Below are positions 1-34,870 of a stretch of DNA of 34,870 bases, piece after piece. Source of the stretch: Myxococcales bacterium (GTDB taxonomy: Bacteria; Myxococcota_A; Polyangia; Polyangiales; Polyangiaceae). Numbering within the stretch: position 1 is the first letter of the stretch; each line of letters starts with the position of its first letter. The translations under genes and the position numbers were made by a program. Location: contig JAJYCT010000014.1 in NCBI GenBank assembly GCA_021778125.1, forward strand, positions 1 to 34,870. Reading direction: 5' to 3'. The notes beneath the pieces were generated by a model, which was given only the letters and a program-made list of their open reading frames with translations, had not been told where the DNA came from and did not search any database.

Positions 1-1
1 G

Positions 2-133
2 GACAGGTCCGGATCGTGCCGGCGACGAGTCCGGGGATCGCGGGCGACGAAAGGCGTGCCGATCGGCGACAAGAGCGGGATCGTCGGGCCACAAGTCCGG
101 GGTGTGCGGGAGACAAGTCCGGGGTGTGCGGTC
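2..133. repeat. Degenerate 22-bp tandem repeat, six units
   Basis: Six consecutive 22-bp units can be laid out from base 2 to 133, most starting GACAAG or GACGAG and carrying a GTCCGGGG core. The last two units (90-111 and 112-133) share a 19-bp identical stretch, while earlier units are more diverged. A 22-bp period is not a multiple of three, so a conserved protein repeat is unlikely. The run begins at the window edge and may extend further upstream. Its role is unknown; it could be a minisatellite or an intergenic spacer repeat. Confidence 0.7.
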
Positions 134-210
134 ACAGAGAGGCGTCGACGCGAGTAGTCTGTCGAAGCGGGGCGCGGGCGGCAAGGACGCATCATCCGAC
201 GTAACCAGTA

Positions 211-283
211 GGCGATTGCGCGACTGCGCCCCGCGAGGGAGCGGTGATGTTCGTGAGCGCCGCGGCGCAGTTGCGCAATCGTC
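211..283 (+). other. 20-bp stem, 33-nt loop inverted repeat
   Basis: Arms 211-230 and 264-283 pair over 20 bp. The only two non-Watson-Crick positions (212-282 and 222-272) are G-U pairs if the plus strand is transcribed, but A-C mismatches if the minus strand is. The structure therefore fits a plus-strand RNA better. It lies 118 bp beyond the leader-distal end of the CRISPR array and has no T-run, so it is not a standard intrinsic terminator. It could be a structured RNA, a MITE-like element or a recombination site. No gene is supported in 134-400. Confidence 0.6.
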
Positions 284-400
284 CGATTGGACGGAGCCGG
301 TGTGCGGCAGCGACAGGGCGCGACTGGTGGCTTGCGGAGCTGCTATGGGCAAGAAGGCGGATCAGCAGGGGCATCGCGCCGATTGGCTTGTGCCTGGCGT

Positions 401-2261
401 GTTGCAGTCCCCTCGTCTTCGGGGCTCTCGGTGTTCCTTTCTCGCGGCGAACGCGGGCGCCGAGGTGTTCACGCGTTGCAGTCCCCTCGTCTTCGGGGCT
501 CTCGGTGTTCCGGCAGATCGCGGAGGCCAAGGCCACCGACCCGAAGCGGTTGCAGTCCCCTCGTCTTCGGGGCTCTCGGTGTTCCTCGCTGGACACATCC
601 ACGCTCCGCAGGCATTCCGCTTGTTGCAGTCCCCTCGTCTTCGGGGCTCTCGGTGTTCCCCTCGCGCTCCCATTTCCCTGGATCCACGATCTTGAGTTGC
701 AGTCCCCTCGTCTTCGGGGCTCTCGGTGTTCCTCCAGGTGATCCCGTGGCGGTCGTGGCCGAGCAACTCGGGTTGCAGTCCCCTCGTCTTCGGGGCTCTC
801 GGTGTTCCAGGGGACGCTCGGGGCGGGACCTACCGTCTCGACGATGTTGCAGTCCCCTCGTCTTCGGGGCTCTCGGTGTTCCACATCGAGCGCGTGTACC
901 TGCGCGCGGGGATGCTGCCGTTGCAGTCCCCTCGTCTTCGGGGCTCTCGGTGTTCCTCGCAGCGCGGCGCGGACGATGACGACGCACGGCTACGTTGCAG
1001 TCCCCTCGTCTTCGGGGCTCTCGGTGTTCCTCTGACCGGAGCCACGTGAGGAAGTCCTGCTCGGCCGTTGCAGTCCCCTCGTCTTCGGGGCTCTCGGTGT
1101 TCGGGGCAAAAGGTGCGCGCGGAAGGTCCCGATCCGGGTTGCAGTCCCCTCGTCTTCGGGGCTCTCGGTGTTCGCCGTCGCCGCCCGGTCAGGCCGGCTT
1201 CACGAGCCTGTTGCAGTCCCCTCGTCTTCGGGGCTCTCGGTGTTCTCGACCTCATCCAGCAGGAGCCCATCGGGCACACCGTGTTGCAGTCCCCTCGTCT
1301 TCGGGGCTCTCGGTGTTCCGCCCGGCGATCTCGTCGAGCCGCGCGATCGTGGTGTTGCAGTCCCCTCGTCTTCGGGGCTCTCGGTGTTCAGCCGGTGCAG
1401 GACCGGGGGCGCCCCCTCGATCTTCGGTTGCAGTCCCCTCGTCTTCGGGGCTCTCGGTGTTCCTCTCCACCATCACCGGGTCGATCCCGGCCCGCTGGAG
1501 TTGCAGTCCCCTCGTCTTCGGGGCTCTCGGTGTTCCCTGGTCGAGAGCCCATTCAACAAGCGCCGCACGTGGTTGCAGTCCCCTCGTCTTCGGGGCTCTC
1601 GGTGTTCCTCCCCCCACTGCGCGACGAGCCGACGCAGGTACGCGCGTTGCAGTCCCCTCGTCTTCGGGGCTCTCGGTGTTCGCTGGTGGTGGAGGGCGTG
1701 TTCGATGCGCTCGCGCACGTTGCAGTCCCCTCGTCTTCGGGGCTCTCGGTGTTCCGACTTGCCGTCACCGCCCAGGACCCGGGCGTGTTGGTTGCAGTCC
1801 CCTCGTCTTCGGGGCTCTCGGTGTTCGCTGCAGGCGCTGCAGGTGACGCGCATCCCGTGGGGTTGCAGTCCCCTCGTCTTCGGGGCTCTCGGTGTTCCCC
1901 GGCGTTGCCCGCGTACTGATTGCCCATGGGTTAGTTGCAGTCCCCTCGTCTTCGGGGCTCTCGGTGTTCCCGCCAATGCGGGGCGGCACTCGTCGGGGGA
2001 GAACTAGTTGCAGTCCCCTCGTCTTCGGGGCTCTCGGTGTTCCTCCGGCCGCGGTGGCGTTGCCGCTCGACTGGCACCCGTTGCAGTCCCCTCGTCTTCG
2101 GGGCTCTCGGTGTTCACGGTGCGCAGGAGACCGATCAGGGTGAGCATCCCCTGTTGCAGTCCCCTCGTCTTCGGGGCTCTCGGTGTTCCGCTCCAGCTCC
2201 TCGCGCACGATGGCCCGGACGATGTGTTGCAGTCCCCTCGTCTTCGGGGCTCTCGGTGTTC
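401..2261 (-). CRISPR. Type I-B CRISPR array: 26 identical repeats, 25 spacers
   Basis: A 36-bp repeat, on the plus strand starting GTTGCAGTCCCC and ending CTCTCGGTGTTC, occurs 26 times from 401 to 2261 without a visible mismatch. Spacers are 35-40 bp, mostly 37-38. On the minus strand the repeat starts GAACACC and ends GGGGACTGCAAC, giving an 8-nt 5' handle ACTGCAAC after Cas6 cleavage. A CCCC/GGGG stem around an 8-nt loop lies inside it. The handle form and the cas4-side leader indicate minus-strand transcription, with the newest spacers near 2226. No repeat degenerates at either end, so the array looks recently maintained. All spacers appear distinct from each other. Long open frames running through the array are artefacts of the repeat. 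Confidence 0.98.
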
Positions 2262-2373
2262 CGCTTCGCTTCTCCGGGCAAATCGCTCAAGTCTCGCGGT
2301 CTCTTTTCGGTGAACCTCCAGGTTGCCAAGGAGCAGGGGGGGTCCACCTGAAACTCGACGGTGGGGACCCAAG
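2262..2373 (-). promoter_or_regulatory. CRISPR leader between cas4 and the array
   Basis: This 112-bp gap lies between the cas4 stop and the first minus-strand repeat. On the minus strand it contains an A-rich patch (CCGAAAAGAGACC) and ends in GAAGCGAAGCG next to the repeat. Type I leaders normally hold the array promoter and the integration signal, and the position and repeat orientation both fit. No exact promoter boxes can be assigned with confidence. It includes a 13-bp word that is repeated in the cas1-cas8 intergenic region. Confidence 0.6.
2340..2370 (-). terminator. Hairpin just after the cas4 stop codon
   Basis: GGGTCCACC (2340-2348) can pair with GGTGGGGACCC (2360-2370), leaving a two-base bulge. 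On the minus strand the hairpin starts 3 nt after the cas4 stop. It could end or attenuate the cas1-cas2-cas4 transcript before the array leader. No U-run follows, so it may instead be a leader element. Confidence 0.3.
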
Positions 2374-3012
2374 TCAGAGAACGTCGCCGCAGAATCGAAC
2401 GTACTCGCATTGGGCGCAGAATGCGCGGTGCTTCGTCGGCGGCGGGAAGCGCTCGTGCACCAGCATCGCCCGGATGTCCTGCAGCGCGCGCTCGAAGGCG
2501 GAGCGAAGATCGGTGCCGAGCTTGACCGGCACGAGCCGCTCCTCCGGAAGGAGGAGCAGGAACCCGGTGTCCACCGATCCTTGGGGGCGCGCCTCGTGTT
2601 CTTCTAGGAGCATCGCGTAGCCGGCGAGCTGGATGGTGTGGTGGCCGGACGCGCCACCCTCGGTCCGCTTCACCTCGACGGGATGTGCCTGCCCCGGAGT
2701 CGCCGCACCGGGCGCCACGTCGAGCACGAGATCGCAGACGCCGCAAACGCCCAGCCGCTCACTCTGGAGACGGACGTTGAACCGGCGCGAGGCGACCTCG
2801 AGCCCGTATCGACGCGCACCGCGACGACGCTCCAGTCGTTCGAGCGCGGCCTCGGCATCCCGCCCCAGCGCCATCTTCGCCGTCTCGCGGACGCGATGGG
2901 GCATCATGCGGCGGTGCCAGAGCACGCGGGGGCAGAATGTCCACTGCCGCGCATCGGCGACTGCTAGCGGAATCGATTCAGCCGACGCGGTGCCGAGATC
3001 AAACATCGTCAC
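2374..3012 (-). CDS. cas4: Cas4 exonuclease (Fe-S, RecB-like)
   Basis: Cas4 trims and orients prespacers before Cas1-Cas2 integration. The 212-aa product has the expected Cys set for a 4Fe-4S cluster: C27 in FCPRVLWHR, and C199, C202 and C208 in the C-terminal CAQCEYVRFCGD. Between them is a RecB-type nuclease core with a CDLVLD segment and a VEVKR (ExK) motif. Length is normal for the family. The start overlaps the cas2 end by 14 bp, which suggests translational coupling; a second in-frame ATG lies two codons downstream. It is the last gene of the leftward adaptation operon and adjoins the leader. Confidence 0.93.
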   Translation of the reverse strand: MTMFDLGTASAESIPLAVADARQWTFCPRVLWHRRMMPHRVRETAKMALGRDAEAALERLERRRGARRYGLEVASRRFNVRLQSERLGVCGVCDLVLDVAPGAATPGQAHPVEVKRTEGGASGHHTIQLAGYAMLLEEHEARPQGSVDTGFLLLLPEERLVPVKLGTDLRSAFERALQDIRAMLVHERFPPPTKHRAFCAQCEYVRFCGDVL

Positions 3013-3406
3013 CCCCTGCTGCGTCCGGGACGAGCACCGCGGGCGCTGCGGCGGGCGCCGGCATCGTCTTCTTCACTCCGAGCGTCGAGTGCCGGTACGC
3101 CCACGCGGCTTCGCGGTGGCCGATCGCGTAGATCGCGGCGCGGCCGCCGCCCTTGGCGGTCGTGAGCATCTTCAGAAGGCGTGCCCACAGCTCCTCGCGC
3201 CGGTTTCGCGTCATCGGCCCTTCGAACAGGCTCCACTGCGCGCGGGTCAGCCCGTAGTCCTTGCACACCTCCCCGAGCCTGTGACGAACCTTGTCGGACG
3301 GGATGTCGAAGGCGACGATCGTGAGCAGCTCGTCTTCCGGGTCCAGTCGCGCGGTTGCGGCGCCCGGGCGGGGCCCGTTCCACGGCTTGCGGCCGCGGAT
3401 CACCAT
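2999..3406 (-). CDS. cas2: Cas2 adaptation protein with extended termini
   Basis: Cas2 is the dimeric centre of the Cas1-Cas2 integrase. The conserved core is clear: LLTIVAFDIPSDKVR with Asp34 on the first strand, then LTRAQWSLFEG and RAAIYAIG. At 135 aa the protein is longer than the usual 85-100 aa, with about 25 extra N-terminal residues and an Ala/Pro-rich C-terminal tail. The ATG at 3406 overlaps the cas1 stop by 7 bp (ATGGTGA context), which supports this start; an internal start nearer the core cannot be excluded. It lies between cas1 and cas4. Confidence 0.9.
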   Translation of the reverse strand: MVIRGRKPWNGPRPGAATARLDPEDELLTIVAFDIPSDKVRHRLGEVCKDYGLTRAQWSLFEGPMTRNRREELWARLLKMLTTAKGGGRAAIYAIGHREAAWAYRHSTLGVKKTMPAPAAAPAVLVPDAAGGDDV

Positions 3407-4479
3407 GTCATCGCGAAAGGCTTGTAGGCGCCTTCCCCCCGAACGTGCATGGCGACGGCCCGCGCCTGCCTTTGAATCACGCTCCCCAACAGCAGCTTGC
3501 GACCGGCGATCGTCACCTTCGCGTCGAGGCGCTCGAGCACCGCGTCGGCGATCGCCCTGCGCGCGGTCTCGTCGAGGCGCGAGCCCTCGAACCGAACGGG
3601 GCGACCGAGGCGCACGTGCGCAAGCACAGCGCGATCGACGGCGGGCGGACGCAGCTCCTCCATGACATCGAGCACGAGCGACGGCTTGCCGCTGCGATCC
3701 GCGTGGAGCATCCCCGCGAACGGATCGAGGCCGGCGAGCAGGAGCGCGGCCCACGTGCGGCTGGCCAGGATGCCGTAGCCGTAGTTGAGGAGAGCGTTCA
3801 CGGGGTCGACCGCGCCGCGCCCTTCGCGGCCGTCGAACGCGCAGCGACCTTCGAGCAGCGCCTTGACGCCGGACCAGTACGCACGACCGCCCAGCCCTTC
3901 GGCGCCCATCAGCCGCTCGCGCACCATATCGGGCCTGTCGCCTTCCACGTCGAGCGCAAGGCGGCGAGCCTCGCGCACCTTCTCGGCGGCGGCGAGCACG
4001 CGCTCGCGGCGCTCGCCGTCCTCGCCCTCTGCCTTGGCGAAGTAGGTGAGTAGGCTCGCCTGGTTGCGCAACTTGCCCGTGACGAACGCGCGGCCGAGCG
4101 CCGCGCCCTCGGGGCGATCCATCGCCCGGAGCTGCGCGCGCCGCGTCGCGATCGTCGCCGTGAGCATCGGCGAGGTGATCATTGCGTACGGTTGCCCGCC
4201 CGCTCCGACGAAGGTGAGCGGTATTCCTCGCGCGGCGGCCTCTTCGATCAAGTCGGTCGAGACGCTCACGCCGCGGGACGGCAACACGATCTCGCCGACC
4301 CGGAAGAGAGGGATCTCCTCCTCGTTGCGCGGGGCTGCAGCACGCGCGCGTGGCGGCGGGTACGTATCGGGCGTCGGCTCCGTCGCGGAGCGCGGCTTCG
4401 CGGGGCCGCGGAGGAGAAGCCGCTCGCCGCGTTTGCCGACGAACGTGCCGGGCTCGCGGACGATGACGGTTCGGAACAT
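3400..4479 (-). CDS. cas1: Cas1 CRISPR integrase with N-terminal insertion
   Basis: Cas1 is the metal-dependent integrase that inserts new spacers at the leader end. The 359-aa product has the N-terminal beta domain (IPLFRVGEIVLPSRGVSVS) and the alpha-helical catalytic domain. The likely metal ligands are E194 in MGAEGLGG, H259 in MLHADRSGKPS and E274 in LVLDVMEELRP. An unusual stretch of about 25-30 residues rich in Pro, Arg and Ala (roughly residues 26-55) interrupts the beta domain. It is the first gene of the leftward cas1-cas2-cas4 operon, divergent from the effector operon. Tandem 11-bp repeats lie just upstream of the start. Confidence 0.95.
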   Translation of the reverse strand: MFRTVIVREPGTFVGKRGERLLLRGPAKPRSATEPTPDTYPPPRARAAAPRNEEEIPLFRVGEIVLPSRGVSVSTDLIEEAAARGIPLTFVGAGGQPYAMITSPMLTATIATRRAQLRAMDRPEGAALGRAFVTGKLRNQASLLTYFAKAEGEDGERRERVLAAAEKVREARRLALDVEGDRPDMVRERLMGAEGLGGRAYWSGVKALLEGRCAFDGREGRGAVDPVNALLNYGYGILASRTWAALLLAGLDPFAGMLHADRSGKPSLVLDVMEELRPPAVDRAVLAHVRLGRPVRFEGSRLDETARRAIADAVLERLDAKVTIAGRKLLLGSVIQRQARAVAMHVRGEGAYKPFAMTW

Positions 4480-4496
4480 CGAGACCCCCTCTCGTA

Positions 4497-4529
4497 CGTA
4501 GCAGCGCCGTAGCAGCGCGCAGCGCTACG
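4497..4529. promoter_or_regulatory. Two tandem 11-bp repeats plus a partial inverted copy upstream of cas1
   Basis: CGTAGCAGCGC occurs at 4497-4507 and again directly at 4508-4518. It is followed at 4519-4529 by GCAGCGCTACG, whose reverse complement begins with the same CGTAGC. The block starts 18 bp upstream of the cas1 ATG, in the divergent cas1-cas8 intergenic region. The arrangement resembles an operator for a dimeric or cooperative regulator, but no regulator is identified. Confidence 0.4.
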
Positions 4530-4592
4530 CCTTGCCTTCAATGTGAAGTAGGGCCGTGCCTGCGTCGAGAACGGTCTGACCTTCCGCGGGGT

Positions 4593-4605
4593 GGGTCCAC
4601 CTGAA
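4593..4605. promoter_or_regulatory. 13-bp word shared with the CRISPR leader
   Basis: GGGTCCACCTGAA occurs here, between the divergent cas operons, and again at 2340-2352 in the array leader. In both places it is preceded by a G-rich run. Exact 13-bp recurrence at the two sites where cas and array transcription should begin suggests a shared regulator or promoter element, but this is inference. Confidence 0.35.
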
Positions 4606-4771
4606 CGCCCTCGCATCCGGAGCAAGGTGCTAGATTCGACGGCGCGATGAGCAAGGCGGCGCCGCGACGAAAACCACACGCCAAGCGACGCACGGTGCCG
4701 CGGGACGCTCTGCTCGACGTCGGCCGTGCCGCTCTCGTCGGGAGGCTCGGGTTGTCTGGAGCGCTCCGTTC

Positions 4772-4936
4772 GTGCCAGCGGTCGGCGGCGGGCGGGATCG
4801 GTGGGAGGATCTGCGCAGGGCCTGGGCAGACGTGCCGATGGGCGAGCTGAAGGCGCAGATGTGGTGGGAGGGCCTGCAGGACCGCGCCTTGCGTCGGGCG
4901 ATGCGACGGCGGAGCGACGGAGCACATCGCGCATGA
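4772..4936 (+). CDS. Candidate 54-aa gene coupled to cas8
   Basis: An open frame begins at GTG 4772, with GGAG ten bases upstream, and stops at 4934-4936 so that its TGA overlaps the cas8 ATG as ATGA. The C-terminal part (RWEDLRRAWADVPMGELKAQ, then MWWEGLQDRALRRAMRRR) is rich in Trp, Arg, Glu and Leu and looks like a short amphipathic helical protein. ATGA coupling is the same junction used between cas8 and cas7. An alternative start is ATG 4838. I do not recognise the family. In Myxococcus xanthus a small regulator, DevI, is encoded at the head of the dev CRISPR operon, but no sequence similarity is claimed. It could also be an upstream leader peptide or chance. Confidence 0.4.
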   Translation: MPAVGGGRDRWEDLRRAWADVPMGELKAQMWWEGLQDRALRRAMRRRSDGAHRA

Positions 4937-6480
4937 CGTCGCCTGCGCCGATCCTCCGCTTCACCGGGCACGCACTCGTCGACGTGGGCATCGCGGGGCT
5001 CTGCGCGTTCCGCAAACGGTCGCGGCCCGAGGATCTCGTCTTCGAGGATCTCGACGCCGCCGCGTCGTTCATGGAGGAGCACTACTACGGTGGTGCGCTC
5101 GTCAGCTACCTCACGTGCGTGTTCATGAATTCGTCGTTCGTGCAGCGAACCGAGACGGAGAGCACGAAGCGCGCGTTCATCGCGCAATATGTGCGCGCGC
5201 ACCGCGCCACCCCGCACTCCGACGTCGCGGGCATGCGCTGCGCCTTCTCGGGTGAACCGGCGACGTCGCCGCTCGTTCGCACGCACCTGCCGATGTTCTC
5301 GGGCGAGGGCGTGCTGAACTTTCGGCCGAACGGTGAGGCGTTCGTCCCGGCCGCCGGTGCCTACGTCGTCGCCCTGATGTTCCTGCCGATGGCCAGCCGA
5401 CGCGCCGAGGGCCGGTTGCTTGCGGTGCACGCGGACGACCCCGCGCTCATGCTGCGCTTCGCGAAGCGCTACCTCGACGACAACCGCCGCCTGCTGGCGC
5501 TGCCGCTGCCGACCACGCGTGCCCCGATCCACGAGGGGTATGACCGTGAGCAGCCGATGTGGGATGCGGCGAAGAAGCGCTACAAGTTCGCCGACGCGAA
5601 GGGGCCTCGGTCGCTCGTCGTGCACGATCTCACGGCGATCGCCGCGGAGGCATTGCCCTCCGACGCGCGCCCGCGCCCGACGGCGCTCACCGCGTACTTG
5701 CTCTCGAGCTCCGGCCAAGGGCCCTCTCTGGACGTCTTTCACGTCCCGTCGGGCGCCGTCACGTTCGTGGTCAAGGCGGCGGGAGCATCGACAGCCTCGG
5801 CCTGGAGGGCGGTCGCGGCTCGTTTTCAGGCGCTCTCGGAGGCGGATGACGATGGAGGCACGGTATCTTCGTCTGGGAAAAAGAGGGCAGGGGTCAACAA
5901 GGCAAAGCCCATCGCGGGGCGCGCCGGCTGGTCGCGAAACTACGCCTTCGAGGATCTCTGCGGCATCTTCGATGCGGGGTTCACGGATCGCGCTGCCGCG
6001 GCGCAGTGGCTGCGGCGCCATCTGCTCAGTCGCATCGATCGAGAAGGCGAGCGTGCGACCTATGGCGACGCGCGAGCGCGCAATTGGAGGCTCGCGGAGC
6101 TGTTCTTGAAGGAGGTCCTCGGAATGAACAAGGGTCGCATCGACTCCATCCGCGTCTTTGCCGACAAGCTCGCGGGGTGGATCCACGCCAAGAACGCGAA
6201 GAAGCTCTACAACGCGTTGACCTTTCAGCGTCTACGGGACCTGCAGGACGCCTTGCGCAGCGCTCAGCGAGAGAGCGCCACGGGGCAGCTCCTTTTCGGC
6301 CTCGACGAGTACCGAGACGTGTGGCTCCACGACGATGGCGACGTCTACCTGGCGCGTGATCTCATCTGCATCCGTGTCGTCGAGCGCCTTCACGAGCTCG
6401 GGTACTTTGCTGCGCACCCCGAGGACGCCCTCACGCCAGAGGGCGACGCCTCGGGCACGGAGGAGGAGGTACGACAATGA
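4933..6480 (+). CDS. cas8: Type I-B large subunit Cas8b/Cst1 (DevT-like)
   Basis: This 515-aa protein is the likely large subunit of the Cascade complex, which recognises the PAM and the non-target strand. Assignment rests on position before a clear Cst2/DevR Cas7 and on Cst1-like features: an N-terminal FTGHALVDVGIAGLCAFRK segment, a region with MRCAFSGEPATSPLVRTHLP and FSGEGVLNFRPNG resembling the Cst1 zinc-ribbon area, and a helical C-terminus. The usual paired CxxC motifs are degenerate; only one Cys is seen at MRCAF. The start is ATG 4933 because it overlaps the preceding small frame as ATGA; longer upstream extension has poor codon use. Its stop overlaps the cas7 ATG by 4 bp. The subtype could also be named Cas8a1 in older schemes. 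Confidence 0.85.
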   Translation: MTSPAPILRFTGHALVDVGIAGLCAFRKRSRPEDLVFEDLDAAASFMEEHYYGGALVSYLTCVFMNSSFVQRTETESTKRAFIAQYVRAHRATPHSDVAGMRCAFSGEPATSPLVRTHLPMFSGEGVLNFRPNGEAFVPAAGAYVVALMFLPMASRRAEGRLLAVHADDPALMLRFAKRYLDDNRRLLALPLPTTRAPIHEGYDREQPMWDAAKKRYKFADAKGPRSLVVHDLTAIAAEALPSDARPRPTALTAYLLSSSGQGPSLDVFHVPSGAVTFVVKAAGASTASAWRAVAARFQALSEADDDGGTVSSSGKKRAGVNKAKPIAGRAGWSRNYAFEDLCGIFDAGFTDRAAAAQWLRRHLLSRIDREGERATYGDARARNWRLAELFLKEVLGMNKGRIDSIRVFADKLAGWIHAKNAKKLYNALTFQRLRDLQDALRSAQRESATGQLLFGLDEYRDVWLHDDGDVYLARDLICIRVVERLHELGYFAAHPEDALTPEGDASGTEEEVRQ

Positions 6481-7571
6481 GCCATGTCACGGGAGTCCTG
6501 GTCATCGACGCGCCCGCGAGCGCGCTCAACAACTCGGGAAAGGACGACGAGGCGCGCACCGACAACGCCGTCGCGGTGAAGTTCATCCGCGCGCCCGAGG
6601 GGCGCTACCCGTACGTGAGCGCGCAGGCGGTGCGGTATTGGCTGCGGACCCACCTCGCGCTGCAGGAGAGGTGGGACGCGTCGCCCGTCTTCCGCGAGTC
6701 CAAGGTCGCGTACACGGACGCTGAGCCCACGCTGTACGCCGAGGACGACCTCTTTGGCTACATGCGGGCGGCCTCCAAGTCGACGGATGAAAAGAAAGCC
6801 GCGAAGCGCGCAGAGATTGCCGCGAAGGCGACGCCGATCGACACCGAGGTCGGTGAGGTCACCCGCGTCTCGCCGCTCCGCATCGGCACGCTGGTCGCAA
6901 CGACACCGATACGCATCACCCAGGACTTCGGCACGATGGCGCGTGCCGAGGGCGATCCCGTCCCGCACGAGCACCAGTTCTACCGCGCCCACCTGAAGGC
7001 GCCGTTCGGAATTGATTTGACGTGCGCAGGCACGTTCTTCGACTCCAAGCGTGTCGGCTTCAAGAACGTCGACAAGCACCGAATCGAGAGCGCCAAGAAG
7101 GCTGGCGCCACGGAGAAGACGGTGCGCGGCTTCTCCGCGTGGCGGCTGCCGATAGAGACGCGCCGCACGCGTGTCGCGATGCTGCTGCGCGCGATCGGAC
7201 GGCTGGAGGGCGGCGCGAAGCAGACCCTCCACCTGACCGACACGGCGCCGTCCGCGCTCGTCTTCGCCGTATGCCACAGCGGCAACCAGCCCTTCATTCG
7301 CCTCTTCGACGAGGGGGACTCGGGCTCCACCGTCTTTCGCGACGACGTCCTCGAGGAAGCGCTTCGCGTCTACGAGGACGATCTGGCGTCCGACGTCTAC
7401 ATCGGCTGGTCGCGAGGGTTCCTGGACGCGGAGCGAAAGAAGCTGGACGCATTCCTGCACAACCCCGAGCGCACTCGCGGCAAGAGGATCCAGGTCGGGC
7501 ACCCGCGTGAGATGGCCGAAGCCTTCGCCCAGGCCGTGGAGAACCCAGAGCACGCCGCGTGGTTCGACTGA
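6477..7571 (+). CDS. cas7: Cas7/Cst2/DevR backbone subunit
   Basis: Cas7 polymerises along the crRNA to form the Cascade backbone. The 364-aa sequence opens VTGVLVIDAPASALNNSGKD and has YPYVSAQAVRYWLRTHL, both typical of the Cst2/DevR autoregulator family of RAMP proteins. Further blocks include VSPLRIGTLV and HEHQFYRAHL. In myxobacteria DevR homologues affect development as well as CRISPR function; whether that applies here is unknown. The ATG overlaps the cas8 stop (ATGA) and the stop overlaps the cas5 ATG (TGATG), so the effector genes are translated as a coupled unit. Confidence 0.93.
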   Translation: MSHVTGVLVIDAPASALNNSGKDDEARTDNAVAVKFIRAPEGRYPYVSAQAVRYWLRTHLALQERWDASPVFRESKVAYTDAEPTLYAEDDLFGYMRAASKSTDEKKAAKRAEIAAKATPIDTEVGEVTRVSPLRIGTLVATTPIRITQDFGTMARAEGDPVPHEHQFYRAHLKAPFGIDLTCAGTFFDSKRVGFKNVDKHRIESAKKAGATEKTVRGFSAWRLPIETRRTRVAMLLRAIGRLEGGAKQTLHLTDTAPSALVFAVCHSGNQPFIRLFDEGDSGSTVFRDDVLEEALRVYEDDLASDVYIGWSRGFLDAERKKLDAFLHNPERTRGKRIQVGHPREMAEAFAQAVENPEHAAWFD

Positions 7572-8338
7572 TGGCTGCTTTGCCCGTCACGAGGGTGACG
7601 GTGCGGGCGCCCATCACGTCGTTCCGCCACCCGTTCTTCGTGGTCGGCTCGCAGCCGAGCTTCGACATTCCGCCGCCGTCCACCGTGCACGGGCACTGCG
7701 CGAGCGCGCTTGGCCGCTGGCCCGATCCGCGCACCTTCTTCTTCGGCATCCATTTTACGTTTCGATCGAAGGTCCGCGATCGGGAGCACCAGCACATCAC
7801 GTCGGCCCTCGGGCCGAAGGCGAAGACCTTCGTGGCCACGCCCGCGGGTCCGCTGCGGGCGACCACCGAGATCACCGTGCAGCCAGTCCTTCGCGAGATG
7901 CTCTTCGACGCCACGATGACGCTCTATCTCGACCCGGCGGTGGGCGAGGCGTTTCGCGCGCCCGTCTTCCCGATGGCGCTCGGCCGGTCGCAGGATCTGG
8001 CGGAGGTAGTGGACGTGCGCCCGGTCTCGCTCGAACGTCCTGCGCGCGCGCGAATCGAGCACACGCTGCTTCCGCGCCTGGTCCGCCCGTGCGTGCGCTT
8101 CGGGGCGACGGTGCTCCTGACGCGTCACGTGTCGGAGCCGCCCGAGCGGCGGGCGACGTTCGCCCAGTACATCGTGCTGCACGAGCCGGTGTTCTTCGGA
8201 GGGGACCCCGATGGATCGCGGACGTTCGATCGCGTCGAGGGAATCGACATCGACGATCTATGGTGCGACCCGACCGCGCTCGACGACGAAGGCTTCGCGC
8301 GCGGCGTGTGGATCCACCGGCTCCAGGATCCGTCGTGA
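7571..8338 (+). CDS. cas5: Cas5 (type I-B, DevS-like)
   Basis: Cas5 caps the 5' handle of the crRNA in Cascade. The 255-aa RAMP protein begins VTRVTVRAPITSFRHPFFVV and continues PSFDIPPPSTVHGHCASALG, the characteristic Cas5 N-terminal block in which a Pro-Pro-S-T turn precedes the first helix. FFFGIHFTFRSK follows. The ATG at 7571 shares one base with the cas7 stop; an upstream GTG at 7559 is possible but less likely. The stop overlaps the cas3 GTG (GTGA). Confidence 0.92.
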   Translation: MAALPVTRVTVRAPITSFRHPFFVVGSQPSFDIPPPSTVHGHCASALGRWPDPRTFFFGIHFTFRSKVRDREHQHITSALGPKAKTFVATPAGPLRATTEITVQPVLREMLFDATMTLYLDPAVGEAFRAPVFPMALGRSQDLAEVVDVRPVSLERPARARIEHTLLPRLVRPCVRFGATVLLTRHVSEPPERRATFAQYIVLHEPVFFGGDPDGSRTFDRVEGIDIDDLWCDPTALDDEGFARGVWIHRLQDPS

Positions 8339-10677
8339 GTAGCCGCGACGCACTCGCGCATGTCTGGGCGAAGAGCGCGGAGCGAGGAAGACCTGCGGGG
8401 GAGGCCCTTGCGGCGCATACGGGGCATGTGCTGGAGAGCCTTCGCCGGCGTCGCGAGCGCTATCCGGAGCTCGCGCGCCACTGCGATCGCGCCGACCTGT
8501 TCGACGTCGCGGCGTGGGCCGTTCTCCTCCACGATCTCGGCAAGTGCGCGCCGGGATTCCAGGCGATGGTGCGCGGCGGGTCCCGCTATGATCACCGGCA
8601 CGAAGTCCTCTCGCTCGTGGTGGTCGGTCGGCTCGACGTCGACGGGGCGACCCGGGGTCTGGTGGCCGCCGGCGTCGGGACACACCACAAGGACGCTTCT
8701 CGGATCCGCGAGCGCTACCCATTTGGATCGGCCGATCGCGACGCGCTTCTCGACGAGCTCTCGCCGGGAGACGAGGCCGCCTGGGAAGCGTGGCTGGGCG
8801 GCGCCGGCGCGCCGAGCCTCTCCAAGCTTGGCTTCGCGCCCTTGCCTCGGCGCCGCCCCCTCGGAAAGCGCGATGCGCTCGTCGCGGCCATGGGCGCGCT
8901 TCAGGAGCTGGTGGACAGTCTCGTCGATGGCGGCGACGCCACCAGCCGACTCGCCCTCGCTGCGCGCGCGGTCCGCGGCCTGGTCGTGCTCGCGGATCAC
9001 GCGGGATCCGCGCACGAAAGACTCACGGCGGCGCCCTCGCTGGACAGCGTGGCGGCCTTTCGCGACGCTGCGGCGTCGAGCCTCGAGCGCGGGCTCGAGC
9101 CGCACCAGGAAGCGGCGGCACGAATCGACGGTCACGCGCTGCTGGTCGCGCCGACCGGGAGCGGCAAGACCGAGGCCGCGCTCCTTTGGGCCGCCCGGCA
9201 ACGCGAGACGAGGTCGGGCAAGCCGGCGCTGTTCTACGTGCTCCCATACCGCGCGAGCCTCAACGCGATGCGGGAGAGGATCCCGCGGTACGGCGTGGCC
9301 GACGGTTCCGTCGTGCTCCAGCACTCGGCCTCGGCGGCAGCGCTCTACGGCTATCTACTGGACAAGCCCGACGGGTACACGCCGAGCGTGGCGGCGAGGA
9401 TCGCGCTTCACGAACGCAACCTCGCGACGTTGATGACTGCGCCCGTGCGGGTGCTCACGCCCTATCAGCTGCTGCGAGCGTTCTTCGGCCTGCCCGGCCA
9501 CGAGGCGGTGCTGACCGACGCCGCGGGCGGCGTGTTCGTGCTCGACGAGCTGCACGCATACGACATTCCGCGCCTTGCCCTGATTCTCGCAGGCGTCCGG
9601 CATCTCGCGCGCGACCTCGGCGCGCGCGTGCTGGCGATGAGCGCGACGCTCCCGTCGGTGCTGCGGGCTGCGCTTGCGGAAGTGCTCGGAGGAAGCCCAG
9701 TGAGCATCGTGGCCGACCGCGCAACGCAGGAGCGGTTCGCACGCCACACGCTCCGCGTCGCGGAGCGCGACTTGATATCGGAGGAGAGCCTCGCCGACGT
9801 CGAGCGACGCTTCAGGGCGGGCGAGGCCGTGCTCGTCGTGGCCACTACGGTGGCGCGCGCGCAAAGCTTCTTCGATGCGGCGTGCGCAAGGCTTGGTACG
9901 GACGGCATCAGCTTGCTCCACGGTCGATTCACGGGGCGGGACCGGGGGGAGAAGGAGAGGAGGCTGGCTGCGCGCGTCGGCACACGCACGCGGGCAGCGT
10001 CAGGGAATCAGGGGGGGAGTCAGGGGACGCTGCTCGTCGCGACCCAGGTCGTCGAGGTGAGCCTCGACGTCGACTTCGACGTTCTCTTCAGCGATCCGGC
10101 GCCGATCGAGGCGCTGCTTCAGCGCTTCGGCCGCGTCAATCGCGGCCGCCGCGGCGGCCTTCGCGACGTCGTCGTCCACACGCACCACCCGGACGACGCG
10201 GCGCGCGTGTATGCGCCGCCCGTCATCGCTGCGGCCCTCGACGTCCTCCGGCCACACGGCGACCACGACGTGCAGGAGTGGGACGTTCAAGACTGGGTCG
10301 ACGCCGCGTACGCGCCGATGGCGGCAGCGTGGAAGCTAGAGCTTCGCGATCGGATGGCGGCGGCGGAAGACGGCGTGATTCGCATCAACCTGCCTCTCGA
10401 ATCGCACCCGGAGCTCGCGAGGCAATTCGATGAGCTCTTCGACGGCAGCGAGGTCGTTCCGGGTGGGCTCGCCGACGAGCACGAGAGGCTGCTCTTGGAG
10501 CGGCCGCTCGAAGCGATGGTACTCCGTGTGCCGATCTCGAATGGGCAACGCATGATGCTGCGCAAGAAGGGGCTACTCGAGCGCCGCCAAGTCGGCACGT
10601 CGTCGTTCGACGTCGCGCGGGTGCCTTATGACTCGATACGAGGTCTCGACCTCACCGCGCGCGACGACGAGGCATGA
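8335..10677 (+). CDS. cas3: Cas3 HD nuclease-helicase
   Basis: Cas3 unwinds and degrades target DNA after Cascade recruits it. The 780-aa protein has an N-terminal HD nuclease domain (LLHDLGK with H66-D67, GTHHKD near 117) fused to a superfamily 2 helicase. Walker A is APTGSGKTEAALL at about 272-284, the DExH box is DELH at 404-407, motif III is SATLPS, and QRFGRVNR is motif VI. A short Gly/Ser/Gln-rich insertion (SGNQGGSQGT) lies before motif V. The GTG start at 8335 overlaps the cas5 stop, excluding the longer upstream frame. Gene content and fusion are normal for type I-B. It ends 4 bp before the convergent cas6 end. Confidence 0.96.
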   Translation: MSSRDALAHVWAKSAERGRPAGEALAAHTGHVLESLRRRRERYPELARHCDRADLFDVAAWAVLLHDLGKCAPGFQAMVRGGSRYDHRHEVLSLVVVGRLDVDGATRGLVAAGVGTHHKDASRIRERYPFGSADRDALLDELSPGDEAAWEAWLGGAGAPSLSKLGFAPLPRRRPLGKRDALVAAMGALQELVDSLVDGGDATSRLALAARAVRGLVVLADHAGSAHERLTAAPSLDSVAAFRDAAASSLERGLEPHQEAAARIDGHALLVAPTGSGKTEAALLWAARQRETRSGKPALFYVLPYRASLNAMRERIPRYGVADGSVVLQHSASAAALYGYLLDKPDGYTPSVAARIALHERNLATLMTAPVRVLTPYQLLRAFFGLPGHEAVLTDAAGGVFVLDELHAYDIPRLALILAGVRHLARDLGARVLAMSATLPSVLRAALAEVLGGSPVSIVADRATQERFARHTLRVAERDLISEESLADVERRFRAGEAVLVVATTVARAQSFFDAACARLGTDGISLLHGRFTGRDRGEKERRLAARVGTRTRAASGNQGGSQGTLLVATQVVEVSLDVDFDVLFSDPAPIEALLQRFGRVNRGRRGGLRDVVVHTHHPDDAARVYAPPVIAAALDVLRPHGDHDVQEWDVQDWVDAAYAPMAAAWKLELRDRMAAAEDGVIRINLPLESHPELARQFDELFDGSEVVPGGLADEHERLLLERPLEAMVLRVPISNGQRMMLRKKGLLERRQVGTSSFDVARVPYDSIRGLDLTARDDEA

Positions 10678-10681
10678 GGCA

Positions 10682-11692
10682 TCACAGCACGTCGACCGCG
10701 ATCCGCCCGTTACCGAATGTGGCGTGCTTGCCGACCCCCAGCGCCTCGGCCAGGCGCAGCCAGGGCATGGACGCCGCCACCCCCGCGCCCTCGTACACAG
10801 CGGCGCCCACTACGCCTCCAAGCGGGTGCCGCTGCCCAGTCCGCGTGGAGCGCCGGACGATCTTCTCGCGGACGACTTCTGCGCGCGCGATCGTCACGCC
10901 GTCCGCCGCCGCGGCGACCGCGAGTGGAGCGTGCCCGAGCGGGCCGGGGCCGAAGAACGTCGCCAGGGCCCCTGCGCGATCACGAGCACGTCGTACGAGC
11001 GCTCCGAAAGCGGGCGCGCCCTCCGCTCCGCCGTCGCGCCCGCCACGCACGTCCGTCGGCGTGACGAACCTGACGCGGACACGCCGGGCTCCCGCATCGC
11101 CAGGCCGCATCAGGTCGCGCGCGCGCAGCGGCAGGCGCAACGGTCGCACGACGTCCCCCCCTCGTGCGTAGACCGATTCGCCGGACAGCCCCGCCGCGTC
11201 CACGCACCGCACGGCCTCCACGCGAAAACGCGTCCGCTCGCGACCGATACCATCGTCGCCCAACCGCCGCAGCGTGACGACGAAGTACGGCAGATCGACG
11301 GCCGCCGCGCCCACGACCGTGAGGCCTAGCGCGATGGGGGCGCCCGACGCGAGCGAGGGCGCCTCCGGGTAGGGGTCGGTGAAGACGAACGGTCGCGGCG
11401 GATCCCGCAGGCGCGCGATCGCCGGACGCCCCTCCACCTTGGACGGGGCGAACACGCGCGGGAACGGGCAGGTGCCGCGAAGCGGGCAGGCCTCGCACGC
11501 GAGCGCGAGATCGTGACAGACAAGCGATCGGAAGACCGCGCCAAACGCTCCCCGCCAGAGCACGCTCCGGTGGTGCGCCGGTACGTCCAGGTGGCGTGCT
11601 AGGACCAGATCGACGCGGTAGCGGTGAAGCACGAGAGAATCGAGGGCATCGAGGTCGTCTGCGGGCACGAAGTGAGCATAGGCAGATTCCAT
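10682..11692 (-). CDS. cas6: Cas6 pre-crRNA endoribonuclease with Cys cluster
   Basis: Cas6 cuts the repeat RNA to release crRNAs with 8-nt handles. The 336-aa product ends with the Gly-rich loop GVGKHATFGNGRI expected in the C-terminal RAMP domain. The N-terminal part carries a Cys cluster, C59, C66, C69 and C75 (CEACPLRGTCPFPRVF), probably binding a metal; this cluster is often seen in Cas6 proteins of type III and some I-B loci. The start is ATG 11692 (MESAYAHFVP), because the 41 residues that a longer frame would add are Arg/Ala-rich and have no homologue-like features. It is transcribed toward cas3 and so is probably expressed separately from the effector operon. Confidence 0.88.
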   Translation of the reverse strand: MESAYAHFVPADDLDALDSLVLHRYRVDLVLARHLDVPAHHRSVLWRGAFGAVFRSLVCHDLALACEACPLRGTCPFPRVFAPSKVEGRPAIARLRDPPRPFVFTDPYPEAPSLASGAPIALGLTVVGAAAVDLPYFVVTLRRLGDDGIGRERTRFRVEAVRCVDAAGLSGESVYARGGDVVRPLRLPLRARDLMRPGDAGARRVRVRFVTPTDVRGGRDGGAEGAPAFGALVRRARDRAGALATFFGPGPLGHAPLAVAAAADGVTIARAEVVREKIVRRSTRTGQRHPLGGVVGAAVYEGAGVAASMPWLRLAEALGVGKHATFGNGRIAVDVL

Positions 11693-11730
11693 CTCGTTCG
11701 ACGCGCCCACTTGGAACCAGTTCACAGCGC

Positions 11731-11808
11731 GCGGGCGACGCCGATCCGGCCGTGCAGGCGCTGCGCGCCAAGCCGCTCGTCCACCTGAGCGACAAGCCGA
11801 CGCCCTGA
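11731..11808 (+). pseudogene. Possible 3' remnant of an unknown gene
   Basis: The plus frame ending in a TGA at 11806-11808 reads GDADPAVQALRAKPLVHLSD and then KPTP. It looks like the C-terminus of a real protein but has no start or upstream body. It overlaps the region upstream of cas6 and abuts the broken CRISPR/IS region, so it may be debris from the same rearrangement. Nothing else is recognised from 11693 to 11943. Confidence 0.25.
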
Positions 11809-11943
11809 GCCTCATCCCGTCAGCGGCGGCCTGAACCTCGCGATCGCCAGCCGGAGGCGTGGCCCGGCGTGCAGTCGACCGCAGATCACCGCCCTAAGTA
11901 CTGCCCGACGGCGCTCGTCTTCGGCGTGTTGGACAGCACGGGG

Positions 11944-12154
11944 CCGAAGGGAACGCACGTGGGGGTGAGCCGAGGTCGGGGCAGAGGAGGTCGTGGCGTA
12001 CGGCGTCGTCCCCACGCACGTGGGGGTGAGCCGGAGCCGCTGGAGGAGGTGCAGGCCCTCGTCAAGTCGTCGCCACGCACGTGGGGGTGAGCCGGAGCCG
12101 CTGGAGGAGGTGCAGGCCTTCGTCAAGTCGTCCCCACGCACGTGGGGGTGAGCC
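11944..12154 (+). CRISPR. Orphan type I-E array fragment: four repeats, three spacers
   Basis: Repeats end at 11971, 12032, 12093 and 12154, an exact 61-bp period, which is the 29+32 geometry of type I-E. The repeat has a perfect CCCCAC/GTGGGG stem around GCAC and the tail GTGAGCCG typical of I-E repeats in high-GC genomes. The first repeat is intact only in its 3' half, from about 11952. The third has C to G at 12072. Spacers 2 (12033-12065) and 3 (12094-12126) differ at one base. No type I-E cas gene is in the window. The right side runs into an istB fragment. Confidence 0.88.
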
Positions 12155-12189
12155 CGCCATCGTGCGCGAGGAGCTCGCGCGCGCGTCGT

Positions 12190-12576
12190 CGCGTCGAAGC
12201 CATTCTGCATGGCGCGGTACGCGATCGCGATGGCCAGGTGCGTCTTGCCGCGGCCGGGCTTGCCCTCGAAGATCACCGCGTGCCCTTCGGTGACGAAGTC
12301 GGGCGTGAGCAGCGAGCCGATTGTCGTCAGGCGCAAGGTGGACTGGTAGGTGAAGTCGAACTCGTCGATCGTGCGCAGGAACGGGAACGCCGCGGCTCGC
12401 ACGGCGCGCGCGAGGCGAGTGCCACGGCGGTGCGCGACCTCCTCGGCGAAGAGCGTCTGCAACAGGGTCTCGTACGACCACTCTTCCTTCTCTGCGCGCT
12501 GACACAGATCGCTCCAGACGCGGCGCGCGTTGGCCAGGTGCAGGCGCTTGAGCAGCGGATCGAGATCGGAGGTCAC
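12190..12576 (-). pseudogene. istB: IS21-type IstB ATPase, 3' truncated
   Basis: From GTG 12576 the frame reads VTSDLDPLLKRLHLANARRV, then WSDLCQRAEKEEWSYETLLQ, the typical IstB/IS21 helper ATPase N-terminus. Walker A follows in FEGKPGRGKTHLAIAIAYRA. After MQNGFDA the family sequence stops and the frame runs into the CRISPR spacer and repeat region. Only about 125 of roughly 250 residues remain, without Walker B or sensor motifs, so it is not functional. The start overlaps the stop of the istA fragment (GTGA), the usual IS21 arrangement. Confidence 0.85.
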
Positions 12577-12960
12577 GGGGCACCTCGCTTGGCGTCCGCG
12601 CGGACGACCGCCAGGGTGAGCTGCCGGCCGTCCTGGCCGCGCGGTTGCGCCGCTACGACGCGATGGCGGAAGCCATCGCGTCTCCGGGCGCCCATCTTCG
12701 AGAGAGCCCGTTTGACGGCGGCGACCGTCAGCGTGGCGGCCCGCACCGCGCGTCCGATCGCCTCGCGCATCATGTCGTCGCCGTGGCCCTCGAGCAGCTC
12801 GTGGAGCTCCTCGACGCGACGGCTCGCCAGTCTCGGCTCGCGGTGGGTGATCTCGGTGAGCAGCGCGAGCGCGTCGGGTCCGAGGTTGAGCACCTGGCTG
12901 TGGGTCGCGTCGCTCTCCCAGACCAGACTCGTCGAGGTCGATGCCCTTGTCGCGAGTGCG
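12573..12960 (-). pseudogene. istA: IS21-type IstA transposase C-terminal fragment
   Basis: The frame ending at 12573 reads LASRRVEELHELLEGHGDDM, MREAIGRAVRAATLTVAAVK and DGRQLTLAVVRADAKRGAP, the kind of C-terminal tail found on IS21-type transposases directly before istB. The upstream part loses recognisable homology near 12960, and no DDE catalytic core or N-terminal HTH is present. It is a remnant. No IS21 terminal repeats (TGT...ACA) were found in 12961-13300, so the left end of the element is also lost. Confidence 0.65.
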
Positions 12961-13307
12961 GGAATGACCTGGGAAGACCTCGAAAAGGGCAAGCCCACGT
13001 AGCGATGGCCGCGTTGGGGTGGACGCGCCAGAAGCCCTCGCTGATCGGCACGTGATGGCACACGCCCGGGTTGAGGAGATCCGTAGGCTTGCGCGTGCGC
13101 GTCGCCCCCCTCGGCCTCGCCTTACAGACGTTCGATTGATCAGCAGCAAGACCATCCGCGACCACCTGCCTGCGAGAGTCCTCCCGGTGCGCCTTGACTG
13201 ACGCACCATCGCTAGCTACGTCTCTATCAGCCTGAGGTTGGCCTAACGGCCGTCGGGGTCTTGCGATCCCCCTCGGGCTTCCACTTTTTTGTGCGGCGGC
13301 GAAGCGC
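12961..13307. other. Gap with no supported gene
   Basis: Between the istA fragment and the DUF3800 gene I find no complete gene. The minus strand contains short coding-like stretches, for example KPTDLLNPGVCHHVPISEG near 13040-13100, which may be transposon debris, but frames change between them. A short GGCC-TAAC-GGCC motif sits at about 13240. Confidence 0.4.
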
Positions 13308-14273
13308 ATGTACCTGCTGTACACCGACGCATCCGGAACACCCGAGCCGCAGGACCAGTCGAGGGAGTACGCCATCGTTGGCGTAGCGCTGCCCGCATCG
13401 GCGTGGGCGGAGTTCGACCTCAAGGTGGTCGCGATCAAGAAGGAGTACGGCCTCGTCCAGACGCGAGCCGAGCTTCACGCCAAGGACTTCTGCGTGTCGT
13501 TCCCCGAGCAGGACGAGATCGCGGATTTCCAAAACCTCGGCTGGAACGACCGGCGCTCGGCCCTGCAAGAGGTGCGCGCCAAGAAGCTCGCGAACAAGAT
13601 GTCTGACGAGAAACGGGCCAGGAGGGTCCGCACCTACCGCGCGACCTTGCCCTTCGTCCACCTGACCAGGGCCGAACGAAGCGCGCTCTTCGAGAAGGTG
13701 CTCGATGTCGTCGGTGGCTACGAGAGCCTCGTTCTCTTCGGCGAGGTTGTCCGGAAGGCGGATGCGAAGGACGACATCGTGGGGCAGGCATTCACCCAGC
13801 TCGTGAGTCGCTTCGACACGTTCCTTGAGCGCCGCAACATGGCCGGGCGGCGCTGGCTCGTCGCCGCGCTGGAGAGGTTCCCGAGGCTGAAGCAGCTCAG
13901 CGGCCTCAGTTCGGCACACGTCCACAAGGGGCTCCTCGTGATGGACGAGGAGCCAGCCCGCGAGAGTTCGTACCGCGCCATGCTGGAGAAGTTTCGCGAC
14001 TCGGGTCACCCCTGGGGGAACCTCAAGCACGTCATCGAGGCCCCCTTCTTCGTGGACAGCACGCTTTCGGCGGCCGTCCAGGTCGCCGACCTCTGCGCGT
14101 ACGCCGTGCGACGGTACATCGAGTTCGGACCAGCAAAGGGGTCGCACGAGGAGAAAAACTTCAAGCGCATCTTCGCGCGCTTCGATCGTGGCACGCGGTT
14201 GCACGGGCTCCGGCACTACTGCGCGAAGGGGAGCTGCAAGTGCCTCGTGTGCGCTGAGCGCGGGCACGGGTAG
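13308..14273 (+). CDS. DUF3800 family protein with C-terminal Cys cluster
   Basis: The 321-aa product starts MYLLYTDASGTPE, the DUF3800 signature with an Asp on the first strand (D7), and has the late FFVDSTLSAAVQVADLCAYA block with acidic and Gln-Asp residues. DUF3800 proteins are predicted RNase H-fold nucleases, often in mobile or defence-rich regions; the activity is unproven. A C-terminal CAKGSCKCLVC motif (C305, C310, C312, C315) adds a possible metal site. It stands alone between IS21 remnants and a lipoprotein gene, on the opposite strand from both. The start at 13308 gives the canonical N-terminus, but the ribosome site is weak. An accessory defence role is inference from context. 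Confidence 0.8.
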   Translation: MYLLYTDASGTPEPQDQSREYAIVGVALPASAWAEFDLKVVAIKKEYGLVQTRAELHAKDFCVSFPEQDEIADFQNLGWNDRRSALQEVRAKKLANKMSDEKRARRVRTYRATLPFVHLTRAERSALFEKVLDVVGGYESLVLFGEVVRKADAKDDIVGQAFTQLVSRFDTFLERRNMAGRRWLVAALERFPRLKQLSGLSSAHVHKGLLVMDEEPARESSYRAMLEKFRDSGHPWGNLKHVIEAPFFVDSTLSAAVQVADLCAYAVRRYIEFGPAKGSHEEKNFKRIFARFDRGTRLHGLRHYCAKGSCKCLVCAERGHG

Positions 14274-14402
14274 GGTCGGAGCGGCTTCCCCCGCGCCCCT
14301 CACCGCTATCGACCGTCTGCGAGGTCCGCGACCCCCAAGACGACCCCCAGAACGTCGGCGGGCAGCGCGTCATTTCGATCCACTGCCGCCAACCCTTGTG
14401 GG

Positions 14403-15542
14403 TCACCCCCCGTCCGGGCCATCCGAGGGAGCGTCCGTGCCCGCGTCCTCGCACCACGGGTTCGTCACGGGAGGCGCAGTCACCGCCTTCCCGAGCTGTA
14501 CGGTCACCGCGTCGAACCCGAGGCCCACGGAGATCCCGTCGCACGGTTTGCCCGGCTCGTTGGTTCCGTCGGCCATGATGTCGCTCGCCTGTTCGAAAGC
14601 GGAGACGACCGACATGACTGCTGTGCCCGTGCACAGGCCGGTCGTGAGGGTGCCGGTCCACAACTCGACCCACGTGATCATGTCCTCTACACGCACGACT
14701 CCGGAAAGCGTTCCGCCGTTGGCGGCGGTGCCCGAGACGACCTGCATGGCGCTCTGAATGTGCTGGAGCGGGATGGGAGGCAGAGGCACGCCGCCGCCGT
14801 TCGGTCCGGCCGTGACTTGCAGATCGAGGTAGGCCGGACCCGTGGACAGTCCGCCCACCCAAACGCGATCGGCCATGTACCCGTCGAGCAGGAGGATGAT
14901 CGGCCTGGAGATGTCGCCGCCGACAAGCGACACGGCATCAACGTCTCGAACGTCGGTCCCATCCCATCGTGGTTGCGACGTTGGCACCGCTCGGTACAGG
15001 GCGCTTGGCAGCCGCGCGTAGCTGGGGGCCGAGCCCAGCCCGTCGAGCTGAAAGAGCATCGTGCCTCCGCCCTGCTGGATCGCCGTGTTCGCGAAGGAGC
15101 TGTAGGTCGAGTTCAGGGCCTGGATGATCGGCATCACGTTCGAGCCGAACGAGTTGTCGATGCCGTCGTCGCCGTCGAGCTGCGTGCCGCACGACGCCCC
15201 TGCAACCAGTCGGCAGGTGTTCGTCGAGTTCTCGCCGGTGACCTTGCCGTCGATGTTCAAGCCGTAGCTCTTCCAAGCGGCCTCGCTCGTGTGGCCCGCT
15301 CGGTCCGTGTCGCCGAAGTACATCTTCGAGATCGCGAACACCGTCGGCGCGCTGCCCGTGGCTGCGCCGTTCGCGGGCCTGACGGGCAAGACTCCCGCGT
15401 TGGTCCCGGTTGCTGGCATCAGGCAGCATGTTCCGCAGCAGCTCACCGCCGGGTCGCATCGCGTCGTGCTCGTGTCGCAAGCAACGGCGGCGAGCGCGAT
15501 CGCGCAGAGGATGAACCTCGGGTCTCGGTCAGGGCGCCTCAT
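14403..15542 (-). CDS. Large hypothetical lipoprotein
   Basis: A roughly 379-aa secreted protein with an N-terminal signal (MRRPDRDPRFILCAIALAAV) ending in the lipobox AVAC. The mature start is Cys-rich (CDPAVSCCGTCC) and the C-terminus is Asp/Pro/Gly-rich. The body has regular beta-type segments such as TVFAISKMYFGDTDRAG and PIILLLDGYMADRVWVGG, and no domain I can name. It resembles the many cell-surface lipoproteins of myxobacteria. ATG 15542 is preferred because GCAGG lies seven bases upstream; ATG 15557 in the same frame would add five residues. No operon partner is close on this strand. Confidence 0.75.
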   Translation of the reverse strand: MRRPDRDPRFILCAIALAAVACDTSTTRCDPAVSCCGTCCLMPATGTNAGVLPVRPANGAATGSAPTVFAISKMYFGDTDRAGHTSEAAWKSYGLNIDGKVTGENSTNTCRLVAGASCGTQLDGDDGIDNSFGSNVMPIIQALNSTYSSFANTAIQQGGGTMLFQLDGLGSAPSYARLPSALYRAVPTSQPRWDGTDVRDVDAVSLVGGDISRPIILLLDGYMADRVWVGGLSTGPAYLDLQVTAGPNGGGVPLPPIPLQHIQSAMQVVSGTAANGGTLSGVVRVEDMITWVELWTGTLTTGLCTGTAVMSVVSAFEQASDIMADGTNEPGKPCDGISVGLGFDAVTVQLGKAVTAPPVTNPWCEDAGTDAPSDGPDGG

Positions 15543-15634
15543 GCCGGGACCTGCCATGCATTCGTCGTACCCCGGCCGCCGCTCGTCTCACGAGCCACGG
15601 TCTGGCGGCTGATCGAAGGTGCGCTGCCCGGCGT

Positions 15635-16109
15635 GTGAATCTCGTGCGTCAGGCGTGTCGTTCCCGCACGTGGCCCACGGTCCACTACGGCTGGCAGGTC
15701 CTCATCGCGGACGGTGCCGCGCTCGGGACCCTTGCCCTCGGCCTGTCCACCGGGGAGGAGGCCCTCGATGCGCTGAGTGTCGCCATCTATGCGATCGGGC
15801 CCGTGACCGTCCACATGGCGCACGGCCACGGCCTTAGAGTGCTGAGCGATCTCGGGCTCCGCGTCCTCGTTCCTCCCGCGCTGGGGGCTGTCGGGTACGC
15901 GGTCAGCTCACGGGGGCCGGAGCCGAGCCTCGGCGGCCTCCTGGCCGGGATCGCGACCGGCTACGGGATCGCCGTGATCATCGACAACGCTGCGATGGCA
16001 TGGGATCCATCCGTGCCGCTCGACGCGCGGGGCGTGCACGCGGTGCAATGGACGCCGATCGCAGGCGCGACGCTGCACGGGGGGAGCCGACCAGCCTGCG
16101 AGCAGTTGA
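15635..16109 (+). pseudogene. Small four-helix membrane protein, probably 3' frameshifted
   Basis: From GTG 15635 the frame reads TVHYGWQVLIADGAALGTLA, then three further hydrophobic segments (LSVAIYAIGPVTVHMAHGHG, LGLRVLVPPALGAVGYAV, LLAGIATGYGIAVIIDNAAM) and a WTPIAGATLHGG end. Four membrane helices are expected. The frame does not stop there but runs antisense through the next gene. A shift at the G-run near 16080 would give a stop at 16107-16109, just before the convergent gene ends, so a frameshift is likely. GTG 15644 is an alternative start. Function unknown. Confidence 0.5.
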
Positions 16110-16111
16110 TC

Positions 16112-17059
16112 TCAGTTCGACTGCGCCAGGCACCAGTCGAGCGGCACCTTGGGATCGCCGGGCGGAGGCACGTGGCCGGCGCCCGAGATGGCGTTGAACT
16201 GCACGACGTTGCCGTTGGTCTGCAGCTCCTGCACCGTCTGCTGCGCGTTGGTGTACGCCGGATCGGCGGTGCCGATCTGGATCACGACGGGGATCTTGCG
16301 CGCCGCCTGCTCGACGAGCGTCGTGCCGGGCAGCGGGTGCGCGGCCGCCAGCACCGCCGCGCAGGCCAGATCCACGGCGTCGGACATCCCGTAGCGGAAC
16401 GACAGGTAGCCGCCCTGCGAGTAGCCGTAGACGACCAGGTGGTGCACGTCGATCGAGCCGCTGGCGACGAGCTGCTGGCGGATCGCGTCGAGCAGCGGGA
16501 CGTCCTCGTTGTGGTCGGCCGTGATCGCGCCGGTCGACTGGATCGAGTTGTACGGGTCCCAGTCGACCTGCGGGACGGTCTGCACGACCGAGCCGTTGTC
16601 GTAGACCGGCACGTCGCGCGTGATCCCCTGGGGCGCGGCGAGCACGAAGCCCTCGGCGTCCGCGTCGGCCGCCAGGCCCGTGGTCGTGACGAAGTTGGTC
16701 GCGGTGTCGCCGTCGCCGTGGAGCGCGATGACCAGCGGGACCGGCCCGGCCGTGACGGCGGTGGGGACGTGCAGGTACACGGTGCGCGAGACGCCCGCCG
16801 CGGCGATCGTGAGCGTCGAGGTGCCCGGCGCCAGCGTGCCGGGCGATCCGCCCGAGGAGCTCGACGAGCCCGACGAGCCTGACGACGATCCTCCGGAAGA
16901 CGATCCTCCCGAGGAGGAGGCCGAGGCGTCGAACGCCGGGCCGCCCGACGACGACGAGCTCGACCCGCCGTCTCCGCCCTGGACCTTGCCTCCGTCGCCC
17001 ACGTCGCCCCACTGCGACGGGGACGTGCCGCACGCCACGAGCACGAGGGCGAGGACCAC
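16112..17059 (-). CDS. Secreted alpha/beta-hydrolase esterase (lipoprotein, Ser/Gly linker)
   Basis: The 315-aa protein has a short hydrophobic start ending in a lipobox (LVAC), then a long Ser/Gly linker (about residues 30-75) and an alpha/beta-hydrolase domain. That domain shows LVIALHGDGDT (oxyanion loop), GYSQGG (nucleophile Ser), GTADPAY (Asp) and GAGHVPPP (His), resembling the PHB depolymerase/LpqC and feruloyl-esterase group. The in-frame start is GTG 17059, which gives an unusually short signal with no basic residue. An ATG ten bases upstream (MSAR...) is out of frame by one, so a one-base deletion in the signal is possible. It directly follows a truncated vapC. Substrate unknown. Confidence 0.78.
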   Translation of the reverse strand: MVLALVLVACGTSPSQWGDVGDGGKVQGGDGGSSSSSSGGPAFDASASSSGGSSSGGSSSGSSGSSSSSGGSPGTLAPGTSTLTIAAAGVSRTVYLHVPTAVTAGPVPLVIALHGDGDTATNFVTTTGLAADADAEGFVLAAPQGITRDVPVYDNGSVVQTVPQVDWDPYNSIQSTGAITADHNEDVPLLDAIRQQLVASGSIDVHHLVVYGYSQGGYLSFRYGMSDAVDLACAAVLAAAHPLPGTTLVEQAARKIPVVIQIGTADPAYTNAQQTVQELQTNGNVVQFNAISGAGHVPPPGDPKVPLDWCLAQSN

Positions 17060-17090
17060 GCGCGCTCATCCTGGAATGACCGCTTCGGCC

Positions 17091-17249
17091 GATCAGCTTG
17101 CCGGCTTCGGCCTTCACCGCGACCTCCCACGCGCAAATGGCGGGGACCCCGATGCGGTCGGCCTTGACCCTCGCCCGCTCGGCCTTGGCGCCGAGCTTCT
17201 CGGGCTTCGTCAGCCACCACACCCACGCGTGGGTGTCGAGCACGATCAA
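17091..17249 (-). pseudogene. VapC-type PIN toxin, truncated to 53 codons
   Basis: From TTG 17249, overlapping the antitoxin stop, the frame reads LIVLDTHAWVWWLTKPEKLG and later AICAWEVAVKAEAGKLI, the N-terminal half of a VapC-type PIN RNase with its first acidic residues (D5, E42). After Ile53 the family sequence ends and the frame passes into the esterase gene start. The later catalytic acids are missing, so the toxin should be inactive. Confidence 0.75.
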
Positions 17250-17509
17250 AGGAGCGCGTCCCAGTCCGAGTCCACCGGGGCGAGCAGGTCCTCTTCGTGC
17301 AGCAGCGTCCCGCGCAGCGCGGAGGGGCCGCGGGGCAAGGGGACGACGCGAGCCACCGGTCGGCCGCGCTTCGTCACGACGAACGAGCGACCCTTGCGCT
17401 CCACGGCGTCGAAGATGGCCAGGCACTTGGCCTTGAACTCCGCTGCCGGGACCACGGCCTCGCCGCCCTTGGCCCGGGCTGCCTTGCGTCCAAGGGGGGC
17501 CGCGAGCAT
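17246..17509 (-). CDS. Phd/YefM-VapB type antitoxin
   Basis: The 87-aa product contains VVPAAEFKAKCLAIFDAVER and RSFVVTKRGRPVARVVPL, the conserved DNA-binding core of the Phd/YefM antitoxin family, followed by an acidic toxin-binding tail (LHEEDLLAPVDSDWDALL). It ends where the vapC fragment begins, a normal antitoxin-toxin order. Because the toxin is truncated, it is now an orphan antitoxin. The start is ATG 17509; a TTG one codon upstream is possible. No clear ribosome site is seen. Confidence 0.82.
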   Translation of the reverse strand: MLAAPLGRKAARAKGGEAVVPAAEFKAKCLAIFDAVERKGRSFVVTKRGRPVARVVPLPRGPSALRGTLLHEEDLLAPVDSDWDALL

Positions 17510-17632
17510 CAAGGGGCGAGGCGCAACGTGATCCCCGTTCGGGGCGTTCCATCCCTACTGGAAGTGCGCCAGGCGAAGCCTGGGTGAGGAGGAAGCGAAG
17601 ATGACGTAGCGGAAACCTCACGATGGAACCCA

Positions 17633-17657
17633 GCGGGTTCGAGTCCCGCCCGGCCAA
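17633..17657 (+). tRNA. tRNA 3' fragment (T-arm plus acceptor strand)
   Basis: Bases 17633-17649 form a perfect T-arm: stem GCGGG/CCCGC with loop TTCGAGT, matching the invariant G53-TTC-RA-C61 pattern. A CCGGCCA acceptor-like strand and one further A follow. No matching 5' acceptor (TGGCCGG) or D/anticodon arms are found upstream, so this is a fragment, not a gene. Such fragments are commonly left at attachment sites of integrated elements. Confidence 0.45.
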
Positions 17658-17705
17658 GGTGGGCCACCAGCCGAGCGCGGTAAGCACCACGGCGACGCGG
17701 CGCAT
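17657..17705 (-). pseudogene. Orphan signal-peptide start abutting tRNA fragment
   Basis: ATG 17705 is preceded by a good ribosome site (AAGGAG, about 8 bases upstream) and encodes MRRVAVVLTALGWWPTLA, a plausible signal peptide. The frame then runs into the reverse complement of the tRNA fragment. The rest of the protein is missing, so this looks like a gene cut at a recombination junction. It could instead be the start of an unrelated short frame. Confidence 0.35.
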
Positions 17706-17879
17706 GTCCGTTCTCCTTCGGGAGTCTCAAACATGCCTTCTTCACGCCGCATGCCAGCCGTCGAACGCCGCCGTTTCGCGGGATTTCCGCAGAGATGACG
17801 GTGCGAAGAACGGCGCGGCGAGACGAGAACGCGCGCTCTCGCCCCGGCGCCGAGCCGCAAGGTCCGCGTGGTGGCCCGA
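17706..17879. other. Short gap with no gene seen
   Basis: Between the orphan start and the fasciclin gene I see no supported gene or clear terminator hairpin. Confidence 0.4.
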
Positions 17880-18455
17880 TCACTTCGACGCGGGAAGGAG
17901 CACCGCGTCGACCACGTACACGATCCCGTTGGCGGTCGGGATCGACGCGAGGATGTTGGCTCCCTCCACAGTGACCTTGCCGTCCTTGACGTGGAAGGTC
18001 ACCTTGGCTCCGTCGGCCATCTGGAGCGTACCGCCTTCCTTCATCTCGCGCGTCGCCATGACGGGGATCCCCACGTGGTGCTGCAGGACCTTCCGCAGGT
18101 CGGGCTTCTTCTCCGGCTTGAGTAGGTCGTCGACCGTGCCCTTCGGCAGCTTGTCGAACGCGGCGTTGGTTGGCGCGAAGACCGTGTACACCCCTCCTGG
18201 GCTGGCGAGCACCTCGACGAGATCCGCCGCCTTCACCGCCGCTACCAACGTCGTGTGGTCGGGTGACCCCAGCGCCACGGTCCACGCTGTCTTGATGTCG
18301 GGCTGCGACGGGGCGGCGGGCACTGCCTGCGCCACGACTGCCTGCGGAACCGCCGGCGCCGCGACGCTGCCCTGCGTGGAAGGAACGCCGGAGCCGCCCT
18401 CGGTGTTGCAGGCCGACGTCGCGAGAGCCAGGACGAGGTACACGAGCTTGGACAT
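17880..18455 (-). CDS. Fasciclin-domain lipoprotein
   Basis: The 191-aa protein has a lipoprotein signal (MSKLVYLVLALATSAC), an Ala/Val/Pro-rich linker, and one fasciclin (FAS1) domain recognised by YTVFAPTNAAFDKLPKGTVD, LLKPEKKPDLRKVLQHHVG and a C-terminal NGIVYVVDAVLLP. FAS1 domains mediate adhesion or protein contacts at the cell surface. It is the last gene of the leftward nos-type operon, 18 bp after the cytochrome gene, with a good ribosome site (GGGGAG). Its part in nitrous-oxide reduction is unclear; it may be a periplasmic scaffold or simply a downstream passenger. Confidence 0.88.
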   Translation of the reverse strand: MSKLVYLVLALATSACNTEGGSGVPSTQGSVAAPAVPQAVVAQAVPAAPSQPDIKTAWTVALGSPDHTTLVAAVKAADLVEVLASPGGVYTVFAPTNAAFDKLPKGTVDDLLKPEKKPDLRKVLQHHVGIPVMATREMKEGGTLQMADGAKVTFHVKDGKVTVEGANILASIPTANGIVYVVDAVLLPASK

Positions 18456-18473
18456 GGAGATCTCCCCTTTCGG

Positions 18474-18851
18474 TCACTTTCCGTTGAAGCTGCGGACGAC
18501 CGCGACGAGGCCGTCGAGCTCCGGCTTGCCGTCGAGGTCCTGGTTGGGGGGCATGTTGGGGCTCTTCCCCACGGCTGCGCCCCCGTAGAGGATCGTCTTC
18601 TTGATCTGGTCGTCCGTGACGCTCTTCTGCCAGGACGCGTCCGTGTAGTTGCGAGGCTTGGGATCGAGCGCGGCGGCGCCCGGCCCGTCGCCGTGGCCGC
18701 CCTCGCCGTGGCACGGGGCGCAGCGCATCTTGAACATGGCGAGCGCCTCCGGAGTGATCTGCGCCTGGGCCGAGGCCACACCACCGCTGGGTTCGGACCT
18801 CGAGCAGGCGCCGAGCAGGACGAGAGAAGCGAGAACGACGACGCGATGCAT
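18474..18851 (-). CDS. Monohaem c-type cytochrome lipoprotein (NosC-like)
   Basis: The 125-aa product has a signal with lipobox (LVLLGAC), then a single haem-binding CAPCH in FKMRCAPCHGEGGHGDGPGA and a likely axial Met in SPNMPPNQDL. Small cytochromes of this form donate electrons to periplasmic reductases, and clade II nos loci often contain one or two. It follows nosY by 31 bp and precedes the fasciclin gene on the same strand. The role as electron carrier to NosZ is inferred from this position. Confidence 0.87.
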   Translation of the reverse strand: MHRVVVLASLVLLGACSRSEPSGGVASAQAQITPEALAMFKMRCAPCHGEGGHGDGPGAAALDPKPRNYTDASWQKSVTDDQIKKTILYGGAAVGKSPNMPPNQDLDGKPELDGLVAVVRSFNGK

Positions 18852-18882
18852 GAGGGTTCCTTTCGAGCGATACGTGGAGAGG

Positions 18883-19725
18883 TCAGCCGACGAGGTCGGA
18901 GCGTTCGAGGATGCGACGCGCCAGGAGCAGAGCGAGGGTCCCGACCGCCAGGGGCCAGGTGACGCCGACGAGCAGTGCCAGGCGCGAGCCCAGCGTGTTC
19001 GCGAGCCAGAAACCGACGGGCCCGAGGACCGATAGCTCGGGATCGACCCCGCTCAGGATCGCGATCCGCGACGACTCGACCGGATTGAGCGCTGCGAGCA
19101 CGAAGACGACCGGCGGCGACAGACGCCAGCGCAACAGCAGGCCGATGAGCCCGAAGTCGTGCAGCACCGACGCGCCGAGCCAGGCGACGAGCGCGTAGAC
19201 GGTGGCGCGCTCGGTGGACCGTGCAGCGGCGGACACCAGGACGCCGACGCCGACGAACCCGAGCGAGAGCGAAACGACCACGAGCAGGCTTCGCGCGACG
19301 AGTGGCGCGAGGCTCCCCTCGCCCGAGAGCGCCCCGGCGACCAGGGTACCGAGCAGGAGCACGGCGAGCGGCCCCACGATGACCAGCAGGCGCGACGCGA
19401 TCGCCGCGGCGAGCCACTGCTCGCGGCGCACCGGCTGAGCCAGAAGTAGCTCGAAGAGCCCCGTCGACCGCGCGCGGACGACGCTCTGGTGCGTCGCCAC
19501 GAGCGAGACGAGCGGCAGGACGATGACGACGGCATTCGAGACGTTGAGCACGACGCGCGAGAGCCCGGTGAAGCCCAGTACGCTCGACTCGCGCAGCCCG
19601 AGCCACACGAAGGCGCCGAAGACGAGCAGGTAGGCGGCGGCCGTGAAGACCACCCAGCGCGATCGGAGAGCGTCGGCGAGCTCGAGGCGGAAGAAGGCGG
19701 CGCGCGCCGTCGTGGCGGGGGTCAT
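18883..19725 (-). CDS. nosY: NosY ABC transporter permease
   Basis: NosY is the membrane part of the NosFY ABC transporter, which works with NosD in maturing the copper sites of NosZ. The 280-aa protein has about six hydrophobic segments, among them VVFTAAAYLLVFGAFVWLGL, VVIVLPLVSLVATHQSV and LLVIVGPLAVLLLGTLVAGA, with the ARSTGLFELLLAQPVRREQW block typical of ABC-2/NosY permeases. The ATG at 19725 overlaps the nosL stop by one base. It depends on NosF, whose gene here carries a stop codon. Confidence 0.9.
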   Translation of the reverse strand: MTPATTARAAFFRLELADALRSRWVVFTAAAYLLVFGAFVWLGLRESSVLGFTGLSRVVLNVSNAVVIVLPLVSLVATHQSVVRARSTGLFELLLAQPVRREQWLAAAIASRLLVIVGPLAVLLLGTLVAGALSGEGSLAPLVARSLLVVVSLSLGFVGVGVLVSAAARSTERATVYALVAWLGASVLHDFGLIGLLLRWRLSPPVVFVLAALNPVESSRIAILSGVDPELSVLGPVGFWLANTLGSRLALLVGVTWPLAVGTLALLLARRILERSDLVG

Positions 19726-20123
19726 CAGCGGTCTCCTCTCCGCGAGCCGCGGACGTCGGTCTCGATGTCGGCCCATTCTGCGTCGCCGCGCTCGTCCGGG
19801 GCGAAGTCGAAGCCCATCGGCGACGACTGGTTGCGCGCGTAGCGGGCCGTGCGCGCGTCTATCCACGTTCCAGCGGCGGTGTGGACCCAGAGGCGCCGTG
19901 CGTGGCCGCGACCCTCCGCCAGCCATGTGGCCATGCAGCCCGGGTCGTCGAAGAAGACGCGGGTCCCGTCGTCCGTCGTGAGCTGGGCGGCGAAGCGCCG
20001 GTCGCTGACGATCATCGAGCAATTGGCGCACGCCTGCTTCCCCCAGACCGGGTCGACGGCCGCCCCGGCGTCCTGACACGCCACGGTCGCAAGCACCACG
20101 AGCACTCCGGGACGTAGCCTCAT
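19725..20123 (-). CDS. nosL: NosL copper chaperone lipoprotein
   Basis: NosL is an outer-membrane or periplasmic copper(I) lipoprotein that supplies copper for NosZ. The 132-aa product has a signal ending in LATVAC and the NosL core CANCSMIVSDRRFAAQL, with the copper-site Cys and Met, followed by RVFFDDPGCMATWL and YARNQSSPMGFDFAP. ATG 20123 overlaps the nosF stop (ATGA), fixing the start and arguing against longer frames. Order nosF-nosL-nosY differs slightly from the common nosF-nosY-nosL. Confidence 0.9.
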   Translation of the reverse strand: MRLRPGVLVVLATVACQDAGAAVDPVWGKQACANCSMIVSDRRFAAQLTTDDGTRVFFDDPGCMATWLAEGRGHARRLWVHTAAGTWIDARTARYARNQSSPMGFDFAPDERGDAEWADIETDVRGSRRGDR

Positions 20124-20812
20124 CGAACGAGCCTCAGGACAGGCACGTCGGACATCGTGAGGTCCGAAAGGACCTCCCTCGCTGGACCGTCGCGGACGAT
20201 GCGACCCACCTCGAGGTCCACGACCCGGTCGACAAGCTGCTCGATCTCCTCGACCCGGTGCGAGCAAAGTACGGTGATCGCGTTCTGACTGCGCGCGGCG
20301 ACCTGCTCGAAGAAGGCCTCGCGCGCAGTACGGTCGAGGTTTGCAGTTGGCTAGTCGCAGACGAGGACCTGAGCCTCGGACGCAAGGGCCAGCGCAGCGA
20401 GCAGCTTCTGACGCATGCCCCCTGAGAGGTCGCGGAACCGCGTCGGAGCCACCCGCCCGAGATCGAGGCCGAGCCGTCGCGCGCGCGTCGCGACCACCTC
20501 ATCCGGAACGCCTCGCAGCGCGGCAATCGCGCGGACCACCTCGCGGACAGGCGCCTCGATCGGGGGCGCCACCTGCGGGATGTACGCCATCGACCGCAGC
20601 GCCAGCTCCGGCTTTCGAGCCACGTCGACGCCCCCCACGAGGACCTCCCCCTCGACGCGTACGAGGGCGAGCATCGCCCTCATCAGGGTCGTCTTCCCGG
20701 ATCCGTTGGCCCCGACGAAGCCGACGCGCTCGCCCGGCTCGATCCGCAAGCACACGTCGTCGAGCGCTCTGACCACGCCGAACGACTTGGACACATGGCG
20801 GATCTCGATCAT
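20120..20812 (-). pseudogene. nosF: NosF ABC ATPase interrupted by an amber codon at the Walker B Glu
   Basis: NosF is the ATPase of the NosFY transporter needed to mature NosZ. The first 153 codons encode MIEIRHVSKSFGVVRALDDV, Walker A (GANGSGKTT, about 34-42) and the signature RDLSGGMRQK. Codon 154 is TAG (20353-20351), where the family has the catalytic Glu of the D-E-P-T motif. The same frame then continues PTANLDRTAREAFFEQVAA, the H-loop SHRVEEIEQL and a normal C-terminus to 20120, overlapping the nosL ATG as ATGA. The only lesion is a single G to T type change. It may be a real nonsense mutation or a sequencing error. Confidence 0.88.
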
Positions 20813-22155
20813 CGCGAGCTCCCTTCGGACCGCGAGGCCGTCATCGCGGGGTGGGGATCGACCAGCACGCGATGGGCCGCCAGCACCGGAACCGCGTGCG
20901 CGACGGCGTCGATGACGCTCATCGCCGCGGTCCCGTCGAAGAACTGAAGGACGGGGCGCGCCCCCGTCAGCTCGCCGGAGAGCTGCTTGACCTCGAACGC
21001 CACGTCGCCGCGCCCGTCGCGGTCCAGGTCGTATCCTTCGTACTCGGTCCAGTGGTTGCCGTCGAAGCGCACGCCCAGGGCATCGCCTCCGCCCTCCACC
21101 TCCGCGGCAGCGACGTTCTGGTGGAAGTCGTTCGAGAGGAGGCTCAGACCCTCCTCGGAGCTATGCAGGCGAAGGGCGACCTCGTTGAGCGCGAAGACGT
21201 TGCGCTCGAAGACGACCGGGGCGTTCGCCGATCGCGGGGTCCGGTCGATATAGGTTCCGGTGGTGTTCCCGACCAGCCAGTTGTCGCGCACGTCGACGGA
21301 ATCACTCTCCTTGAAGCCGATGCCGACCCCCGCGGGGCCTCGCGCGCCCGCGAGAACGTTTCCCTCGACGTGAAGACGATCGGAGTACATGACGAAGACG
21401 CCGACGACGTCGTTCTCGATCCTGCTGTCGCGCACCGTGGAGTCGTGCGCATACATGAAGTGCGTGCCGTACCGGCCTCGGCGAACGACGTTGCGTTCGA
21501 GCAGGACGCGACGCGAATACCAGACAACGACATCCCTTGAGTCCTCAACCAGACACCGGCGCACGGTCGCATCGTGGGACTCCCAGAGCTTGACGCCGTC
21601 GCCGCGGAGCTCAGGCTCGTCCGCGGTACCCCGCACGCGCGCGTGTTCGAGGACGCACGCCGGACACGGCTCGAAGACGACGCCGAAGAGGGAGTCCTCC
21701 ACGGCGACGTTCGTGACCCGCACGCGCGCGGCCTTCGCCTTGATGCCCGCGTCCTCGGCGGTGTGGCGACGCCCCGAGTGGCGCACCGTCAGGTTGTCGA
21801 TCCAGGCCTCGTCAGCGGTGATCTCGAGGACCGTCCCCGTACCGGTCCCTTCGAGGATCGCGCCACGCACCCCGTGAAGCTCGACCGGCCTGGCCACGAC
21901 GAAGTCGCCCCGGTACGTCTTCGCGCGGAGCCATATCTCACGTGGGCCCGTCGGGTCGCCGAGCGTCGCGATCAGGGCCGGCGCGTCCTCTGCGAAGAAC
22001 GCGCCGGGGGGCGCCGAAAGAAGAGTGGGCCCCTGATCCTCGGGCTGCGGCGCGGGCCCTTGCAGGCCGGCATCGGGCCCGCGCGCGCGCACGGCGAGCG
22101 CGCACGCGGCGATCGCCGCAGCAGCGCCCAGCAGAACGGCGCGCGCCGGCCTCAC
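20809..22155 (-). CDS. nosD: NosD periplasmic copper-site maturation protein
   Basis: NosD is a right-handed beta-helix protein that cooperates with NosFY in assembling the CuZ site. The 448-aa product starts with a signal anchor (VRPARAVLLGAAAAIAACAL) and then shows repeated beta-helix turns such as LEHARVRGTADEPELRGDGV, VRRCLVEDSRDVVVWYSRRV, YGTHFMYAHDSTVRDSRIEN and HVEGNVLAGARGPAGVGIGF, with the NosD-type HWTEYEGYDLDRDGRGD end block. GTG 22155 overlaps the stop of the preceding gene (GTGA). The stop overlaps the nosF ATG (ATGA). Confidence 0.92.
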   Translation of the reverse strand: MRPARAVLLGAAAAIAACALAVRARGPDAGLQGPAPQPEDQGPTLLSAPPGAFFAEDAPALIATLGDPTGPREIWLRAKTYRGDFVVARPVELHGVRGAILEGTGTGTVLEITADEAWIDNLTVRHSGRRHTAEDAGIKAKAARVRVTNVAVEDSLFGVVFEPCPACVLEHARVRGTADEPELRGDGVKLWESHDATVRRCLVEDSRDVVVWYSRRVLLERNVVRRGRYGTHFMYAHDSTVRDSRIENDVVGVFVMYSDRLHVEGNVLAGARGPAGVGIGFKESDSVDVRDNWLVGNTTGTYIDRTPRSANAPVVFERNVFALNEVALRLHSSEEGLSLLSNDFHQNVAAAEVEGGGDALGVRFDGNHWTEYEGYDLDRDGRGDVAFEVKQLSGELTGARPVLQFFDGTAAMSVIDAVAHAVPVLAAHRVLVDPHPAMTASRSEGSSR

Positions 22156-22901
22156 CGCGAGGTTTCCTTGGGAGGAAGGCGCGGACCGACGAGCGCCGCC
22201 CGGCACAATCGCCCGCAGTCCTTCGCTCGCGGACACTCGCGGCACACGCGCCACCGCACCACGACGGCCGCCGCCAGGAACAGGACCCCCGAGGTCGCCA
22301 GCCAGAACCCGGCTGCGGGGACGGCGAACGTCATGAACTGCCCGATCTGGCCGTTGCCGAAGAGCTGCGGCGTGAAGGCAGGGATGTGCAGGGGCGCGTG
22401 CGGGTCGAGGTTGTGCCCGAACGAACGCATCCAGTAGTAGGCGTCGGCGAGGAAGATCGTCGGGAAGGCCAGCCCGGGGATGACGATGAACTTGCCCGCC
22501 TTGCGCCCCGCGAGGAGCGTCAGCGCGAGCACCATCAGCGCGAGCACGCCCACGCCGGCGACGGCGTGCTCGCGCTCGAACGAGGCGGCGTGAGCCAGGT
22601 GCCCCATCCCGATGTAGTGGTTGAGCATGTCGATCTCGCGGACATCGCCGCCCATGCCCCGGAGCGACATCGTCAGACGCAACCCGTGCGGGTACTGGGG
22701 CGCGTAGAGCGTGAGCTTCCACCAGTCGAGGAAGAGAGAGCCCACGTCGGTCCCGATGGCGGCGAGGGAGAGGGCGACGACCCCCCAGCGCCGCCCGTAG
22801 CCCCACGACGTGCCCCCCGCTCCCCCCTCTGCGTCGGCGAAGGCCCTCAGATGCTTGTGCGTGTCCGCGCGGGGCACGCCGGGCGCTCCGGTGGCTTGCA
22901 T
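22152..22901 (-). CDS. NosB-like membrane protein with C-terminal Cys cluster
   Basis: This 249-aa membrane protein follows nosZ and precedes nosD, the position of NosB in clade II nos loci. It has about five hydrophobic segments (near residues 40-60, 115-135, 140-158, 188-208 and 205-222), a conserved-looking DMLNHYIGM motif, and FLADAYYWMRSFGHNLDPHA. The C-terminal tail carries CRECPRAKDCGRLC, a four-Cys cluster that may bind a metal. The precise function of NosB is not known; roles in electron transfer or assembly are proposed from conservation. The start has a good ribosome site (GGGAGAGG). Confidence 0.72.
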   Translation of the reverse strand: MQATGAPGVPRADTHKHLRAFADAEGGAGGTSWGYGRRWGVVALSLAAIGTDVGSLFLDWWKLTLYAPQYPHGLRLTMSLRGMGGDVREIDMLNHYIGMGHLAHAASFEREHAVAGVGVLALMVLALTLLAGRKAGKFIVIPGLAFPTIFLADAYYWMRSFGHNLDPHAPLHIPAFTPQLFGNGQIGQFMTFAVPAAGFWLATSGVLFLAAAVVVRWRVCRECPRAKDCGRLCRAALVGPRLPPKETSR

Positions 22902-22926
22902 GGCTGCCTCTCCCGCCAGGCCTCTG

Positions 22927-24915
22927 CTACTTGCCCTTCGGCTTGACGAGCATGTACCCGGTCATCTCGAGGTGCAGCGCCGAGCAGAACTCGGTGCAGT
23001 AGAACGGGTACACGCCGGGCATGTCGGCCTTGAACGTGACGTTCTCGGTCTTGCCGGGCTCGAGGCTCAGGTTGATGTTGTACATGTCGATGGTGAAGCC
23101 GTGCGTCTGGTCCTCGGCCTGCTCGGTGCTCGTGATGTGCAGGTTGACCGTGTCGCCCTCGTTCACCTCGATCTGGTCGGGCACGAAGTGGCTGCGCACG
23201 GCAGTCATGTAGACGTCGACCGTGTCGCCGTTGCGCGTGATGCGCTCCTTTCCGCCCTCGACGGCGTTCGGATCGTGCCCGCCGAGGTACGGGTTGGTCC
23301 CCGGGGGGTAGATCTTCTCGGGGTGGAGCTTGTCCGCCTTGATCATCTGGGCGTAATGCGGCTCCCCGTCGCCGATCGGCAGGTCGTAGATCATCCGCAT
23401 CTTGTCGCCGCTGATGTCGACGAGCTGGAAGTTCTGCGGGTAAAGCGGGCCGACGGGCGTGAACCGGTCGATCGACATCTTGTTCATCGCGACGACGTAC
23501 TTGCCGTCGGGGCTGACCGTGTCGCCCTCGGCCGCGAGGATGTGCCCGATGTTGTAGTGGACGCTCAGCTTCTCGAGGGTCTTGAGGTCGGCGAGCGACC
23601 ACTTCGCCACCTTGCTCTCGAGGAACAGGCTCGTGTAGGCGTTGCCCTTGTCATCGAAGACGGTGTGGAGCGGCCCGAGGCCGAGCTCCACCTGGCCGCG
23701 GATCGAGTCCTTGAACGCCAGAACTGGCACGCCGAACGCGTCCTTGCCCTCGAACTTCTTGTTCGCGATCAAGTCCTTGATCTTGGCGAAGTCGTAGACC
23801 GTACCGTGCGTGTCGAGCTTGCCGCCGACGACGATGCCCGCTCCGTCGGGCGTGACGTCGCAGCCGTGCGGGCTCTTGGGCTCGCCGACGAACGTCAAGA
23901 CCCCCTCGGCTGCGGCGGTCTGCAGCGGCAGGACGCGGATGCCCTTCATCGTGGTCGCCTTGCCGGCGTTGACGAGCTGCTCGCCCTTCCTCCAGTCGAT
24001 GATGTGCAGGTAGTCCATGTCGTTCTGCGAGGCGCCGCTCTCGATCGCCGGCTTGCCCTGCAGTGTCCCGCCCGTCGCCATCTCGGTGTTGAACGAGTTG
24101 ATGAACACCCAGCCGTCGCTCACCTTCTTGCCGGCGTCGGCGAGATCCTGCGAGTACGGAGGCAGCTCCACGCCCCAGCTCTGCTCCGGGACGATGCGGC
24201 CCTTCTTGCGGTCGAACTTCCAGAACATCGCGAGGCCGCGGTACTTGTCCTTGTAGTCCGACAGCGGCGCGTACTCGCGGCCGAGGGGCGTCGGGTACTG
24301 GCTCGTCTCGACGACGTAGTCGGTATTGGGCGTGACGAACGCCCCGCCGTGGTCGCTGCCGACGAGCGGGTTGGCCACGATCTGCTTCGTCATGAAGTCG
24401 GCGAGATCGACGACCGCCACCCGCCCGTTGGCCTTGTCGTTCACGAAGATGAACTGGCCGTCGTAGTCGCCGTTCGTCTCGCTCAGGTTCGGGTGGTGCA
24501 CGTCGCCCCAGCCGAGCGAGTGGGTGCCCTGGGAGCCGGCCGCGAGGACCTTGTTGCTCTCGTCTCCGTAGCCGTAGCCCTGCCATGGCTCGGGCGTGAA
24601 CACGCCGATCGTCTTGAGCTGCCGCATCGACGGCACGCCGATGACGAGGATCTGCCCGGAGTGTCCACCCGAAGCGAAGATGAGGTACTCGTCCTTCTTC
24701 CCCGTCGGCGTGTACGTCTTGAGGGCCGCCTCGACGTCGGCCTCGGACAGGCCGCGCGCGGCCATGAGCGTCTTCAGATCGGCTGATGCTCCGAGCGAGG
24801 TCGTGTCCCTCTGCCCTGCTGCCTGCTGCTCTGCCTTGTTTGTGCAGGCGCCCGCCGAACCAAGGGCACACGCCACCACGCCGGCGAGGGTCGCTCGCCA
24901 CATCCAGGTCTTCAT
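22927..24915 (-). CDS. nosZ: Nitrous-oxide reductase NosZ, Sec-type clade II
   Basis: NosZ reduces N2O to N2 in the periplasm. The 662-aa product has an N-terminal beta-propeller with CuZ histidine motifs (WGDVHHPNLSE, VGSDHGGAFV, EPKSPHGCDV, GEPHYAQM) and a C-terminal cupredoxin domain whose CuA ligands are in FYCTEFCSALHLEM (C640, C644, H648, M651). The signal is Sec-type without a twin-arginine motif and ends in a lipobox-like SAGAC, both features of clade II enzymes. It heads the leftward operon and has a strong ribosome site (GGAGG). A sigma-54-type promoter and a palindrome lie upstream. Activity depends on NosDFY, and nosF is interrupted. Confidence 0.97.
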   Translation of the reverse strand: MKTWMWRATLAGVVACALGSAGACTNKAEQQAAGQRDTTSLGASADLKTLMAARGLSEADVEAALKTYTPTGKKDEYLIFASGGHSGQILVIGVPSMRQLKTIGVFTPEPWQGYGYGDESNKVLAAGSQGTHSLGWGDVHHPNLSETNGDYDGQFIFVNDKANGRVAVVDLADFMTKQIVANPLVGSDHGGAFVTPNTDYVVETSQYPTPLGREYAPLSDYKDKYRGLAMFWKFDRKKGRIVPEQSWGVELPPYSQDLADAGKKVSDGWVFINSFNTEMATGGTLQGKPAIESGASQNDMDYLHIIDWRKGEQLVNAGKATTMKGIRVLPLQTAAAEGVLTFVGEPKSPHGCDVTPDGAGIVVGGKLDTHGTVYDFAKIKDLIANKKFEGKDAFGVPVLAFKDSIRGQVELGLGPLHTVFDDKGNAYTSLFLESKVAKWSLADLKTLEKLSVHYNIGHILAAEGDTVSPDGKYVVAMNKMSIDRFTPVGPLYPQNFQLVDISGDKMRMIYDLPIGDGEPHYAQMIKADKLHPEKIYPPGTNPYLGGHDPNAVEGGKERITRNGDTVDVYMTAVRSHFVPDQIEVNEGDTVNLHITSTEQAEDQTHGFTIDMYNINLSLEPGKTENVTFKADMPGVYPFYCTEFCSALHLEMTGYMLVKPKGK

Positions 24916-24948
24916 TCGGGCCTCCGTCCGCTACGCAGAGCGGCGCCA

Positions 24949-24963
24949 GCAATGTACGTTCCA
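24949..24963 (-). promoter_or_regulatory. Sigma-54-type -24/-12 promoter before nosZ
   Basis: On the minus strand TGGAAC (24963-24958), five bases (GTACA) and TTGC (24952-24949) match the -24/-12 consensus TGGCAC-N5-TTGC with one change and exact spacing. The predicted start is about 24938, leaving a leader of some 23 nt that contains the GGAGG ribosome site of nosZ. Confidence 0.5.
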
Positions 24964-24986
24964 CGGCCCGATCACTCGCAATTAAC

Positions 24987-25000
24987 GGACATTATTGTCC
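24987..25000. promoter_or_regulatory. Perfect palindrome upstream of nosZ
   Basis: GGACA-TTAT-TGTCC is a perfect 5-4-5 inverted repeat in an unusually AT-rich patch, about 50-60 bp upstream of the predicted nosZ transcription start. It may be an operator for an activator or repressor. It does not match the FNR/NnrR box (TTGAT-N4-ATCAA). Confidence 0.45.
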
Positions 25001-25114
25001 CCTGATATCTCGTCCGCCGCCCGACGGGCGCAAGCCCTTCGCTCGAGGCGCAGACGTTTCGCCGCCCGCGAGCTAGTGTAGTGAATCCATCTCGCCCAGC
25101 TCCGTCCAACCGGC

Positions 25115-25403
25115 GTGCAGCCCGAGAGAGACCTTGAAGCAGAGCGCCAGCAACTGGAGACGTGGGCCCGGTCCTCAAACTACGGCGTGGCGGGTCAACC
25201 CATCATCGCGACGTCGGACGGTGCCGGTAACTACTGCGTGCTGCCGCTGCCGAGCAGCACCAACAACTCCGGGCGTGCAATCACGGCCGCGGGATCCGAC
25301 GTCTACTCTGTGACCACGTCCACCTTCATGGTGGTGCACCACTTCGACGAGGGCGCGTGCACGAGTTCGAGTCCCTGCACATGCGCTCCGACGTGGTCTT
25401 CGC
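25115..25403 (+). pseudogene. Fragment of an unknown secreted protein gene
   Basis: The plus frame from about 25160 encodes SSNYGVAGQPIIATSDGAGN, then YCVLPLPSS, SGRAITAAGSDVYSVTTSTF and CTSSSPCTCAPTWSSPP, with the GC-rich third positions of real coding sequence here. It resembles part of a beta-propeller or similar extracellular protein, but has no signal peptide, and its end runs into the opposite-strand gene. It appears to be an internal fragment; the family is not recognised. Confidence 0.4.
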
Positions 25404-25407
25404 CGCC

Positions 25408-26178
25408 CTACACGCTCGGCGGGATCTTGATGATCCCGGCGAGCAGGGAAACGTCGGCGAGAACGTAGTCGAGCTTCACCGCTCCCACGTCCTGGGACGA
25501 GCAGTTGGGCTTGCAGGCCTCGAGGTCCGACTTCTTTGCGTTTCCCATCAGGCCCAGCGTCGCGAAGCCCGCCCCGCCGAGCACGCCGATGCCCGTGAAC
25601 ACCCACGCCACCGGGCTCGTCGCGCCGCCGTCGGTCGGCGTCTCGGCCGGCGCCTGCGACGACGGTGGGCTCGCCGCGCCGAAGCGGATCAGCATGGATT
25701 GCTGCTTCTCCCCCCCGCGCAGCGTCAACCGTCGGACGACGGGCGTCAGCCCTTGCGCCTCGAAGCGCAGCACATGCGTGCCCGGGTTCAGCTCGATGGT
25801 CTGACCGGCACGGCGCGTCGCCGCCTCGTCGTCGACCTGGATGGTGACCTCGTCCAGGTCGTTGCCGCTCGCGTCCTTCGCGTGCGCGACGATCGATGGG
25901 ATGGCGCGCTCCACTTCGTCGAGCCAGGGGACGCAGTCCTGCTTGATGATGGCGGGGCACTCTTCGCGGGCGCAAAGCCGCAGCTGGGTTCTTGCGACGA
26001 CCAGCTCTCCAGCATTGCGCGAGATCTGAGCCTGCCGGTAGGCAGCGACGCACGCCTGTTTGTCGTCCGCCCGGGCGATGCCAGCTCCCGCGAGCACCGC
26101 GGGGAGCGCCGCGCCCAGCGCCAGCCGCCTTGCCCGGCGACTGAACGAGGCGCCCGTCGCGTCGAACGGCATCGTCAT
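25408..26178 (-). CDS. PEGA-like periplasmic/membrane protein, C-terminally truncated
   Basis: The 256-aa product has a signal peptide (ALGAALPAVLAGAGIARA), a Cys-containing segment (QLRLCAREECPAIIKQDC) and a PEGA-like beta domain (VTIQVDDEA..., IELNPGTHVLRFEAQGL). A Pro-rich linker and two hydrophobic segments (VAWVFTGIGVLGGAGFATLG and YVLADVSLLAGII) follow. It is a paralogue of the gene at 29662-30549, which continues for about 40 residues beyond the matching point; here the frame ends abruptly in KIPPSV. The 3' end is probably lost in a rearrangement. ATG 26178 or 26172 can serve as start. Function unknown; such proteins often pair with Ser/Thr kinases in myxobacteria. Confidence 0.7.
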   Translation of the reverse strand: MTMPFDATGASFSRRARRLALGAALPAVLAGAGIARADDKQACVAAYRQAQISRNAGELVVARTQLRLCAREECPAIIKQDCVPWLDEVERAIPSIVAHAKDASGNDLDEVTIQVDDEAATRRAGQTIELNPGTHVLRFEAQGLTPVVRRLTLRGGEKQQSMLIRFGAASPPSSQAPAETPTDGGATSPVAWVFTGIGVLGGAGFATLGLMGNAKKSDLEACKPNCSSQDVGAVKLDYVLADVSLLAGIIKIPPSV

Positions 26179-26440
26179 CGGCGTCGCGGCGAGCGTATCA
26201 CGTCCCCGCATCGCCGCGGGTGTCGCGCGGTCGGCGAGTCTCATGACCACCGAAGGTCCGGCGCCTTGGCCGAGGCCAGCGGGAGGGCAAGCGCCATGAG
26301 CCGGGCTCCACGCGTGCGCCACCGCCCCTGAGCCCCCCCACGCCCCGGTGAGAACCGGAGGTTCCCTCTCGCCTCTCGCGTCGCCCCTGCGCCCCACGGA
26401 CTTCCGCGCACCTGCTCTGGATCGCGCGAGCCCATACGCC

Positions 26441-26456
26441 GGGCACTCGTGTTGCA
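26441..26456 (+). promoter_or_regulatory. Sigma-54-type -24/-12 promoter before the GH5 gene
   Basis: GGGCAC (26441-26446), five bases, then TTGCA (26452-26456) match TGGCAC-N5-TTGCW with one change and exact spacing. The predicted start is near 26467, giving a 15-nt leader with GGAGG before the ATG at 26482. A sigma-54 activator gene lies 4 kb downstream. Confidence 0.5.
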
Positions 26457-26481
26457 CCGGGTGCCGGGCATGGAGGCCCTC

Positions 26482-28080
26482 ATGATTCATCGTCCCCCCG
26501 TCCGCGCGCTCGCCCTCGCCCTCTCCGCCACCGGCGCCCTCTCGTCGGTCGTCGGTTGCTCCTCCGATCGCCGCGGGTCGACCTGGTCGACGACGAGCGC
26601 GCAGGTCGCCTGCACGACGATCTCCGGCGCGGGCCAGCAGCTCACCGACGGCCAGGGCAACGTGTGGACCCTCTCGAACGGCGTCGTCGTGGTGAACGGC
26701 GCCGACGCGGGCTACTCGGCGAACGTCGTGCAGCTCGTCGAGGCGGGCGGCCAGATCTACCAGGAGAACGCCGCAAAGGGCTGGTGGGTGTGGAGCGGAG
26801 GCACGTGGGCGGACGCGTCCGATCCCACCGCCAGCTGCGCGAGCCCGCCCTCGCCCGACTGTACGACCATCACGGGCGCGGGCCCGACGATCGTCGACGG
26901 GCAGGGCAACACCTGGACGATCGCCGGCGGCGTCGTCATCGAAAACGGCAGCGACGCCGGCTACTCCGCCAACGTCGTCGAGCTCGCGTACGTCGGCGGC
27001 GAGGTCTATCAGAAGAGCTCCGCCGGCGGCTGGTGGGGCTGGAGCGGCGGCACGTGGGTCGGCTCCCCGGATCCCACCGCGAACCGGTGCGGCGGGAGCG
27101 GGAGCAGCAGCGGCGGATGCTCTGGCTCGGGCAGCGGGGGCTCGAGCAGCGGGGGCTCGAGCAGCGGGGGCCCCTCCGGCGGCACCGGCCAGTTCCGGGT
27201 CGTGGGCGGCCAGCTCGTCGATCCGAGCGGCAAGCCGTTCCTCGCCAGGGGGATCAACGTCTACGACTCGCAGATGAGCGAGGTCAGCACCGGCTCGAGC
27301 GGCGCGCCGCTCACGTCGCTCTTCCCCGGCATCGACATCGTTCGCCTGAACGTCTACGCGTACGACGCACCGAGCGCCTACCAGGCGTTCATCGACCAGC
27401 TCACGCCGCTCGGCATCGTCGTCGAGCTCGAGGATCACACCAACGGTGCGGGCGACGCCGGCGGCAGCCAGGGGACGATCTACACCGGCCAGCAGCTCTC
27501 TGACGAGCTCGCGTGGTACTCGTCCGTCGCGGCGGCCTACGCGAACAACCCGTATGTCTGGTTCGGCACCGACAACGAGCCTTCCGAGAACCCCTCGGCC
27601 GCCGCCCTCTCCACCTGGCAGCAGCAGACCTACCAGGCCATCCGCAGCGCGGGCAACGGCAACATCGTCCTGCTCGAGATGAACTGCGACCAGGATCCGT
27701 CCACGTGCGGCGCCGGCTACGACACCTCGGCGTACGCGGGCATGACCAACGTCGTCTGGGACATGCACTACTACGGCTGGCTGGTCGACTACTCGACGGA
27801 CATGAACGCGATCGTGCAGAGCCTCGCGCAGCATGCCCAGTCCTCGCAGGCCATCACGAGCGCCGACGGCACGATGCCCGTCGTCATCGGCGAGTACGGG
27901 CCGTCCACCGACGGGCAGAGCACGGACGCCAACGGCACCGAGGTCGTCACCGCCGTCGACGGCAGCGGCTATGGCTCGATGGCCTGGCACTGGGACTCCG
28001 GCGCGAACGACAACCTCACCAACGGCGCGGGCAGCCTCACGTCCTTCGGGCAGCAGGTCGCCCAGTTCATCGCGCAGTGA
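26482..28080 (+). CDS. Secreted GH5-type glycosidase with two N-terminal repeat modules
   Basis: This 532-aa lipoprotein (signal ending SSVVGC) probably hydrolyses a beta-glucan or mannan outside the cell. Two related modules of about 80 residues follow the signal; both have a GAG...DGQGN.WT core, NG(A/S)DAGYSANVV and a WW.WSGGTW end, and may bind carbohydrate. A Ser/Gly linker, encoded by 15-bp DNA repeats at about 27131-27170, leads to a GH5-type catalytic domain with E366 in FGTDNEPSEN as acid/base, WDMHYYGW, and E471 in VVIGEYGPS as nucleophile. The start at 26482 has GGAGG upstream; the longer frame from 26449 would begin inside the promoter. Substrate cannot be read from the sequence. 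Confidence 0.87.
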   Translation: MIHRPPVRALALALSATGALSSVVGCSSDRRGSTWSTTSAQVACTTISGAGQQLTDGQGNVWTLSNGVVVVNGADAGYSANVVQLVEAGGQIYQENAAKGWWVWSGGTWADASDPTASCASPPSPDCTTITGAGPTIVDGQGNTWTIAGGVVIENGSDAGYSANVVELAYVGGEVYQKSSAGGWWGWSGGTWVGSPDPTANRCGGSGSSSGGCSGSGSGGSSSGGSSSGGPSGGTGQFRVVGGQLVDPSGKPFLARGINVYDSQMSEVSTGSSGAPLTSLFPGIDIVRLNVYAYDAPSAYQAFIDQLTPLGIVVELEDHTNGAGDAGGSQGTIYTGQQLSDELAWYSSVAAAYANNPYVWFGTDNEPSENPSAAALSTWQQQTYQAIRSAGNGNIVLLEMNCDQDPSTCGAGYDTSAYAGMTNVVWDMHYYGWLVDYSTDMNAIVQSLAQHAQSSQAITSADGTMPVVIGEYGPSTDGQSTDANGTEVVTAVDGSGYGSMAWHWDSGANDNLTNGAGSLTSFGQQVAQFIAQ

Positions 28081-28174
28081 CCCTGCAGGCGGTCGGCGCC
28101 GCCTGTGCTTCCCGCGTGCGAGGGCGCCTCTGGGGCGGGTGCGACCCCCGAGGACTGCTGGTACTCTCGCGACC

Positions 28175-29665
28175 ATGGCGGCGCCGAAGGCTAGCAGCCC
28201 GCCCGCGCCTTCCGCCGGGAGGCCCGGGTCGGAGGTCGTCGCGATCCGCCTCTCCGACCGGTACTTGCTCTGCGCCACCCTCGCGCAGGGAGGCATGGCC
28301 ACGGTCCATCTCGGGCGGCTGGTCGGGCCGGTGGCGTTCGCGCGGACGGTGGCGATCAAGCGCCTCCTCCCGCACTACGCGAGCGATCCGGACTTTCGCC
28401 TGATGCTCACCGACGAGGCGCGCCTGGCCGCCCGGGTCCACCACCCCAACGTCGTGCAGATGCTGGACGTCGTGTCGACCGACGACGAGCTGTTCCTGGT
28501 CATGGAGTACGTCGACGGCGCGTCGCTCCGCCGCCTGACTTCCCAGTGCGCCGACAAGCGGGTTCCCCGGCCCATTCTCGCCGCGATCGTGGCGCAGCTG
28601 CTGCACGGCCTCCACGCCGCCCACGAGGCCACCGACGAAGCCGGCAACCCTCTGTCGATCGTCCATCGCGACGTGAGCCCCGAGAACGTCCTGGTCGGAG
28701 CCGACGGGCTCGCGCGCATCCTGGACTTCGGGGTCGCGAAGGCCACGAGCCGCCTGCAGAGCACGCGCGACGGCCAGATCAAGGGCAAGCTCGGCTACAT
28801 GGCCCCCGAGCAGCTGAGCGGACGGGCCACGGGACAGAGCGACGTCTTCTCCGCGTCGATCGTCCTGTGGGAGGGACTCGTCGGCAAGCGCCTGTTCCGA
28901 GCGAACGACGACGGCGAGACCATCGGCAAGGTGCTCGCGGGCGTCGTCGAGCCCCCCTCTAGCCTCGTCCCCGACGTCGACCCGCGGCTCGAGGCCATCG
29001 TGATGCGGGGCCTCGAGCGCGACGTGTCGCGGCGGTTCGCGACGGCGCGGGAGATGGCCCTGGCCCTCGAGCAGGACGTCCCGATGGCCACGACCACGCA
29101 GGTGGGCGCCTGGGTCGAGTCGATCGACGGCGCCGCGCTGGCGGAGCGGCGTGCGCTGGTGCGCGCGGCGGAGGCGCCTCCGCCGCCCACGCGCGTCGCC
29201 GATCCCGCGTCCGTGCCCACCCGCGTGAGCTGGGCGACGCGGTCGGATCTGGTCGTGGCCGAGGCGTCATCGGTCCCGGAGCCTGCGGTGTCGACGTCCC
29301 GATCGAAGGGCCGGCGCGTGACCTTCGTCGCGGGCGCCGCGGTCGGGCTCGTGGCCGTCTTCGCGTGGCTCACGAGCGGTCACCTCGGGGGCAACCCTTC
29401 GCGGCCCCCCGCCGCAGGGTCCACGTCCGGCGCGGAGGCCCCCCCGGTGCCTCCGTCGATCGAGGCCCGTGCGCCACCCCCCCCGCCGCCCGCGGTCGCG
29501 GCGCCGACCGACGCGCCGACCGCTTCGACGGTCCGTCCCTCGCCGAGGTCCACCTCCCTCCCCCGTCGCCCCGGCGCGGCTCTCGCGCCGGCGAAGGCCG
29601 CGTGCAACCCGCCGTATCGCCTGGGCCCCCTCGGCGAGAAGGTCTGGCTCAAGGAGTGTCTGTGA
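28175..29665 (+). CDS. Transmembrane Ser/Thr protein kinase (PknB/Pkn-like)
   Basis: A 496-aa membrane kinase. The catalytic domain (about residues 25-305) shows the Gly-rich loop LAQGGMATVHLG, the ATP-binding Lys62 in VAIKRLL, the catalytic loop HRDVSPENVLV (D166), DFGVAK (D184) and GYMAPEQ. The HRDVSPEN form is typical of myxobacterial kinases. After a juxtamembrane region comes one membrane helix (VTFVAGAAVGLVAVFAWL), then a Pro-rich extracytoplasmic tail ending KVWLKECL. Its stop overlaps the GTG of the following PEGA-like gene (GTGA), so the two are coupled, and the sigma-54 activator with an FHA domain is next; phosphorylation-dependent signalling between them is a reasonable inference. 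Confidence 0.93.
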   Translation: MAAPKASSPPAPSAGRPGSEVVAIRLSDRYLLCATLAQGGMATVHLGRLVGPVAFARTVAIKRLLPHYASDPDFRLMLTDEARLAARVHHPNVVQMLDVVSTDDELFLVMEYVDGASLRRLTSQCADKRVPRPILAAIVAQLLHGLHAAHEATDEAGNPLSIVHRDVSPENVLVGADGLARILDFGVAKATSRLQSTRDGQIKGKLGYMAPEQLSGRATGQSDVFSASIVLWEGLVGKRLFRANDDGETIGKVLAGVVEPPSSLVPDVDPRLEAIVMRGLERDVSRRFATAREMALALEQDVPMATTTQVGAWVESIDGAALAERRALVRAAEAPPPPTRVADPASVPTRVSWATRSDLVVAEASSVPEPAVSTSRSKGRRVTFVAGAAVGLVAVFAWLTSGHLGGNPSRPPAAGSTSGAEAPPVPPSIEARAPPPPPPAVAAPTDAPTASTVRPSPRSTSLPRRPGAALAPAKAACNPPYRLGPLGEKVWLKECL

Positions 29666-30549
29666 TCGCTCGACCCGCCACTGCGCTCCTCGCCGCGTCG
29701 CTCGCGATGCTCGGCGCGGCGCGCGACGCGCACGCCGACGCCACCGACGAGTGCATCGCGGAGTCCGAGGCGGGCCAGCGCCTGCTGCTCGCGGAGCATT
29801 TCGTCGCCTCGCGCCCTCACTTCATCGCCTGCGGCCGCGCCGCCTGCCCCGCGCTCGTCAGCCGTGACTGCGCCGAGCGCCTTCGCCAGGCGGAGAGCGC
29901 GATGGCCACGGTGCTCGTGGTCGCCCGGCGCGCGGACGGCTCGAGCGCCCCTGGCGCGAGCGTCACGATCGACGACGCGCCCTCGTCCTCGCGCATCGAC
30001 GGCACGGCCCTCGACGTGGACCCGGGCGTGCACGCCTTCAAGGTCACGATGCCCGGCGCCGCACCCGTCGTGCAGCAGGTGACCGTGCAGCAGGGCGCGC
30101 GCCTCCAGAGCATCACCGTCACCTTCCCGGCGAGCCCCGCGCCGGGCGCTCCCCAGCCCCCGGCCCCGGGCCCCTCGGAGCCCCCATCGCAGGCCTCGAC
30201 CTCCGGGAACGGATGGCGGACAGCCGCCTACGTGATTGGAGGGATCGGCCTGGCGGGGCTCGCCGCCGGAGGCGTCCTCGGCGCCGTCGCCCTCTCGGCC
30301 CAGTCCCGCGAGAAGTCCGACTGCGCGAGCCTCGCGGCGTGCACGAACCCCGGGCCCGCCCGGGGCGACTACTCCACCGCCGGCGCGTTCGCCGACGCCT
30401 CGACGGCAGCGTTCGTGGCGGGAGGGGTGCTCGCGGCCGGAGGCGTCGCGATGTGGCTGCTGGTCCCTTCGTCCTCGAACGGTGCCGCGACGACCGGGGT
30501 GCAGATCGTCCCGTCGCCCGCGGCGTTCGTGGTACGAGGCAGCTTCTGA
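29662..30549 (+). CDS. PEGA-like membrane protein
   Basis: The 295-aa product has a signal peptide (LLAASLAMLGAARDAHA), a Cys-containing segment (FIACGRAACPALVSRDC), a PEGA-like beta region (ASVTIDDAPSSS..., LDVDPGVHAFKVTMPGA), a Pro-rich linker, and two membrane segments (YVIGGIGLAGLAAGGVLGAV and TAAFVAGGVLAAGGVAMWLL). It is a paralogue of the truncated gene at 25408-26178. The GTG start is coupled to the kinase stop by a 4-bp overlap, so it is likely a partner or sensor for that kinase. No enzymatic motif is seen. Confidence 0.82.
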   Translation: MIARPATALLAASLAMLGAARDAHADATDECIAESEAGQRLLLAEHFVASRPHFIACGRAACPALVSRDCAERLRQAESAMATVLVVARRADGSSAPGASVTIDDAPSSSRIDGTALDVDPGVHAFKVTMPGAAPVVQQVTVQQGARLQSITVTFPASPAPGAPQPPAPGPSEPPSQASTSGNGWRTAAYVIGGIGLAGLAAGGVLGAVALSAQSREKSDCASLAACTNPGPARGDYSTAGAFADASTAAFVAGGVLAAGGVAMWLLVPSSSNGAATTGVQIVPSPAAFVVRGSF

Positions 30550-30572
30550 GGCGCCCCCCACGCGACCCCGCC

Positions 30573-31913
<1,341 letters not shown>

Positions 31914-31918
31914 GCGGT

Positions 31919-32830
31919 CTACGGGCAGCCGATGTGGATGGCCGGCGAGGTGTCGGTGTAGAGATCGATCTCCGCGTCGTCGTACGCGACGGTCGACGCG
32001 ACCGTGCCCGGCGAGGAGTAGAGGACGCCCAGGGTCACCGAGTCCCAGCCGAGCGTCGCCAGCGTGTCGGCGTCGAACGTCGCCACCGGGGCGGCCTGCG
32101 GCCCTGCGGGGTCCACGAAGAGCGAGAGCGCGCCGCCCGCGCTTGCGTCGCCCACGGTCATGTCGAGCTCGACGCAGTGCCACTGGCCGTCGGCGCCCCC
32201 CTCCGGGAGCAGCGTGGACGCGTTCTGCCCCTTGCCGCCGGGGCCGGGGTTCCCAGGATCGACGAGCTGCTGTCCCCAGGACGCGCCGCTCCCGTTCGGA
32301 TCGACGAGCCCCGCCGCCGACGCGGAGCTCTGCGAGCCGCCCTGGACGACCGCGAGGAGCCCGACGATCTGGTCGATCGCGGTGATCTTCGTGTGCGCGC
32401 GCAGCGCGATCGTTCCGGCGCGGACGAAGTCGGCCGGCGTGCCGGCATCCTTCCAGTTCATCACGAGGTACTCGTACGAGCTCGACGCGCCCGCCGGGAC
32501 GCTCGCCTGCATCGCGCAGCAGCCGCGGTAGGCGCCCGCGTCGACCACCGTGAGGTTCCCCGCCATTCCGGGGTCGATGATCTGTTGCCAGCGACCGAAT
32601 CCCCCCGACTCGAAGTCGTCGGTGAAGGTCCAGTACGGCGTCGTGACGCCGCCGGCCGAGTCCGGGGAGGCGTCCGGCGCGTCCCTCGTCGACGACGGCG
32701 CGTCGGACGACGAGTCGTAGGCGGCTCCGTCGGGCGCAGCCTCCGGCGCGGTCAGACCGATCACGCTCCGGCACGCCGCGAAGGAGCACAGCGTGACGAC
32801 CAGTCCGATCGGAGCGCGCACCCAGCTCAT
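31919..32830 (-). CDS. LamG-like secreted lipoprotein
   Basis: A 303-aa lipoprotein with a signal (VRAPIGLVVTLCSFAAC), an Asp/Ser/Pro-rich linker (about residues 28-62) and a C-terminal beta-sandwich resembling a concanavalin/LamG fold: YWTFTDDFESGGFGRWQQI, then GQWHCVELDMTVGD and DSVTLGVLYS...AYDDAEIDLY. Such domains usually bind carbohydrate or surface ligands. ATG 32830 (MSWVRAP) is preferred over 32842. The gene converges on the sigma-54 activator, with a 5-bp gap. No further function can be named. Confidence 0.72.
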   Translation of the reverse strand: MSWVRAPIGLVVTLCSFAACRSVIGLTAPEAAPDGAAYDSSSDAPSSTRDAPDASPDSAGGVTTPYWTFTDDFESGGFGRWQQIIDPGMAGNLTVVDAGAYRGCCAMQASVPAGASSSYEYLVMNWKDAGTPADFVRAGTIALRAHTKITAIDQIVGLLAVVQGGSQSSASAAGLVDPNGSGASWGQQLVDPGNPGPGGKGQNASTLLPEGGADGQWHCVELDMTVGDASAGGALSLFVDPAGPQAAPVATFDADTLATLGWDSVTLGVLYSSPGTVASTVAYDDAEIDLYTDTSPAIHIGCP

Positions 32831-32867
32831 CCCGATCAGCATACGGCGCCGCGCGGCGTCACCCTGG

Positions 32868-33098
32868 CTACTCGCACTCCAGGCGGTCGCCCTTGAAGGC
32901 GCACCCTCGGCGCGCGCAGCTTCGCCCCCGCTCCCACGTGGAGCGCTGGCACAGCAGCTGGCTGCTCTTGCTCGCGCAGCTCGCCGCCCCCTCCGTCTGG
33001 CAGGGCTGACCAGGCTTGTGGGCGAGCAGGTTGCGGGCCGAAAGCAGCATCATCGTCAACGACAGCGCGCAGGCGCCGGCCACGGGTGCGAATCGCAA
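32868..33098 (-). CDS. Small secreted Cys-rich protein
   Basis: A 76-aa product with a signal peptide (ACALSLTMMLLSARNLLA) and a mature part of about 48 residues holding seven Cys (QPC, ASC, LLC, SC, RGC, ..., EC). The spacing suggests disulfides or metal binding. It begins 30-270 bp from its neighbours and shows no operon link. It is of the kind of small Cys-rich secreted protein seen in myxobacteria; function unknown. Confidence 0.6.
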   Translation of the reverse strand: MRFAPVAGACALSLTMMLLSARNLLAHKPGQPCQTEGAASCASKSSQLLCQRSTWERGRSCARRGCAFKGDRLECE

Positions 33099-33179
33099 GG
33101 TGCTGCGCCCTCCTCATGCGAGAATGCGCGCAGCGAAGCGTCGCGACAAGGGGCACGTAGCCCGGACGCCGCGGCGCAC

Positions 33180-33635
33180 CTACCGCCCGCCACCTCCGCA
33201 TGGTGACGGCGCGAGCGCCGCGCCGGAGGAGCCCCCTTCGAAGCGCAGCGACACGCTCGCGCTGCTCCCGTGAAGGGCCTCCGAGAGGGCGCCTGCCAGC
33301 GCGAGCAGGTGCTCGCGAAGCCGATGGGACGCGTGGTGGCTCGCGCTCAGGATGAGGCGCCCGCGGGCCACGTGGATCACCGACCCGAGCAAGAGCCGGG
33401 CGAGTCGCGCGCGACGGCCGGCGGTCAGGTCGCCCGTCTCGTCGTTGCACGCCAGCACCGCGACCCGCACGCATTGCTTGTGATCGGCGAGGTCGGTCAG
33501 CCTCGCCTGCGTCCTGCGAACCAGCTCGTCGCCTTCCTGGCAGAACGCCACGAGCGTCGAATCGTCCCCGACCTGCCCGGGCCAGTCGCTGCCGGGCTCC
33601 ATCACCACCACCGAGAACGTGGTCACCTTGGTCAC
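33180..33635 (-). CDS. Hypothetical 151-aa protein
   Basis: The frame from GTG 33635 encodes TTFSVVVMEPGSDWPGQVGD, then a helical segment FCQEGDELVRRTQARLTDLA, and RGRLILSASHHASHRLREHL. It reads like a soluble alpha/beta protein, with a Gly-rich C-terminus. The GTG overlaps the stop of a 21-aa upstream mini-gene (GTGA), which indicates coupled translation. I do not recognise the family. Confidence 0.6.
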   Translation of the reverse strand: MTKVTTFSVVVMEPGSDWPGQVGDDSTLVAFCQEGDELVRRTQARLTDLADHKQCVRVAVLACNDETGDLTAGRRARLARLLLGSVIHVARGRLILSASHHASHRLREHLLALAGALSEALHGSSASVSLRFEGGSSGAALAPSPCGGGGR

Positions 33636-33697
33636 CTAGAGGTTCGTCCGGCGGAGAGCTCGCAGCGACAACCTTCGTCCTCGCAGGTCTTGTTCAT
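33632..33697 (-). CDS. 21-aa Cys-rich mini-gene
   Basis: ATG 33697 has AGGAGG seven bases upstream, the best ribosome site in this part of the window. It encodes MNKTCEDEGCRCEL followed by SAGRTSR, and its TGA overlaps the next GTG start. The Cys-x4-Cys-x-Cys motif suggests metal binding or a short regulatory leader. ATG 33703 is too close to the ribosome site to be used. It is too short for most gene finders. Function unknown. Confidence 0.5.
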   Translation of the reverse strand: MNKTCEDEGCRCELSAGRTSR

Positions 33698-33888
33698 GGG
33701 CATGCCTCCTCGGGCGGGGCTCCCCTCAGCAAGACCCGAGCCTGCGCCCCCCGGCGCGGGCGCGCGGTCCGCGAGATGCACCGGCATCGCGATGCGGCGC
33801 CCGAAGCCAGGCCGCCGCCGCCTTCACCGTCGGAGCCGCGATCCCGGCCGTGCGGCGGCCGACCTTCGGAGGGTGCGCCGTTGCGATC

Positions 33889-33906
33889 CGGTAACGCGAG
33901 TTACCG
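33889..33906. promoter_or_regulatory. Perfect 7-bp inverted repeat with GCGA loop
   Basis: CGGTAAC-GCGA-GTTACCG is a perfect inverted repeat with a GNRA-type loop, located 17 bp upstream of a small lipoprotein frame. It may be an operator or a stable RNA hairpin. Apart from this hairpin, nothing is recognised in 33710-33922. Confidence 0.4.
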
Positions 33907-33922
33907 TCCGGGGCGTGGTGGC

Positions 33923-34033
33923 GTGCTGCGGGTGTGCCTGCTCGCCCTGACGCTGCTCTTGCCGGCCTGTGCCGGGGCCGCCCAGGTGGCGCCGGCGAGT
34001 CCCGTCGCGCTCACGCGACCCGGCGGCCCATGA
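33923..34033 (+). CDS. Possible small lipoprotein (36 aa)
   Basis: From GTG 33923 the frame reads VLRVCLLALTLLLPAC, a short lipoprotein signal with lipobox LPAC, then GAAQVAPASPVALTRPGGP. No ribosome site is clear and the 3' end overlaps the opposite-strand Lmo0937-like gene by 23 bp. It may be real but could be chance. Confidence 0.3.
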   Translation: MLRVCLLALTLLLPACAGAAQVAPASPVALTRPGGP

Positions 34034-34166
34034 GCAGGCGGATCAGCACCGCGGCGACGGCGAGCACGAGCAGCACGTGGATGAGGCCTCCGAAGGCGTG
34101 AAGCGAGAATCCCACGAGCCAGAGGACGACGAGGACCGTCGCGATGGACCAGAGCAGGTTCGACAT
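34011..34166 (-). CDS. Lmo0937-family small membrane protein
   Basis: The 51-aa product MSNLLWSIATVLVVLWLVGF continues SLHAFGGLIHVLLVLAVAAV and LIRLLMGRR. It has two membrane helices and matches the short Lmo0937/DUF5670 family. The start at 34166 has GGAGG seven bases upstream. It follows the YtxH/LEA-like gene by 4 bp on the same strand; such small membrane proteins are often part of general stress regulons. Role unknown. Confidence 0.85.
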   Translation of the reverse strand: MSNLLWSIATVLVVLWLVGFSLHAFGGLIHVLLVLAVAAVLIRLLMGRRVA

Positions 34167-34170
34167 TGGC

Positions 34171-34584
34171 TCATCCTCCCTTGGGTGGCGCCGCCGGCGT
34201 CGTGGGGGCGGGCGCGTCGTGGCCGGTCTTGCCACCGCGGTCCTCACCCTTCTGCCGGCTGGTCTTGCCCGTGAGCTCCTCACTCTTGTGCCGGATGGCG
34301 GTGCTCACCTCTCTGGCGCCATGCACGACCTTCTGCGTGGCCTCCTGAGCGGCGTGAATGACCTTCGTCGCGATTTCCCCGGCAGCATGCCTGGCCTTTT
34401 CGACGGTCTCCTCGAGCCGGTGCTCGCCCTTCTGGGCCCTCTGCTCCGCCCGATGAGCCGCGTCCGTGGCGGAGGTGCTCGCCGATCCGGCGATCCCGGT
34501 GGCCTTCGCGCCCGCCGAGATCACCGCGGCCTTGGCCTTGTTCGCCGCGTCATCGATCTGGGAGGCGATGGTCTTGGTGTCCAT
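34171..34584 (-). CDS. YtxH/LEA-like helical stress protein
   Basis: A 137-aa protein dominated by Ala/Lys/Glu/Thr amphipathic helix (DTKTIASQIDDAANKAKAAV, HRAEQRAQKGEHRLEETVEK, ARHAAGEIATKVIHAAQEAT) with a Pro/Gly-rich tail. There is no signal or membrane segment. Similar proteins are linked to desiccation or envelope stress. ATG 34584 has GGAGAG at proper spacing; the longer upstream frame is not supported. It is in an operon with the Lmo0937-like gene. Confidence 0.68.
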   Translation of the reverse strand: MDTKTIASQIDDAANKAKAAVISAGAKATGIAGSASTSATDAAHRAEQRAQKGEHRLEETVEKARHAAGEIATKVIHAAQEATQKVVHGAREVSTAIRHKSEELTGKTSRQKGEDRGGKTGHDAPAPTTPAAPPKGG

Positions 34585-34687
34585 GAGCCGCTCTCCAAGC
34601 ATGCATCGTTCCACCCTCGGATCGTCGGAGCGCGAGCGCGGTACGGTGGAGACATCCGGCGACCATGCGTAGGCTTTGGCAGGACCG

Positions 34688-34870
34688 ATGCGTCTGCCGA
34701 CCGCGCGCCCCACGCTCACCGGGATCTTCCTCGGCACCCTCCTGGGCATCACCGCCCTCGTCGCAGGTCTGTTCTTCGTGCTGCTCGCCGCGTCGCGGCG
34801 CTCGATGCTCGAGAGCGCCCAGATCGAGCGCGAGTCAGCCGCCGTGCGCGTCGAGGCCAGCGTCCGGGCC
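34688..34870 (+). CDS. N-terminus of a membrane protein, cut by window end
   Basis: From ATG 34688 the frame is open to the window end (61 codons). It begins MRLPTARPTLTGIFLGTLL and has one long hydrophobic helix (GITALVAGLFFVLLAA), then a helical segment MLESAQIERESAAVRVEAS. This layout is common for sensor kinases and other signalling proteins with a periplasmic or dimerising helix, but the body lies outside the window. Confidence 0.6.
   Translation, partial: MRLPTARPTLTGIFLGTLLGITALVAGLFFVLLAASRRSMLESAQIERESAAVRVEASVRA

Follow-up and report, generated by a model that had tools for sequence, protein, structure and literature searches.

A premature TAG codon at the Walker B glutamate position in the only nosF gene of a Myxococcales draft genome

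The nosF gene powers the assembly of the enzyme by which the greenhouse gas N2O is destroyed. Here we describe a metagenome-assembled Myxococcales genome in which the only nosF gene carries a TAG codon in place of the codon for the catalytic glutamate of the Walker B motif, in an otherwise intact frame. On balance, we find a real, recent and ordinary nonsense substitution somewhat more likely than not. A wrong or minority-strain base in the assembly is a serious competing possibility, which we weigh below.

Results

An in-frame stop at codon 154 of nosF

The window, by which we mean the whole stretch of 34,870 nucleotides analysed, encodes nosF, the gene for the ABC-type ATPase subunit of NosDFY, on its minus strand between nosD and nosL/nosY (20120–20812). 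The frame runs from an ATG starting at 20812 to a TGA at 20122–20120, and its 230 codons are interrupted at codon 154 by a TAG (20351–20353, minus strand; CTA in plus-strand letters) that is in frame with both. The stop stands in the context ...VLVCD*PTANLD..., where relatives carry VLVCDEPTANLD. When translated with X at the stop, nosF matches the Pfam family ABC_tran with E=4e-20 and, along most of its length, shares 59–67% identity with its counterparts in related genomes. Walker A, the Q-loop, the signature, the D-loop and the H-loop can all be read in this frame, on both sides of the TAG; at the catalytic glutamate of Walker B, TAG is found instead. The predicted truncated NosF of 153 residues (20354–20812, minus strand) covers positions 1–133 of the 137 in the ABC_tran profile. 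It keeps Walker A, the Q-loop, the signature and the Walker B aspartate, and lacks the catalytic glutamate, the D-loop and the H-loop. Codons 155–230 beyond the stop (20123–20350, minus strand) are open and include the D-loop (NLD) and the H-loop (CSHR); no further stop or frameshift was found in nosF downstream of the TAG. The initial annotation had placed an amber codon at the Walker B glutamate of NosF, as the frame, the codon position and the glutamate of homologues confirm. Its description of the TAG as the only lesion, with the H-loop and the coupled stop intact, is also borne out, because the D-loop, the H-loop and the overlap of the TGA with the nosL ATG are all present. Judged by its sequence, this is a disrupted nosF gene and not one for a working NosF. 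We also considered a restart downstream of the TAG; the first in-frame start is a GTG at codon 198, past the H-loop, and would offer no useful restart.

The NosF encoded here is a short form of 230 codons without the C-terminal extension of about 70 residues found in most relatives, whose NosF has 300–309 residues. The extension is likewise absent from NosF of about 217–247 residues in at least ten relatives, in which the glutamate is kept. Across related Myxococcota, a long form of about 290–309 residues can be distinguished from a short form of about 217–255 residues without the C-terminal domain of about 70 residues, and the short forms tend to evolve faster after Walker B. The NosF tail in the window (DLTMSDV...LRLVR, 20123–20200, minus strand) looks like the long form's end, as though an in-frame internal deletion had occurred (compared with the NosF proteins of L010/L130, L023, L143, L016 and L134).

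The nos cluster and its copy number

The gene is encoded within a nosZ-nosD-nosF-nosL-nosY cluster on the minus strand. The nosZ gene (22927–24915), for a Sec-dependent (clade II) nitrous oxide reductase, is intact and scores 860.7 bits against the TIGR04246 cut-off of 625. The open frame of nosD (20809–22806), with a provisional start, is intact over its NosD domain (TIGR04247, 324.7 bits against a cut-off of 300). Downstream of nosF, nosL (19725–20123) encodes a predicted copper chaperone lipoprotein that is just above the Pfam NosL cut-off (24.3 bits against 24) and 37–50% identical to the products of relatives' nosL genes. It is followed by an intact nosY (18883–19725), an ABC-2 permease gene (Pfam ABC2_membrane_2) with 52–69% identity to nosY of closer relatives. 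The nosL ATG overlaps the nosF TGA (ATGA) and is preceded, 8 bases upstream, by a Shine-Dalgarno-like AGG; the nosY ATG overlaps the nosL TGA.

The genome holds one full-length nosZ, one nosD, one nosY and one nosF, and no second nosF or NosF-like ATPase gene was found in this draft of about 95% completeness, from which a copy might be missing. If the lesion is real, no dedicated ATPase would thus be left. The initial annotation had suggested that another ATPase might substitute and had called for a search for a second nosF; no support for a substitute emerged. The next best ABC ATPase in the genome, at 34% identity, is encoded immediately upstream of an ABC-2-like permease gene of its own, the latter assigned by reading its sequence, and we rejected this ATPase as a substitute.

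Two gene fragments were seen in addition. A piece of a NosZ sequence lies on another locus of the same genome (L002, 1507–1647, minus strand; contig C296, about 7672–7812). It matches NosZ residues 28–74 with 85% amino-acid identity, and with 84% nucleotide identity over 134 bp, and is the only NosZ match on that locus. It is divergent from a gene for an Rrf2-family regulator, and an Rrf2 gene is also found near the intact nos cluster in some relatives (L027, L034–L036). The fragment is possibly the relic of a second nosZ locus that was lost or moved. In the window itself, a truncated PIN-domain sequence (about 17070–17249, minus strand; 47 of 120 profile positions) abuts a lipoprotein-like gene in another frame and looks like the remnant of a PIN-domain gene.

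Conservation of the interrupted codon

Glutamate (the E of DEP) occupies the position of the stop in each of the 57 aligned homologues that extend over it, including distant ones from Gammaproteobacteria and Bacteroidota. The solved ABC proteins aligned here (ABCA7, 8edw/8eop) have glutamate, or glutamine in variants with the catalytic Glu-to-Gln exchange. An internal stop occurs in one of 43 nosF copies from 41 genomes of the order, namely the present one, and a TAG at the same site was found in none of the relatives' copies in this set. The closest nosF among the relatives compared is 67% identical. Nearly all relatives use GAG at this site, from which TAG is reached by a single G-to-T step. 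The initial annotation emphasised that the stop falls exactly on the catalytic glutamate; it was right about the position, which says little in itself. Because glutamate codons make up 18 of the 19 sites in the nosF frame at which a G-to-T change creates a stop (17 of 18 without codon 154), and because any nonsense codon before the H-loop would be equally null, the landing place is hardly informative. It is unremarkable and needs no special explanation.

Internal stops in the draft genome

The genome was assembled from a metagenome; the draft comprises 597 contigs with a total of 5.93 Mb and has a completeness of about 95%. We surveyed 353 Pfam domain matches in it (56 ABC_tran, 123 Pkinase, 98 Response_reg and 76 HATPase_c) and found a single internal stop, the TAG of nosF. 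Finding only this one implies a low overall rate of false stops, which are thus not widespread in the assembly. When codon usage was scanned for premature stops in 1.1 Mb of this genome, the top scores came mostly from adjacent genes that share a frame, and the nosF stop itself scored about zero; these scores were set aside as unusable. The stop also creates one of the 13 CTAG tetranucleotides of the window; CTAG is much rarer than expected in 1.1 Mb of the genome together with the window (0.31 of the Markov expectation).

Discussion

Origin of the stop codon

A frame open and under selection before and after a TAG could suggest that the codon is read through in this organism, which would place an amino acid at the catalytic site and yield full-length NosF. 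However, RF1 is encoded (prfA scores above the NCBIfam cut-off), and no gene with the UAG-reading CUA anticodon is among the 42 tRNA genes found; the entry with a 'tag' anticodon in the tRNA list is a tRNA-Leu for CUA codons. In this genome TAG serves as a normal stop codon, terminating 13 of 42 sampled genes. Moreover, no other in-frame TAG was found in the 353 domain matches, and none of the relatives carries the same TAG. We therefore rejected genetic recoding, to which we give very little credence. A suppressor tRNA gene missed owing to the 95% completeness of the assembly is possible in principle and unlikely. Fainter still is the prospect that UAG is suppressed in vivo, perhaps at a low level, with NosF activity and N2O reduction throttled by readthrough instead of lost.

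The codons behind the stop bear on its age. In a comparison with 17 relatives, the post-stop part of nosF had a relative terminal branch of 0.112 of the tree length, whereas the maximum was 0.080 among 48 operon blocks of equal size drawn from nosZ, pre-stop nosF, nosL and nosY, and GC3 falls to 0.79 after the stop. Both observations would fit an older pseudogene with a stop of long standing, the remainder of nosF having drifted since. Such relaxed selection, positive with 17 relatives, may be explained by the short-form effect seen with 35. In the larger tree, several NosF proteins with an intact glutamate had post-to-pre-stop branch ratios equal to or above that of the window, or close to it (1.84 for L160 and 1.74 for L158, against 1.74 for the window); most NosF proteins with high ratios, that of the window included, lack the C-terminal extension. 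Because short-form NosF proteins with an intact glutamate show the same pattern, the fast post-stop branch need not reflect decay. The drop in GC3 also begins before the stop (0.81 at codons 101–153), and all 12 columns downstream of the stop that are invariant in the 35 relatives are kept here. These retained columns suggest that the downstream half of nosF is under selection, or was until very recently, and we consider an older pseudogene very improbable. Since the invariant columns are kept and no further stop or frameshift is present, the lesion is an isolated nonsense codon, whether of very recent origin or due to a consensus error. The initial annotation had taken the intact downstream half to point to the same pair, and both readings stay in contention. 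If it is an error, one base at 20351–20353 is wrong or comes from a minority strain, and the population has a working nosF. This would be in keeping with a draft in 597 contigs and with the integrity of the remaining nosF and the operon, and a comparable case is known: in the nitrite-reducing Bacillus bataviensis, a single nonsense codon in nirK was taken for a likely artefact of sequencing (PMC3475470). Against an error stand the absence of any internal stop from the other 352 domain matches and the nature of the change, a substitution, whereas some platforms typically produce indels in homopolymers. In our judgement, draft assemblies generally call substitutions accurately, and this together with the low background of internal stops favours a real base in the strain that was assembled. 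The flawless condition of all the rest favours either an error or an allele of very recent origin. The intact other nos genes and the selected appearance of the downstream half count against a mutation, and a pure consensus error would explain them equally well. That the TAG base is real is itself an inference. We thus give an error substantial weight, and find it somewhat more probable than not that the organism's only nosF gene has suffered a real, recent and ordinary nonsense substitution.

Predicted consequences

If the substitution is real, one recent G-to-T change from GAG to TAG in the only nosF gene would end its translation after residue 153 in the assembled strain. Because the product would have no catalytic glutamate, D-loop or H-loop, NosDFY would be left without a working ATPase. 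The output of NosL and NosY may also drop through a polar effect, since the start codon of each overlaps the stop codon of the gene before it; the Shine-Dalgarno-like AGG ahead of nosL could soften it. With the exchange E154Q in NosF, the complex can no longer transfer copper (PMC11573801), and NosFY and NosD are needed for the formation of the CuZ cluster (PMC7558416). The expectation in the initial annotation that NosFY should fail if the stop is real would be in line with the E154Q result. NosZ would then probably be exported without its CuZ cluster, and the strain would not be expected to reduce N2O, a phenotype predicted from gene content.

The lesion is an ordinary one, and nothing suggests a new mechanism; our understanding of NosDFY is unchanged either way. 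If it is real, a genome survey based on nosZ counts would list this organism among the N2O consumers even though its cluster cannot mature the enzyme, making it a small, concrete case for checking accessory genes. If it is an error, it illustrates that one base in a metagenome-assembled genome can produce a false knockout.

Comparison with known systems

The nirK gene of B. bataviensis resembles the present nosF gene in being an otherwise intact denitrification gene with an isolated nonsense codon suspected to be an artefact. In contrast, B. bataviensis is cultured and its phenotype is known, whereas this nosF comes from a metagenome-assembled genome. The short-form NosF proteins of related Myxococcota (for example L143, 235 residues; L016, 233; L158, 227; L160, 229) share the lack of the C-terminal extension but, unlike the NosF described here, have the glutamate and no stop. 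The NosF of NosDFY from Pseudomonas stutzeri (PDB 7o0y series) is likewise an ABC ATPase whose gene accompanies nosD, nosL and nosY beside nosZ, and it shares Walker A, the Q-loop, the signature, the D-loop and the H-loop with our frame. Its inactive variant E154Q is altered at residue 154, which is also the codon number of the stop, and numbering and aligned ranges suggest that the two positions correspond. The NosF chain of 7o0y comprises 308 residues with the C-terminal extension and the glutamate, compared with 230 codons and a stop in the gene described here.
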